Assembly: GCF_001629705.1 (NCBI RefSeq)
Contig: NZ_CP015378.1
Coordinates: 1,612,001-1,676,000, forward strand
Reading direction: 5' to 3'
Length of the DNA stretch: 64,000 bases
From: Fictibacillus phosphorivorans
GTDB lineage: Bacteria > Bacillota > Bacilli > Bacillales > Fictibacillaceae
Positions 1 to 64,000 of this stretch are shown here, one piece after another. Position 1 is the first letter of the stretch; every line of letters begins with the position of its first letter. The position numbers and the translations under genes are program-made. The notes below the pieces were generated by a model. It was not told the DNA's origin, made no database searches, and saw only the letters and a list, made by a program, of their open reading frames with translations.

Positions 1-455
1 CTTTAAGAAGTGAAGCTGATCGAGAGGCTTTAATTGAGGGACTAAAAGATGGCACGCTTGATTTCATCGCAACGGATCATGCTCCACACAGTGCAGAAGA
101 GAAAGCACAGAATGTTGAACTTGCACCTTTTGGAATCGTAGGTCTTGAAACAGCTTTTCCTCTGCTATATACAGAGCTAGTTGTGAAAAAGAAGCTATTC
201 ACGCTGCAAGAACTTGTAGATAAGATGACGAAGAAGCCTTCTGAAAGCTTTAATCTGCCATATGGCACACTTGAAGAAGGTTCACTTGCAGATCTTACAA
301 TCATCGACCTAGAAAAAGAAGAAACAATCCATGCTAAGGATTTTGTATCTAAAGGAAAGAATACACCGTTTGACGGCTGGAACTGTATCGGTTGGCCGGT
401 TGCGACCATATTTGATGGAAAACTTGTTTATCAACGAGAGGAGAGCTTAGTATGA
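1..455 (+). CDS. pyrC: Dihydroorotase, C-terminal part (5' truncated by window edge)
   Basis: The reading frame is open from base 3 to the TGA at 453-455, so only about the last 150 residues are present. Dihydroorotase cyclises carbamoyl-aspartate to dihydroorotate in the cytoplasm, the third step of UMP synthesis. The piece contains the DHAPH motif of the zinc amidohydrolase family, whose Asp is the catalytic base, followed by the [10 protein letters not shown] segment and the C-terminal beta-sandwich ending in [12 protein letters not shown]. Its stop overlaps the carA start in an ATGA, which implies translational coupling. Identity is certain from sequence and from its place before carA; the start and the zinc-binding HxH motif lie outside the window. 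Confidence 0.95.
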
Positions 456-1549
456 AACGCTACTTAATTTTAGAAGATGGAACGATTTTTAACGGATTGG
501 CTTTTGGTTCACAACGTGAATCAAGTGGTGAGGTAGTATTCACAACAAGTATGACAGGATATCAAGAAGTGATGACAGATCCATCATACTGTGACCAGAT
601 TATCTGCTTCACGTATCCATTAGTAGGAAATTATGGAATCAACCGTTCAGATTATGAATCGATCCGTCCCGCAACGAGTGGAATCATTGTGAATGAACAT
701 GCTGAGTTTCCAAACCATCATGAAGGCATGCAATCACTAAGCAGCTGGCTGACAGCGAAAGATATTCCTGGTTTATATGGTATTGATACACGTAAACTTA
801 CAAGAAAAATCCGACAGCACGGAACGTTAAAAGGCAGAATGACAAATTCTATTGAAAATGCTGAAGAAATAATAAAGAACTTGAATGCCGAAGAGCGAAT
901 AACGAATCAAGTGACAAAAGTATCAACAAAAACACCATATCACTTACCAAACAGTGGTCATAGAGTAGTAGTCGTAGATTTTGGGGTAAAAAGCGGAATG
1001 TTACGCGAGTTGTCGAGAAGATTATGTGATGTGATCGTTGTTCCACACAACACATCTGCAGCAGATATTATCCGTCTTCAGCCTGATGGTGTGCTCTTGA
1101 GCAACGGACCTGGAGATCCAAAAGATGTTCACTCAGCAATTACGATGATTCAAGAGCTTTTAAAAAATAACATCCCGATCTTAGGAATCTGCTTAGGTCA
1201 TCAACTGTTAGCTCTTGCTTGTGGTGCTGATACTGAAAAGTTGAAGTTTGGACACCGAGGATCGAACCATCCAGTAAAAGACCTTGAGACTGGAAAAATT
1301 GCGCTCACTTCTCAAAACCATGGTTATGCCGTAACAGAAGCATCTCTACAAAATTCAGAGCTCGTTCTAACACACAAAGCTGTTAACGATGGAACGGTGG
1401 AAGGGTTGAAACATAAAGTAAAACCAGCGTTTTCGATTCAATATCATCCAGAAGCTTCACCTGGACCACAAGACTCGAATCCGATCTTTGATGACTTCAT
1501 GAACATGATAAAAACAACGAAGAAAGAAGGTTTGATGCAATATGCCTAA
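452..1549 (+). CDS. carA: Carbamoyl-phosphate synthase, glutaminase (small) subunit, pyrimidine-specific
   Basis: 365 residues, the usual length for the small subunit (PyrAA in B. subtilis). It hydrolyses glutamine and channels ammonia to the large subunit. The N-terminal CPSase domain opens with [13 protein letters not shown]. The class I glutamine amidotransferase domain has the nucleophile Cys247 in GICLGHQLL and the catalytic His and Glu in HPEASPGP near the C-terminus. The ATG overlaps the pyrC stop by 4 bases and the end overlaps carB by 8 bases. Its place inside the pyr operon marks it as the pyrimidine rather than the arginine isoenzyme. Confidence 0.97.
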
Positions 1550-4500
1550 ACGACATGACATCCGTAAAATTCTAGTGATTGGTTCTGGACCAATCGTAAT
1601 TGGACAAGCTGCAGAATTTGATTATGCAGGGACACAGGCTTGCCAAGCTTTAAAAGAAGAAGGGTATGAAGTTGTACTTGTAAACTCTAATCCTGCGACG
1701 ATCATGACAGATCCTAATATGGCAGATAAAGTGTATATCGAACCTTTAACTCTTGAGTTTGTATCTCGCATCATACGTCAAGAACGTCCAGATGGACTGT
1801 TAGCAACATTAGGTGGACAGACAGGTCTAAATCTAGCTGTTGAACTTTTTAACTCAGGCGTTCTAGAAGAATACAACGTGGAACTATTAGGTACTAAACT
1901 TCCTTCGATTCAACAAGCTGAAGATCGTGATTTATTTAGAGAATTGATGAGAGAGTTGAACGAGCCAGTTCCTGAAAGTGCAATCGTTCATAATATGGAA
2001 GAAGCAAGAGCATTCGTTAACGAGAACGGCTATCCGGTAATCATACGTCCTGCGTTTACACTTGGTGGGACAGGTGGCGGAATCGTAACAAATGAAGAAG
2101 AGTTCTTAGAGATCACACCATCTGGCTTACACGCGAGTCCAGTAGGACAAGTATTGATCGAAAAAAGTATCGCAGGATTCAAAGAGATCGAATATGAAGT
2201 GATGCGAGATAAGAACGATACGGCAATCGTTGTGTGTAACATGGAAAACATCGACCCGGTAGGAATTCACACGGGTGATTCCATCGTCGTAGCACCAAGC
2301 CAAACACTTACAGATAGAGACTATCAGCTTTTACGAAACGCCTCTTTAAGAATTATTAGAGCGCTAAAAATTGAAGGTGGTTGTAACGTACAGCTCGCTC
2401 TAGATCCTGAAAGCTCACAATATTATGTGATCGAAGTAAACCCGCGTGTTAGCCGTTCATCTGCTCTTGCGTCTAAAGCGACAGGATATCCGATCGCGAA
2501 GCTAGCAGCAAAAATCGCAGTAGGTTACACACTCGATGAGATCAAAAACCCAGTGACTGGAACTACTTATGCATGTTTTGAACCAGCACTAGATTATATC
2601 GTTTCAAAGATTCCAAGATGGCCGTTTGATAAGTTCGAAGGAGCGAACCGTAAGCTTGGTACTCAGATGAAAGCTACGGGAGAAGTGATGGCGATCGGGC
2701 GTAACTTCGAAGAGTCCCTTTTAAAAGCGGTACGATCTCTTGAAATTTCGGCTTTCCATCTTGATGTGAAAGAGAAAAACTTAACAGAATCTGAAGTACA
2801 AGAAAAAATCTTGAGAGCTGATGATGAAAGACTGTTCTACATCGCTGAAGCCCTAAGAATGGGAATTACAGTAGAACAGATACACGAATGGACAAAGATT
2901 GACTATTTCTTCTTAGAAAAGCTTCACGGCATCATTCTTTTAGAGAAACGAGTAAAAGAACGTAAGAAAGATTCAGTCATTTTAAAGAAAGCAAAAGAAA
3001 AAGGATTCAGCGATCGTTGGATTGCAGAAGCCTGGGAAATGGACGAGTATGATCTGTATCAATTCCGTTTGAACGAGAGGATTAAGCCTGTTTTCAAAAT
3101 GGTAGATACGTGTGCTGCTGAGTTTGAGTCAGCTACACCTTATTATTACGGAACGTATGCGGAAGAAGATGAATCGATCATAACAGATAAAAAGAGTGTG
3201 GTCGTTTTAGGATCTGGTCCGATCAGAATCGGGCAAGGTATTGAGTTTGATTATGCGACCGTGCATACAGTGTGGGCCATTCAAGAAGCTGGGTATGAAG
3301 CGATTATCATCAATAACAATCCAGAAACGGTTTCTACAGACTTTAGCATGTCAGACAAGCTTTATTTTGAACCGCTGACGGTAGAAGACGTGATGCATGT
3401 AATCGATCATGAGAAGCCAGAAGGAGTTATCGTACAATTTGGTGGACAAACAGCGATCAACTTATCAGAAGAGCTTGAAAGAAGAGGAATTAAGATTCTC
3501 GGTACATCACTAGACAGCATGGACTTAGCTGAAGACAGAGAGCGATTTGAACAAGTGATGAAACAACTAGAGATTCCGCAACCGGCTGGAAAAACGGCGT
3601 TCTCCGTTAAGGATGCTGTGACCATCGCTAATTCAATCGGTTATCCTGTCCTCGTTCGTCCATCATACGTGCTTGGTGGAAGAGCCATGGAGATCGTATA
3701 CCAAGAAAGTGAACTTCTTCAGTATATGGAGAACGCAGCTAAAGTAAATCCGGATCACCCGGTATTAGTCGATCGATATCTTGAAGGAAAAGAGATCGAA
3801 GTAGATGCGATCTCAGACGGTAAAGATGTATTTATTCCTGGAATGATGGAGCATATTGAGCGTGCAGGTGTTCACTCTGGAGACTCAATAGCCGTTTATC
3901 CTCCTCAAACGCTGCCTGAAGAGATCAAGCAGAAGATCATTGACAGAACAATTTCAATCGCAAAAGGTTTAAAAATCATCGGGCTTTTGAACATCCAGTT
4001 CGTTTGGCACAAGAATGAAGTGTATGTACTTGAAGTAAATCCCCGCTCAAGCCGTACAGTACCATTCTTAAGTAAGATCACAGGTGTCCCGATGGCGAAC
4101 GTTGCTACGAAAGTCATTCTAGGTGAAGATCTAGTAAGTCAAGGATACGAAACGGGTTATCAGAAAGAAGCAGATGAGGTTTCAGTAAAGGTTCCTGTGT
4201 TCTCGTTCGCTAAACTACGTCGAGTGGATACGTATTTAGGACCTGAGATGAAATCAACGGGTGAAGTGATGGGAAGAGATAAGAACCTTCAAAAAGCACT
4301 TTATAAGGGTTTGATCGCTTCAGGTATGAAAATTCCAACACACGGTACGGTACTCTTTACAGTAGCAGATAAAGATAAAGAAGAAGCGCTAGAGATGGTG
4401 AAGAGGTTTTACGAGATCGGTTATACGATTATGGCAACAGAAGGAACGGCAAACATCATTGAACAAGAAGGAATCCCAGTTGATGTTGTTGGTAAGATCG

Positions 4501-4744
4501 GATCAGAAGGAAGAAATCTCCTAGATGTGATCCGTAAAGGTGAAGCACAATTTGTAGTGAACACATTAACAAAAGGAAAGATTCCGGCAAGAGACGGATT
4601 CCGAATTCGAAGAGAATGCGCAGAGAACGGAGTGGTATGCTTGACTAACTTAGATACTTCAGTCGCTTTATTAGAAGTGCTTGAGTCTATCTCTTTCTCA
4701 GCACACGCTCTGTCAGCATTCACTAAAAAAGATAAGGTGCTCGT

Positions 4745-4748
<4 letters not shown>
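1542..4748 (+). CDS. carB: Carbamoyl-phosphate synthase, large (ATP-binding) subunit
   Basis: 1068 residues, close to the 1071 of B. subtilis PyrAB. The protein is an internal duplication: two ATP-grasp halves start at about residue 8 ([21 protein letters not shown]) and about residue 553 ([20 protein letters not shown]). Each half phosphorylates one intermediate, bicarbonate then carbamate. A C-terminal MGS-like allosteric domain begins near residue 930 and in Bacillus relatives binds the effectors UMP and PRPP. It starts inside carA with an 8-base overlap and ends in an ATGA overlap with pyrK. No truncation or frameshift is seen. Confidence 0.97.
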
Positions 4749-7157
<2,409 letters not shown>

Positions 7158-7786
7158 CATTGAGGCTGTAACTCTTTCACCAGAAAATCCATACACATGG
7201 TCTTCTGGAATGAAGTCTCCCATTTATTGCGATAACCGTTTAATAATTGCGTATCCAGAGATTCGTAAACAAGTAGCAGGAGAGCTATCCGCGTTAATAG
7301 AGATGCATTACCCAGAAGCTGATCTTATCGCTGGAACCGCAACAGCAGGTATTCCTCATGCTGCTTTTGTAGCTGATCAGATGAATTTACCGATGTGTTA
7401 CGTACGGTCGAGTGCAAAAGCTCATGGGAAAACGAATCAGATTGAAGGGTTAACGAATAAAAGCAAGAAGGCAGTAGTCGTTGAAGATCTGATCTCAACT
7501 GGCAAAAGTTCGATTCAATCGGTACTTGCTCTTCGTGAAGCAGGAATCGAAGTACTCGGTGTTGTAGCCATCTTTAGTTATGGTTTGAAAAAGGCAGATA
7601 TAGCACTTGGTGAGTTGGATATTCCTTTTCAAACCGTAACAAACTTTAGTACATTAATAGAGGAAGCACAAGAAAGCGGAAAGATAAGTGACCAAGGGCT
7701 TTCTTTGTTAAAAGAATGGCAACAAGATCCAGAACATTGGGGAGCTGCCTCTTTTTCCAAATAGTGTTACGTAAGGAGAATACATC

Positions 7787-8455
7787 TTGAGAAAAATGAA
7801 CGGTGAAGAATTTGATGAACTTGTTTCCTTTTTTGACAGCATGGCAAGGACGACTTGGCTGAAAAAAGTTCATGATCGTTTAAAAGAAGTAACAGGGTCA
7901 TGGATTGAAAAAGACGTTCTAGATGTGGGATGCGGAACGGGAAGATTGCTGTTGCGTGGAGCTGAGGAAGCAAATAGGCTTGTCGGCGTGGATCTGTCTT
8001 CAGAGATGGTCAAGGCTAGCATTCAGCAGTTCTTTTATCATGAGTTAAGTGGCAAGAGTGAGTTTATTGTTGCGGATGCAGAAAATCTTCCTTTTGGGGA
8101 TCAGTCGTTTCATCTTGCTCTATCAACTTGTGTGATGTTTTTATTGCCTGGTCCAGCTAAAGGTATCAGCGAGGTTCATCGTGTTCTAAAAGATGATGGT
8201 CAAATCGTCATGTTGAACCCAAGCGGAAAAATGAGTCAAGAAAACGCTGTTTCTTACGCAAAGGAGCATGACATTTCAGGGTTCGAACGGACAGCACTTT
8301 TAAAATGGTCTAATGTGAGTACGAGAAGACATCGCTATTCAACAGATGAAATGACAGAATTACTCCACAACCTAAAATTTACTGAGGTTCAACATCATGA
8401 AGTGTTAGGTGGCTTAGCCATTATCAGTAAAGCAAAAAAAGCGCAGAACAGCTAA
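7787..8455 (+). CDS. Class I SAM-dependent methyltransferase, substrate unknown
   Basis: 222 residues from a TTG start with AAGGAG eight bases upstream. A Met codon three residues in is the alternative start but is badly spaced. Motif I is VLDVGCGTGRLLLRG, followed by GVDLSSEMV (motif II acidic residue) and the IVADAENLPF segment, which is the UbiE/COQ5-like (Methyltransf_11) pattern. The C-terminal part gives no substrate clue. It lies 22 bases after pyrE with no terminator between, and a hairpin terminator overlaps its stop codon, so it appears to be the last gene of the pyr operon. The molecule methylated cannot be named. Confidence 0.85.
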   Translation: MRKMNGEEFDELVSFFDSMARTTWLKKVHDRLKEVTGSWIEKDVLDVGCGTGRLLLRGAEEANRLVGVDLSSEMVKASIQQFFYHELSGKSEFIVADAENLPFGDQSFHLALSTCVMFLLPGPAKGISEVHRVLKDDGQIVMLNPSGKMSQENAVSYAKEHDISGFERTALLKWSNVSTRRHRYSTDEMTELLHNLKFTEVQHHEVLGGLAIISKAKKAQNS

Positions 8456-8479
8456 AAGTTAAGCTGATCTGCGTTTTTA
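8437..8479 (+). terminator. Rho-independent terminator of the pyr operon
   Basis: A stem of about 13 pairs formed by gcgcagaacagct and agctgatctgcgt, with a short loop and a run of five T, begins inside the last codons of the methyltransferase gene. It would end the pyr transcript after that gene. Confidence 0.75.
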
Positions 8480-8594
8480 ATTTGGACTTCCGTAAGCATC
8501 CAAGCCCTTAGTATCTTTGAAATGGCCCTATACAGGTGCAACAGTAGGGAGAACGTATGATTTAACCGCCCTAAATGACCTTCAAAAATAAGAA

Positions 8595-8712
8595 TCTGTC
8601 CAATTGAGTGGGGAATCTGTCCAATTGCTTATATAATTTGTCCGATTGGGGCCACAATCTGTCCAATCTTAAATTTAATCTGTCCAATTCAGCAATTAAT
8701 CTGTCCAATCTC
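8595..8712. repeat. Intergenic array A: six units with exact 21-bp period, core aatctgtccaat
   Basis: The heptamer tctgtcc (third copy tttgtcc) begins at 8595, 8616, 8637, 8658, 8679 and 8700, six positions exactly 21 bases apart. About 12-13 bases (aatctgtccaat plus t or c) are conserved per unit, and the remaining 8-9 bases vary freely. The array fills the space between the ends of the convergent methyltransferase and rqcH genes. A degenerate copy (actgtctaatt) lies near 8736, out of phase. Bases 8480-8590 before the array show no gene or other feature. Confidence 0.9.
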
Positions 8713-8768
8713 GGATTCTTTAGCGTAAATCAACCACTGTCTAATTCTACAAAGCCTTACAAGATCGC

Positions 8769-10478
8769 TTACTTTTTTAACCGGAAAACAAGATCTTCAT
8801 CCGGTGTCACGAAAAGCGTCTGCTGATTATCATAAATAACAAATCCAGGCTTTGCCCCATTAGGCTTCTTCACATGTTTTACTAACGTAAAGTCAACTGG
8901 AACCGAACTCGAATTTTTTGCTTTACTGAAAAACCCTGCCAAAACAGCTGCTTCTTTAATAGCTGTTTCACTCGGACTCGACGAACGGATCAAAACATGA
9001 GAACCTGGAATGTCCTTCGTATGAAGCCATGTCTCATTTGCTCTTGATAACTTAAAGGTCAGATAGTCGTTCTGTTTATTGTTCTTACCGACTAAGATTT
9101 CTGTTCCGTCAGTAGATGTAAACTTTTCAGGCTGAGGCGTCTTGTTTTGTTTCTTTTTGTTCTTGCTTTGTCTATGTTTTAAATACCCGCCTTCACCGAG
9201 CTCTTCTCTAATTTCTTCAACATCTTTCATGGATGCTGAATCCATCTGAACGATCAGACGTTCAAAATAGAGCAGTTCATTCTTTGCTTTTTCGATCTGA
9301 TCTTTAATAATAGAAACCGATTTTTTTAGTTTCGCATATTTTTTAAAATAGCTTTGCGCATTATCAGCAGGTGATTTAAGTGGATCAAGTGTAATTTTCA
9401 CAAGTGGTTGATCTTCAGTGAAGTAATCTTCTACCTCAACTTCATGATCGCCCTTTTTAGCCAAATACATATAAGCGGTGAGAAGTTCACCCTTTCGTTG
9501 ATACTCCTCGGCATTATGAGTTTGTTCAAGTTCTTTTTCTAATTTTCCTATCTTTTTCTTAATCTTGTCATATTCGTTCGAAAGATATTTCTCAAGATCG
9601 TTTGCTTGTTGTTTGATTCGATCACGATCCGCTTTTCCATAAAAATACCGATCGAGCATATGACTGACTGTATCAAATGATCGGCTCTCACCCGTCACAT
9701 GATGCAGGGAAAGAACTGAGAAATACTCTTTCTTATCGTTTACAATCATTTGAGGTTCATATTCTTGAGCTGATAACTGCTTCATCACACTGAAAAAGAC
9801 GTCCGCCACTTCGTTCTTAACGGAAAGTCCTGCTCTGTGCACGATTTCTTTTGCGATTAGAGGAGAGAATCCGCTGAACCTGGATACGAGTTGCTTATCC
9901 AGTTTTCCTTCGTTCCAAGAAATCTTTGAAACAAATTCATCCGTATTTGTCACTGTAAAAGGATCTGTTTTTTCTTGTGCTGGAGGCATGATGTACTCAA
10001 ACCCTGGCAGAATGGTTCGGTGTCTATTTTGAAAACTAGGAATGTGCTTGATACTGTCAACGATTCTCTGCGATTTTTGGTCGACAAGAATAATGTTGCT
10101 GTGTCTTCCCATGATTTCTATATAAAGTACTTTTGTCGTTTCGTCCCCGATTTCATCTCTATTTTTAACCGTGATCGTTATGATTCTCTCAAGATCGAGC
10201 TGTTCGATTTTTTCAATAAATGCGCCTTCTAAATGTTTTCTAAGAAGCATACAGAACATAGGAGGAGTATCTGGATTCTCATACGTATGTTCAGTAAGAT
10301 GCACTCTTGCAAAAGAAGGATTTGCTGATAATAACAGTTTATGATTTTTTCCGTTTGCTCGGATTGTAAATACAAGATCTGTCTTATGTGGCTGATAAAC
10401 TTTGGAGATGCGTCCTGAAGTAAGTGTGTTTTGTAATTCAGTTGTTATGGCACGTGTCATTATTCCGTCAAAACTCAT
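8769..10478 (-). CDS. rqcH: Ribosome quality control factor RqcH (NFACT family; also called YloA/FbpA)
   Basis: 569 residues from the ATG at 10478, chosen because AGAGGTGA precedes it and MSFDGIMTRAI matches the family N-terminus; upstream in-frame codons lack a ribosome site. RqcH binds stalled 50S subunits and recruits tRNA-Ala to add C-terminal Ala tails to blocked chains. Order: NFACT-N domain (1 to about 180), helix-hairpin-helix, long coiled coil (about 270-430), Lys-rich linker, NFACT-R domain with GKNNKQNDYLTFK and WLHTKDIPGSHVLIR. The residue pair that is Asp97-Arg98 in B. subtilis reads Glu97-Arg98 here (IEQLDLERI). It converges on the pyr operon. Confidence 0.93.
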   Translation of the reverse strand: MSFDGIMTRAITTELQNTLTSGRISKVYQPHKTDLVFTIRANGKNHKLLLSANPSFARVHLTEHTYENPDTPPMFCMLLRKHLEGAFIEKIEQLDLERIITITVKNRDEIGDETTKVLYIEIMGRHSNIILVDQKSQRIVDSIKHIPSFQNRHRTILPGFEYIMPPAQEKTDPFTVTNTDEFVSKISWNEGKLDKQLVSRFSGFSPLIAKEIVHRAGLSVKNEVADVFFSVMKQLSAQEYEPQMIVNDKKEYFSVLSLHHVTGESRSFDTVSHMLDRYFYGKADRDRIKQQANDLEKYLSNEYDKIKKKIGKLEKELEQTHNAEEYQRKGELLTAYMYLAKKGDHEVEVEDYFTEDQPLVKITLDPLKSPADNAQSYFKKYAKLKKSVSIIKDQIEKAKNELLYFERLIVQMDSASMKDVEEIREELGEGGYLKHRQSKNKKKQNKTPQPEKFTSTDGTEILVGKNNKQNDYLTFKLSRANETWLHTKDIPGSHVLIRSSSPSETAIKEAAVLAGFFSKAKNSSSVPVDFTLVKHVKKPNGAKPGFVIYDNQQTLFVTPDEDLVFRLKK

Positions 10479-10575
10479 GTTATGGTCACCTCTTATTTCT
10501 GATTCATAGTATAGCATTTTTGCGGACATGCCTGCATATAAATGCTATTAACTAATCTTATCAGAGGTGGAAGCT

Positions 10576-13248
10576 ATGAATTGGTACCAGCTGCCGCAAG
10601 ACGAAATTGAATCCATTCTTAACAGCAGGATGGAAGAAGGGCTCTCAAAAAGTGAGCAAGAACGAAGGTTAAAGTTAGATGGACCGAATCAGCTAGAAGA
10701 AGGAAAGAAGCAGTCTGCCATTTTGATGTTCCTTGCACAATTCAAAGACTTCATGGTCCTGGTCCTCTTAGCGGCTACATTGTTATCCGGTTTCTTAGGA
10801 GAATATTTAGACGCGATCGCCATCATATTAATCGTGGTGATGAACGGTGTTCTAGGGTTTATACAAGAGCGAAAAGCCGAGAAATCCTTAGCTTCTCTTA
10901 AAGAACTTTCAGCACCCAGTGCGCAGGTGCTAAGAGAAGGCAGATGGGTATCTATCGCTGCAAAAGACGTCGTTACAGGCGATGTAATAAAAGTAAAAAG
11001 TGGCGATCGTGTGGGAGCAGATATTAGACTTCTAAAAACATCAGGATTACAGATCGAGGAATCAGCTCTAACGGGTGAGTCTGTTCCTGCACAAAAACAC
11101 AACAACATCATTTCTAATGAAGACTTAAACCTCGGTGATCAAGAGAACATGGCGTTCATGGGCACGATGGTCACTAGAGGAACAGGACAAGGTATAGTTG
11201 TAGCAACAGGTATGAAAACGGAGATGGGCAAGATCGCGCATTTAATACAAACAGCTGAAAATATGGCAACGCCTCTACAGATGAAACTTGAACAGCTTGG
11301 AAAAATTTTGATTGTTCTCGCGTTATTGTTAACGGTGTTGGTTGTATTAGCAGGTGTTATGCAAGGACATGATCTCTATAGCATGATCTTAGCAGGTGTG
11401 TCCCTAGCTGTTGCTGCCATTCCGGAAGGACTTCCAGCTATCGTTACGATTGCACTAGCGTTAGGTGTTCAAAAAATGATCCGAAAACGAGCGATTGTTC
11501 GGAAGCTGCCGTCTGTAGAAACATTAGGATGTGCAACTGTCATCTGCTCTGATAAAACGGGCACACTCACTCAAAATAAGATGACGGTTACACGTATCTG
11601 GTCTCAAGGCAGACAGTGGAGTGTAAATGAAGAAGGCTTTGAAGTAATTGGTGGCGGTATTCAAGAAAACAATAAACGAGAAGATAAACTCACAGAAGTA
11701 TTGGCATATGCAGCTCTTTGTAACAATGCCACGATAGAAGAAGGGAAGAAAGGCTCGTTATTAGAAGTTGGTGATCCGACCGAAACCGCATTACTTGTTA
11801 GTGCTTATAAAGCAGGAATCACGAAAGAATCATTGAGTGAACAATTTTCGATTCAGCATGAGTTTCCATTCGACTCTACACGTAAGATGATGAGCGTTGT
11901 TGTAAGAGATACAGAAGGGAATCAGATGCTCGTAGTTAAAGGAGCACCAGATGTCCTTCTTGAGAAAAGTGATTATATTGTGTGGGATGATAAGAAACAG
12001 TTGATCAAACAAGCTCATAAAGAAAGAATAAAAGAAGCGATCTATGCTCTCGGCAGCCAGGCATTGCGTACGATTGCAGTTGCGATCCGACCTTTAAAAG
12101 ACGGCGAGCACTACTCACAAGCTTCTTTTGCAGAAAGAAGTCTTACATTTATCGGATTACAGGGAATGATGGACCCGCCACGCCCTGAAGTTGAACAAAG
12201 TATTAGAGATTGCCAGACTGCTGGCATCAAAACGGTGATGATAACGGGAGATCACGTAGTAACTGCAGCGAGTATCGCAAAAAAATTAAACATGCTGCCT
12301 ACTGGTGGAAGAGTGATGGAAGGTGCTGAGCTTGCACAATTAAGCGATGATGAATTGGACAAAGTTTCAGAAGATGTGTACGTTTACGCTCGGGTTTCTC
12401 CAGAGCACAAGTTAAAAATCGTAAAGTCTCTTCAGCGAAGAGGTCACGTTGTAGCAATGACAGGTGATGGCGTAAATGATGCGCCAGCGATCAAGTCTGC
12501 AAATATCGGTATTGCAATGGGTATAACCGGAACCGACGTTGCGAAAGAAGCATCCTCTCTTGTACTTGGTGATGACAATTTTGCTACGATTCGTTCGGCG
12601 ATTGAAGAAGGAAGAAACATCTATGAAAATATAAGAAAGTTTATTCGGTATCTTCTAGCATCCAATGTTGGTGAGATCTTGGTTATGCTATTTGCGATGA
12701 TCATGGGATTACCACTTCCTTTAGTTCCGATTCAAATTCTTTGGGTTAACTTGGTTACAGATGGTTTGCCGGCAATGGCACTAGGTGTTGATCAGGCAGA
12801 GGAAGACGTAATGAGAAGAAAACCTAGGCAAGCAAAAGAAGGAGTCTTCTCTAGAGGATTAGGGTGGAAGATCGTTTCAAGGGGATTTTTAATCGGTGGA
12901 GCAACAATACTTGCGTTCTGGGTTACATTAAAAGAAAATCCAGATCAACTGATCGTCGCGCAATCCGTAGCCTTTGCAACACTTGTTATGGCACAGCTGA
13001 TCCACGTGTTTGATTGCAGAAGTGAGCGCTCTGTTTTTCATCGAAATCCGTTTCAGAATGGTTACTTAGTCTTGGCGGTTATTTCATCTATTCTATTGTT
13101 ACTAGTCGTTATGTACGTAGAACCTTTGCAAGATATATTCCATACGGTGCCGCTTTCTATAAGACAATGGCTACTTGTTCTTGGTATGGCTTCTATTCCA
13201 ACATTTGCTCTAGCAGGTTTTCAGTTGTTTAAAAAAGAAACAAGATAA
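10576..13248 (+). CDS. yloB: P-type calcium-transporting ATPase (P2A, YloB-like)
   Basis: 890 residues from the ATG at 10576, which has AGAGGTGG just upstream; an in-frame GTG at 10567 overlaps that ribosome site. It pumps Ca2+ across the membrane at the cost of ATP. Visible parts: the N-terminal cation ATPase domain, actuator motif ALTGESVPAQ, PEGLPAIV in membrane helix 4, phosphorylation site SDKTGTLTQNK, nucleotide-binding KGAPDVLLEK, hinge MTGDGVNDAPAIK and about ten membrane helices, four to six of them in the C-terminal third (LLASNVGEILVMLFAMIMGL onward). Closely similar to B. subtilis YloB, which helps spores form and resist heat. Divergent from rqcH, 97 bases between starts. Confidence 0.93.
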   Translation: MNWYQLPQDEIESILNSRMEEGLSKSEQERRLKLDGPNQLEEGKKQSAILMFLAQFKDFMVLVLLAATLLSGFLGEYLDAIAIILIVVMNGVLGFIQERKAEKSLASLKELSAPSAQVLREGRWVSIAAKDVVTGDVIKVKSGDRVGADIRLLKTSGLQIEESALTGESVPAQKHNNIISNEDLNLGDQENMAFMGTMVTRGTGQGIVVATGMKTEMGKIAHLIQTAENMATPLQMKLEQLGKILIVLALLLTVLVVLAGVMQGHDLYSMILAGVSLAVAAIPEGLPAIVTIALALGVQKMIRKRAIVRKLPSVETLGCATVICSDKTGTLTQNKMTVTRIWSQGRQWSVNEEGFEVIGGGIQENNKREDKLTEVLAYAALCNNATIEEGKKGSLLEVGDPTETALLVSAYKAGITKESLSEQFSIQHEFPFDSTRKMMSVVVRDTEGNQMLVVKGAPDVLLEKSDYIVWDDKKQLIKQAHKERIKEAIYALGSQALRTIAVAIRPLKDGEHYSQASFAERSLTFIGLQGMMDPPRPEVEQSIRDCQTAGIKTVMITGDHVVTAASIAKKLNMLPTGGRVMEGAELAQLSDDELDKVSEDVYVYARVSPEHKLKIVKSLQRRGHVVAMTGDGVNDAPAIKSANIGIAMGITGTDVAKEASSLVLGDDNFATIRSAIEEGRNIYENIRKFIRYLLASNVGEILVMLFAMIMGLPLPLVPIQILWVNLVTDGLPAMALGVDQAEEDVMRRKPRQAKEGVFSRGLGWKIVSRGFLIGGATILAFWVTLKENPDQLIVAQSVAFATLVMAQLIHVFDCRSERSVFHRNPFQNGYLVLAVISSILLLLVVMYVEPLQDIFHTVPLSIRQWLLVLGMASIPTFALAGFQLFKKETR

Positions 13249-13255
13249 ACAAATA

Positions 13256-13300
13256 AAGCTGGTTCCCATATGTTCGGGTACCAGCTTCTATTATTTTTTA
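13256..13300 (+). terminator. Terminator of the calcium ATPase gene
   Basis: Twelve-pair stem with one mismatch (aagctggttccc with gggtaccagctt, 13256-13267 and 13276-13287), loop atatgttc, followed by a T-rich tail, eight bases after the stop codon. Confidence 0.85.
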
Positions 13301-13320
13301 GGAACAAGTGAGTATTAAGT

Positions 13321-13355
13321 GCTCGTCCAGCGGCTGTGAAGCACGCTGGACGAGC
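13321..13355. repeat. Perfect 12-bp inverted repeat at the head of the 20-bp array
   Basis: gctcgtccagcg (13321-13332) and cgctggacgagc (13344-13355) are perfectly complementary around an 11-base spacer. The right arm runs into the first array unit, whose initial cgagc it supplies. There is no T-run, so this is probably not a terminator. Confidence 0.85.
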
Positions 13356-13545
13356 GATTCTAGACTTTTATGAGCGATTCTAGACTTTTATGAGCGATTC
13401 TAGACTTTTATGAGCGATTCTAGACTTTTATGAGCGATTCTAGACTTTTATGAGCGATTCTAGACTTTTATGAGCGATTCTAGACTTTTATGAGCGATTC
13501 TAGACTTTTATGAGCGATTCTAGACTTTTATGAGCGATTCTAGAC
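13351..13545. repeat. Intergenic array B: nine tandem 20-bp units plus a partial tenth
   Basis: Nine copies of tgagcgattctagactttta in tandem, units 2-9 identical and unit 1 differing only in its first base. A tenth unit at 13531 diverges after tctagac. Each unit holds the palindrome tctaga. The near-perfect identity shows recent expansion or active homogenisation, unlike the degenerate 21-bp arrays. The period of 20 is not a multiple of three, so the array is not coding. It occupies the space where B. subtilis carries yicC (yloC). Confidence 0.97.
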
Positions 13546-13756
13546 ATCAGTCAAAATCAGAAGCTGTACAAGGTCTAAGATGAAGCTTTCAACTTTTTTA
13601 CGTGATTTCCTTAAAAATAGGGAAATTAGTTTAGATTTCAGGATTTATGTGCTAAAATATAAGAACATGTGTACAGTTTTTCACAATATCGTACAATTAG
13701 CGTATGACCCGTTATTCCATTTGGCTAGAATAGTAGCAGGTTAGGGGCGTTTAGAG
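13546..13756 (+). other. Leader region of remA
   Basis: AT-rich, no gene seen. Possible minus-10 boxes are taaaat at 13653-13658 and tagaat at 13726-13731, but neither has a convincing minus-35. The imperfect inverted pair tgtac (about 13671) and gtaca (about 13691) lies between them. Confidence 0.3.
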
Positions 13757-14014
13757 ATGAAATTAATTAACATTGGGTACGGAAATATTGTTGCTGCTCA
13801 CCGAATCATTGCGGTAGTCAGTCCTGAATCTGCACCGATTAAACGATTAATCACGGTCGCACGAGAAAAAAACATGCTGATTGATGCTACATATGGCCGC
13901 AGAACGAGAGCGGTTGTTGTGACTGACAGTGATCATGTTATCTTGTCAGCTGTTCAGCCTGAAACAGTAGCTCACAGACTGATGTCAGTTGATGAGGGCT
14001 CAGAAGAAAGTTAG
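13757..14014 (+). CDS. remA: Extracellular matrix regulator RemA (DUF370)
   Basis: 85 residues, within one or two of the family length. RemA is a small DNA-binding protein that in B. subtilis activates matrix genes (eps, tapA) and osmoprotection genes. The conserved signature is seen in [40 protein letters not shown] and QPETVAHRL. The ATG is preceded by AGGTTAGGGG. It begins the remA-gmk-rpoZ cluster found throughout Bacilli, with only 15 bases to gmk. Assignment is firm; its targets here cannot be seen. Confidence 0.94.
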
Positions 14015-14029
14015 GTTGTGGAGGTTTTT

Positions 14030-14647
14030 ATGGAAAAAGAAAGAGGCATTCTGTTTGTTCTTTCCGGTCCGTCAGGTGTTGGAAAAGGAACTGTATGTAA
14101 AGCGCTTCGTGAACAAAAGCTGGACATTCAATATTCCGTTTCAGCAACGACAAGAAAGCCGCGTGAAGGCGAACGGCATGGGGTAGAATACTTCTTTAAA
14201 ACAAAAGAAGAGTTCCTAGATATGATTGAAAACAAACAGCTGCTCGAGTGGGCAGAATATGTTGGGAATTATTATGGAACACCGATTGAATATGTAAATA
14301 GTACGCTTGATGAAGGTAAAGACGTTATCTTAGAGATCGAGGTACAAGGTGCACTTCAAGTGAAAAATATTTTTCCAGAAGGTGTGTTCATCTTTTTAAC
14401 ACCGCCAAGTCTGGATGAACTTAGAAGTCGTATTGTTGGACGCGGAACTGAGACGGAAGATTTGATCAACAACCGCATGTCTGTAGCTAAGGAAGAAATC
14501 GAACTCATGAGACATTATGACTATTCAGTTGTGAATGATGAGATCGATGCTGCTTGCAATCGAATCAAAGCGATTATTACCACTGAGCATTGCCGTGTGG
14601 ACCGAGTTCGTCCAAAATACGAAAAAATTTTAGGAGATGACAAATAA
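14030..14647 (+). CDS. gmk: Guanylate kinase
   Basis: 205 residues from the ATG at 14030, which has TGGAGG nine bases upstream; a GTG at 14018 sits inside that ribosome site and is unlikely. It converts GMP to GDP using ATP. The P-loop is GPSGVGKGT at residues 13-21, followed by the GMP-binding [17 protein letters not shown] and the lid region [11 protein letters not shown]. The stop and the rpoZ start share one base (TAATG), so the two are coupled. Confidence 0.96.
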
Positions 14648-14853
14648 TGCTATATCCATCCATCGATTCTCTTATGGAAAAGATAGATTCAAAATACTCA
14701 CTAGTAACTCTTAGTTCTAAGCGTGCTAGAGAGATCCAAAAATACGATAATCAACAGATCGCAAAACCTGTATCACACAAGTTTGTCGGTAAAGCACTTG
14801 AAGAAATTCAATCCGGTGTATTGATGAAAGTCGGAGAAACACCAGAAGATTAA
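14647..14853 (+). CDS. rpoZ: RNA polymerase omega subunit
   Basis: 68 residues, as in B. subtilis (67). Omega supports assembly of the beta' subunit. The family pattern is present: [28 protein letters not shown], and [15 protein letters not shown]. It overlaps the end of gmk by one base and is followed by a terminator. Confidence 0.95.
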
Positions 14854-14872
14854 TAGAACAAGCGAAAAAATA

Positions 14873-14905
14873 TACAACCTTGACTAAAGGTTGTTATTTT
14901 TTTGT
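14873..14905 (+). terminator. Terminator after rpoZ
   Basis: Stem acaacctt / aaggttgt with loop gacta, then tatttttttg. It closes the remA-gmk-rpoZ unit before coaBC. Confidence 0.85.
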
Positions 14906-14998
14906 TCTCAATAGGTTTCAATTCATTTTTTTAATACATACAAATGCTGTAAAATAGAGTTAGCATATTCAAGTCAAGAGCGGCGGAAGGGGTTTATT

Positions 14999-16204
14999 AT
15001 GGAAAAGAAGAAAATATTGCTAGCTGTTTCAGGTGGAATAGCTGCATATAAAGCGGCAACAGTAGCAAGCAGATTATTTCAAAATGGATACGAAGTAAAA
15101 GTGATCCTGACACAATCTGCACAAAAGTTCATCACACCACTTACCTTTCAAACGCTGACTAGAGAAGAAGTATATACAGATACGTTTGAAGAAAAAGATC
15201 CTGCAGTTGTTAGTCATATTGACCTTGCAGACTGGGCAGATCTTGTTTTGATCGCTCCAGCGACAGCGAACTCTATCGGTAAACTAGCTAACGGAATCGC
15301 AGATGATATGCTCACAACAACCTTGCTTGCAACAAAAGCAGACGTTCTGATCGCACCTGCGATGAATGTGAACATGTTCAACCACCCTGCGGTTATGAAA
15401 AACATGGAAACTTTAGCTTCATTCGGATGGCGTTTCATTGAACCGAACGAAGGTCTTTTAGCATGCGGGTGGATCGGTAAAGGAAGACTCGCTGAACCTG
15501 AAGAATTGATAGAATCTGTTCATGCTTATTTTAATGAAAAAAAGACTGAAGATATGCCGTTGACTGGGAAGAAAATACTTGTAACAGCTGGTCCAACGAG
15601 AGAGGAATTGGATCCTGTTCGTTACTTTACAAACCACTCTTCAGGCAAGATGGGTTATGCGATAGCATCAGTAGCCAAAAAACTAGGTGCTGATGTGACA
15701 CTTGTTACAGGACCAACCTCATTGCCTGAACCTCAAGGTATTACGATCGAAAAAATTATTTCGACAAAAGATATGTATGAAGCAACAATGTCTCGTTATC
15801 ATGAACAAGATGTTGTTATTAAATGTGCAGCGGTAGCGGATTACACACCTGTAACGGTTCATTCAAATAAATTTAAAAAGAAAAACGATCTCTGGACCAT
15901 CGAGATGAAAAAGACGGTTGATATCCTGCAGTCCCTTGGCGAAAAAAAAGAGCATCAAGTATTAGTAGGATTTGCGGCTGAGACGGAAAATCTTGAGAAC
16001 TATGCAAAAGATAAGATGATTCGTAAAAACCTAGATATGGTTGTAGGAAATGATGTGTCGAAAGAAGGCTCTGGTTTTGGAAGTGACACAAACGAGATCA
16101 TCATGATAAAGAAGGATGGATCTAAGAAGGTACTGCCGATTCTGACAAAGGAAAATGCAGCACATGAAATATTAATAGAAGTTATGGAATTGATGAAAAG
16201 ATGA
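14999..16204 (+). CDS. coaBC: Bifunctional phosphopantothenoylcysteine decarboxylase / phosphopantothenate-cysteine ligase
   Basis: 401 residues. It performs two steps of coenzyme A synthesis: CoaB joins cysteine to phosphopantothenate, and CoaC decarboxylates the product with FMN. The CoaC half (1-180) has AVSGGIAAYKA, APATANSIGKLANG, the PAMNVNMFNHPAV substrate clamp and ACGWIGKGRL with the lid cysteine. The CoaB half begins near residue 185 with KILVTAGPTREELDPVRYF and contains the KCAAVADY loop. The stop overlaps the priA ATG in an ATGA. Confidence 0.96.
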   Translation: MEKKKILLAVSGGIAAYKAATVASRLFQNGYEVKVILTQSAQKFITPLTFQTLTREEVYTDTFEEKDPAVVSHIDLADWADLVLIAPATANSIGKLANGIADDMLTTTLLATKADVLIAPAMNVNMFNHPAVMKNMETLASFGWRFIEPNEGLLACGWIGKGRLAEPEELIESVHAYFNEKKTEDMPLTGKKILVTAGPTREELDPVRYFTNHSSGKMGYAIASVAKKLGADVTLVTGPTSLPEPQGITIEKIISTKDMYEATMSRYHEQDVVIKCAAVADYTPVTVHSNKFKKKNDLWTIEMKKTVDILQSLGEKKEHQVLVGFAAETENLENYAKDKMIRKNLDMVVGNDVSKEGSGFGSDTNEIIMIKKDGSKKVLPILTKENAAHEILIEVMELMKR

Positions 16205-18609
16205 TTGCAGCAGTCGTAGTTGACGTACCTTCTGGAAGTGTAAACAAAACCTTTGACTATAAAATTCCAGCTGTTTGGGAAAAGTGGGCAGAACCGGGAA
16301 TGCGTGTGATTGTACCGTTTGGGCCGAGAAAGCTTCAAGGTTTTATCTTAGAGGTGAAATCAACGTCTACGGTAAAAGGGATGAAAAATATTACGGAGAT
16401 TCTGGACCCATTACCAGTATTAACGTCTGAACTGATTAACTTAGGAAGATGGCTTGCTGAAAATACGCTTAGTTTTTACATTACGGCTTATCAAGCCATG
16501 TTGCCAGCTGCGATGAAAGCCACTTATGAGAAGTCATTTCAAGTGATGAAACCTGATAAACTCCCGGATTCGATCCATCCTCTTCTTGCAGGCAACAACG
16601 AGATTACTGTAAGTGATGTGACAAAATCGAATCCTGATCTGTTACCGCTTTTGCAGTCGTTGGCGAAAGAAGGAATACTTGATGTTGTTTATAAAGTGAA
16701 GAATAAAGCAAACAAAAAGAAGCAAAAGTTCGTTTCTATCAGAGATCGAGCTTTAACGGAAGATCAGATTCAAAAGTTGAATAAAAACGCTGAAAAACAA
16801 AAGGCGATTTTATTAGAACTCTTACATCGGCCAGATGGAGAGTACTCGCTGCAGGAAATTTTAAATGAAACAGGAGCTACTCTTTCAACAGCACAAGCAC
16901 TATCTAAAAAAGGTATTCTTTCTATTGAAGAAAAAGAGGTTTATCGTGATCCGTTCCAAGGACGTACTATGAAACGAACACAGCCTCTACTATTAACAGA
17001 AAATCAAGGTGAGGCGATTAAGCCGATTCTTCATGCTATTGAGAACAATGAACATGAAACGGTCCTTCTCCATGGTGTTACGGGAAGTGGAAAAACAGAG
17101 ATCTATCTGCAGTCTATCCAAAATGTACTGGATAAAGGAAAAGAAGCTATCGTACTCGTACCTGAGATCTCTTTAACACCGCAGATGGTAAACCGCTTTA
17201 AAGGTCGTTTCGGTAGTGCGGTTGCGGTTCTTCATAGCGGATTATCGATTGGAGAAAAATACGATGAATGGCGAAAGATTCTTAGAAAAGAAGTTTCTGT
17301 CGTTGTAGGAGCGAGGTCCGCGATCTTTGCTCCGTTCCAAAACTTAGGAATCGTTATTATCGATGAAGAACATGAAACAAGCTATAAACAAGAAGATCAC
17401 CCTCGCTATCATGCACGAGATGTGGCGATATGGAGAGGGAACTATCATTCGTGTCCAATCGTACTGGGAAGCGCGACTCCGGCACTTGAGACATATGCAA
17501 GAGCTCAAAAAGGACGGTATCAATTAGCGGAGCTAGCTAATCGCGTACATGCTAATCCGATGCCGGAAGTCACGATAATAGATATGAGAGAAGAACTAAA
17601 GAACGGGAACCGCTCTATGTTTTCTCTTGCGTTGATGGAGAAGCTGAAGAGCGGACTTCAAAAAGGAGAACAGTCGGTATTGTTCTTGAACCGAAGAGGC
17701 TATGCTTCTTTTATTCTTTGTAGAGATTGTGGCTATGTAGCACAATGTCCTCATTGTGACATTTCTTTAACCTATCATAAGCGTTTTGGTGAATTAAAAT
17801 GCCACTATTGCGGTTATAAAGAGAGTACACCTTCTGTTTGTCCGAGTTGTACTTCCGAACATATCCGTTTTTTTGGAACAGGAACTCAGAAAGTGGAAGA
17901 AGAACTTGCAAAAGTCCTTCCTGAAGCACGTGTGATTCGGATGGATGTTGATACGACTTCAAAAAAAGGCAGCCATGAAAAGCTGCTAACCGCTTTTGAA
18001 AATGGTGAAGCTGATATCTTACTCGGTACTCAGATGATCGCAAAAGGTTTAGATTTTCCAAAAGTAACATTAGTAGGTGTATTGGCTGCCGATACGATGC
18101 TTCATCTTCCAGACTTTAGAGCTTCAGAAAAAACCTTTCAGCTTCTTACACAAGTGAGTGGACGTGCAGGCAGACACGAACTTGAGGGAAAGGTGATCGT
18201 ACAAGGGTATGATACACAGCATTACAGCATTCAACTTGCATCCAAGCATGATTATCACACCTTTTATAACCATGAGATGCAAACGCGGAAACTGCATCAA
18301 TATCCACCGTTTTATTATTTAGGATTGTTAACGTTCAGTCATCTCGACCTCATGCAAGTTGTTGAAGCAAGTGAGAAAGCAGCAACATACCTATCGAAGA
18401 GGTTGTCACGAGATAGTCTGCTTCTTGGACCTGTAACTTCACCCATTGCACGTGTGAAGGATAGATATCGATATCAGGTCATGATAAAATACAAAAATGA
18501 GCCGGAGCTAAGAACCTGGTTTGAAGAGATTATTGCTCATTTCCAAAAAGATAAAGAGATCAAAGATCTTCAGATAACGGGTGATTTAAACGCCCAAACA
18601 CTTATGTAA
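16201..18609 (+). CDS. priA: Primosomal protein N', replication restart helicase PriA
   Basis: 802 residues, usual length. PriA recognises stalled forks and loads the helicase through DnaD/DnaB in Bacilli. The N-terminal 3' DNA-binding domain (about 1-110) and winged helix are followed by Walker A GVTGSGKTEIY, the DEEH box in IIDEEHETSYKQ, and helicase motif GSATPALETYA. Two zinc sites are formed by CRDCGYVAQCPHC and CHYCG...CPSC. Helicase motifs V and VI lie in GTQMIAKGLDFPKV and QVSGRAGR. It overlaps coaBC by 4 bases. Confidence 0.96.
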   Translation: MIAAVVVDVPSGSVNKTFDYKIPAVWEKWAEPGMRVIVPFGPRKLQGFILEVKSTSTVKGMKNITEILDPLPVLTSELINLGRWLAENTLSFYITAYQAMLPAAMKATYEKSFQVMKPDKLPDSIHPLLAGNNEITVSDVTKSNPDLLPLLQSLAKEGILDVVYKVKNKANKKKQKFVSIRDRALTEDQIQKLNKNAEKQKAILLELLHRPDGEYSLQEILNETGATLSTAQALSKKGILSIEEKEVYRDPFQGRTMKRTQPLLLTENQGEAIKPILHAIENNEHETVLLHGVTGSGKTEIYLQSIQNVLDKGKEAIVLVPEISLTPQMVNRFKGRFGSAVAVLHSGLSIGEKYDEWRKILRKEVSVVVGARSAIFAPFQNLGIVIIDEEHETSYKQEDHPRYHARDVAIWRGNYHSCPIVLGSATPALETYARAQKGRYQLAELANRVHANPMPEVTIIDMREELKNGNRSMFSLALMEKLKSGLQKGEQSVLFLNRRGYASFILCRDCGYVAQCPHCDISLTYHKRFGELKCHYCGYKESTPSVCPSCTSEHIRFFGTGTQKVEEELAKVLPEARVIRMDVDTTSKKGSHEKLLTAFENGEADILLGTQMIAKGLDFPKVTLVGVLAADTMLHLPDFRASEKTFQLLTQVSGRAGRHELEGKVIVQGYDTQHYSIQLASKHDYHTFYNHEMQTRKLHQYPPFYYLGLLTFSHLDLMQVVEASEKAATYLSKRLSRDSLLLGPVTSPIARVKDRYRYQVMIKYKNEPELRTWFEEIIAHFQKDKEIKDLQITGDLNAQTLM

Positions 18610-18628
18610 CGAGTTAAGGAGATACAAA

Positions 18629-19102
18629 ATGACCATTCTTAAAATTGTAGAACATCCACATCCCGTTTTAGAGACTGAATGTGAACAAGTAAAAACTTTC
18701 GATAAAAAGTTAAAGAAATTAGTGAAAGATATGTTCGAGACGATGTATGAGGCAGAAGGAGTTGGACTTGCTGCACCTCAGATCGGAATTGCAGAACAGA
18801 TCGCAGTAGTAGATATTGGTGATGACACGGGTCAGCTAGTTCTGATCAACCCGGTTATAAAAAAAGCTTCTGGAAGCCAAAGTGGTCCTGAAGGATGTTT
18901 GAGTTTCCCAGGATTGTTCGGTGAAGTCGAACGACCTTTCAAAGTTACAGTTACAGCTCAAGATGCAGATGGAAAAGCCTACACTATAGAAGCAAGTGAT
19001 TTTCTTGCTCGTGCCATCCAACATGAAATCGATCATCTGCACGGAATTTTATTTACTTCAAAAGTAATCGAATACTACGAAACGGAAGAACTGGAGGGAT
19101 AA
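18629..19102 (+). CDS. def: Peptide deformylase (type 1)
   Basis: 157 residues. It removes the formyl group from new proteins. All three active motifs are present: [18 protein letters not shown] with metal ligand Cys90, and QHEIDH with ligands His132 and His136 and catalytic Glu133. AAGGAG precedes the ATG. It is two bases from fmt, so removal and addition of the formyl group are encoded side by side, as in most bacteria. Confidence 0.97.
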
Positions 19103-19104
19103 GC

Positions 19105-20034
19105 ATGAAAGTATTATTTATGGGAACGCCTGATTTTTCCGTACCTGTTCTTCGTCAGCTCGTGGAAGATGGCTACAATGTCGTGGGGGTTGTCACACAA
19201 CCTGACAAACCGGTAGGCAGAAAAAAAGAGATCAAGCAGACCCCTGTTAAAGAAGAAGCGTTAAAACATGGAATTTCTGTGTATCAGCCTATTAAACTGC
19301 GAGAAGACTATGAAGACATCATCGCTCTTCAACCAGACTTAATCGTCACAGCAGCATATGGACAGATTTTACCAAAAGCGATTCTTGAAACACCACAGCA
19401 TGGATGTATCAACGTTCATGCATCATTGCTTCCAAAGTATCGTGGAGGTGCTCCGATCCACAAAAGTATTATGGATGGAAACGATAAGACTGGGATCACG
19501 ATCATGTATATGGTTGAAAAATTAGATGCAGGTGATATACTTACCCAAGTTGAAGTTGAAATCGAAGAAAATGATCACGTTGGTTCGATGCACGATAAGT
19601 TGAGTGCAGCTGGCGCGAAATTATTGTCTGAAACCATTCCTCAACTTGTTGAAGGAAAACTAACCCCTATGCCACAAGTAGCTGAAGAAGTTTCATTTGC
19701 TTGGAACATCACTCGAGATCAAGAGAAGATCGATTGGACGATGTCTGGTGAAGAAATTTATAACCACATTCGTGGGCTACACCCATGGCCAGTTGCTTAT
19801 ACGTATTTGAACGGACAGCCACTTAAGGTGTGGTGGGGTGAAAAGAAAGAAACAAGTGCTGATGGTGAGCCGGGGACTGTAATCGGTGTTCATGAAAAAG
19901 GACTTCAGGTCGCAACAGGAAACAAAACAAGCATTATTATTACAGACTTGCAACTCTCTGGTAAAAAGAGAATGTTAGCAAGTGATTATCTTAAAGGAGC
20001 AAGCGTTTCAAAAGGCTTGAGATTAGGTGAGTAG
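19105..20034 (+). CDS. fmt: Methionyl-tRNA formyltransferase
   Basis: 309 residues. It formylates Met-tRNA for translation start using 10-formyl-THF. The catalytic Asn/His/Asp set lies in [18 protein letters not shown] and [19 protein letters not shown]. The C-terminal OB-like tRNA-binding domain starts around residue 205. GGAGG overlaps the end of def. It is followed after two bases by rsmB. Confidence 0.97.
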
Positions 20035-20036
20035 AG

Positions 20037-21410
20037 TTGGACAACAACATTCGGGCAATCGCCCTGGACGTTTTACTTAAAATAGAACAGAACCAGGCAT
20101 ATAGCAATTTACAATTGAATCAAACGTTACAGAACACGCATTTAAAGAGTGTAGATAAAGCACTTTTGACAAACATCGTGTATGGAACGATACAACGAAA
20201 AAACACGATTGATTTTTATTTAGATCAATTGTTGAACAAACCGATCAAGAAAAAAGATCGCTGGGTTCTTTCGTTACTAAGGCTATCTATTTTTCAAATG
20301 TTATATTTAGATAGAGTTCCTGATCATGCAATTATCCATGAAGCTGTAGAAATAACGAAAGAACGCGGAAATCAAGGGTTAGCGGGGCTAGTCAATGGTA
20401 TTTTGCGTAAACTTCAGCGAGAAGGTACTAAAGCCATGGATAGGAAAGCTTTAGAAGGAGCAGAAAAAGAAGCTCTTTCATACAGCATGCCTCAATGGTT
20501 GTTTGACCGTTGGAGTGAGCAGTTCGGACAAGAGGATGCCGAAAAGATGGCACAGTCTAACTTATTAGCTTCTCCTGTAACCGCAAGAGTGAACACGAAG
20601 AAAAGCAATAGACATGAAGTTTTGGAGCTTCTTTTAGAAGAAGGAATTGTAGCCGAAGAAGGAGAATTGTCTCCTGAAGGTATCATCGTTAAGGAAGGTT
20701 ATCTTCCAGGAACTGAAGTTTATAAACAAGGACTCGTAACGATCCAAGACGAAAGCTCCATGTTAGTAGCACGGGCTGTTGATCCTGTTTCTGGAGAGAC
20801 AATTCTAGATACATGTGCTGCACCGGGTGGTAAGTCAACGCATATGGCAGAACTGATGCAAGGCGAAGGAAAGGTAGTTTCCCTAGACCTTCATGCTCAT
20901 AAGATTGACTTGATTAAAAGACAAGCAGAACGTCTTGGACTTGAAAATATTGAAGCTTCCGTCTTAGATGCACGAAAAGTATCGGAAGAGTTTCCTTCTG
21001 GAACTTTTGATAGAGTTCTCGTTGATGCGCCGTGCAGTGGTTTCGGAGTAATTCGTAAGAAGCCTGATCTGAAATGGTCAAAAACAAAAGAAGATGTGAC
21101 GAGATTAACCAGCATACAAAGAGATATTCTGCACGCAGCTTCGGATATGGTCAAAGAAGACGGATCACTCGTTTACAGTACGTGTACAGTAGATAAAGAA
21201 GAAAACGATAACGTTGCCGACTGGTTCTTAACAAACCATCCGGATTTCGAGTGGGATTCCCAATTTGCCGAAAAAATGCCTAAGAAGATAAAATCCTATA
21301 TAATAGAAGGTAGATCGGACCTTCAGATCATGCCGCATTATTTTAATAGTGACGGATTCTATATAGCAGCATTCAGAAAAAAGACAACAGGTGGTGAGAA
21401 ACATGCTTAA
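20037..21410 (+). CDS. rsmB: 16S rRNA m5C967 methyltransferase RsmB
   Basis: 457 residues from a TTG start, with AGGTGA six bases upstream at the end of fmt. It methylates a cytosine of 16S rRNA. The N-terminal third is a NusB-like RNA-binding domain. The SAM site is [15 protein letters not shown], and the two cysteines of the m5C mechanism are in [15 protein letters not shown] and [11 protein letters not shown]. The end overlaps rlmN by 8 bases. Confidence 0.95.
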
Positions 21411-22488
21411 ACCTTTAACAGAGAAACAAACAAAACCAAATATCAAACCTTCTATCTTTTCTTTAGAACTTCATGAGTTAGAAGCGTGGCTTACAGATAT
21501 AAGAGAACCAAAATTCAGAGGAAAACAAATCTTTGAATGGCTGTATAAAAAACGTGTGTCTTCTTTCGAGGAGATGACGAACCTTCCTTTAGGTCTTCGT
21601 GAGAAGCTTGAGAAAGATTTTTATATCAAACCGTTAAAAGAAGTTGTGCGTCAAGAGTCTTCAGATGGCACGATTAAATTCTTATTTGAGCTACAAGACG
21701 GCTATTCGATCGAAACGGTTCTCATGAGACATGAATATGGAAATAGTATTTGTGTTACTACTCAAGTAGGATGCCGTTTAGGTTGTACGTTCTGCGCTTC
21801 TACATTAGGTGGACTGAAACGTAATCTTCTAGCTGGTGAGATCGTGGCTCAAGTTCTACAAGTTCAGCGTGCACTTGATGAAACAGAAGAAAGAGTAAGT
21901 TCAGTAGTTGTTATGGGAATAGGTGAGCCTTTCGATAACTATGAAGGACTTATGTCGTTCCTGAAGATTATCAACCACGATCAAGGGCTTAATATCGGAG
22001 CTCGACACATTACGATCTCAACGAGTGGTGTTGTGCCATACATCTACAAGTTCGCAGACGAAGGGATGCAGATTAATTTTGCGATCTCCTTGCATGCGCC
22101 GAACACAGAGACGAGAAGCCGATTGATGCCGGTAAACAGAATGTATCCGTTGAACGAATTAATGGATTCTATTCGCTATTACATTAAAAAGACAGGACGC
22201 CGTGTGACGTTTGAATATGGTCTGTTCGGTAAAGTTAACGATTCAATAGAACATGCGAACGAATTAGCTGATCTGATCAAAGATATTAAGTGTCACGTAA
22301 ATCTTATTCCAGTAAACTATGTACCAGAAAGAGACTATGTCCGAACACCAAAAACACAAATTTTTAAGTTCTTAGAGACGTTAACCTCCAGAGGCATTAA
22401 TGCCACCATCAGAAGAGAACAAGGACATGACATTGATGCTGCATGCGGTCAGCTGCGTGCGAAGGAACGTAAAGAAGAGACGAGGTGA
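21403..22488 (+). CDS. rlmN: Dual-specificity 23S rRNA/tRNA m2A methyltransferase RlmN (radical SAM)
   Basis: 361 residues from the ATG at 21403; the GTG codons at 21391-21396 form its AGGTGGTGAG ribosome site. It methylates C2 of A2503 in 23S rRNA and A37 in some tRNAs. The radical-SAM cluster is [11 protein letters not shown] (CxxxCxxC). The GGEP-equivalent is GIGEPFDNY, and the C-terminal mechanism Cys is in [10 protein letters not shown]; the partner Cys of the pair is expected in the radical-SAM barrel. It sits between rsmB and prpC, as in B. subtilis. Confidence 0.95.
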
Positions 22489-22495
22489 CGGGAAA

Positions 22496-23254
22496 ATGCA
22501 AATTGCCTTTCAAACAGATGTTGGAATGGTAAGGAAGCATAATGAAGACAGCGGGGAAGTGTTCACAAAGGGTGAACACTTTCTTGCAGTTATCGCAGAT
22601 GGTATGGGTGGACATAAAGCAGGCGATATCGCTAGTCAAGAAGCCCTGAAAGTGATGAAAGAAGCATGGTCTCAATTTGAAGAAAACATGGAAAACGTGA
22701 AAGAATGGATTCAGAATGTTTTAAAAGACACGAATAAACATATCTTTGATTTTTCTCAGAAAAATCCTGAAACGAGAGGTATGGGCACTACAGTTGTGGC
22801 TGCTTTAGGTACCAATAAAGAAGTTACAGTCGCTCATATCGGTGACAGCCGATGTTATCTGTATTCGAATGGTGAGTTGAAACGAGTTACAGATGATCAC
22901 TCACTTGTCCAAGAATTAGTGAAATCTGGTCAGATTACAGAGGATGAGGCGGAGATTCATCCAAGACGAAACATGATCATGAAAGCGGTGGGTACTGATG
23001 AAACCGTAGAAGCTGAGTTTAATACGATCACTTGGCAGAACGGTGACTATCTTTTGCTTTGTTCTGATGGTCTATCAGATAAAGTATCGTCTAAACGGAT
23101 TCAAGAAGTATTTCAAGATCCTTTGGAATCTGTTACTGAGAAGGTAGAACGATTGATCACTTGGGCAAAAGATGCCGGTGGAGAAGATAACATTACTGCT
23201 ATCCTTATACAGAATAGTTCTGACACAGACACAAAAGGGGAAGCAATAACATGA
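22496..23254 (+). CDS. prpC: PP2C-family Ser/Thr protein phosphatase
   Basis: 252 residues from the ATG at 22496, preceded by GAGGTGACGGG. It removes phosphate from targets of PrkC. The PP2C metal-binding aspartates are visible in MVRKHNEDSG, IADGMGGHKAGD, CSDGLSDKV and GGEDNITAI. The start lies 7 bases after rlmN and the end overlaps prkC in an ATGA, so kinase and phosphatase are made together. Confidence 0.96.
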   Translation: MQIAFQTDVGMVRKHNEDSGEVFTKGEHFLAVIADGMGGHKAGDIASQEALKVMKEAWSQFEENMENVKEWIQNVLKDTNKHIFDFSQKNPETRGMGTTVVAALGTNKEVTVAHIGDSRCYLYSNGELKRVTDDHSLVQELVKSGQITEDEAEIHPRRNMIMKAVGTDETVEAEFNTITWQNGDYLLLCSDGLSDKVSSKRIQEVFQDPLESVTEKVERLITWAKDAGGEDNITAILIQNSSDTDTKGEAIT

Positions 23255-25281
23255 TAGGAAAAAGAGTCAGTGGCCGCTACAAGCTTTTAGAAGTTATTGG
23301 TGACGGCGGAATGGCCATCGTTTATCGAGCAAAAGATTTAATCTTAGATAGAGATGTAGCAGTAAAAGTTCTGCGCTCAGAGTTTAATAAAGACGAAGAT
23401 TTCATCAGACGATTTAAAAGAGAAGCGGAATCAGCAACAAGTCTTAACCACCCGAACATTGTGAGCATCTATGATGTTGGAGAAGATGAAGAGATCTATT
23501 TTATCGTGATGGAGTATGTGCAGGGAAAAACATTAAAGCAATACATAAAAGAACATGGAAAAATATCGGTAGAAGAATCTTTGCACATTATGAAGCAGAT
23601 CGTTTCTGGGATGGCGGTCGCTCATGATCATGGAATCATTCATCGCGATATTAAACCGCATAATATATTAATTACAGATAACGGAACGGCTAAGTTAACA
23701 GACTTTGGGATCGCGCTCGCCATCACTTCAGCTACGATCACGCATACAAACTCTATACTGGGTTCTGTTCATTACTTTTCACCTGAACAAGCTAGAGGAG
23801 GTATCGCGAACGCAAAATCGGATATCTACTCGTTTGGAGCTGTACTCTATGAAATGGTTACTGGGAGAGTGCCGTTCGTAGGAGATTCACCGGTTTCTGT
23901 TGCGTTAAAGCATCTACAAGAAAACGTGATCGAACCGCGAAGGTTGAATCCTGAAATCCCACAAAGTGTAGAGAACATTGTATTAAAATCGTTGGCGAAA
24001 AATCCTTTAAAAAGATACGACAGTGCTGATGAATTGTTGAGCGATATGAATTCAGCACTAGATCCAGATCGTATGTATGAACAAAAGTGGAACGAGGAAA
24101 GCGAGGAAGATGAAAAAACGAAGTATATTCCTCCTATCGTCGTACCTCCAGTTGAAACACCTGTGCAAAAAGTGGAAGCTGGTACAGAAAAAGCGAAAGA
24201 AGATAAGACCGAAAAACCCAAGAAAAAACGAAACTGGTGGCTTATTTTACTTATCTCCCTTTTATTATTAGGTGGAGCGGGTATTGCTGCTTTTACGATG
24301 ATGCCTTCTATCTTTTATGTTGAAGAGGTCAGTGTTCCAGATGTCGTAGGAGAAGAATATGTCGATGCTTTTGATAGCTTGAGAGCCGAAGGGCTGGAAG
24401 TGAAACGGCAGGAAGTATTTGATCCAGAGATCGAAGAAGGTCTTGTAGTAAGACAAGACCCAACGCCTGGAACGAAAGTGAAACAGCAGGCAATTGTTAC
24501 GTTATTCGTATCAAAAGGACCTGAAAAAGAAAATATGCCTGATGTTGAAGGGTATAATATTGAAGATGCAAAAGAACGATTAAAAGAAGATGGCTTCACC
24601 CAGATCAATATCAACTATGAAGAATCAGATTCTGAACCAGAAGGAACCGTACTGGAGCAAAGTCCTGATCGTGATGAAAAAGTAACACCTGCAGAAACGG
24701 AAGTAACACTAACAGTCAGTTCTGGGACACCAACGGTTCAAGTTGAGAACTTGATCGGTGCATCTGAACAAGATGTAAAAACGTTTGCTGACAATGCTGG
24801 ACTGACAGTTGAATTTTCAAAAGAGTTCTCTGATACCGTTGAAAAAGGCAGAGTCATCTCGCAAAACCCTTCTCCTTTTACTCAAGTTGAAAAAGGGGCT
24901 ACGATTTCTGTTGTACTTTCAGATGGTCCAGAATCAGTAGAAGAAGAACCACCGCCAGCTGAAGAGGAACCACCTGCAGAAGATCGAACGGTCACAAAAG
25001 ATATTGAAGTTAAGTTAGATAAGAAGGACAAAAGAGAACCAGTTACAGTTAAGATCGTATATTCAGACAAGAATGCATCGAATGAAGTGTTTGTTGAAGA
25101 ACAGATAACCGACAAAAAGAAATACAAATTGCCTCTAACGATTGCTGAAGGAGGTTCTGCTTCTTACGTTGTATATGTTAACGGACAAGAAGAGGAATCT
25201 GAGACGATCAATTATGATGATGTAAAGAGTGCTAGTGGACGAATGAGTAGAGATGATCAGGAAGGGGACGATGGTGATTAA
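23251..25281 (+). CDS. prkC: Membrane Ser/Thr kinase with extracellular PASTA domains (PrkC)
   Basis: 676 residues. The cytoplasmic Hanks kinase domain (1 to about 265) has GDGGMAIVYRA, Lys39 in VAVKVLR, HRDIKPHN with catalytic Asp133, and DFGIA. A Lys-rich stretch and one membrane helix (about 328-351) lead to three PASTA repeats (about 360-425, 427-495, 496-562), which bind muropeptides. A Glu/Pro linker (EEEPPPAEEEPPAED) and a final beta-rich domain of about 85 residues follow. In B. subtilis PrkC senses muropeptides and triggers spore germination. It is somewhat longer than the B. subtilis protein (648), partly from the linker. Confidence 0.96.
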   Translation: MIGKRVSGRYKLLEVIGDGGMAIVYRAKDLILDRDVAVKVLRSEFNKDEDFIRRFKREAESATSLNHPNIVSIYDVGEDEEIYFIVMEYVQGKTLKQYIKEHGKISVEESLHIMKQIVSGMAVAHDHGIIHRDIKPHNILITDNGTAKLTDFGIALAITSATITHTNSILGSVHYFSPEQARGGIANAKSDIYSFGAVLYEMVTGRVPFVGDSPVSVALKHLQENVIEPRRLNPEIPQSVENIVLKSLAKNPLKRYDSADELLSDMNSALDPDRMYEQKWNEESEEDEKTKYIPPIVVPPVETPVQKVEAGTEKAKEDKTEKPKKKRNWWLILLISLLLLGGAGIAAFTMMPSIFYVEEVSVPDVVGEEYVDAFDSLRAEGLEVKRQEVFDPEIEEGLVVRQDPTPGTKVKQQAIVTLFVSKGPEKENMPDVEGYNIEDAKERLKEDGFTQININYEESDSEPEGTVLEQSPDRDEKVTPAETEVTLTVSSGTPTVQVENLIGASEQDVKTFADNAGLTVEFSKEFSDTVEKGRVISQNPSPFTQVEKGATISVVLSDGPESVEEEPPPAEEEPPAEDRTVTKDIEVKLDKKDKREPVTVKIVYSDKNASNEVFVEEQITDKKKYKLPLTIAEGGSASYVVYVNGQEEESETINYDDVKSASGRMSRDDQEGDDGD

Positions 25282-25283
25282 GC

Positions 25284-26174
25284 ATGCCTGAAGGAAGAAT
25301 TGTTAAAGCGCTCGCCGGCTTTTATTACGTTAAGGAAAACGGGAAATCCGAAGTTTTTCAATGCAGAGGAAGAGGGAACTTTCGCAAAAAGAAAGTAAAT
25401 CCATTAGTAGGAGACTGGGTGGAATACGAGTCAAGCAACATTACAGATGGATACATTCTTGATGTGAAGGAACGCAGAAACGAGTTAGTTCGGCCTCCTA
25501 TCGCAAACGTTGACCAAGCCATTCTTGTTTTTTCGGCTACCGAACCGGATTTTAGCACACTATTGCTCGACCGCTTCCTTGTTCATATAGAAGCGAACGA
25601 CATCTTGCCTGTTATCTGTATCTCGAAGATGGATCTTATACAGAAACCGGATGAAATGAAAGAGATCAACCATTACATTGAGACGTACAAAACTTTAGGT
25701 TATGAAGTTATTCCAACTTCGACCAAAACTGATGATAGCCTTGAGATGTTTTATCCGCTTTTCAAAGACAAAGTTACGGTCTTTGCAGGGCAGTCTGGTG
25801 TAGGTAAATCTTCTCTTTTAAATGCGATCAATCCAGAGCTTATGCTCGAAACAAACGAGATCTCGAGTCATCTAGGTCGAGGAAAACATACGACTCGTCA
25901 TGTTGAACTCATTCTTTTCGGTAACGGCTTGGTAGCTGACACTCCAGGATTTAGTTCATTAGACTTTTTAAACATTGAAGCTGAAGACTTGTCGATGTAC
26001 TTTCCAGAGATGAACGAGCTTCGTGGCGATTGCAAGTTCAGAGGCTGCTCACATACGTCAGAACCAAAATGTGCGGTTAAAAAGGGTGTAGAGGACGGAG
26101 ATGTTCCAAAGTTCCGCTATGACCATTACGTTAGTTTTTTACAAGAAATTAAAGATCAAAAACGGAGGTACTGA
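25284..26174 (+). CDS. rsgA: Ribosome small-subunit GTPase RsgA (CpgA/YloQ)
   Basis: 296 residues, a circularly permuted GTPase that checks late 30S assembly. Order: OB fold (1-65), G4 motif SKMD before G1 [12 protein letters not shown] and G3 DTPGF, then a C-terminal zinc site with Cys and His in [14 protein letters not shown]. The ATG follows prkC after two bases; the stop shares a base with rpe. In Bacilli this protein is also a PrkC substrate, in keeping with the operon. Confidence 0.95.
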
Positions 26175-26821
26175 TGATTAAAATAGCTCCTTCCATTCTG
26201 TCGGCTGACTTTTCAAGGTTAGGCGATGATATAAAAGCTGTTGAAGAAGCAGGTGCAGACTATATACATGTTGATGTGATGGATGGCCATTTCGTCCCGA
26301 ACATCACGATTGGACCGCTTGTCGTTCAAGCGATACGACCGGTTACGAAACTTCCATTAGATGTACATCTCATGATTGAAAATCCTGATCGATACATTGA
26401 AGAATTTGCTAAAGCGGGTGCTGATATTATTTCTGTACACGTAGAAGCATCACCGCATCTTCATCGAACGATTCAACTTATTAAACAACAGGGTGTAAAA
26501 GCGGGTGTAGTTATAAATCCAGCTACTCCAGTCGATTCGATCAAACATATACTCCAAGATGTTGATCTTGTGTTGTTGATGACTGTAAATCCTGGTTTTG
26601 GTGGACAAGCGTTCATTGAGAGCGTAGTGCCAAAGATTAAAGAAGTTTCCGATCTAGTAAAGACACAAGGATTGAACGTTGAGATCGAAGTTGACGGTGG
26701 CGTGAATCCAAAAACCGCTCGTCTTTGTGTCGAAGCAGGTGCGAATGTATTAGTTGCTGGTTCTGCCATTTACGGGAAGCAAGATTTAAGGGGTGCAATA
26801 GAAGCCATTCGTGGTGTATAA
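26174..26821 (+). CDS. rpe: Ribulose-phosphate 3-epimerase
   Basis: 215 residues, TIM barrel. It interconverts ribulose 5-phosphate and xylulose 5-phosphate in the pentose phosphate pathway. Family motifs: [30 protein letters not shown] with metal ligands, [23 protein letters not shown] and EVDGGV. Its ATG overlaps the rsgA stop (TGATG). It is the last gene of the prpC-prkC-rsgA-rpe run; the next element is a riboswitch. Confidence 0.96.
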
Positions 26822-26840
26822 TTGGAAAAGAAAATAAAAT

Positions 26841-26936
26841 AAGCAACCACAGGGGGAGTCCTTTAAAGGGCTGAGAGGGGAGTGTACTCCCGACCCTTTG
26901 AACCTGAAGCTGGATCATACCTGCGTAGGGATGTGG
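26841..26936 (+). promoter_or_regulatory. TPP (THI-box) riboswitch aptamer
   Basis: The THI-box signature is complete: gggggagtcc, gggctgagagg, gacccttgaacctga-like core (gaccctttgaacctgaa), ctggatcataccagcg-like element (ctggatcatacctgcgtaggga). P1 is ccaca (26847-26851) with tgtgg (26932-26936). It senses thiamine pyrophosphate and controls thiT-thiN downstream. Confidence 0.95.
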
Positions 26937-26968
26937 AGTCGTATGACTTTTTTGAATGTATATCTAAA

Positions 26969-27005
26969 AAGCAACCGAGCTCACATGCCGGTTGCTTTTT
27001 TTGTT
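26969..27005 (+). terminator. Riboswitch-controlled terminator (expression platform)
   Basis: Nine-pair stem aagcaaccg (26969-26977) with cggttgctt (26989-26997), 11-base loop, then a T-rich run. The aagcaacc of its left arm is repeated exactly at 26841-26848 at the foot of the aptamer, so that copy can pair with the right arm as an anti-terminator and share bases with P1. Confidence 0.85.
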
Positions 27006-27039
27006 TTCTGTTAAAGGAATAAAATAGGGGGTATTTTGA

Positions 27040-27609
27040 ATGAAAACAAACAACATTTCATTATTAACAGAAATCGCTATCATGTCTGCATTATCTTTGA
27101 TCTTAGGTTTGATTAAGTTTGCAGGTCCTTGGCCACAAGGTGGTTCTGTTTCGTTAGAGATGGTTCCGATTTTTTTAATGGCGTTTAGAAGAGGATTGAA
27201 GGCAGGAGTCCTTACAGGCTTAGCTGTTGGGCTCTTACAGCTACTTGTGAATCCTTATGTGATCCACCCCGCTCAGATGATTCTAGACTATCCTTTAGCG
27301 TTTGCTTTAGCAGGCGTTGCGGGGGCATTCGCGCCATCTATCTCTCAAAGTGCAAGCAAGAGAACGTTCTTGATGGTTACAGGAATCTTCGTAGGGTGCT
27401 TGTTAAGAACCATCTCTCACGTCTTTTCAGGGGTTATCTTTTTTAGCGATTTAGCAGAAGAGATGAACATATGGCTTTATTCGTTCTTATATAACGGATC
27501 ATTCATGGTCGTTATCTTCGCGATTACGGCGCTAGTTGTTATTCTATTAACGAATACAGCACCGAAACTACTACACGCCGCACGTAATGGTCATCACCAA
27601 GCAGCATGA
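27040..27609 (+). CDS. thiT: Thiamine transporter substrate-binding (S) component ThiT (YuaJ)
   Basis: 189 residues, all hydrophobic with about six membrane helices. ThiT binds thiamine and works with a shared ECF energising module encoded elsewhere. The family signature is seen in LTEIAIMSALSLILGLIK, WPQGGSVSLEMVPIFLMAFRRG and the region around NPYVIHPAQMILDYPLAF. GGGGG precedes the ATG. It lies directly under a TPP riboswitch and overlaps thiN in an ATGA, so uptake and activation are paired. In B. subtilis the thiT homologue is elsewhere; here it has joined thiN. Confidence 0.93.
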   Translation: MKTNNISLLTEIAIMSALSLILGLIKFAGPWPQGGSVSLEMVPIFLMAFRRGLKAGVLTGLAVGLLQLLVNPYVIHPAQMILDYPLAFALAGVAGAFAPSISQSASKRTFLMVTGIFVGCLLRTISHVFSGVIFFSDLAEEMNIWLYSFLYNGSFMVVIFAITALVVILLTNTAPKLLHAARNGHHQAA

Positions 27610-28250
27610 AGATAAGCATCGTCGCAGGTGGTCCTGAACATCTGATCCCCGATCTAAAGCCCTATGATCTCAAGAGGAATCACATTTGGATCGGAGTCGA
27701 CAGAGGAACGCTCTTTCTATTAAAAGATGGCATCTTCCCACAGCATGCATTTGGCGATTTTGATTCTGTTTCTAGTGATGAGAGAAAAATTATTTTAGAC
27801 TCATCCATAAAAGTAAATCAATATCGATCAGAAAAAGATGCTACAGACATGGAGCTCGCACTAGAGTGGGCGTTGAAACAGAACCCAGAACAAATACTCA
27901 TATTCGGTGCGACTGGTGGAAGGTTAGATCATGAATTGATGAACATCCAATTATTATATCGATCTCTGAGAGTACGTACAGACGTTAAAATTATTGATAA
28001 CAGGAATGAAATCTCTCTCCATTTACCGGGATGTTATGATATTGAGCAGGATCAAGGATATTCATACATCTCATTTCTGGCTCAAAGTGAAGAAGTGACA
28101 GGCATAACTTTAGTGGGATTTAAATATCCGTTAGAACAAGCTAACCTTCAGGCTGGATCATCATTATGTGTTTCCAATGAGCTTGTAAATAAAAGTGGTA
28201 CTTATTCTTTTGACTCCGGCATAATATTGATGGTAAAGAGCCGTGATTAA
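27606..28250 (+). CDS. thiN: Thiamine pyrophosphokinase
   Basis: 214 residues. It transfers pyrophosphate from ATP to thiamine, giving TPP, the ligand of the riboswitch upstream. Motifs: GVDRGTLFLLKDGIFP, FGDFDSVS, SEKDATDMELAL and FGATGGRLDHELMNI. The C-terminal domain is the beta-sandwich of the family. It overlaps thiT by 4 bases. A hairpin (ccgtgatt with aatcacgg, 28241-28260) spans its stop codon without a T-run. Confidence 0.95.
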   Translation: MKISIVAGGPEHLIPDLKPYDLKRNHIWIGVDRGTLFLLKDGIFPQHAFGDFDSVSSDERKIILDSSIKVNQYRSEKDATDMELALEWALKQNPEQILIFGATGGRLDHELMNIQLLYRSLRVRTDVKIIDNRNEISLHLPGCYDIEQDQGYSYISFLAQSEEVTGITLVGFKYPLEQANLQAGSSLCVSNELVNKSGTYSFDSGIILMVKSRD

Positions 28251-28264
28251 AAAATCACGGAATA

Positions 28265-28341
28265 CAGGCCCCCAAAGCACCTTTTTATAAAAAGGGGAAT
28301 AAAGTATTTATGTTTAGCTCTTATCATTTTTTATGGGCCTG
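28265..28341 (+). promoter_or_regulatory. Nested inverted repeats in the spoVM leader
   Basis: caggccc (28265-28271) and gggcctg (28335-28341) are complementary and enclose a perfect 16-bp palindrome ccttttta/taaaaagg at 28280-28295. The right arm abuts the GGAGGAGG ribosome site of spoVM. No convincing sigma-E promoter was recognised here. Confidence 0.45.
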
Positions 28342-28354
28342 GAGGAGGGGTAAG

Positions 28355-28435
28355 ATGAAATTTTATACCATTAAACTTCCTAAATTCTTGGGAGGCTTCG
28401 TACGTGCCGTCTTAGGTTCTTTCAAAAAAGGATAA
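28355..28435 (+). CDS. spoVM: Stage V sporulation protein M
   Basis: 26 residues, preceded by GGAGGAGGGG seven bases from the ATG. SpoVM is an amphipathic peptide that recognises the convex forespore membrane and anchors the SpoIVA coat base layer; it also inhibits FtsH. The sequence differs from B. subtilis SpoVM at only a few positions and keeps Pro9, which is needed for curvature sensing, and the FLGG turn. It lies between thiN and rpmB as in B. subtilis. It is the clearest evidence that the organism forms endospores. Confidence 0.96.
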   Translation: MKFYTIKLPKFLGGFVRAVLGSFKKG

Positions 28436-28438
28436 CAA

Positions 28439-28470
28439 ACAAAAAAAGCGCTTGTGCGCTTTTTTTGTTT
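28439..28470. terminator. Terminator after spoVM
   Basis: aaaaaaagcgc paired with gcgcttttttt around loop ttgt, at 28441-28467. It is symmetrical and could work in both directions. Confidence 0.9.
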
Positions 28471-28495
28471 GTTTTGTAGTGGTTCTATGTAAGTG

Positions 28496-28830
28496 GTTGA
28501 TTTCCGCTCCAGGTTGCTCGCTTTCTATGGGGCGAACGGTGAGCCTCCTGTCTAGTTGCAGTGACTAGCCCCTCGAGGTCAAAAGTTAAACGGTCAAGAA
28601 GGCAAAGTGCGCCGTCCTCGCCCATTTACCTTTTGCTTGTCGGGGCTGAACGAGCCACTTCCACTTTTCGGACTGCCGCTTTGCGCCATTAGGAGTCTCC
28701 ACCTGACCGCTTCAAGGTTGTCTCTCTGCTCCTGCGTCTACAAGTTTATGCTAACGAAGTGAATTCCTCGTCGCATGCCTTGCGAGAAGCACCTCATGTT
28801 GCAGGCGGGCAACCTTACGCTCCAATCAAC
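28496..28830. repeat. 335-bp composite repeat: foldback element ends enclosing other repeat-like sequence
   Basis: Read on the minus strand it opens gttgattggagcg and closes gagcggaaatcaac, the same ends as the foldback repeats at 47878 and 51445 (in reverse orientation). The outer arms include ctcgctttc and ggtgagcctcct. About 200 extra bases lie inside, among them cttgtcggggctgaacgagc followed by cttccacttttcg, which resemble another repeat common in Bacillus relatives. No coding frame is credible. Confidence 0.75.
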
Positions 28831-28921
28831 TTGCCTAAGATGAGAAAAAGAAAATACCAAAAAAGCAACAATCATTTAGAAAGAGTCTTTTAAAAGAATA
28901 TAATTTTAAGATTGGATGATT

Positions 28922-29005
28922 TACTGTCCAGTTTAAAGAAAATACTGTCCGCTTTCAGCTTTTTACTGTCGACTTTTTTAAAAATACTGTCCACTCCAAT
29001 CTATT
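28922..29005. repeat. Intergenic array C: four units with exact 21-bp period, core tactgtcc
   Basis: tactgtc(c) begins at 28922, 28943, 28964 and 28985, each 21 bases apart (the third reads tactgtcg). The bases between are T/A-rich and variable. It lies downstream of the composite repeat and before the 3' end of rpmB, that is, in a convergent gap. The core shares ctgtcc with array A at 8595, though the arrays are 20 kb apart. Confidence 0.88.
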
Positions 29006-29030
29006 TTGGTTATGCTTTTTGGACAAAGAA

Positions 29031-29058
29031 AAAAACAGCAGCGGCTGCTGCTGTTTTT
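29031..29058. terminator. Bidirectional terminator at the rpmB end
   Basis: Perfect 12-pair stem aaaaacagcagc (29031-29042) and gctgctgttttt (29047-29058), loop ggct. On the minus strand it follows the rpmB stop codon at 29061-29063. Confidence 0.9.
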
Positions 29059-29060
29059 AT

Positions 29061-29249
29061 TTATACACGTTCAACTTTGCCAGATTTAAGGGCACGAGCA
29101 GATACGTATACGCGTTTAGGCTTTCCGTCCACAAGAATACGAACCTTTTGGACGTTAGCTCCCCAGCTTTTCTTTGATTTGTTCATTGCGTGAGAACGCT
29201 TGTTACCAGTTTTAGGTCCTTTTCCAGTAATAAAACATTTACGAGCCAT
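29061..29249 (-). CDS. rpmB: 50S ribosomal protein L28
   Basis: 62 residues, full length for Bacilli. The sequence [20 protein letters not shown] and the end [16 protein letters not shown] are the L28 signature. L28 sits on the large subunit near the exit-site region. Only the first Cys of the zinc-type pairs is seen, so it looks like the zinc-independent or reduced form. AGGAGG stands upstream and a strong promoter lies at 29316-29344. It is on the opposite strand to its neighbours, as in B. subtilis. Confidence 0.97.
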
Positions 29250-29315
29250 GTAGGTGAACCTCCTTTACAGCAAAAAAGCTTTGCATCAATTCAATCGTAT
29301 GTTAAATACTAAATA

Positions 29316-29344
29316 ATATTAGCATGACTTCAGAAGCAATGCAA
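29316..29344 (-). promoter_or_regulatory. Sigma-A promoter of rpmB
   Basis: On the minus strand TTGCAT (29339-29344), 17-base spacer, TGC-TAATAT (minus-10 at 29316-29321, extended by TG). It gives a leader of about 60 bases before rpmB. Confidence 0.65.
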
Positions 29345-29444
29345 CATATTCGTAAAAGGTTTTCAAGTAAATTTCCTTGACAATACTATTTACATAGTGT
29401 GAAATGTAGTAGTCCTTTCAAAATAGGCTGATATATAGTAAAAT

Positions 29445-29466
29445 ATTTGTTAGCCATTTAACAAAT
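29445..29466. promoter_or_regulatory. Perfect inverted repeat upstream of the asp23-like gene
   Basis: atttgtta (29445-29452), gccatt, taacaaat (29459-29466): an 8+6+8 operator-like site just after a possible minus-10 box taaaat (29439-29444). A separate TTGACA stands at 29377-29382 with only a weak minus-10. Confidence 0.4.
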
Positions 29467-29483
29467 TAAAGGGGGATGTAAGC

Positions 29484-29846
29484 ATGTCCATTGAAATGAA
29501 AACAACCTATGGTCAAATTGATATTTCTAATGAAGTAATTGCAACTATCGCCGGTGGAGCCGCAATCGATTGTTACGGAATTGTTGGCATGGCATCAAGA
29601 AAGCAATTAAAGGATGGAATAACTGAGCTTTTAGGACGTGAAAATTTCTCCCGAGGGATCGTTGTTCGACAAGAAGAAGATGAAGTGCATATTGATATGT
29701 ACATCATCGTTAGTTATGGAACAAAGATTTCTGAAGTGGCTCATAACGTTCAGAACAAAGTGAAATATACCCTGGATCAAATGCTTGGTTTGGCGGTTGA
29801 CTCAGTCAATATCTACGTTCAGGGTGTCAGGGTGACAACCCCTTAG
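29484..29846 (+). CDS. yloU: Asp23/Gls24 family envelope stress protein (YloU-like)
   Basis: 120 residues. The family is widespread in Firmicutes; S. aureus Asp23 is an abundant membrane-associated protein of the alkaline shock response. The pattern is visible in GQIDISNEVIATIAGGAA, GIVGMASR, VHIDMYIIVSYGTKI and LAVDSVNIYVQGVR. The ATG is preceded by AAAGGGGG. It is 15 bases upstream of fakA, and this pairing with the DAK-type kinase gene is conserved in Bacilli. The precise role is unknown. Confidence 0.9.
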   Translation: MSIEMKTTYGQIDISNEVIATIAGGAAIDCYGIVGMASRKQLKDGITELLGRENFSRGIVVRQEEDEVHIDMYIIVSYGTKISEVAHNVQNKVKYTLDQMLGLAVDSVNIYVQGVRVTTP

Positions 29847-29861
29847 TTAGGAGGAAGTTTT

Positions 29862-31538
29862 GTGTCTTTAAAAGTATTAGATGGAAAAAAGTTTTCAAAA
29901 ATGGTACTCGAGGGTGCTTCAAACTTAACAAGAAATGCAGCAATGGTCGACGCACTTAATGTTTTCCCTGTACCAGATGGTGATACAGGAACGAACATGA
30001 ATCTAACGATTACTTCTGGTGCAAAAGAAGTAGAAAAAAACACTTCTAATCAAATCGGTGCTGTTGCCAGTGCTTTTGCAAAAGGCTTACTGATGGGAGC
30101 GCGCGGAAACTCTGGTGTTATCCTTTCACAATTGTTTAGAGGATTCTCTAAATCAATCGAAGGTAAAGAGACGATTAACGCTGCAGAATTTGCCAATGCA
30201 TTTGATAAAGGTGTTGAAACGGCCTACAAAGCTGTTATGAAACCAGTTGAAGGTACGATCTTAACGGTAGCTAAAGATGCTGCAAGAAAGGCAGTTAAAG
30301 AAGCTAAAAAATCAGACGATATTCTATACATTATGAAAGAGCTTGTTAAAGAATCGAAAGCTTCCTTAAACCGTACACCAGATCTACTTCCTGTTTTGAA
30401 AGAAGTAGGTGTAGTTGATTCTGGTGGACAAGGGTTAGTCACTGTGTATGAAGGATTCTTAGCTGTACTAGAAGGCAAAGAACTGCCAAAAGTTTCAGTA
30501 AATGCACCTTCCATGGGTGAACTGGTCAACGCTGAGCATCATAAAGCTCAGATGCACATGAAAACCGAAGATATCCATTTTGGATATTGCACAGAGTTCA
30601 TGGTAAGGTTCGAAGATAAAAAGATCAAAAATAACCCATTCGATGAGATCAACTTCCGTAATGAATTAAGTCAACATGGTGATTCATTGCTAGTTGTTGC
30701 TGATGAAGACGTGGTAAAGGTTCACATCCATACGGAACAACCTGGTAACATGCTAACACTAGCACATCGTTATGGTAGCTTGATCAACATTAAGATCGAA
30801 AACATGCGTGAGCAACATTCAGCGATTTTAGAGAGTGAGCATGAAGTAATCCCTTCGTACTCACAACCGGCTTCTGAAAAGAAAAAGGAATATGGTATCG
30901 TTACGGTAGCGATGGGTGAAGGAATCGAAGAGATGTTTTCATCAATGGGAGCATCAGTGATCCAAGGTGGACAAACGATGAACCCAAGTACTGAAGATAT
31001 CGTAAAAGCAATTGCTGAAGTTAACGCAGAGAAAGTGTTCATCCTTCCGAACAACAGCAATATCATCATGGCATCTGAACAAGCTGCAAGTGTTGTTGAT
31101 GAAGAGGTTGTCATCATCCGCACAAAAACAGTGCCACAAGGTATAGCTTCTATATTAGCTTTCAATCCTTCAGCTGATATAGCTGAGAATGAAAAGAAGA
31201 TGAACGAAGCGATTACTTCTGTTAAGTCAGGCCAAGTTACTTATGCAGTTCGTGATACATCGATCGATGGTGTTGAAATTGCAAAAGGTGATTTTATGGG
31301 AATATCAGAAGGAAAGATTCTAACTTCCAAGGCGGACAAACAAGAAGTTACGAAAGAACTTCTTTCAAACATGCTTGATGAAGATTCAGAGATTGTTACG
31401 ATCATCTATGGTGAAGATAGCTCTGAAGAAGAAGCACAAGAGCTTGCTGAATTTATTGAAGAAAAGTATCCCGATGCGGAAGCTGAAATTCATAATGGTA
31501 AGCAACCGATCTATTCTTTCATCTTATCCGTAGAGTAA
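29862..31538 (+). CDS. fakA: Fatty acid kinase catalytic subunit FakA-like (DAK2 domain, YloV)
   Basis: 558 residues from a GTG start with AGGAGG seven bases upstream. FakA with a FakB binding protein phosphorylates exogenous fatty acids for PlsX/PlsY use. The N-terminal DhaL domain (about 1-200) has the metal/ATP motif DGDTGTNMNLT and GARGNSGVILSQLFRG. A middle domain and a C-terminal DegV-like half (KKKEYGIVTVAMGEGIEEMF onward) follow. It lies a few kb upstream of plsX, which fits a lipid role. No fakB is in the window. Confidence 0.9.
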   Translation: MSLKVLDGKKFSKMVLEGASNLTRNAAMVDALNVFPVPDGDTGTNMNLTITSGAKEVEKNTSNQIGAVASAFAKGLLMGARGNSGVILSQLFRGFSKSIEGKETINAAEFANAFDKGVETAYKAVMKPVEGTILTVAKDAARKAVKEAKKSDDILYIMKELVKESKASLNRTPDLLPVLKEVGVVDSGGQGLVTVYEGFLAVLEGKELPKVSVNAPSMGELVNAEHHKAQMHMKTEDIHFGYCTEFMVRFEDKKIKNNPFDEINFRNELSQHGDSLLVVADEDVVKVHIHTEQPGNMLTLAHRYGSLINIKIENMREQHSAILESEHEVIPSYSQPASEKKKEYGIVTVAMGEGIEEMFSSMGASVIQGGQTMNPSTEDIVKAIAEVNAEKVFILPNNSNIIMASEQAASVVDEEVVIIRTKTVPQGIASILAFNPSADIAENEKKMNEAITSVKSGQVTYAVRDTSIDGVEIAKGDFMGISEGKILTSKADKQEVTKELLSNMLDEDSEIVTIIYGEDSSEEEAQELAEFIEEKYPDAEAEIHNGKQPIYSFILSVE

Positions 31539-31546
31539 AAAATGAA

Positions 31547-31600
31547 AAGTATTCTCTCTTAAACTTAAAGTGTGATAAAGTTAAGAGGGAATACTTATTT
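31547..31600 (+). terminator. Terminator between fakA and sdaAB
   Basis: Long stem aagtattctctcttaaactt (31547-31566) with aagttaagagggaatactt (31578-31596), then atttttat. It separates fakA from the serine deaminase genes. Confidence 0.85.
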
Positions 31601-31634
31601 TTATGGGAAAAAACGCAACTTGAAGGAGAACGTC

Positions 31635-32297
31635 ATGAAATATAAAAGTGTATTTGATATTATCGGTCCCATTATGATTGGACCTTCTAGTTCACATACA
31701 GCTGGCGCTGCCCGTATCGGTCGAGTAGCCAGAAGCCTTTTCGGCAGAAAACCTAAATTTGCAACCATATCGTTTTATGGCTCTTTTGCTAAAACATATC
31801 GTGGTCACGGGACGGATGTTGCAATCGTCGGTGGAATCTTAGATTATGACACGTTTGATACTCGAATTGTGGATGCGCTTACAATCGCGAAGCAAGAAGG
31901 GATCGACGTTAAGATGACTGCTGAGGATGCGATTACAGACCACCCTAACACAGCTCGAGTGATTATTGGAGATGAAACAGACAGAATCGAAGTGGTCGGA
32001 ATTTCGATCGGTGGTGGGAAGATCGAGATTACCGAACTTAATGGGTTTGAACTGCGATTATCCGGAAATCATCCAGCTCTTTTAATCGTTCACAATGATA
32101 AATATGGAGCGATAGCAGGAGTGGCAAACATATTAGCTAAGCATGAGATCAATATTGGTCATATGGAAGTATCAAGAAAAGAAAAAGGGAAAGAAGCATT
32201 GATGGTTATTGAGATCGATCAGAATGCAGATGAGATCATCATAAACGAACTAAATTCTCTCCCGATTGTTCAACAAGTAGTAAAGATACACGATTAA
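31635..32297 (+). CDS. sdaAB: L-serine dehydratase, beta subunit
   Basis: 220 residues from the ATG at 31635, which has AAGGAG six bases upstream; codons upstream overlap the terminator and are not used. With the alpha subunit it deaminates L-serine to pyruvate. Motifs: GPIMIGPSSSHTAGAARIGR near the N-terminus, and a C-terminal ACT domain (PALLIVHNDKYGAIAGVANIL). It is 12 bases from sdaAA. Confidence 0.94.
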   Translation: MKYKSVFDIIGPIMIGPSSSHTAGAARIGRVARSLFGRKPKFATISFYGSFAKTYRGHGTDVAIVGGILDYDTFDTRIVDALTIAKQEGIDVKMTAEDAITDHPNTARVIIGDETDRIEVVGISIGGGKIEITELNGFELRLSGNHPALLIVHNDKYGAIAGVANILAKHEINIGHMEVSRKEKGKEALMVIEIDQNADEIIINELNSLPIVQQVVKIHD

Positions 32298-32309
32298 GAG
32301 GTGAGAAGT

Positions 32310-33197
32310 ATGTTTCGTAATGTAGCTGAATTAATAGAATTAGCTGAGTCAAAAAAATGTAAGATCTCAGAGATTATGATACAGCAAGAAATGGATGTTA
32401 CAGGTCGTTCCAGAGAAGAAGTTCTAGGTTTCATGGATCGAAATTTAAGAGTGATGGAAGAAGCCGTCATGCGCGGAATTACTGAAGATGTGAAATCTCA
32501 TTCAGGTCTAACGGGCGGGGATGGAAAGCTTCTTCAAACGTATATTAAATCTGGTAAGTCACTATCAGGTGAGCTGATGCTTGATGCAGTAAGTAAAGCG
32601 ATGGCAACGAATGAAGTGAACGCGGCAATGGGTACGATTTGTGCTACGCCTACTGCTGGTTCTGCAGGAGTCGTTCCTGGTACTCTGTTTGCCTTAAAAG
32701 AAAAGTTAAATCCTACCCGAGAACAGATGATTGAGTATTTGTTTGCTGCAGGTGCATTCGGTTTTGTAGTGGCTAACAACGCTTCAATTTCTGGAGCAGC
32801 AGGTGGATGCCAAGCTGAGGTAGGTTCTGCTACTGGTATGGCAGCAGCCGCGATCGTCGAACTTGCAGGAGGGTCTCCTTCGCAATCAGCAGAAGCGATG
32901 GCGATTGCTTTAAAGAACATGCTAGGACTTGTTTGTGATCCTGTTGCAGGCTTAGTAGAAGTTCCTTGTGTGAAACGAAACGCTATGGGTGCAAGCAATG
33001 CAATCGTTGCGGCCGATATGGCACTGGCTGGAATCGTAAGCCGTATTCCGTGTGACGAAGTAATCGATGCTATGTACAAGATCGGTCTCTCGATGCCATC
33101 TGCTCTCCGTGAAACAGCCCTTGGAGGCTTAGCGGCAACACCAACAGGAAGAGAGCTTGAAGCAAAAATTTTCGGCATCCCGCTAAACGAGAAATAA
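32310..33197 (+). CDS. sdaAA: L-serine dehydratase, alpha (iron-sulfur) subunit
   Basis: 295 residues from the ATG at 32310; the GTG at 32301 lies in the AGAGGTGAG ribosome site. It carries the 4Fe-4S cluster that activates serine. Cysteines stand in GTICATPTAGSAG, GGCQAEVGSA and LVCDPVAGLVEVPCVKRNA, the usual ligand set. The Ser/Gly-rich loops of the active site (NNASISGAAGG) are intact. It ends two bases before recG. Confidence 0.94.
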   Translation: MFRNVAELIELAESKKCKISEIMIQQEMDVTGRSREEVLGFMDRNLRVMEEAVMRGITEDVKSHSGLTGGDGKLLQTYIKSGKSLSGELMLDAVSKAMATNEVNAAMGTICATPTAGSAGVVPGTLFALKEKLNPTREQMIEYLFAAGAFGFVVANNASISGAAGGCQAEVGSATGMAAAAIVELAGGSPSQSAEAMAIALKNMLGLVCDPVAGLVEVPCVKRNAMGASNAIVAADMALAGIVSRIPCDEVIDAMYKIGLSMPSALRETALGGLAATPTGRELEAKIFGIPLNEK

Positions 33198-33199
33198 CG

Positions 33200-35236
33200 A
33201 TGCTGAATCAATCCATAACAACGTTAAATGGTATTGGAGAGAAGAAAGCTGAAGAGCTCTCTAGCATGGGTATCCATTCTGTAGAAGATCTTTTAGAATA
33301 TCTACCTTATCGGTATGAAGATTACCAAAAGAAAGACCTTGCAGAGATTGCACATGATGAAAAAGCAACGATTGAAGGGAAGGTTCATTCTGAACCTTCT
33401 CTGCGTTATTTTCCGAAGAAAAAATCACGTTTAACATTTAGGATGTTGATCGGTAAATATTTGATCACAGCTACAATTTTCAACAGACCTTTTTTAAAGA
33501 ATCAGATTGCTCTAGGGCAGACGCTTACGGTAACAGGTAAATGGGACAGAAATAAAATGACGATAACCGTCAGTGATGTTCATTTTGGAACATTCAGTGA
33601 TGATCATAAGATAGAACCTGTCTATTCAGTAAAAGGTTCACTCTATGGAAAAACGATGCGTAAGATAATAGATTCAGCTTTTCGGCAGTTTTCTGGTGAG
33701 ATCGAGGATCCACTTCCACTAGAGATCCGTGAATCTTATCGACTTCCAGATCGAGAATCAGCTCTTAAGATGATGCATTTCCCTGAAGATTTTAAGGCGT
33801 TAAAAGCTGGAAGAAGAAGGCTTGCCTATGAAGAGTTGTTGTATTTTCAATTAAAGATGCAGATTTTTAGAAAATGGAACAGACAACAGTCTAAAGGAGC
33901 GGCTTTGAAGTTTGATCAAGACCAAGTAGAAACGTTCATACGTTCTTTACCGTTTCAGTTAACCGACGCGCAACAGAGAGTGGTAGATGAGATATTAAGA
34001 GATCTCTCTGATACAAGTCGGATGAACAGGTTGCTTCAAGGTGATGTTGGCTCTGGTAAAACGGTAGTGGCAGCTGTAGCGTTATTTGCAGCTGTTACGG
34101 CAAACAGACAAGGTGCTCTGATGGTACCGACAGAAATTCTCGCTGAACAGCATTTTCAATCGTTAAAAGAGCTTTTTGCTCCGTTTGGAATTACAGTAGC
34201 CCTTTTAACTTCTTCGGTTAAAGGGAAAATGAGAAGAGAAACGTTGAATCATTTACAGCAAGGCGAGATCCAGATCATGGTAGGTACACACGCCCTTATT
34301 CAAGAAGAAGTGAACTTTAATCATCTTGGTCTAGTGATTACAGATGAACAGCATCGTTTTGGAGTTAACCAAAGAAGAGTGCTTAGGGAAAAAGGGGAAA
34401 GCCCGGATGTTCTCTTTATGACGGCGACTCCTATCCCGCGAACCCTTGCGATTTCAGCTTTCGGTGATATGGATGTTTCAACGATTGATGTGATGCCAGC
34501 AGGAAGAAAGCCGATCATCACGAATTGGGCGAAACACGGTATGCTAAATCGTGTCCTTGAATTTATTAAAAAAGAAATTGAATCGGGAAGACAGGCTTAT
34601 GTGATCTGTCCGTTAATCGAGGAATCAGAAAAAATAGATGTGCAGAACGCGATTGATGTACATGCTCAGCTAAGTGCTTACTTTCAAACGTATCAAGTAG
34701 GTCTGATGCACGGAAGGTTGCATTCCACTGAAAAAGATGAAGTGATGAGAAAATTTGCCGCTAATGAGTGTCAAATCCTGGTCTCTACGACGGTTGTAGA
34801 GGTAGGAGTAAATGTTCCGAACGCTACCATCATGGTCATATATGACGCAGAAAGATTCGGGCTTTCGCAACTGCATCAGTTAAGAGGACGAGTTGGTCGT
34901 GGAAGCGAACAATCCTATTGTGTACTTATCGCGGATCCGAAGTCTGAAGAAGGGCAAGAGCGGATGAGAATCATGACGGAGACAACGAACGGCTTTGAGC
35001 TTTCAGAAAAAGATCTTGAGCTGCGTGGCCCAGGTGATTTTTTTGGGAATAAGCAAAGTGGCGTTCCGAACTTTAAAGTTGCAGACCTTGTGCATGATTA
35101 TCGAATTCTAGAAACTGCAAGAAATGATGCAGCCAGACTCGTACAATCAGAAGAGTTTTGGCGAGATGAGAACTATCGGTCCATTCGAGAAGTGTTAACA
35201 AGGCAAGGTGTGCTCGACAAAGAAAGACTAGATTAA
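33200..35236 (+). CDS. recG: ATP-dependent DNA helicase RecG
   Basis: 678 residues. RecG regresses stalled replication forks and processes recombination intermediates. The N-terminal wedge/OB domain (about 1-200) begins with LNGIGEKKAEEL. Helicase motifs: GDVGSGKTVVA, DEQHRFGVNQR, MTATPIPRTLA, STTVVEVGVNVPNA and QLRGRVGRG. A C-terminal TRG-type region follows. It is preceded by sdaAA with two bases between, so it probably shares that transcript. Confidence 0.96.
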   Translation: MLNQSITTLNGIGEKKAEELSSMGIHSVEDLLEYLPYRYEDYQKKDLAEIAHDEKATIEGKVHSEPSLRYFPKKKSRLTFRMLIGKYLITATIFNRPFLKNQIALGQTLTVTGKWDRNKMTITVSDVHFGTFSDDHKIEPVYSVKGSLYGKTMRKIIDSAFRQFSGEIEDPLPLEIRESYRLPDRESALKMMHFPEDFKALKAGRRRLAYEELLYFQLKMQIFRKWNRQQSKGAALKFDQDQVETFIRSLPFQLTDAQQRVVDEILRDLSDTSRMNRLLQGDVGSGKTVVAAVALFAAVTANRQGALMVPTEILAEQHFQSLKELFAPFGITVALLTSSVKGKMRRETLNHLQQGEIQIMVGTHALIQEEVNFNHLGLVITDEQHRFGVNQRRVLREKGESPDVLFMTATPIPRTLAISAFGDMDVSTIDVMPAGRKPIITNWAKHGMLNRVLEFIKKEIESGRQAYVICPLIEESEKIDVQNAIDVHAQLSAYFQTYQVGLMHGRLHSTEKDEVMRKFAANECQILVSTTVVEVGVNVPNATIMVIYDAERFGLSQLHQLRGRVGRGSEQSYCVLIADPKSEEGQERMRIMTETTNGFELSEKDLELRGPGDFFGNKQSGVPNFKVADLVHDYRILETARNDAARLVQSEEFWRDENYRSIREVLTRQGVLDKERLD

Positions 35237-35265
35237 TCTTGAAAGAAGAGTGTTGATACTATATA
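35237..35265 (+). promoter_or_regulatory. Sigma-A promoter of the fapR operon
   Basis: TTGAAA (35237-35242), 17-base spacer, TATACT (35260-35265). The expected start point falls inside the FapR operator just downstream. Confidence 0.6.
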
Positions 35266-35268
35266 CTA

Positions 35269-35287
35269 CTATTAGTACCAGCTCTTA
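35269..35287. promoter_or_regulatory. FapR operator
   Basis: attagtaccagctcttaat fits the Bacillus FapR box (TTAGTACC-N-inverted GTACTAA) fully in the left half and in five of seven bases in the right. Its place over the transcription start would repress fapR-plsX-fabD-fabG until malonyl-CoA releases FapR. Confidence 0.8.
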
Positions 35288-35302
35288 ATAGCAGAAAGAT
35301 AA

Positions 35303-35336
35303 ATAGCAGGTACGCTGTAATGGCGTTACCTGCTTT
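35303..35336 (+). terminator. Terminator-like hairpin in the fapR leader
   Basis: agcaggtacgc (35303-35313) pairs with gcgttacctgct (35321-35332) with one bulged T, loop tgtaatg, then tttct. It lies after the FapR-controlled promoter and 71 bases before the fapR start. It could stop read-through from recG or attenuate fapR itself. Confidence 0.5.
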
Positions 35337-35406
35337 TCTACGCACTGCATCTTTACTCACTATCTTTCTCATATATGAGACCTTTGTATGGAAGAAGGAA
35401 GAAACT

Positions 35407-35979
35407 ATGAAAAAATCAAAAAAAGAGAGACAAGAGCTGTTAAGGGAAACGATAAAATTAACCCCTTTTATAACAGATGAAGAATTGGCAGAGAAGTTCA
35501 GTGTCAGCGTTCAGACGATCAGGCTTGACCGTTTGGAACTTTCAATTCCAGAGCTTAGAGAAAGAATAAAGTCTGTTGCTGAAACAAAGCTGGATGATGT
35601 AAAGGCACTGCCACTTGAAGAGGTCATCGGAGAAATCATTGACTTGCAGTTAGACGAATCCGCTATTTCAATATTAGATATAAAAGAAGAACATGTATTT
35701 TCTCGTAATAAAATCGCAAGGGGCCATCATGTTTTTGCTCAGGCAAACTCGCTGGCTGTAGCGATAATAAATGATGAGTTGGCATTAACCGCAAAAGCGA
35801 ACATCCGGTTTTCTCGTCCTGTTCGAGTAGGAGAGAGAGTGGTTGCAAAAGCGAAAGTAATAGAGACAACTCAAGAGCGAACTATTGTAGAAGTTAACAG
35901 TTATGTAGAGAATGAGCCTGTTTTTAAAGGTGAATTTACCATGTATAGATCTGCACAAGATACAAAGGAAGGAAGTTAA
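35407..35979 (+). CDS. fapR: Fatty acid and phospholipid biosynthesis repressor FapR
   Basis: 190 residues from the ATG at 35407 with GAAGGAAG upstream; an earlier in-frame start would place a hydrophobic leader from the 5' UTR on the protein. The N-terminal DeoR-like helix-turn-helix is [24 protein letters not shown]. The C-terminal hot-dog domain binds malonyl-CoA, with [17 protein letters not shown] and [18 protein letters not shown]. It begins fapR-plsX-fabD-fabG and its own operator lies upstream. Confidence 0.95.
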
Positions 35980-35985
35980 ATCAGC

Positions 35986-36984
35986 ATGAATATCGCAATA
36001 GATGCAATGGGTGGCGACAATGCACCAGAAGAAATCGTTAAAGGTGCAATTCTAGCTAAAGAGCAATATCCAGAGCTTTCGATTACATTAGTTGGAGATC
36101 AAGATCAAATCGGGAAATTTTTACCCGAAAAGCACACGTTTACAATCATCCACACTGATGAAGTAATCGAAACATCAGAAGAACCCGTTCGAGCGGTTCG
36201 CAGGAAAAAGAATGCTTCAATGGTAGTAGCAGCAAATGAAGTAAAATCAGGTAAAGCGGATGCGTATATCTCTGCTGGTAATACAGGTGCATTGATGGCA
36301 AGTGGATTGTTCTATGTCGGACGGATAAAAGGCATTGATCGTCCTGCACTTGCTCCAACACTTCCGACTTTAAACGGTGATGGTTTCTTGTTCTTAGACG
36401 TAGGTGCCAATATGGATGCGAAGCCAGAGCATCTCTTACAATATGCATTAATGGGATCTGTGTATTGGAAAGAAGTGCGAGGTGTCGAAAAACCGCGTGT
36501 AGGCTTGTTAAACGTAGGAACGGAAAGTGAAAAAGGAAATGCTTTAACGAAAGCTGCTTTTCCTCTCTTACAAGAAGCGGATATAAATTTTGTTGGTAAT
36601 GTGGAAGCGAGAGATCTTTTGATGGGAGCAGCCGACGTAGTGGTATGTGATGGATTTGCTGGGAATTTAGTACTTAAATCCATTGAAGGTACTGCTATGG
36701 GGATGTTTTCTATGATTAAAGAGCAGCTAACATCAAGTTTAACTTCTAAACTTGCAGCTGGTGTCTTAAAGCCTAAATTAAGAGGCATTAAAGATAAATT
36801 GGATTATACAGAGTACGGTGGAGCTGGTTTGTTCGGATTAGCTGCACCTGTGATCAAAGCGCATGGTTCTTCAAATGCGAATGCGATGTTGAACGCAATC
36901 AGACAAACCAGAAGTATGATAGAAAAAAACGTAGTACCTACGATTCAAAATCATGTACAATCCCAAGATAACAAGGAGGAGTAA
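35986..36984 (+). CDS. plsX: Phosphate acyltransferase PlsX
   Basis: 332 residues. It makes acyl-phosphate from acyl-ACP, the first step of phospholipid synthesis in Gram-positive bacteria. The family start [20 protein letters not shown], the [15 protein letters not shown] loop and [15 protein letters not shown] are conserved. It lies six bases after fapR and three bases before fabD. Acyl-phosphate is also made by the FakA/FakB route. Confidence 0.96.
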
Positions 36985-36987
36985 GAA

Positions 36988-37938
36988 ATGGGGAAAATCG
37001 CTTTTCTTTTTCCAGGACAAGGCTCACAAACAGTAGGAATGGGTAAAGAGCTGGTTCAAAAGGAAGCTTCAGCAAAAGCTATTTTTGACAAAGCTGATGA
37101 AAAACTGTCTATGAAACTTTCAGAAATTATCTTTGAAGGACCGGATGACTTACTCAAACGAACAGAAAATACACAGCCAGCATTATTAACGGTCTCAACT
37201 GCTATTCTTGAACTGTTGAAGCAGCGTGGAATTGAAGCTGATTATGTAGCGGGTCATAGCCTTGGCGAATACTCTGCACTTGTTGCAGCTGGCAGCCTAA
37301 CATTTGAAGATGCAGTTTACGCGGTTAGAAATAGAGGCTTGCTAATGGAAGAAGCTGTTCCTGCAGGTGTAGGAACGATGGCAGCTGTGATCGGGTTTGA
37401 TCAAGAACGATTAGAAACGATTACGAAGGAAGCTACTAAAGGTGAAGAGAGCGTTCAGATCGCTAACCTTAATTGCCCAGGACAGATTGTAATTTCTGGA
37501 ACTGTTGGTGGAGTTGAGAAAGCTAGCGCCCTTGCTAAAGAAGAAGGCGCGAAAGTCATCCCACTTCAGGTGAGCGGACCGTTTCATTCTTCTCTTATGA
37601 AACCTGCTGCAGAGAAATTCAACGGAATTTTAAATCAAATTGTAATAAACGAAGCGGAAACACCTGTAATTGCTAACGTAACGGCGAAAGCTATTACCGA
37701 TCGTGATGAAATTAAAGGAAAGTTGATCGAACAGCTTTACTCGCCTGTACGGTGGGAAGAAACAGTTCGTGAATTAATGGAATTAGGTGTTGATACGTTT
37801 GTTGAGATCGGACCAGGAAAAGTTCTCTCAGGGTTAGTTAAAAAGGTGAATCGAAGAGCGAACGTAATGGCCGTAAGTGATTTAGAGACGATTAACATGG
37901 CAGTTGAGAAACTAAAAGGAGAGTCAGTGGATGCTTAA
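36988..37938 (+). CDS. fabD: Malonyl-CoA:ACP transacylase
   Basis: 316 residues. It moves malonyl from CoA to [18 protein letters not shown] marks the N-terminus, the nucleophile is Ser91 in [11 protein letters not shown], and the catalytic His is in [14 protein letters not shown] is upstream. The end overlaps fabG by 8 bases. Confidence 0.97.
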
Positions 37939-38671
37939 TGATAAATCAGTTTTAGTAACAGGTGCATCTCGGGGAATTGGACGAGCGATCGCTTTGTATT
38001 TTGCAAAAAATGGTGCTAAAGTTGCTGTGAATTATTCTGGAAGCGAAGCCAAGGCGAATGAAGTCGTAAATGAGATAAAAGAAAACGGTGGCACTGCTTT
38101 TGCCATTAAGGCAGATATCTCTTCATCAGAAGATGTTACAAACATGGTTAAAACAGTTGTTGATGAATTTGGTAGTCTGGACGTTCTTGTAAATAACGCA
38201 GGAATTACGAGAGATAACCTTTTGATGAGAATGAAAGAAGAAGACTGGGATGCGGTTATCAATACGAATCTTAAAGGCGTTTTCTTGACTACAAAAGCTG
38301 TAACTAGACAGATGATGAAACAAAGAAAAGGCCGCATTATTAATATTGCATCTATTGTTGGTGTGTCTGGAAACGCAGGACAAGCAAACTATGTAGCTGC
38401 AAAAGCAGGTGTGATCGGCTTAACGAAAACAGCTGCAAAAGAACTCTCCTCAAGAGGAATCACGGTTAATGCCATCGCTCCAGGATTTATCGAGACAGAT
38501 ATGACTGGTAAATTAGAAGAAGGCATCAAATCGGAGATGCTTAGAAGCATTCCGCTTGCTCGTTTTGGGCAGCCTGATGATATCGCATCAGCGGCAGCAT
38601 TCTTAGCGAGTGATGCAAGTTCTTATATTACGGGCCAAACACTTCATGTTGACGGCGGAATGGTGATGTAA
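37931..38671 (+). CDS. fabG: 3-oxoacyl-ACP reductase FabG
   Basis: 246 residues, short-chain dehydrogenase fold. It reduces beta-ketoacyl-ACP with NADPH. The NADP site is [25 protein letters not shown] follows, and the catalytic pair is Tyr154 and Lys158 in NYVAAKAG. It starts within fabD and precedes acpP by 83 bases. Confidence 0.97.
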
Positions 38672-38754
38672 GAAAAGAACCTTCAATGACTACAAATCCC
38701 TCTAGTTTTTTAATGGGAAAAAGAATATACTATTGAAAGGAGGTGACACACAAA

Positions 38755-38988
38755 ATGGCAGATGTTTTAGATAGAGTTTCAAAGATTGTTGTGGACCGTT
38801 TAGGTGTTGATGCATCTGAGGTTAAGCCTGAAGCTTCCTTTAAAGAAGATCTTGGTGCTGACTCTCTTGATGTAGTTGAACTAGTAATGGAACTTGAAGA
38901 TGAGTTCGAACTAGAAATTTCTGACGAAGATGCTGAGAAAATTGCAACTGTTGGTGACGTTGTAAATTACATAAACAGCAAACAATAA
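38755..38988 (+). CDS. acpP: Acyl carrier protein
   Basis: 77 residues from the ATG at 38755; the in-frame GTG at 38743 is part of the AAGGAGGTGA ribosome site. The protein is very acidic. Ser37 in [12 protein letters not shown] accepts phosphopantetheine. The strong ribosome site and small size fit a highly expressed protein. A possible minus-10 (tatact, 38726-38731) precedes it, so it may have a promoter of its own. Confidence 0.97.
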
Positions 38989-39001
38989 GTGTAAGACGGA
39001 T

Positions 39002-39040
39002 AAAGTCCCGTGCAAAACAGCGGGGCTTTCTTCCCTTTTT
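39002..39040 (+). terminator. Terminator after acpP
   Basis: aaagtcccg paired with cggggcttt around gtgcaaaacag, followed by cttcccttttt. Confidence 0.7.
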
Positions 39041-39097
39041 AACGGTAAAATAGTAATAGCAAAAATAGCCCTTTTACGAGATTTTTGGAGGAAGTTT

Positions 39098-39883
39098 ATG
39101 AAAGGTTCAAAACAACATTCAACTCAAAAGAAAACGGTGAAAAATCGGTTTAAATCAGCTTCCAAAAAGGGCATGGATGACAAGGTGCGCATTCAAAAAG
39201 TAGCCCCGATACAAGAGCGTTTAAACATTAAGTTTGAAAATGAAAAATTGTTAGCTCAAGCATTTACGCATTCATCATATGTGAATGAGCATCGTGGAAG
39301 AACGTTTGAGGATAATGAAAGACTTGAATTTCTAGGTGATGCCGTTCTTGAATTGACCATATCTCAATATTTATACAGCAAGTTTGCAAATATGAGTGAA
39401 GGTGAGCTTACGAAGCTTAGAGCAGCAATCGTATGTGAGCCGTCGTTAGTTCTCTTTGCTAACGATCTACATTTTGGTGAGTTTGTTTTATTGGGAAAAG
39501 GTGAAGAGAATACTGGAGGAAGATCAAGACCAGCCCTTTTAGCAGATGTATTTGAAGCATTTATTGGAGCGCTATATCTCGATCAAGGACTCGAAAAAGT
39601 AAAAGAGTTTCTAAATCAGTATGTGGTACCACGAATAAACGAAGGTGCTTTTTCTCATGTGATGGATTTTAAAAGTCAGTTACAAGAATATGTACAGCGT
39701 GAAGGATTAGGTCATATCGATTATCGAATCATTCAAGAAAAAGGACCAGCACACAATCGAGAGTTTGTGTCAGAGGTAAGACTGAATGAAGCGAGTTTCG
39801 GAATTGGGTATGGCAGATCCAAGAAAGAAGCTGAACAACATGCGGCACAAGAAGCGATAGAGAGAGTTTCTAAAAAGAGCTAA
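39098..39883 (+). CDS. rnc: Ribonuclease III
   Basis: 261 residues. RNase III cuts double-stranded RNA, including rRNA precursors and the scRNA. The signature [13 protein letters not shown] and the [15 protein letters not shown] segment hold the metal-binding acidic residues. The C-terminal dsRNA-binding domain begins near residue 185 ([14 protein letters not shown]). The first 25 residues are a Lys/Ser-rich extension. TTGGAGGAA is upstream. Confidence 0.96.
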
Positions 39884-39885
39884 AC

Positions 39886-39932
39886 AAAAACCCCCTTAAC
39901 ATTAGGCGATTAGCCGTGTGAGGGGGTTTCTG
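39886..39932. terminator. Shared terminator of rnc and the convergent DUF1128 gene
   Basis: aaaaaccccct paired with agggggttt around a loop of about 25 bases with its own small stem. It works on both strands, as the two genes converge on it. Confidence 0.8.
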
Positions 39933-40157
39933 TTACTTTGTTTTAAGAGATGCAAGTTCTTCAACGATGCCTTCCATGTCCCGAATGCTGAATGATGGCA
40001 TCTTCATGACCATATCGTAAAGCTCTTTAATGTCGTCGTACTTTGTGAGTTCATAGTCTTCGGGTTGAATAAGTCCGCTGTTAACAAGCTGAAGTTTCTT
40101 TTTTAATCCTTCGATCATAAATGATAAGTTTTCATGATTTTGAGTCGTCAAGTCCAT
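39933..40157 (-). CDS. DUF1128 family protein (YfkK-like)
   Basis: 74 residues from the Met codon at 40157, which has AAGGAG six bases upstream on the minus strand; the longer version starting at 40178 lacks a site. The pattern ENLSFMIEGLKKKL, IQPEDYEL, KYDDIKELYDMV and MEGIVEELASLK is that of the DUF1128 family found in Bacilli. It is a small acidic helical cytosolic protein of unknown function. It stands alone on the minus strand between rnc and smc, a place where B. subtilis has no such gene. Confidence 0.8.
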   Translation of the reverse strand: MDLTTQNHENLSFMIEGLKKKLQLVNSGLIQPEDYELTKYDDIKELYDMVMKMPSFSIRDMEGIVEELASLKTK

Positions 40158-40383
40158 GGTGGGCTCCTTTTTATCCACATATCTTTATGTGAGATTTTAC
40201 TTGCAAACATATTTTAAGTTCAAACACATTTCATTTTAGCACACTGTAATCTTTGTGACTATGTATGAGTGAATCTATGATAAAATATAAAGGTTAAAGA
40301 ATAAAATACATATGAAATTCAAATAGAGCGCCCGAACATTCTAAAAACGGGAAAGCAAAATGTGAGAAGTAAAGGGGGATTTA

Positions 40384-43300
40384 ATGATGTTCCTCAAACG
40401 AATTGATGTAGCAGGATTTAAATCATTTGCAGAGCGGATACAAGTTGAATTTGTACAAGGGGTCACAGCGGTTGTTGGCCCGAACGGAAGTGGGAAAAGT
40501 AATATCTCAGATGCCGTACGCTGGGTTTTAGGTGAACAGTCAGCAAAATCTTTGAGAGGCTCCAAGATGGAAGATATCATCTTCGCAGGTAGTGATAACC
40601 GAAAACCATTAAATGTGGCAGAAGTTACCCTTACTCTAGATAACGAAGATCAGCATCTACCGCTGGAATATAATGAAATATCAATCACGCGAAGAGTCTA
40701 TCGTTCAGGAGACAGTGAATACTTGATCAATAAGCAACAGTGTCGCTTAAAAGATATTGTAGAGTTGTTTATGGATTCAGGACTTGGACGAGAAGCTTTC
40801 TCTATTATCGGACAAGGTCGGGTAGAGGAGATATTAAGCAGCAAATCTGATGAACGTAGAAAGATCTTTGAAGAAGCTGCTGGTGTATTAAAGTATAAGA
40901 CCCGTAAGCAAAAAGCAGAAATAAAGCTTACTGAAACGCAAGAAAACCTGAATCGTGTTGAAGACATTCTTCATGAATTAGAAGGACAAGTCGAGCCTTT
41001 AAAAATACAAGCTTCCATCGCAAAAGATTACCTTGAGAAAAAAGAAGAGCTCGAGATCGTTGAAACAGCTGTTCTTGTTCAAGAGATCGAAGACTTGCAT
41101 GCTCGATGGGAAAAACAAAAAGAACTGGTTGCAGAACTACAGAAGCAAGAAACGGTCCTATCGGTAAAAGTGAAACAAGGTGAGACTAAGATCGAGAGAG
41201 CAAGGCTTGATATGCAAGCGATGGATGAATCGATCGACGAACTCCAAAGTGCTCTTCTTCTAGCCAGCGAAACTTTGGAAAAACTCGAAGGTAAGAAAGA
41301 AGTCTTAAAAGAGCGTAAAAAGAATTACGATCAAAATAAAACATCCTTATTAGAACAAATTCAGCTATACAAGGCAAAAAAAGTAGAGTTGGGAAATCAG
41401 CTATCTGTTGAAAAAGATGCGTTGCAGGATAAAGAAAAGCAATTAAAAAGCATCAAAAAGCAAGTGAAAGACGAAGAAGGTCGATTGTCGGTTCTTGAGA
41501 TGGATGTTGAAGCAGAACTTGAAAAGTTAAAAAGTGATTATTTTGAACGCTTGAACGAACAAACAACGATTAAGAACGAGATGCGTTACTTAGAGGATCA
41601 AGCTAGACAGCAGAGCTCCAAAAGTACTCGTTTAGATGAAGAGAACACAAAATACTTGGAACAAAGAGAAGCATTAAAAGAAACAAGAAAGAATGCTGAA
41701 GCTGCCTATCAAGCAGCAGAAACTCAATTAAAAACAAAGCAAGAAGAATATCAAGCTTTAAAATCAGAGATCTCGATCGAGGATCAGGAAACGAGAACAC
41801 TTCAAGATAAATTGTATCAAGCGTATCAGTTTATTCAGCAGTTCAAATCTAAAAAAGAGATGCTAGAATCCATGCAAGACGAATACGCAGGTTTCATGCA
41901 AGGCGTAAAAGAGGTTTTAAAAGCGAAAGAAACAAAACTCTCTGGAATTGAAGGAGCGGTAGCGGAGCTTTTATCGGTACCTTCTGAGGTGGAAACGGCA
42001 ATCGAAACAGCTTTAGGTGCTTCTATGCAGCATATTGTTGTAGATCATGAACAGAACGCTATGAAAGCTATTCAATTTTTAAAACAAACGAGAGCAGGAA
42101 GAGCAACCTTTTTGCCATTGAATGTAATCAAGCCACGTCAGATCTCTAGTTCAGATGCTCACCAAGCAAGCTCTATAGATGCTTTTGTTGGTGTTGCTGC
42201 AACCCTTGTTACATTTGATGCTAAGTATCAAAACATTGTAGGCAATCTTTTAGGAAATATTATCGTCGCCAAAGATTTAGCGGGTGCAAACAAGATTGCA
42301 AAGCAAGTGAACTACCGTTACCGAATCGTTACTCTTGAAGGAGATGTCGTGTCTCCAGGAGGATCGATGTCTGGAGGAAGTCTAAAACAAAAAAGTAATT
42401 CTCTATTGAGTAGACAAAGAGAGATTGATTCTCTTACAGACAAAGTAGCAACAATGGAGAAGCAAACACTTCAACTAGAGGAAAAAGTTAGTGAATTACG
42501 ATCAAAACTAACAGAGAAGAAAGAAAGACTCGAATCTCTTCAAACAGAAGGAGAGCTCTTAAGAGAACAAGAACAAGAGTTGAGATCTTCTTTAAGAGAA
42601 GTTGAAATAGAAGAAAAGAGCTTAAACGATAGACTTCAGCTGTATGATCGCGAAAAGAATTCTTATGAATCAGAGCGTTCTGCCTCAGATACACGTCTCA
42701 CAGCTCTACAGAAAAAACTCGATCTAGCTATGAAATCGGGTAAAGAGCTTGAAAAAACGATAGCTGACCTTACTGAGAAAAAGAAGAACAATCAGAGTTC
42801 AAAAGAAGAACTTAGAGAAGCACTAACACTATTGAAGATCAAGTCTGCCGAACTCGAACAGCAGGTCGCCAATCAGCGAGAAAAATGCTTAAGAATTCAA
42901 GAAGATTTTTATGAAGTGGAAGCTAAGAGCAAAGAAACAGAAGAAGATTACTGGCTTCTTGAAGAAGAGATGAACTCGAGCTCTTCTGGTGAAGATTCTC
43001 TTGATGAACAGATTCAACAGAGAAGGCATGAAAAAAATAATGCATTGAAATTAATTGCAGAACGAAGAAAAGAAAGAACAGATTCTTTCCATTCTATTGA
43101 AAGTATGGAGATCGGTCTAAAAGAGGCTAAAAGACAATATAAGCAACTTCATGATGGCCTCCGAACAGAAGAGGTTAGTATTAATCGCCTCGATGTTGAA
43201 CTAGAATCAAGGCTTACACACCTTAGAGAAGAATATGAACTATCATACGAAGGCGCGAGATTGAAGCATCGGTTAGAGATACCGCTTCAAGATGCAAAAC

Positions 43301-43953
43301 GAAAAGTAAAGCTGATTAAAATGGCGATCGAAGAGCTCGGGGCTGTAAACATTGGAGCGATCGAAGAATACGACAGAGTAAGCCAACGCTTTGATTTTCT
43401 TACTGAACAAAGAAACGACTTAACAGAAGCGAAGGATACTCTTTATGGCGTAATTTCTGAGATGGATGAAGAGATGAAGAATCGATTTGAAGAAACGTTT
43501 ACTGCCATTCGCTCACACTTCGGTGTTATTTTTAAAGAGTTATTTGGTGGTGGTCGAGCAGATCTCGTTTTAACGCAGCCTGATGATATGCTTTTAACTG
43601 GTGTAGATATTATGGCGCAGCCACCAGGCAAGAAGCTGCAACAACTTGGTCTATTATCTGGTGGAGAACGAGCTTTAACTGCTATAGCTTTATTATTTGC
43701 AATCTTGAAGGTTAGACCTGTTCCGTTCTGTATACTAGATGAAGTTGAAGCGGCACTTGATGATGCGAACGTAAACCGATTCGCAAAATTTTTACGAGCA
43801 TTCAGCAAAGAAACTCAATTTATTGTAGTAACACATCGTAAAGGAACGATGGAAGAAGCAGATGTCCTTTATGGGGTGACCATGCAGGAATCTGGTGTGT
43901 CGAAGCTTGTTTCTGTGAGGCTTGAAGAAACAAAAGAACTTGTAACATCATAG
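40384..43953 (+). CDS. smc: Chromosome segregation ATPase SMC
   Basis: 1189 residues (or 1188 from the second ATG at 40387; both fit the GGGGG ribosome site). SMC with ScpA and ScpB compacts and separates the chromosome. N-terminal Walker A is GPNGSGKSNISDAVRW. Two long coiled coils (about 165-500 and 670-1010) flank a hinge domain (about 515-660) with the GG-rich GGSMSGGSLKQK. The C-terminal signature LSGGERALTAIALLFA and Walker B ILDEVEAALDDANV close the ATPase. A possible extended minus-10 (TGA-taaaat, 40278-40286) precedes it without a clear minus-35. Confidence 0.97.
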   Translation: MMFLKRIDVAGFKSFAERIQVEFVQGVTAVVGPNGSGKSNISDAVRWVLGEQSAKSLRGSKMEDIIFAGSDNRKPLNVAEVTLTLDNEDQHLPLEYNEISITRRVYRSGDSEYLINKQQCRLKDIVELFMDSGLGREAFSIIGQGRVEEILSSKSDERRKIFEEAAGVLKYKTRKQKAEIKLTETQENLNRVEDILHELEGQVEPLKIQASIAKDYLEKKEELEIVETAVLVQEIEDLHARWEKQKELVAELQKQETVLSVKVKQGETKIERARLDMQAMDESIDELQSALLLASETLEKLEGKKEVLKERKKNYDQNKTSLLEQIQLYKAKKVELGNQLSVEKDALQDKEKQLKSIKKQVKDEEGRLSVLEMDVEAELEKLKSDYFERLNEQTTIKNEMRYLEDQARQQSSKSTRLDEENTKYLEQREALKETRKNAEAAYQAAETQLKTKQEEYQALKSEISIEDQETRTLQDKLYQAYQFIQQFKSKKEMLESMQDEYAGFMQGVKEVLKAKETKLSGIEGAVAELLSVPSEVETAIETALGASMQHIVVDHEQNAMKAIQFLKQTRAGRATFLPLNVIKPRQISSSDAHQASSIDAFVGVAATLVTFDAKYQNIVGNLLGNIIVAKDLAGANKIAKQVNYRYRIVTLEGDVVSPGGSMSGGSLKQKSNSLLSRQREIDSLTDKVATMEKQTLQLEEKVSELRSKLTEKKERLESLQTEGELLREQEQELRSSLREVEIEEKSLNDRLQLYDREKNSYESERSASDTRLTALQKKLDLAMKSGKELEKTIADLTEKKKNNQSSKEELREALTLLKIKSAELEQQVANQREKCLRIQEDFYEVEAKSKETEEDYWLLEEEMNSSSSGEDSLDEQIQQRRHEKNNALKLIAERRKERTDSFHSIESMEIGLKEAKRQYKQLHDGLRTEEVSINRLDVELESRLTHLREEYELSYEGARLKHRLEIPLQDAKRKVKLIKMAIEELGAVNIGAIEEYDRVSQRFDFLTEQRNDLTEAKDTLYGVISEMDEEMKNRFEETFTAIRSHFGVIFKELFGGGRADLVLTQPDDMLLTGVDIMAQPPGKKLQQLGLLSGGERALTAIALLFAILKVRPVPFCILDEVEAALDDANVNRFAKFLRAFSKETQFIVVTHRKGTMEEADVLYGVTMQESGVSKLVSVRLEETKELVTS

Positions 43954-43967
43954 GGAGGAAATGGATA

Positions 43968-44957
43968 GTGAGTTTTTTAAAACGATTAAAAGAAAAATTC
44001 TCAACACAGCAATCAGAGGAATCATCAGAAAAGTTTAAGAGTGGACTTGAAAAAACGAGGAACTCTTTTTCATTTAAAGTGAACGACCTTCTAAAGCGAT
44101 TTAGAAAAGTAGATGAAGAATTCTTTGAAGAGCTAGAAGAGATCTTGATCGGAGCAGATGTTGGGGTCCATACCGTTCTTGATATTATTGATCAACTAAA
44201 AGATGTTGCTCGTACGAAGAACATTCAAAATCCAATGGAGCTTCGATCCGCCATCACTGAGAAGTTAGCTGAAATGCTTCAAAAAGAAGAAAGCGATAAT
44301 AAGCTAAACCTACAGACCGATGGAATGACGGTTATTCTGTTCGTAGGTGTGAACGGTGTAGGAAAAACAACAACGATTGGAAAACTCGCACATCAGTTAA
44401 AGAATGATGGAAAGAAAGTAATCTTGGCTGCTGGAGATACTTTCCGTGCAGGCGCGATCGATCAGCTTGAGGTGTGGGGAGAACGTGCTGATGTTGATGT
44501 GATCAAGCATCATGAAGGAGCGGACCCAGCAGCTGTTATTTATGACAGCATCCAAGCTGCTAAGTCTCGCAAAGCGGATGTATTACTTTGTGATACAGCT
44601 GGAAGACTTCAGAATAAAGTGAATCTGATGAACGAGCTTTCAAAAGTGAAACGTGTCATTGAACGTGAGATTCCAGGTGCTCCTCATGAAGTTCTTCTTG
44701 TTGTAGATGCTACAACAGGGCAGAACGCTATGAATCAGGCAAAAACATTCGGACAATCAACAGATGTAACAGGTTTAGTTCTAACAAAGCTCGATGGAAC
44801 GGCAAAAGGCGGAATCGTTTTAGCAATCCGTCATGAACTAGATATTCCAGTGAAATTTGTAGGACTCGGTGAGAAAATTGATGATCTGCAGGAGTTTGAT
44901 GCTGATCAGTTCGTATATGGTCTGTTTGCAGGAACAGAAGAAGAAGGTGCAGAGTAA
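43968..44957 (+). CDS. ftsY: Signal recognition particle receptor FtsY
   Basis: 329 residues from a GTG start with GGGAGG nine bases upstream. FtsY docks SRP-ribosome complexes at the membrane. It has a short charged A region (to about 40), the helical N domain and the G domain with GVNGVGKTTTIGKLA, DTAGRLQNK, TKLDGTAKGG. It is 14 bases after smc. The B. subtilis gene ylqB, which comes next there, is not present. Confidence 0.96.
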   Translation: MSFLKRLKEKFSTQQSEESSEKFKSGLEKTRNSFSFKVNDLLKRFRKVDEEFFEELEEILIGADVGVHTVLDIIDQLKDVARTKNIQNPMELRSAITEKLAEMLQKEESDNKLNLQTDGMTVILFVGVNGVGKTTTIGKLAHQLKNDGKKVILAAGDTFRAGAIDQLEVWGERADVDVIKHHEGADPAAVIYDSIQAAKSRKADVLLCDTAGRLQNKVNLMNELSKVKRVIEREIPGAPHEVLLVVDATTGQNAMNQAKTFGQSTDVTGLVLTKLDGTAKGGIVLAIRHELDIPVKFVGLGEKIDDLQEFDADQFVYGLFAGTEEEGAE

Positions 44958-44978
44958 ATCTGTGTTCTTTTATTAACG

Positions 44979-45018
44979 CCATTTAGCTCACTTTACTTGG
45001 GAGCTGGATGGTTTTTTG
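44979..45018 (+). terminator. Terminator after ftsY
   Basis: gccatttagctc with gagctggatggt around ctttacttgg, followed by tttttgtttt. Confidence 0.75.
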
Positions 45019-45070
45019 TTTTAGCAGGGGGTATCTGAATATCGAGAATTGTCGAGGATTGTAAACTCGC

Positions 45071-45164
45071 GGATAAACAATCAATATTTTTGGATTCGAG
45101 TCAAAAACTCGAGGATAAATAACCAAAATTTTTGGATTCATGCCTCGTTTATTTGGATTAATCC
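45071..45164. repeat. Intergenic array D: five units with exact 21-bp period, core ggat
   Basis: ggat begins at 45071, 45092, 45113, 45134 and 45155, each exactly 21 bases apart. Units 1 and 3 are alike (ggataaa-aa-caa-attttt) and units 2 and 4 are alike at the start (ggattc), so the higher-order unit is 42 bp. actcg at 45065 and 45107 repeats the 42-bp spacing. It follows the ftsY terminator and precedes ylxM by 270 bases. Confidence 0.82.
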
Positions 45165-45364
45165 TTATAAATGTGACTAAATACCCTATGAGGTATCACC
45201 TCTGATTGTTTCCTACGGATAACAGAAGAGTCACTCATCACTGGTTCACTGATTCACTGTATTCGTGAGGACGAAGTACAACTACTTACAAACCAACAAT
45301 AGGTAGGATATGTCTTTCTTATTTCCAAGCAGCAACTTAACAACTAATGTGTTAAGAAAAAAAC
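45165..45364 (+). other. Gene-free stretch before ylxM
   Basis: No credible frame or RNA gene was recognised. The only structure seen is an inverted repeat cttaaca (45336-45342) with tgttaag (45350-45356), just before the ylxM promoter; it may be a weak terminator or an operator. Confidence 0.4.
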
Positions 45365-45393
45365 TTGACATCTAAAACCATGGGTTGTATAGT
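45365..45393 (+). promoter_or_regulatory. Sigma-A promoter of ylxM-ffh
   Basis: Consensus TTGACA (45365-45370), 17-base spacer, TATAGT (45388-45393). The leader to ylxM is about 35 bases. Confidence 0.75.
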
Positions 45394-45434
45394 ATTCACG
45401 TAAAGGCATTTCACTTAACAAGGGTTGTGGAAAA

Positions 45435-45758
45435 ATGCTAGATAAAACAATGAGAATTAATTATCTATTCGATTTTTACCAAGCATTATTGACCCCTAAA
45501 CAGAAGAATTATATGGGTTTGTACTATTTGGACGATTATTCTCTCGGTGAAATTGCTGAACAATATAATGTCAGCCGCCAGGCCGTTTATGATAATATTA
45601 AACGGACAGAGGCGATGCTGGAAGAATATGAAGAAAAGTTAGGGCTTTTTGCAAAGTTTCAGGAACGTGACCAGTTGCTGTCATCTTTAAGAGAGCTTCT
45701 GAATTCTGAACCTGATAACGTAATTGCAATTATCGATCGCCTTGAAAATATGGAATAG
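45435..45758 (+). CDS. ylxM: SRP-associated protein YlxM (UPF0122)
   Basis: 107 residues. The protein contains a sigma-factor-like helix-turn-helix ([23 protein letters not shown]) and in streptococci YlxM modulates SRP activity. It is next to ffh here as in almost all Firmicutes, 15 bases apart. AAGGGTTGTGG precedes the ATG. The family and context are certain; how it acts is less clear. Confidence 0.93.
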
Positions 45759-45773
45759 GAGGCGTTCAGTGAG

Positions 45774-47120
45774 ATGGCATTTGAAGGTTTAGCCGACCGT
45801 CTTCAGAACACTTTACAAAAAATTCGTGGAAAAGGGAAAGTAAACGAAGCGGATGTAAAGGAAATGATGAGGGAAGTACGCCTTGCGCTTCTTGAGGCGG
45901 ACGTTAACTTTAAAGTAGTTAAAGATTTTGTGAAAAAAGTATCTGAACGTGCTGTTGGTCAGGAAGTATTAAAGAGTCTGACACCAGGACAGCAAGTAGT
46001 AAAAGTTGTTAACGATGAACTGACAACCTTAATGGGTGGGGAACAAAGCAAGATTGCCGTTTCCAACCGACCGCCAACCGTAATTATGATGGTAGGTCTA
46101 CAAGGTGCTGGTAAAACAACAACAACAGGTAAGCTTGCAAATCATTTGCGCAAAAAGCAAAATCGCAAACCGTTACTGGCTGCAGCTGACATCTACCGTC
46201 CTGCTGCGATCAAGCAATTAGAAACTGTAGGAAAGCAGTTAGACATTCCTGTGTTTCAGATGGGTGATCAAGTTAGTCCTGTCAAAATTGCTGAGTCAGC
46301 CATCGCAAAAGCAAAAGAAGATCATCATGATTATGTCATTATCGATACAGCTGGGCGTTTACATATTGATGAAACGCTGATGGATGAGTTGAAGCAGGTT
46401 AAAGAGATTTCAAAACCTGATGAGATTTTCTTAGTTGTAGATGCGATGACTGGTCAAGATGCTGTGAATGTAGCAGAAAGCTTTAATGAAGCGTTAGGAA
46501 TCACAGGTGTTGTATTAACAAAACTTGATGGTGATACACGTGGTGGTGCTGCACTATCGATTAAAGCTGTTACAGGCCTTCCTATTAAATTTGTGGGTCT
46601 AGGTGAAAAGATGGATGCTTTAGAGCCTTTCCATCCTGATCGTATGGCTTCTAGGATCTTAGGAATGGGTGACATGCTTACTCTTATCGAAAAGGCACAA
46701 ACCTCAGTAGATGAAGAGAAAGCGCGTGATCTTCAAAAGAAAATGCGTGATATGTCATTCACGTTCGATGATTTTCTTGATCAGATGGGACAAGTGAGAA
46801 ATCTTGGACCGCTTGATGAAATACTTGGCATGCTTCCTGGTGCGAACAAGATGAAGGGCCTGAAGAACGTACAGATCGATGAAAAACAGATCGGACACGT
46901 TGAAGCCATCATCCGTTCGATGACTCTTCATGAAAGAGAACAGCCTGAGATTATCAATGCCAGCCGTAAACGCCGCATCGCTAAAGGAAGCGGAAGAACG
47001 GTACAAGAAGTAAATCGCCTCATCAAACAATTCGAGGACATGAAGAAAATGATGAAACAAATGTCTGGAATGATGAATGGCAAAAAGAAAAAAGGTGGAT
47101 TTAAATTCCCTTTTATGTAA
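45774..47120 (+). CDS. ffh: Signal recognition particle protein Ffh (SRP54)
   Basis: 448 residues. Ffh with the scRNA binds signal sequences as they leave the ribosome. NG domain: [41 protein letters not shown]. The C-terminal M domain from about residue 300 ends in a Met-rich run ([17 protein letters not shown]) for hydrophobic signal binding, and contains the RNA-binding [18 protein letters not shown] is upstream. The scRNA gene is not in the window. Confidence 0.97.
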
Positions 47121-47202
47121 ACTGAATTTTCAGGTTTACAAACCTGTCAATTTATACTATTATATTATTTTGTGTGAACTATTTTCGGAGGTGCAAGTTA
47201 TA

Positions 47203-47475
47203 ATGGCAGTAAAAATTCGTTTAAAGCGTATGGGTGCTAAGAAAGCTCCTTTTTATCGTGTAGTAGTAGCAGATTCTCGTTCTCCTCGTGATGGACGTTT
47301 CATCGAAGAGATCGGAACTTATAACCCAGTTGCTAACCCAGCTGAAGTTAAAATCAACGAAGAAAAAGCTCTTGAGTGGATGACTAACGGTGCGAAACCA
47401 TCTGACACAGTTCGTAACCTATTCTCAAAAGCTGGTCTTATGGAGAAATTCCATAACGCGAAAAACCAAAAATAA
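47203..47475 (+). CDS. rpsP: 30S ribosomal protein S16
   Basis: 90 residues from the ATG at 47203, which has CGGAGG nine bases upstream; the frame is open further upstream into ffh but the family starts with [11 protein letters not shown] as here. S16 helps early 30S assembly. The [20 protein letters not shown] signature is clear. It begins rpsP-khpA, and rimM-trmD-rplS follow after a repeat. Confidence 0.97.
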
Positions 47476-47496
47476 TTTTGACGAAGGGGAACAGAT

Positions 47497-47724
47497 ATGA
47501 CAGAGTTGATCGAATCAATTGTGAAAGCTCTAGTTGATCACCCAGATGAAGTTAGCGTCAAAGAGGTTCAAGAAGGACACCGACTTGTTTATCAACTAAC
47601 TGTTAACCAGACAGATATGGGAAAAGTTATCGGTAAACAAGGAAGAGTGGCTAAAGCGATTCGTACGGTTGTGAATGCAGCTGGTACGAATCAGAATAAA
47701 AGGATTTCAATCGAAATCGTCTAA
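47497..47724 (+). CDS. khpA: KH-domain RNA-binding protein KhpA (YlqC)
   Basis: 75 residues, a single KH domain with the GKVIGKQGRVAKAIRT loop that grips RNA. In streptococci KhpA works with KhpB (Jag) to control cell elongation and division by post-transcriptional control. AAGGGGA is upstream, 21 bases after rpsP. In B. subtilis ylqD follows; here a terminator and a foldback repeat take its place. Confidence 0.93.
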   Translation: MTELIESIVKALVDHPDEVSVKEVQEGHRLVYQLTVNQTDMGKVIGKQGRVAKAIRTVVNAAGTNQNKRISIEIV

Positions 47725-47756
47725 AAAAGGATGAGGGAAACCTCTTCCTTTTTTCT
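47722..47756 (+). terminator. Terminator after khpA
   Basis: aaaaaaggatgaggg with cctcttcctttttt around aaa, at the khpA stop codon. One mismatch. Confidence 0.85.
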
Positions 47757-47877
47757 TTATATAACTTTTGATATTCAAGAAATTATGTTCAACAAAGTTT
47801 CGTAACGATTTATTAAAAGGCTATTTTCTAAAGGACTGTTGCTTTTAAATCTTTTTTATTGTCTTCTTTGAATAGGT

Positions 47878-48002
47878 GATTGGAGTGCAAGGTGCGAGAC
47901 TCCTGCGGGACAGGCGGGCAGGTGAGACACTTAAGAGTGAAACGTACGAATGTGGCTCACCGCCTGCCCCGCGGAAAGCGAGCACCTGGAACGGAAATCA
48001 AC
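47878..48002. repeat. Foldback interspersed repeat, copy 1
   Basis: About 125 bp from gattggagtgc to ggaaatcaac. The two halves are imperfectly complementary: gactcctgcggg and aggtgagac on the left, ggctcaccg and ccccgcggaaagcgag on the right, so a single strand folds into one long hairpin. The GC content is well above its flanks. Similar sequences are common between genes in Bacillus relatives; no transposase or clear target duplication is seen. It lies in the khpA-rimM gap. Confidence 0.85.
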
Positions 48003-48121
48003 TACTTTCAAGGGCAACAAAGTTTGCGGAAATGGCCTGTTATAAAGTATACATATCGAGTTTTATGCTAAAATTTAGATTATAAGTAACTGATTAATTT
48101 GTACGGAGGTAGTATATTAAT

Positions 48122-48637
48122 ATGGAAAATGAATGGCTGAACGTAGGTAAGATTGTGAATACACACGGAATTAGAGGAGAAGTCAGAGTGATCTCAAGAA
48201 CTGACTTTCCTGAGGAACGCTACAAGATTGGAAACACTTTATATGTAGATATGGGATCAGAACATATACCTGTAAAGATTGAAACGCATAGAAAGCATAA
48301 GCAATTTGATCTATTAACTTTTGAAAACCTACCTAACATCAATGATGTTGAACGGTTTAAAGGAAATCTTCTCAGAGTGCCAAAGGAACAGTCAGTTCCG
48401 TTGGATGAAGGAGAGTTTTTCTATCATGATATTATTGGTTGCTCGGTTTTCACAGTTGAAGGTGAAGAACTAGGAAAAGTAAAAGAAATATTGTCTCCTG
48501 GAGCAAACGATGTTTGGGTAGTGAAGAGAAAAGGATTTGGTTCCGATATTCTTATCCCTTACATTCCTTCCGTTGTGAAATCAGTGGATGTGAAAGAAGC
48601 AAAGATTGTTATTGAACCATTAGAAGGATTATTCTGA
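48122..48637 (+). CDS. rimM: 16S rRNA processing protein RimM
   Basis: 171 residues. RimM helps mature the 3' major domain of the 30S subunit and binds S19. The N-terminal [17 protein letters not shown] and the PRC-barrel part with [25 protein letters not shown] are conserved. ACGGAGGTAG is upstream. Its stop shares one base with the trmD start. Confidence 0.96.
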
Positions 48638-49377
48638 TGAAAATAGATGTCTTAAGCCTTTTTCCAGAAATGTTTTCAGGCGTTTTTGGTCAATCGATTC
48701 TAAAAAAGGCGCAGGAAAAAGACGCTCTTGAACTTCGAGTGATCGATTTTCGCGAATTCTCAACCAACAAACATCGGAATGTAGATGATTACCCATACGG
48801 AGGAGGAGCAGGCATGGTCCTCACTCCGCAACCTTTGTTTGATGCCGTTGAACATTTAACGAAAGAGGCGCCTGTAAAGCCGAGGATCATCCTCCTATGT
48901 CCGCAAGGAGAAACGTTTACTCAAAGCAAGGCTGAAGAGTTGGCTGAAGAAGAACATCTTATTTTCTTGTGCGGTCATTATGAGGGTTATGATGAACGCG
49001 TTAGGGAACACCTTGTGACAGATGAGATTTCAATCGGTGACTATGTGCTGACGGGTGGGGAGCTGGGTGCTATGGTCGTTATAGACGCTGTGGGTAGACT
49101 TCTTCCTAATGTTCTTGGTAAAGAAGCATCTCACCAAGAGGACTCTTTTAGCACAGGTTTGTTAGAACATCCCCAGTATACGAGACCTGCTGATTTTCGA
49201 GGTATGAAAGTGCCTGATGTTCTTATGTCAGGCAACCATAAGAATATTGAGATATGGCGTAAAAAAGAGTCTTTAAAAAGAACGTATGAACGTCGACCTG
49301 ATCTATTAGAAAAAATCACTTTAACAAAAGAAGAAGAAATTTGGCTAAATGAGATAAAAGATCATAAAACAACTTGA
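48637..49377 (+). CDS. trmD: tRNA (guanine-N1-)-methyltransferase
   Basis: 246 residues, SPOUT fold with a deep trefoil knot. It methylates G37 of tRNAs that read CNN and CGG codons, preventing frameshifts. Motifs: [41 protein letters not shown] and [12 protein letters not shown]. It overlaps rimM by one base. The minus-35 box of the rplS promoter falls over its stop codon. Confidence 0.97.
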
Positions 49378-49403
49378 ACACTCTTTGAGTTGTATGGTAT
49401 TAT
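49374..49403 (+). promoter_or_regulatory. Promoter of rplS
   Basis: TTGAAC (49374-49379), 18-base spacer, TGG-TATTAT extended minus-10 (49398-49403). It would give rplS its own transcript with a leader of about 80 bases. Confidence 0.55.
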
Positions 49404-49410
49404 ATTGTTT

Positions 49411-49491
49411 GTGGCTTATGCCCGTTTAATCCGGTGTTCCGCTGCTTCTATCATTTTAGCAAGAACATCCATGGGAAGGGAGGCAATAAAC
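49411..49491 (+). promoter_or_regulatory. Probable L19 ribosomal protein leader
   Basis: The leader contains a stem formed by ggtgttc-cgctgctt with agcaagaacatcc around ctatcatttt, and a second motif gcttatgcccg. A structured autoregulatory leader is known upstream of rplS in Bacilli; position and a central hairpin fit, but the detailed consensus was not checked. Confidence 0.45.
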
Positions 49492-49492
49492 T

Positions 49493-49834
49493 ATGCAACA
49501 GCTTATTGCAGATCTAGCGAAAGATCAATTAAAAGATTTACCAAAATTCCGTTCAGGTGACACTGTTCGTGTACACGTGAAAGTAATCGAGGGTACTCGT
49601 GAGCGTATCCAGCTTTTTGAAGGTGTAGTTATCAAGAAGCGTGGATCAGGAATTTCTGAAACGTTTACTGTTCGTAAAATTTCTTATGGTGTTGGAGTGG
49701 AGCGTGCGTTCCCATTACATTCACCGAAGATCGCGAACCTTGAAGTAGTTCGTCGTGGTAAAGTTCGTCGTGCGAAGCTATACTACCTACGTGCACTTCG
49801 CGGTAAAGCAGCTCGTATTAAAGAAATTCGCTAA
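49493..49834 (+). CDS. rplS: 50S ribosomal protein L19
   Basis: 113 residues, usual length. L19 lies at the 30S/50S interface and forms a bridge. The pattern [27 protein letters not shown] and [13 protein letters not shown] is the family signature. GGGAGG precedes the ATG. A terminator follows directly. Confidence 0.97.
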
Positions 49835-49843
49835 TAATTCTCG

Positions 49844-49875
49844 AAAGGAGCTTGACTTATTCAAGCTCCTTTTTC
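49844..49875 (+). terminator. Terminator after rplS
   Basis: aaaggagcttga with tcaagctccttttt around cttat: a perfect 12-pair stem with T-run. Confidence 0.92.
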
Positions 49876-49919
49876 CATATTATAAGTAAGGAATTTCTAA
49901 GAGATGGTGAGGATTAAGA

Positions 49920-50471
49920 ATGGCACGTACAAAAAACGAAACGTGGGAATGGATTAAAGCATTAGCGGCAGCCTTATTATTAGCAGGAATCATCAGATTT
50001 TTTCTTTTCGCACCTGTAGTGGTCGATGGACAATCAATGATGCCAACTCTGCACAATGGAGATCGACTGATCGTTAACAAGTTTTCATATGTGATTGGCG
50101 ATCCAAAAAGATTCGATATTGTAGTCTTCCATGCAACCGAAGAAAAAGATTACATAAAAAGAGTAATCGGTTTACCTGGAGATACGATCGAATATAAAGA
50201 TGATACTTTATATGTAAATGGTAAGCAGGTAAAAGAAGAGTATTTAGAAGCGTATAAAAAGCAAACAAAAGACGGAAACTTCACTTATGATTTTAAGTTG
50301 CTTGAAGTAACGGGTAAGCAAAAGGTTCCTCAAGGTCAACTATTTGTATTAGGTGACAACCGAAGAAATTCTCAAGACAGCCGAAATATTGGAACTGTTG
50401 ATGACGATACGATTTTGGGTAAAGCATCTTTCCGTTTCTGGCCGTTAAAGGATATTGGATTTGTAAAGTAG
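49920..50471 (+). CDS. lepB: Type I signal peptidase
   Basis: 183 residues. It removes signal peptides from exported proteins. One N-terminal membrane helix (about 12-34) precedes the catalytic Ser39 in DGQSMMPTL; the general base is Lys80 in DYIKRVIGLPGD. The GDNRRNSQDSR box closes the family set. The single helix marks the short Gram-positive (Sip) type. It lies between rplS and rbgA. Confidence 0.95.
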   Translation: MARTKNETWEWIKALAAALLLAGIIRFFLFAPVVVDGQSMMPTLHNGDRLIVNKFSYVIGDPKRFDIVVFHATEEKDYIKRVIGLPGDTIEYKDDTLYVNGKQVKEEYLEAYKKQTKDGNFTYDFKLLEVTGKQKVPQGQLFVLGDNRRNSQDSRNIGTVDDDTILGKASFRFWPLKDIGFVK

Positions 50472-50483
50472 GGTGAAGATAAC

Positions 50484-51347
50484 ATGACCATTCAATGGTT
50501 TCCTGGACATATGGCCAAAGCGCGCCGGGAGATAACTGAAAAACTCAAGATGATCGATGTCGTATTTGAGTTAGTAGATGCTAGAATTCCACTAGCCTCA
50601 AGAAATCCTATGATCGATGAAATTCTGGGTCAGAAACCTCGTATTGTGCTTTTGAACAAAGCTGATCTGGCTGATCCAAAAGTAACATCGATGTGGGAAA
50701 GTTATTTTTCTGAAAAAGGAATCCCTTCACTTGCTATAAACTCGCAAGATGGTAAAGGGATTAAAAAAATAGAACCGCTTGCTCATGAGCTAGTAAAAGA
50801 AAAGTTCGATAAGATGAGAGCAAAGGGAATCGTCAAACCACGTGCCGTTCGAGCTCTGATCGTTGGTATACCTAACGTTGGTAAGTCTACGATCATCAAC
50901 CGTATGGCGGGTAAAAATATTGCTGTTACTGGGGATAAGCCTGGTGTAACGAAAAAGCAGCAATGGATTAAAGCAGGTAAGACATTAGAATTATTAGATA
51001 CTCCAGGGATTCTGTGGCCAAAATTTGAAGACCAGTCAATTGGTTTAAAATTGGCAGTTACAGGAGCGATTAAAGAAACACTCTTTGATTTTACTGAAGT
51101 CGTCCTATATGCGATCAAATATTTAAAAGAGCACTACGAAGAGCGTCTAGTTGAACGATACAAGCTGTCTGAGATTCCAGATGATTCATTGCCCCTTTTC
51201 GAAGAAATCGGAAAGAAACGTGGGTGTATGATGAGTGGCGGAGAAGTAGATCTTGAAAAGACTGCTGAGATTGTGTTACGAGACATTCGAGCAGAAAAGC
51301 TTGGACGCTTGTCATATGAGCGCCCAACTGACTTTGAAATTAAATAG
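50484..51347 (+). CDS. rbgA: Ribosome biogenesis GTPase RbgA (YlqF)
   Basis: 287 residues, circularly permuted GTPase needed for late 50S assembly in Bacillus. G4 (NKADL) precedes G1 ([14 protein letters not shown]) and G3 (DTPGI). The N-terminus has the catalytic-type His in [13 protein letters not shown]. The C-terminal domain binds 23S rRNA. The ATG follows lepB by 12 bases with GGTGA upstream. Confidence 0.96.
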
Positions 51348-51356
51348 TGTAAACCG

Positions 51357-51385
51357 ACAGGCGCTGATGAAAGTGCCTGTTTTTA
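51357..51385 (+). terminator. Terminator after rbgA
   Basis: acaggcgc with gtgcctgt around tgatgaaa, then tttt. Confidence 0.75.
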
Positions 51386-51444
51386 ACTTTATAAAGGCTT
51401 TCTAAGTGCTTTTTTACATCCTATTAAAAAGGCAACATTGACAA

Positions 51445-51573
51445 GTTGATTGGAGTGAAGGGTCTAAGACTCCTAGGAGATCAGCGGGACAGGTGAGACA
51501 CTTAAGGGCGTAAAGCGCCGAGGTGGCTCACCGCACGTCCCCTGGAAAGCGAGCACCTGAAACGGAAAACAAC
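51445..51573. repeat. Foldback interspersed repeat, copy 2
   Basis: About 129 bp from gttgattggagtg to ggaaaacaac, in the same orientation as copy 1 at 47878 and about 75-80% alike by eye. The inner arms ggtgagac and ggctcaccg are kept, while the flanking arm bases differ on both sides (cgggac here with gtcccc, gggacaggc in copy 1 with gcctgcccc). Both copies are followed by aactactt. Bases 51386-51444 and 51574-51655 hold nothing else recognisable. Confidence 0.85.
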
Positions 51574-51659
51574 TACTTCCAGAAAACTTAAAGTTATTCA
51601 AAAACATCCTTCTAAAAAGAACTTATATATAAACCGATAATACATACATAAAGAGCGTG

Positions 51660-52451
51660 ATGAAAATGAAACTGTCGATAAAAGAATGGGAACAAAAATT
51701 AAAAGCTTGTGAAGATACTGAGTTAGTATCTCTACTGAACATCCTCTCTGAAGATGAAAGAGTAGGTGCAAAAAAATTATTCCAAACCTTCTCTAAACGC
51801 TTAGAGCGAGAGGAAGCTGAGCGAACAAGACTGAAATTAATGCATACTTACGAAGAGCAATGTCAAGCACAGGGTAAAGCTTTGATCGCGGGTGTAGATG
51901 AAGTCGGACGTGGACCGTTAGCTGGTCCGGTCGTGGCTGCTGCGGTTATTCTACCTCTAGGGTATATGTTGTCTGGGGTTAATGATTCTAAAAAATTGTC
52001 TGAGAAAAAAAGAGATGCCCTTTATGAGATCATTTTGAGGGATGCGATTTCTTACAGTGTCCATTTAGTGCAACCAGATCAGATCGACGCGATCAACATA
52101 TATCAAGCATCTAAGTTAGCGATGACAGAAGCAGTGTGCTCGCTTAATGTTACTCCTGATCAGCTTTTAATAGATGCTATGGAAGTTCCTTTAGCGATTG
52201 ATCAATTAAAAATAATAAAAGGTGATGAGAAGAGTATTTCTATCGCAGCTGCATCGATCGTTGCAAAGGTTACAAGAGATCGATATATGCAGGAGCTACA
52301 TGAGAAATATCCTCAATATGGACTGAATTCAAATATGGGCTATGGAACGAAGGAACATTTACACGCACTTCAGAAGTTCGGCCCAACAGACATTCATCGT
52401 CGATCATTTAGTCCAGTAGGAGAACTTATTAAACTTACAGGAAGTGATTAA
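51660..52451 (+). CDS. rnhB: Ribonuclease HII
   Basis: 263 residues from the ATG at 51660; the ribosome site (AAAGAG) is weak, and the ATG at 51666 is a possible alternative. RNase HII removes ribonucleotides from DNA. The catalytic DEDD set is in AGVDEVGRGPLAGPVV and LLIDAMEVPL, with SIAAASIVAKVTRD and NMGYGTKEH after it. The N-terminal extension of about 75 residues is typical for Bacilli. Its start was separated from rbgA by the foldback repeat. Confidence 0.94.
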   Translation: MKMKLSIKEWEQKLKACEDTELVSLLNILSEDERVGAKKLFQTFSKRLEREEAERTRLKLMHTYEEQCQAQGKALIAGVDEVGRGPLAGPVVAAAVILPLGYMLSGVNDSKKLSEKKRDALYEIILRDAISYSVHLVQPDQIDAINIYQASKLAMTEAVCSLNVTPDQLLIDAMEVPLAIDQLKIIKGDEKSISIAAASIVAKVTRDRYMQELHEKYPQYGLNSNMGYGTKEHLHALQKFGPTDIHRRSFSPVGELIKLTGSD

Positions 52452-53910
52452 CCTGTTACAATTCAATCAAATTAATGGTAAATCGTTAATCCCGGCTAGA
52501 CTATCCGATGAACCTTTACTAATAAAGCTAAATCAGTTCATATCTGCAAAGATTTTAGAAATTTTTCCTGATCAAACAGCAAAGGTTCAATATAACGGTT
52601 CAACACTTCATGCTAAATTAGAAGCGCCTTTAATCAAAGGAGAAAACTATCTATTCGAAGTGTCTGAGAAGAACGGTGCGATCTATTTAAAAAAGATGGA
52701 CTTAGATCCAATTAAGTCTACTTCAGAACAGATTTTATCGAGATGGAGCCTTCCAGCATCTGATTTAAACAAAAAAGCCATTGATTTTGCTGTCATAGAA
52801 AAGTTGCCACTATTAAAAGAGAACATTAAAGTCATTTCAGAGATTTTAAAATATACGAACACGTTGCCTCTTCATGAAAAAAAAGCAGTTGTTCAGAGAA
52901 TGATGGAGCTTCAACTGCCTCCAAAGCAAGAAATCGTCCAAGCAGTGACTTTTAGTCTGAAAAAGAGTACAGGTTCAAGTGATGAATTTAAACAGCTCTA
53001 CGAGTCTCTGCTACCCTTTATTCATAAAGATAAAGCTGTTTCCAAAACAATAGAGCTAATAAAAGACCTCTTTGTATTTAAAGGTAACGAGTCAAGTAAG
53101 GAACTAGCCCCAACACCGGATAGAATGCGAAATATGAATTTAAAAAACACACCAGAAATTCTTATGCCATCTAATGGGAAACCTCCAGAACCGATTAAGG
53201 TTCCGTTGGAGATTAATGATGGTAAAGAAAACACATCTGCATTCTTAAAAGATGATGTTTTGAAGGTTTCTAAAGAAACAAATCTGAACCCATCACAAGA
53301 ATTTATAACAGCTGCAAAAAAATGGCTAGTGAAATCGGGTCTATTGCATGAAAAAAACATTATTCTTGATCCTGTGCAACTTAAACAAACAGAAACGTTA
53401 AAATCACAACTACTATTCCTGCAACAGAACGCTGACCGTCTAGAGCTGCCTGAGATCATCCAACAAAAAACAGAACAAGCTTTGAATAAACTAACTGGTC
53501 AGCAGTTACAAAACTTACAGAGTAACGAGAACTTGCAGCAATTTGTCCTTCATATACCGTTTAGTCAATCAGAAAATCCGAAAGAGATGACCGTTCGTTG
53601 GGAGAGCAAAAAGCAAGATGGGAAAGGGCTCGATCCAGATCATTGCCGGATGCTGTTTTGGTTAGAGATGAAGCATCTAAAAGATATAGCTGTAGATGTG
53701 CAGATTCAGAACAGAATCGTTTCATTAAAAGTGTTCCACTCACATCCATCATCCATCGAAAAATTATCAGAACCGTTGTTGAATACGTTAAAATTCAGCA
53801 TGAAGAACATGAATTATACGCTATCTTCCGTTACATTCAATTCTCAAACCGAAAAGATTAAAAATACAGAGACTTCTATCTCATATAAAGGATTGGATCT
53901 AAGAGTATGA
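52444..53910 (+). CDS. YlqG-like protein with a FliK-type C-terminal domain
   Basis: 488 residues if the GTG at 52444 is used; it overlaps the rnhB end, and the start is uncertain because the ribosome site AGGAAG touches that codon. No catalytic motif is seen. The N-terminal 75 residues look like a small beta-barrel (SAKILEIFPDQTAKVQYNG). The middle is helical and charged. The last 90 residues (EMTVRWESKK, MLFWLEMKHLKDIAVDVQIQ, KVFHSHPSSIEKL, LLNTLKFSMKNMNYTLSSV) resemble the flagellar hook-length control (FliK) C-terminal domain. The position matches B. subtilis ylqG. It overlaps a FlhB-like gene by 4 bases. Confidence 0.7.
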   Translation: MINLLQFNQINGKSLIPARLSDEPLLIKLNQFISAKILEIFPDQTAKVQYNGSTLHAKLEAPLIKGENYLFEVSEKNGAIYLKKMDLDPIKSTSEQILSRWSLPASDLNKKAIDFAVIEKLPLLKENIKVISEILKYTNTLPLHEKKAVVQRMMELQLPPKQEIVQAVTFSLKKSTGSSDEFKQLYESLLPFIHKDKAVSKTIELIKDLFVFKGNESSKELAPTPDRMRNMNLKNTPEILMPSNGKPPEPIKVPLEINDGKENTSAFLKDDVLKVSKETNLNPSQEFITAAKKWLVKSGLLHEKNIILDPVQLKQTETLKSQLLFLQQNADRLELPEIIQQKTEQALNKLTGQQLQNLQSNENLQQFVLHIPFSQSENPKEMTVRWESKKQDGKGLDPDHCRMLFWLEMKHLKDIAVDVQIQNRIVSLKVFHSHPSSIEKLSEPLLNTLKFSMKNMNYTLSSVTFNSQTEKIKNTETSISYKGLDLRV

Positions 53911-54182
53911 GTGATCGTAAAAAAGAAGCTGTAGCATTAAAGTACAATCCCCTCGAATCGACCTCGCCGGTTGTGATTGCAAAGGGGAAAGGGGAAACAG
54001 CAGAACGTATACTAAGATCGGCAGAAGATCATAACATTCCGATTCAGGAAGATCCCTCTTTAGTCCATTTATTATCGAAGTTAGAGATCGAGGAAAGTAT
54101 TCCGGAAGAATTGTATGAAGTGGTGGCTGAACTGTTCGCTTTTATATATCGCCTGGATAAAGAAGCAGGAAAAACTACATAA
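53907..54182 (+). CDS. Stand-alone FlhB C-terminal-like protein (YlqH)
   Basis: 91 residues. The whole protein aligns with the cytoplasmic tail of FlhB/EscU export switch proteins: VALKYNPLESTSPVVIAKGKG, IPIQEDPSLVHLL, IPEELYEVVAELFAFIYRL. It starts just where FlhB is cut at its NPTH site; NPTH itself is replaced by a Lys-rich MSDRKKE. No membrane helix is present. In B. subtilis YlqH is encoded at the same place. The ATG overlaps the FliK-like gene, so the two are translated together. Confidence 0.88.
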   Translation: MSDRKKEAVALKYNPLESTSPVVIAKGKGETAERILRSAEDHNIPIQEDPSLVHLLSKLEIEESIPEELYEVVAELFAFIYRLDKEAGKTT

Positions 54183-54228
54183 ATGTCATTGAAACTGGGC
54201 ATTCCTATCTTAAAAGGAGTGTGTTTTA

Positions 54229-54387
54229 ATGCCTAAAAATAAATTAGTTGTACAACAATCCGAGCAACTAGTGAACCAGTTTAAAGAAGAGATGGCTGAA
54301 GAGTTTGGGATGTACCGTTCAGCTGCTGAATCTGAAGCGATAACACCTAAAATCATCAAAAAACAGAAAAACGAAAAAAACAAATGA
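54229..54387 (+). CDS. Short alpha/beta-type small acid-soluble spore protein-like protein
   Basis: 52 residues, AAGGAG nine bases before the ATG. The first half follows the alpha/beta SASP pattern (NKLVV at the start, then EQLVNQFKEEMAEEFGM), including the EMA-EEFG segment cut by the germination protease in that family. The second half is shortened: instead of the GG-I-T-KRLV DNA-binding motif it has ITPKIIKKQK and a Lys-rich tail. It may be a degenerate or minor spore protein. It lies between ylqH and sucC, with a terminator after it. Confidence 0.65.
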   Translation: MPKNKLVVQQSEQLVNQFKEEMAEEFGMYRSAAESEAITPKIIKKQKNEKNK

Positions 54388-54431
54388 AATAAGAAGGTGT
54401 TTTCGTTCTTAAAGAGAGCGAAAAAACGTTG

Positions 54432-54470
54432 AAACCAAAGTCATTTTAAAGTGATTTTGGTTTTTTATTT
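54432..54470 (+). terminator. Terminator before sucC
   Basis: aaaccaaagtcattt with tgattttggttt around taaag, then a long T-run. Confidence 0.85.
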
Positions 54471-54491
54471 TGGTTAAAAAGGTGTATGCGC

Positions 54492-54522
54492 TTGCAATTT
54501 TCTGAAGAATAGTAGACATAAT
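54492..54522 (+). promoter_or_regulatory. Possible promoter of sucCD
   Basis: TTGCAA (54492-54497) and CATAAT (54517-54522) with a 19-base spacer. The half-site tgataacggt at 54541 resembles one arm of a CcpA site, but the other arm does not match. Confidence 0.3.
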
Positions 54523-54588
54523 AGACTAGGTCTTATACAATGATAACGGTACTTTAAGTTTTCACCATGATAGGAGGATGGAGAGTAA

Positions 54589-55749
54589 ATGAATATCCAC
54601 GAATACCAAGGTAAAGAGATACTTAGAAAATATGGTGTGGCTGTTCCAAACGGGAAAGTAGCATTTACCGTTGAAGAAGCAGTAGAAGCTGCTAATGAGC
54701 TGGGGAGCACTGTATCTGTTGTTAAAGCACAGATCCACGCAGGTGGCCGCGGTAAAGCAGGTGGCGTAAAAGTCGCTAAAAATATCGATGAAGTGCGTAC
54801 ATACGCAAATGAAATCTTAGGAAAAGTTCTTGTAACTCATCAAACAGGTCCAGAAGGTAAAGAAGTTAAGCGCTTACTTATCGAAGAGGGCTGTGATATT
54901 AAGAAAGAATACTATATCGGTCTTGTATTAGATCGTGCAACATCTAGTGTTGTTATGATGGGATCTGAAGAAGGCGGAACTGAAATTGAAGAAGTGGCTG
55001 AAAAGACACCTGAAAAAATCTTCAAAGAAGTAATCGATCCAGCGATCGGCCTTCAAGCATTCCAAGCAAGAAGACTTGCTTATAACATCAACATCCCTAC
55101 TGAATTAGTAGGAAAAGCAGTTAAATTCATGATGGGTCTATATACGGCTTTTGTTGAAAAAGACTGTTCAATCGCTGAAATCAATCCATTAGTTGTAACA
55201 GGTGACGGAAATGTTATGGCACTTGATGCAAAGATGAACTTTGATTCTAATGCTTTATACCGTCACAAAGACATCTTAGAGTACAGAGATCTTGAAGAAG
55301 AAGATGCAAAAGAAATCGAAGCTTCTAAATATGATCTTAGCTACATTTCTCTAGATGGAAATATTGGCTGTATGGTCAATGGTGCTGGTCTTGCTATGGC
55401 AACGATGGACATCATTAAACATTACGGCGGCGACCCGGCTAACTTCCTTGACGTTGGGGGCGGCGCGACTACTGAGAAGGTAACAGAAGCATTCAAGATT
55501 ATTCTTTCTGACCAAAATGTTAAAGGAATCTTTGTTAACATTTTCGGTGGAATTATGAAATGTGATATTATCGCGAACGGCGTTGTTGAAGCAACGAAAC
55601 AAGTTGGTCTTGAGTTACCTCTTGTTGTGCGTTTAGAAGGTACGAACGTTGATCTTGGTAAAAAGATTCTTAAAGAATCTGGTCTAAACATTACAGCTGC
55701 TGATTCTATGGCTGATGGAGCAGAGAAGATCGTAGCTTTAGTAAAGTAA
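54589..55749 (+). CDS. sucC: Succinyl-CoA synthetase (ADP-forming), beta subunit
   Basis: 386 residues. With SucD it converts succinyl-CoA to succinate with substrate-level phosphorylation in the TCA cycle. The N-terminal ATP-grasp domain starts [17 protein letters not shown] and has [27 protein letters not shown] holds metal ligands; the C-terminal CoA-ligase domain has [13 protein letters not shown] and [16 protein letters not shown] is upstream. It is followed by sucD after a 34-base gap. Confidence 0.97.
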
Positions 55750-55783
55750 TAGAGAAAACATCGTAGGAAGGATGGATGGATAC

Positions 55784-56698
55784 ATGAGCATTTTTATTAA
55801 TAAAGATACAAAAGTTATCGTTCAAGGTATTACAGGTTCTGTTGGTCTTTTCCATACAAAACAAATGCTTGAATATGGTACGAAAATTGTAGGCGGTGTT
55901 ACACCAGGTAAAGGTGGAACAGAAGTTGAAGGTCTTCCTGTTTTTAACACCGTAGTGGATGCAGTTAAAGAAACTGGAGCGAACGCTTCTGTTATCTATG
56001 TTCCGCCAGCATTTGCTGCAGAAGCGATCATTGAAGCGGTTGACGCAGAACTTGATCTAGCAATCTGTATTACTGAAGGTATTCCAGTGTTGGATATGGT
56101 AAAAGTTAAGCGCTACATGGAAGGCAAGAAGACTCGTCTAGTTGGTCCGAACTGCCCGGGTGTAATCACTCCTGAAGAATGTAAGATCGGTATCATGCCA
56201 GGATACATTCATACAAAAGGTCATGTTGGGGTTGTGTCACGTTCTGGTACATTAACGTATGAAGCTGTTCACCAGCTGACAGAGCGTGGAATCGGTCAAT
56301 CTACAGCAGTAGGTATCGGGGGAGACCCAGTCAACGGAACTGACTTTATCGACGTTTTAAAGGCATTTAACGAAGATGAGGACACATATGCAGTAATCAT
56401 GATCGGTGAGATCGGTGGAACGGCTGAAGAAGAAGCTGCTGAATGGGTTAAAGCGAACATGAAGAAACCTGTAGTAGGATTCATCGGTGGACAAACTGCA
56501 CCTCCAGGAAAACGAATGGGCCATGCTGGTGCGATCATCTCTGGTGGTAAAGGTACGGCAGATGAGAAGATCAAAACGATGAAAGCTTGTGGAATTAAAG
56601 TTGCAGCAACGCCTTCTGTTATGGGAGAAACTTTAGTTGAAGCTTTGAAAGAAAACGATCTATATGATCGCTGTGTAACAAATAAAGCAAAAGCGTAA
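55784..56698 (+). CDS. sucD: Succinyl-CoA synthetase, alpha subunit
   Basis: 304 residues from the ATG at 55784, where [15 protein letters not shown] matches the family start; an in-frame ATG at 55772 touches the AGGAAGG ribosome site. The CoA-binding Rossmann fold has [14 protein letters not shown]. The phosphorylated His247 is in [29 protein letters not shown] and [15 protein letters not shown] are also conserved. Confidence 0.96.
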
Positions 56699-56712
56699 TA
56701 ACGATTACAACG

Positions 56713-56745
56713 TGAAAAGCTCCCAGATCGGGAGCTTTTTGTTTA
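56713..56745 (+). terminator. Terminator after sucCD
   Basis: aaaagctccc with gggagctttt around agatc, then gttta. Confidence 0.88.
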
Positions 56746-56776
56746 CATTGATTTGTTTCATGAGGAGGAATGAAGT

Positions 56777-57643
56777 TTGGATAAAGAACGCTTAATCTTT
56801 CTTCATCATTGCGAAGGACTCACATGGAATCAATTAAAATCAATAGTCGCCGCTGACCCTGAACTAGAATCTGTTTTTTCTATGGATATCTGCAGGTTAA
56901 GAATGTCGTTTAGACTGAGTGAACAAACGGCAAAGCGTCTCTATCAACACATGAAACAATATAATAGTACATACATAATGAAGAATCTTATGAGACATTC
57001 TATTTCAGCTGTAACAATTTTTGATAAAGATTACCCTCCGCTTTTAAAAAGTATTTATGACCCCCCATGGGTTCTTTACGGAAAAGGCGATTGGACTGTT
57101 CTAAATCGGGATAAAATGATTAGTGTGGTCGGTACTCGTAATCCTAGTAAACAAGGAAAACAAGCTTTGCAGAAAGTGCTTGAGCCATTAATTGATGATA
57201 ACTGGATCGTGATCAGCGGATTAGCTAAAGGGATCGATACGTTTGCTCATGAGTTAAGTGTTCAGAAAAACGCTCTGACTGCAGCTGTTTTAGGCTCAGG
57301 CTTATTACAGATCTATCCGAGAGAAAACAGAGAACTAGCCAAAAAAATTAGTGAACAAGGCATTGTTATATCTGAATTTTCCCCTCAGGCTACACCAAAA
57401 CGCTGGCATTTTCCGCTTCGTAACCGTATAATTAGCGGTCTTAGCCGTGCAACGCTTGTTGCTGAAGCACGAACAAAGAGTGGTTCTTTAATTACAGCTG
57501 ATCAAGCACTCGAGCAAGGAAGAGATGTATTTGCGATACCAGGATCCATTTTAGAAGAGTGTGCGAACGGGACCAATTTTTTGATCCAAAATGGAGCAAA
57601 ATTAGTCATGAGTGCAGAAGATATTCAAAATGAAAGTTTCTAA
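56777..57643 (+). CDS. dprA: DNA processing protein DprA (Smf)
   Basis: 288 residues from a TTG start with GAGGAGG eight bases upstream. DprA loads RecA on incoming single strands during transformation. The Rossmann-like core has ISVVGTRNPSKQGKQAL, ISGLAKGIDTFAHEL, VLGSGLLQIYPRENRELA, SEFSPQATPKRWHFPLRNRIISGLS and EQGRDVFAIPGS. The first 65 residues form a helical (SAM/HhH-like) part. Together with xerC and recG the window holds a good share of DNA handling genes. Confidence 0.95.
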   Translation: MDKERLIFLHHCEGLTWNQLKSIVAADPELESVFSMDICRLRMSFRLSEQTAKRLYQHMKQYNSTYIMKNLMRHSISAVTIFDKDYPPLLKSIYDPPWVLYGKGDWTVLNRDKMISVVGTRNPSKQGKQALQKVLEPLIDDNWIVISGLAKGIDTFAHELSVQKNALTAAVLGSGLLQIYPRENRELAKKISEQGIVISEFSPQATPKRWHFPLRNRIISGLSRATLVAEARTKSGSLITADQALEQGRDVFAIPGSILEECANGTNFLIQNGAKLVMSAEDIQNESF

Positions 57644-57670
57644 CCGTTTTCATTTTAATGAGGAAACAGT

Positions 57671-57699
57671 TTGACAAATGCAGATACATTATTTAATAA
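57671..57699 (+). promoter_or_regulatory. Sigma-A promoter of topA
   Basis: Consensus TTGACA (57671-57676), 17-base spacer, TAATAA (57694-57699). Leader of about 35 bases to topA. Confidence 0.6.
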
Positions 57700-57742
57700 T
57701 AGGGAAGATTTCACTAAACCCTTAAAGGGGGATAAACTGTAA

Positions 57743-59818
57743 ATGGAAAAATATTTAGTCATTGTTGAGTCTCCCGCAAAAGCAAAGACAATAAAAAAGT
57801 ATCTAGGGAGTAAATATGACGTTAAAGCATCTATGGGACATGTTCGTGATCTTCCCAGAAGCCAGACTGGGGTCGATGTAGATGCAAACTATGAACCGAA
57901 ATACATTACGATCCGAGGAAAAGGTCCAATATTAAAAGACTTAAAAACTGCAGCGAAAAAAGCAAAACGCATTTTTCTCGCAGCTGACCCGGATCGCGAA
58001 GGTGAAGCAATTGCTTGGCATCTTGCTCACAGTTTAGACATGGATTTAGATTCTGATTGTAGAGTTGTGTTCAATGAGATAACAAAAAATGCGATAAAAG
58101 ATTCATTCAAACGACCAAGAAAGATCAATATGGACTTAGTCGATGCACAGCAAGCAAGAAGGGTGCTTGACAGACTAGTAGGATATAAAGTCAGTCCGTT
58201 ATTATGGAAGAAGATCAAAAAGGGATTGAGCGCTGGCCGTGTACAAACGGTTGCGGTCAGATTGATCGTCGAACGTGAAAAAGAAATAGAAGCTTTCCAG
58301 CCAGAAGAGTATTGGAAGATCAAAGGAATCTTTAGTGCGTCTGGAGAGGATTTTGAAGCTCAGTTCTATGGCGTCGGCGGCAAGAAAAAAGAACTGTCGA
58401 ATGAAGAAGAAGTTAAAGAGATCTTAAGCACGATAAAGGGGAAACAATTTAAGATCGATTCTGTTCAGAAAAAAGAAAGACGCAGAAATCCATCGCCACC
58501 TTTCATCACTTCTTCACTTCAACAAGAAGCGGCTAGAAAACTAAATTTCCGAGCTAAAAAGACGATGATGCTTGCACAGCAATTATATGAAGGAATTGAT
58601 CTAGGAAAAGAGGGTACGGTCGGTCTGATCACCTATATGCGTACAGATTCGACACGTATTTCAGATACAGCTAAGACGGAAGCTGCTGAATTCATCGAAA
58701 AAGAATATGGAGAGCAGTTCGTCAACAGATCAAGAGTGGAGAAAAAATCCGGAAAGAACGCTCAGGATGCCCATGAAGCGATCCGTCCCACTTCTGTCAT
58801 GTATCATCCACGTGATCTAAAGAATTATCTTTCAAGAGATCAACTCAGATTATATAAGCTGATCTTCGAGCGATTCTTAGCGAGCCAAATGGCATCAGCC
58901 GTTCTTGATACGATGACAGTGGATCTAGAGAACAATGGGATCAATTTCCGTGCGACTGGATCTAAGGTTAAGTTTCCTGGATTCATGAAAGTCTATGTTG
59001 AAGGCAATGATGATGGGAAAAAAGAAGAAGATCGTATTCTTCCTGATGTGCAAGAAGGCATGAAAGTAGAAAAGAAAGATCTTGAACCAACACAGCATTT
59101 TACACAGCCACCTCCACGTTATACGGAAGCAAGACTTGTTCGTACGATGGAAGAACTGGGTATAGGCAGACCATCAACATACGCACCAACCCTTGATACG
59201 ATTCAAAAACGTGGGTATGTAGCTCTAGATGAAAAGAAATTTGTTCCAACCGAACTTGGGGAGCTTGTGTTAGAGATGACACTAGAATTTTTCCCAGAAG
59301 TTTTCAACGTTGAATTTACTGCTAAGATGGAAAGTGATCTTGACGAAGTAGAAGACGGAAAAGAGAACTGGATCAGAATCATTGATGACTTCTACAAAGG
59401 TTTTGAAAAGAAACTGAAGATTGCAGAAGAAGAAATGCAAAAAGTAGAGATCAAAGATGAGCCAGCCGGTGAAGATTGTGAGAAATGCGGACACGAGATG
59501 GTCTATAAGATGGGGCGTTTTGGAAAGTTTATGGCTTGTTCAAACTTCCCAGATTGCAGAAACACGAAACCGATCGTGAAAGATATCGGTGTTACATGTC
59601 CAACTTGTCATGAAGGAACAATCGTAGAACGAAAGAGTAAGAAAAAAAGACTTTTCTATGGATGTAACCGTTATCCAGATTGTGAATTTGTTTCTTGGGA
59701 TAAACCTATTGCCAGAACGTGTCCGAAGTGTAATAGTATGTTAGTAGAAAAGAAAACGAAAAAAGGCAAAGTCGTGCAGTGTGTATCTTGCGATTATGCT
59801 GAAGAGGAAGCAAAGTAA
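57743..59818 (+). CDS. topA: DNA topoisomerase I
   Basis: 691 residues, usual for Bacilli. It relaxes negative supercoils. The Toprim domain starts [20 protein letters not shown] with [15 protein letters not shown]. The active Tyr298 is in [13 protein letters not shown]. Three zinc-finger units close the protein: CEKCGHEM...[15 protein letters not shown]...CNRYPDC and CPKCNSML...CVSC. AAAGGGGG is upstream. It is 13 bases before trmFO. Confidence 0.97.
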
Positions 59819-59831
59819 GGAGTTTATCTTC

Positions 59832-61136
59832 ATGAATCAACATGTTAACGTAATCGGAGCAGGTCTTGCTGGTAGTGAAGCAGCTTGGCAGATCGCTAGC
59901 CGAGGAATTCAAGTAAAATTATACGAGATGAGACCGGTTAGACAAACACCGGCTCATCACACAGAGAAGTTTGCAGAACTAGTATGTTCGAACTCACTTC
60001 GTGCTAATACACTCACAAACGCTGTCGGTGTACTAAAAGAAGAGATGAGAAAGTTAAACTCTGTTATTATTTCATCTGCAGATGATTGTGCTGTACCAGC
60101 TGGTGGAGCTCTGGCGGTCGACCGTCACGAATTTGCTAGCCTTGTGACAGAGCGAGTTAAGAATCATCCTAATGTTGAAGTGATCACTGAAGAAGTTACT
60201 GAGATCCCTGAAGGTCCGACTATCATTGCAACAGGACCTCTAACTTCTGATAACTTGTCAAAATCGTTGAACTCATTAACGGGAGAAGAGTATCTTTATT
60301 TTTATGATGCAGCTGCACCGATCATTGAAGTGGATAGCATCGACATGGACAAGGTGTATTTAAAGTCTCGTTATGACAAAGGCGAAGCAGCTTATCTAAA
60401 CTGTCCGATGACAGAAGAAGAGTTTGACCGTTTTTATGAAGCGTTAATCACTTCAGAAACAGTCCCTTTAAAAGAATTTGAAAAAGAGATCTTTTTCGAA
60501 GGGTGTATGCCCGTTGAAGTTATGGCTAAGAGAGGGAAGAAAACATTATTGTTCGGGCCGATGAAACCAGTAGGTCTCGAAGATCCGAAAACAGGCAAGA
60601 TTCCTTATGCTGTCGTTCAATTAAGACAAGACAACAGTGCTGGAACTCTATATAATATTGTAGGTTTCCAAACACACCTTAAATGGGGACCTCAAAAAGA
60701 GCTTTTAAGACTGATTCCAGGCTTAGAGAACGCAGAGGTAGTACGTTATGGAGTTATGCATCGTAATACGTTCTTGAACTCTCCACGCCTCTTAGAAGAG
60801 ACATATCAGTTAAAAGCAAGAAAAGACCTTTTCTTTGCAGGTCAGATGACTGGTGTTGAAGGGTACGTTGAAAGTGCAGCTTCAGGTTTGATCGCCGGAA
60901 TCAATGCTGCAAAGTTAATCAAAGGTGAAGAACTCGCTGTCTTCCCGAAAGAAACAGCGATCGGAAGCATGGCGTATTATATTACGACCGCGAATCCAGA
61001 TAATTTTCAGCCGATGAATGCTAACTTTGGCCTACTTCCACCTCTTGAAAAGAGAATCAAAAACAAACAAGAGCGTAATACAGCTCTAGCTGATAGAGCA
61101 CTGGAAACAATTCAGAATTTTATAACAAATTTGTGA
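59832..61136 (+). CDS. trmFO: Methylenetetrahydrofolate-tRNA (uracil-5-)-methyltransferase TrmFO (Gid)
   Basis: 434 residues from the ATG at 59832, with AAGGAG ten bases upstream across the topA stop. It makes m5U54 in tRNA with methylene-THF and FAD instead of SAM. The FAD site is [33 protein letters not shown] and the Cys of [12 protein letters not shown] are the family marks; CPM in [12 protein letters not shown] holds the second Cys. [17 protein letters not shown] is at the C-terminal side. Confidence 0.96.
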
Positions 61137-61149
61137 ACATGTATTGATT

Positions 61150-61184
61150 TAGCCCCTAAATTGTGTTACGATTTAGGGGCTTTG
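61150..61184 (+). terminator. Terminator after trmFO
   Basis: tagcccctaaat with atttaggggct around tgtgttacg, then ttgtg. The T-run is short, so read-through to xerC is possible. Confidence 0.7.
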
Positions 61185-61197
61185 TGAGGTGTATGAA

Positions 61198-62103
61198 ATG
61201 GTATCAGAACGCCAACACGTGGTGGATTTCTTGAATTATTTAATGATCGAGAAGAACTGTTCACCTTATACGATTGAACACTATGAAAAAGACATTAATG
61301 ATTTTACTTCTTTTTTGAAACAGCAAGCAATCGAAGGATTCGCTGCTGTTTCTTATGTTTTAGTCAGGCAATATTTAGTGACACTGCATGAGAAGAAGTA
61401 TGCTCGCAATACAGTAGCAAGAAAGATATCGGCGATGAGAAGCTTTTATCGTTTTCTAAACCGCGAAAAGATCATCGAAGAACATAACCCTTTCGCTATG
61501 GCATCACTCCCTAAAAAAGCAAGAATGCTTCCTCAATTTCTTTATGAAAAAGAGTTGGAGAGGCTTTTTAATGTGTCTGATGTTACAACGCCTATGGGAC
61601 AGAGAAATCAAGCCATCCTCGAAATATTGTACGGAACTGGTATTCGTGTCAGTGAATTGTGCAAGATGCAATTGAGAGATCTTGATTTAAATGTAGAGAT
61701 TGCGCTTGTTAAAGGAAAAGGTAAAAAAGAAAGATATGTTCCGATCGGTTCGTTTGCAAGAGAATCTCTTGAAAAGTATATACAGGACGGTCGCAAGTTG
61801 CTGTTAGAAAAAACGGAGAAAAAGTCGGATGCATTATTTTTAAACTATAAAGGGGAACCTTTAACCGTTAGAGGCGTAAGAACTATATTAAATAAACTAA
61901 TTGAGGAATCCTCCCTTACCATACATATCAGTCCGCATGTTTTGCGCCATACGTTCGCGACGCACATGCTGAATGAAGGAGCAGATCTTAGAGCGGTTCA
62001 GGAACTTTTAGGGCATGCTAACCTTTCCTCTACACAAGTTTATACACACGTTTCAAAAAGTCATTTGAAAAAAATCTATAATAATGCGCATCCTCGAGCA
62101 TAA
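61198..62103 (+). CDS. xerC: Tyrosine recombinase XerC (CodV)
   Basis: 301 residues from the ATG at 61198; the GTG at 61189 is in the GAGGTG ribosome site. With XerD it resolves chromosome dimers at dif. The N-terminal SAM-like DNA-binding domain covers 1 to about 95. Catalytic residues: Arg150 in GTGIRVSELC, His247 and Arg250 in HVLRHTFATHML, His273 in LLGHANLSSTQ and nucleophile Tyr282 in VYTHVS. It begins xerC-hslV-hslU, the same order as codV-clpQ-clpY, where codY comes next. Confidence 0.96.
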   Translation: MVSERQHVVDFLNYLMIEKNCSPYTIEHYEKDINDFTSFLKQQAIEGFAAVSYVLVRQYLVTLHEKKYARNTVARKISAMRSFYRFLNREKIIEEHNPFAMASLPKKARMLPQFLYEKELERLFNVSDVTTPMGQRNQAILEILYGTGIRVSELCKMQLRDLDLNVEIALVKGKGKKERYVPIGSFARESLEKYIQDGRKLLLEKTEKKSDALFLNYKGEPLTVRGVRTILNKLIEESSLTIHISPHVLRHTFATHMLNEGADLRAVQELLGHANLSSTQVYTHVSKSHLKKIYNNAHPRA

Positions 62104-62127
62104 AAACAAAAAGGGAGGGATTTTTCA

Positions 62128-62667
62128 ATGTCAACATTTCATGCTACTACAATTTTTGCGATTCAGCATAACGGTAAGGCCGCTATGACTGGAGATGGTC
62201 AGGTAACGTTCGGCAACGCAGTTGTAATGAAACATACAGCCAAAAAGGTAAGAAAGCTTTTCGGAGGAAAAGTGCTTGCGGGATTTGCAGGCTCGGTTGC
62301 AGACGCATTTACGCTTTATGAAAAGTTTGAGAGCAAATTAGAAGAATACAGTGGAAACCTCCAGCGTGCATCAGTTGAGATGGCTAAAGAATGGAGAACA
62401 GATCAAGTTCTTAGAAAGCTTGAAGCTCTATTAATCGTAATGAACGAAGAGCATATGTTATTGATTTCAGGAACTGGTGAAGTAATCGAGCCTGATGATG
62501 GGATTCTAGCGATCGGATCAGGTGGGAATTATGCTCTTGCCGCTGGTCGGGCACTGAAGAATCATGCACCTGAACTTTCTGCAAAAGAAATCGCTCTTGC
62601 AGCTTTAAAGACAGCTGGCGAAATTTGTGTGTACACGAACACGGAGATTGTTTTAGAAGAATTGTAA
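62128..62667 (+). CDS. hslV: HslV (ClpQ) peptidase subunit of the HslUV protease, N-terminal Ser type
   Basis: 179 residues. The proteasome-like fold is clear from [34 protein letters not shown] and [16 protein letters not shown]. In most bacteria HslV is processed to expose a Thr in MTTI; here the protein begins [10 protein letters not shown], five residues longer, as in B. subtilis ClpQ (CodW), for which a Ser2 nucleophile has been described. AGGGAGGG lies upstream. It is 20 bases before hslU. Confidence 0.95.
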
Positions 62668-62687
62668 AAAGTAAAGGAGCGGTTGCA

Positions 62688-64000
62688 ATGAACAGTCAAT
62701 TAACTCCAAGACAGATTGTTGAGAAGTTAGATCAGTATATTATCGGTCAGAACGATGCAAAGAAAGCTGTTGCTGTTGCGCTTCGTAATCGTTATAGAAG
62801 AAGTTTGCTCGACGACAAGCTTCGTGATGAAGTCTCACCTAAAAATATTCTGATGATCGGGCCGACCGGCGTAGGAAAGACAGAGATAGCGAGAAGGTTA
62901 GCAAAACTAGCTCAAGCTCCCTTTATTAAACTTGAAGCAACTAAATTTACTGAAGTGGGTTATGTTGGTCGTGATGTTGATTCGATGGTTCGCGATCTGG
63001 TAGAAACTTCAGTAAGACTAGTTAAAGAGCTTAGGATGAACGATGTAAAAGACAAAGCTGAGCAAAATGCGAATAAGAGACTTGTAGAGCTTTTAGTTCC
63101 TGGTAAGAAAACAGAAACAAGTTTTAAAAATCCATTAGAGATGTTCTTTGGTGGAGGTAATCAAGAGCAAGAACAAAAGCCACAGCAAGATGACGCTGCA
63201 GATCTTAGACAGCGACGCAACCAAATGGCTCAAAAACTTGCGCTCGGTGAGATGGAAGATCATCTCGTTACGGTTGAAGTAGAAGAGCAGAATCCTTCGA
63301 TGCTAGACATGTTCCAAGGTTCAGGACTTGAACAAATGGGAATGAACATGCAGGACATGATCGGTGGACTTATGCCGAAGAAAAAGAAAAAACGGAAACT
63401 TACAGTTCGAGAAGCTCGTAAAGTGTTAACACAAGATGAAGCGGCAAAGCTCATCGATATGGACGATGTTACGAGTGAAGCTGTTTACAAGACCGAACAA
63501 ACAGGTATTATATTTATAGATGAGATCGATAAGATTGCTGGAAAGAACCAAAACTCTGCTGATGTGAGCCGTGAAGGTGTACAGCGAGACATTCTTCCAA
63601 TCGTAGAAGGTTCTACAGTAATGACGAAGTATGGCTCGATCAAGACAGATCATATCCTGTTTATCGCAGCTGGAGCTTTTCACATTTCAAAGCCTTCAGA
63701 TCTCATTCCTGAGTTACAAGGAAGATTTCCGATCAGAGTTGAACTAAATAGCTTGTCTGTTGAGGATTTTACACGTATATTAATAGAGCCTGATAATGCG
63801 ATCATAAAACAGTATAAAGCTCTATTGAGTACGGAAGGTATAAATGTTGAATTTTCTGACGATGCTATTGCTAAGATTGCAAGCATTGCCTATGAAGTGA
63901 ATCAAGACACCGATAATATCGGTGCACGTAGACTTCATACCATATTAGAACGCTTATTAGAAGATTTATCTTTTGAAGCGCCTGATATCAGCTTAGATCA
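62688..64000 (+). CDS. hslU: HslU (ClpY) ATPase subunit of the HslUV protease (3' truncated by window end)
   Basis: 437 residues are present; the frame is open at the window edge and the family is about 465 long, so about 30 residues are missing. HslU unfolds substrates and feeds them to HslV. N-terminal [17 protein letters not shown], Walker [14 protein letters not shown] (from residue 58), the pore loop GYVGRDV, a long I-domain insertion with a Gln-rich stretch ([12 protein letters not shown]), Walker [11 protein letters not shown] and arginine-finger region [20 protein letters not shown] is eight bases upstream. Confidence 0.96.

Follow-up and report, generated by a model that had tools for sequence, protein, structure and literature searches.

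The window (the whole 64-kb stretch of DNA that was analysed) contains a run of six short cores, array A, which is probably the cognate binding array of proteins that combine a NERD domain, a zinc ribbon and a winged helix, gene and repeats forming one phased system. For arrays of this type in general, it is very likely that they are cognate binding arrays, binding being deduced from sequence comparison. Computation showed that genes and arrays adjoin each other, that cores are specific to paralogs, that cores are conserved over filler, that arrays are dispersed and that one core class is polar with respect to replication. The features of the window that are used below are as follows.

7787-8455, plus strand: left neighbour ORF of array A, which we take to be methyltransferase-like
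8496..8591, plus strand: what remains of the 3′ end of a NERD-zinc-ribbon-winged-helix gene, namely its last 31 codons and the TAA stop
8593..8718, plus strand: array A, six class 1 units (AATCTGTCC and 12 bp), period 21
8769-10529, minus strand: right neighbour ORF of array A, presumably RqcH/NFACT-like
13352..13545, minus strand: array B, a 20-bp tandem array that reads GAATCGCTCATAAA on the minus strand
28922..29004, plus strand: array of four class 2 units (TACTGTCC) with period 21, of which the third reads TACTGTCGAC

The cores of array A stand at 8595, 8616, 8637, 8658, 8679 and 8700, exactly 21 bp apart throughout, as had been described in an earlier note on this DNA. That note also had one core recurring at these places; a core is indeed present at all six, but the third is AATTTGTCCGAT and differs from the other five (TTTGTCC at 8637 and TCTGTCC at 8595, 8616, 8658, 8679 and 8700). 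Single AATYTGTCCRAT cores were not enriched in the 64-kb window (26 with up to 2 mismatches vs 29.3 expected), so it is the arrangement of the cores that is distinctive. A blind scan of the window for four-unit periodicity (lags 12-35, score at least 28) gave three places only, at 8593 with lag 21, at 13352 with lag 20 and at 28922 with lag 21. The array at 28922, the membership of array B and the partner gene all lie outside the earlier note. No Rfam match at gathering scores was found at 7 array loci. An RNA or single-stranded DNA hairpin was also considered for array A and was dropped for want of support (z +1.44 for RNA of the plus strand, z −0.30 for DNA of the minus strand).

Array A begins 2 bases past the stop codon TAA of the gene remnant. 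The remnant is 90% identical to a remnant in the genome G003 and 77% identical to the final stretch of a G002 frame of 337 aa, and intact relatives of the gene encode 332-348 aa. Positions 8495-8713 of the window have 84% DNA identity with the full locus of the own genome at 4099547, and both gene end and array are shared, which means that the gene end beside array A is a displaced one. The full copy in the own genome (4098660-4099631) has one in-frame TGA, and a class 1 array starts right past its stop. Judged from these alignments, array A came to its present gap along with the last 31 codons of a NERD-zinc-ribbon-winged-helix gene. We compared this gap among relatives except G017. G014, G004 and G003 have a copy of the gene end and array at this place, and 13 others lack it. 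Relatives that lack array A hold other sequence in the gap, and no clear target duplication was found at this one locus.

Genes of this family lie beside arrays at many other loci. All 8 family genes of the own genome adjoin a 20/21-bp array, and the eight cores are different. In the pooled loci (L078-L204), 130 ORFs matched the profile and 108 non-redundant Bacillales genes were kept after removal of profile matches that ended early and of ORFs whose last 120 residues repeated those of another. In 30 genes the strongest flank lag between 15 and 28 was 20, and in another 68 it was 21, together 98 of 108. In this sample, which leans to the profile's close relatives because it was drawn from the best-scoring matches and which holds some ortholog sets, 90 of the 108 genes had an array by threshold and 18 did not, as compared with 7 of 93 other ORFs (4/46 in the window and 3/47 elsewhere; Fisher p 1.6e-29). 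Most adjacent arrays had 4-6 units (64 of 90), and the longest had 20.

The partner protein matched the Pfam NERD family (PF08378) with an E-value of 7.4e-23. For two array-adjacent partner proteins the NERD scores were 81.6 and 81.2 bits, above the curated cut-off of 22.1, and NERD was their sole Pfam match above cut-off; neither gave an HuH match in Pfam at E up to 1. The proteins end in a CxxC...WxCxxC zinc ribbon that is followed by a conserved stretch. The residues D, E and K are intact in 87/87 array-bearing genes and the four cysteines in 90/90. From its sequence, the N-terminal part appears to be a PD-(D/E)XK-like nuclease domain with presumed activity. The C-terminus is predicted to be winged-helix-like from the order of helices and strands in structure models (mean pLDDT 89 for the C-terminal 94 residues and 80 for the full protein). 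A Foldseek search with the C-terminal model gave weak winged-helix support (best E 0.21, mixed top matches), and the full-length model had weak matches only in the PDB, with Bax1 and other nucleases ranked first (best E 1.0e-3). A sequence search of solved structures with the partner returned two irrelevant weak matches.

Close relatives of the partner gene occur in Fictibacillus nanhaiensis, phosphorivorans and barbaricus. At E of at most 1e-15, relatives were found in 190 of 249 sampled genomes of Bacillales; the matches listed were nearly all near full length, and weaker ones may be NERD domain only. With one query (L105; E 1e-8 and 1e-6), no NERD relatives were found on plasmids or phages. 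Some partner genes (L104, L106, L107 and the own copy at 4098660-4099631) are broken by stops or frameshifts, with their arrays still in place.

Agreement between protein and core is observed mostly between close relatives. At a winged-helix identity of at least 0.8, all 14 pairs matched in at least 9 of 12 core positions; at 0.6 or above, 24 of 84 pairs did so (permutation maximum 7 in 2,000), and below 0.6 such a match was still seen in 62 of 3,921 pairs. With the NERD part held constant, the partial rank correlation between winged helix and core was 0.099 (4,005 pairs), a value reached in 0 of 500 permutations. The corresponding partial correlation between NERD part and core was 0.076. Where the winged helix was at least 0.6 identical but the NERD part less than 0.6, 1 of 32 pairs had a common core at 9/12. 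The genes L080 and L084 have flanking genes in common, and the N-terminal 243 columns of their proteins are 92% identical, yet their zinc ribbons are 48% and their winged helices 65% identical, and they carry a class 1 and a class 2 array, respectively. The core TTGGACAGTAAA, or one near it, is found with genes of other families whose proteins have SISxAxK-like helices, and it resembles class 2. It is from this pair, the few cross-family genes with SIS helices and the DNA-binding-like look of the domain that the C-terminus is proposed as the reader of the core.

The cores also change between orthologous places. At a locus found in six genomes and orthologous by both flanks, most units are CTCGTGGATT, CTCGCGGGATT or CTCGCCGTATT, depending on the genome (L091, which was aligned with this locus, is not orthologous to it). 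The upstream flanks of L138 and L147 are 92% identical and their cores differ (CTCGTGGATT vs CTCGCCGTATT), which indicates that cores can switch fast. Since the fillers differ between units, a joint change of the cores is not explained by unit copying alone; selection by a changing protein would account for it. In the mechanism that we propose, the C-terminal winged-helix-like domain would read one core per 20-21 bp (two helical turns), with one protomer on each core, so that protomers would align on one face of the DNA and load cooperatively. Each paralog has its own core, and protein and core change jointly.

Arrays with the cores of the window are numerous in the own genome (a single contig of 4.23 Mb). 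A genome search for CTGTCC spaced by 21 bp, which the earlier note had called for, gave 61 pairs against 0 for the reversed control, so further arrays exist; one of the 61, at 1114159, resembles a chance match. TGTCC three times at 21 bp gave 42 matches and the reversed pattern 1. A search of 41 genomes found three cores in phase in 11 of them, among which is the own genome (10/18 in the genus and 1 of another genus). The own genome has two core classes, AATCTGTCCRAT and TACTGTCCACTT, and in the genome stretches that were retrieved we counted 13 class 1 and 8 class 2 arrays with at least 3 units, none of the 21 within an ORF of at least 150 aa. Orthologous arrays in other Fictibacillus genomes have the same fillers in the same order, with the spacing kept, and so the result that would have told against selection on spacing (filler shared but spacing lost) was not seen. 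Over 7 copies, divergence was 30/1134 (0.026) in the cores vs 324/1512 (0.214) in the remainder. This difference, the number of arrays and the DNA-binding-like partner lend indirect support to the idea, already put forward in the earlier note, of a phased protein-binding site.

Several further observations were made on these arrays. Class 2 units (for example at L051, L052 and window 28922) tend to alternate between TTACTGTCC and ATACTGTCC, which amounts to a 42-bp super-period, and identity between class 2 fillers is lower for adjacent (0.296) than for non-adjacent units (0.386). Class 1 and class 2 arrays lie on opposite strands within four gaps (L043, L044, L051 and L055, at 531 kb, 765 kb, 3717 kb and 4128 kb of the genome), with the first full cores 78-140 bp apart. 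A second dispersed repeat, of the type GTTGATTTCCGCTCCAGG ... GAGACTCCTGCGGGA, is at window 28490-28830 and also in the gap between PyrE-methyltransferase and RqcH genes of many relatives (gaps of L208-L219); it had no Rfam family at gathering score at four loci.

Dispersal was also seen with other cores. The core of array B, GAATCGCTCATAAA, is that of the array beside another NERD gene of the own genome (416357-417298, L144); it occurs as 103 pairs in the own genome and is found in 11 of 18 Fictibacillus genomes, with a control of 0. TACTGTCCA, a core earlier seen beside the partner genes of G048 and G085, occurs twice at 21 bp in 15 of 249 genomes (36 pairs in G048, 27 in G085, 19 in G000, which is the own genome, 37 in G009, 35 in G002 and 1-4 in ten others), as compared with 1 in total for the reversed control. 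In G048 and G085, several places among the matches listed are far from the gene. The array of the L139 gene has the core CCGTGAA, which was also seen in phase away from L139, at L048 near genome position 1122000. The fillers of dispersed arrays showed no more register than shuffled ones (class 1, 0.447 vs 0.444; class 2, 0.506 vs 0.488, sd 0.012), so that block copying is limited to isolated examples. In the last step of the proposed mechanism, the nuclease, or repair of its cuts, would copy arrays into new intergenic gaps or maintain them. That the nuclease helps arrays to spread is a suggestion from sequence to which we give slightly less than an even chance.

The orientation of some arrays follows replication. 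All 12 GAATCGCTC arrays of the own genome run with replication, 7 on the minus strand in the replichore of positive skew and 5 on the plus strand in the other; 4 of them are in convergent gaps and 8 in tandem gaps. The same rule is obeyed in G016 by 10 of 10 arrays among the matches listed, with 24 of the 124 GAATCGCTC matches, in forward orientation, outside those listed. In the own genome 8 of 9 class 2 arrays are oriented with replication (window 28922 is the exception), and in G002 the matches listed (16 of 35) include 6 arrays with clear skew, of which 5 are oriented in this way. A job for the host linked to replication or to the chromosome would be compatible with the other steps of the mechanism, and we put it forward tentatively, as less likely than not.

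These data raise the question of whether the arrays are landmarks of the chromosome without mobility, made by slippage and kept for the good of the host, and coated by the proteins, which would thereby influence replication, sister chromosomes or the shape of the nucleoid. The polarity of the GAATCGCTC and class 2 arrays, and genes and several arrays at orthologous places, would fit. By contrast, class 1 has no polarity (7/13). Moreover, genes mostly run with replication, so transcription confounds polarity, and in the own genome tandem gaps contain 8 of the 12 GAATCGCTC arrays. The presence of several fast-diverging systems in one genome and of broken gene copies also resembles selfish or conflict elements more. 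We consider this explanation unlikely, and it is the strongest of the rivals to a cognate gene-array system.

It is much less probable that the arrays are operators at which the protein would repress a regulon along with the gene that encodes it. Of the 90 adjacent arrays, 59 are upstream, at a median of 106 bp from the matched start, which speaks for operators, but 31 are downstream, at a median of 16 bp past the stop. No promoter would be expected in a convergent gap, the type preferred by class 1 and class 2 arrays: a script assigned 10 of 17 distinct array-bearing gaps as convergent, 5 as tandem and 2 as divergent, with a baseline of 1 convergent gap in 18 taken from the window alone and skewed by its gene orientation. 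The 28922 gap was scored as tandem since short ORFs were omitted; the nearest gene on its right (29061-29249, minus strand), which we assume to be RpmB-like, faces the array. The notion of a boundary element between converging operons, offered in the earlier note, thus comes down to a preference at most.

The earlier note's alternative, a relic of slippage duplication, corresponds to an old minisatellite in which the core was kept for a reason unrelated to NERD genes. Slippage can make such arrays, and to this extent the alternative is partly correct. The array B class has near-identical, young-looking 20-bp units, which in array B itself match 100%, and the G003 ortholog of the window locus has lost exactly one 21-bp unit. 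Whole units are not alike in the class of array A, where filler identity over nine columns is 0.375 between adjacent and 0.381 between non-adjacent units, and slippage leaves the survival of the core alone in old arrays unexplained. It also does not account for the adjacency of one gene family to the arrays (90/108 vs 7/93) or for related proteins matching in core. We therefore regard this origin as improbable, a little more so than operators.

Transposon ends with 21-bp transposase sites are more doubtful still. Ends of Tn7-like elements have multiple TnsB sites of about 22 bp, and the PD-(D/E)XK nuclease TnsA takes part; several protein sites about two turns apart and such a nuclease are likenesses to our system, and the opposed placement of class 1 and class 2 arrays in four gaps would fit transposon ends. 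The idea of a transposon or MITE bounded by the two array classes was dropped, as the partner is NERD, with no DDE transposase gene, and arrays of other paralogs have other cores. Many dispersed arrays have no element between them, no ORF beside the L054 array looked transposase-like when read by eye, and the gap comparison gave no clear target duplication at its one locus. Coding heptads (21 bp as 7 codons), suggested by a 72-aa ORF that spans array A, can be set aside, because the core is fixed at the DNA level across copies, one unit of the L053 array reads a stop in the opposite-strand heptad frame and a 20-bp lag in 26 of 90 adjacent arrays breaks the frame, which excludes heptads for those arrays.

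We return to a cognate gene-array system and to its likeness to known ones. The small proteins Xis and BldC, which occupy direct repeats next to one another, are among the weak Foldseek matches of the C-terminal model and have no nuclease domain, and at E of 0.37 and above homology is not claimed. The defence proteins MAD6 and PglW include a NERD part (PF08378), the domain that they have in common with the partner. The partner matched them weakly and in part (MAD6, 1.5e-8 and 33.6 bits vs a cut-off of 460; PglW, 6.8e-4). It differs from both in that it has no kinase part, has a zinc ribbon and a winged-helix-like end, and is paired with DNA arrays.

The closest parallel may be REP/RAYT, where, according to one account, enzyme and repeat co-evolve (PMC8266576); REP/REPIN sequences with TnpA-REP/RAYT are termed 'REPtrons' (PMC8266576, PMC8049555). 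In both systems an enzyme gene stands beside its cognate repeats, non-autonomous copies are dispersed between genes, and enzyme and repeats co-evolve. Here the gene adjoins its own repeats in 90 of 108 cases, and dispersed copies are found for classes 1 and 2 (21 arrays), for GAATCGCTC (12 arrays) and in G048 and G085. By contrast, RAYT is an HuH (Y1) enzyme and REP sequences are palindromic hairpins, whereas here the protein is NERD/PD-(D/E)XK-like and carries a zinc ribbon and a winged helix, the arrays are direct repeats phased to the helix at 20/21 bp, and one genome has several different systems (8 in the own genome). With these two defining features, HuH enzyme and hairpin, absent when looked for, NERD arrays would be an unrelated system that works in a similar manner.

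We found no description, name or function of this gene-array pairing in the open-access literature, where absence is weak evidence. On balance, we lean towards an undescribed, widespread class of Bacillales gene-array systems, often several per genome, with a private phased code for each nuclease and some of them oriented with replication. In this reading protein and sites change their code together, as with PRDM9 or REP/RAYT, which would make the arrays either replicators within the genome or polar chromosome landmarks that a nuclease reads. If this is correct, these loci would provide ready protein-site pairs from which to read the recognition code, and many 20/21-bp repeats in Bacillales genomes would be explained. 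Next to REP/RAYT there would then be a second type of repeat system resident in genomes, and possibly also a nuclease-linked, replication-oriented landmark.
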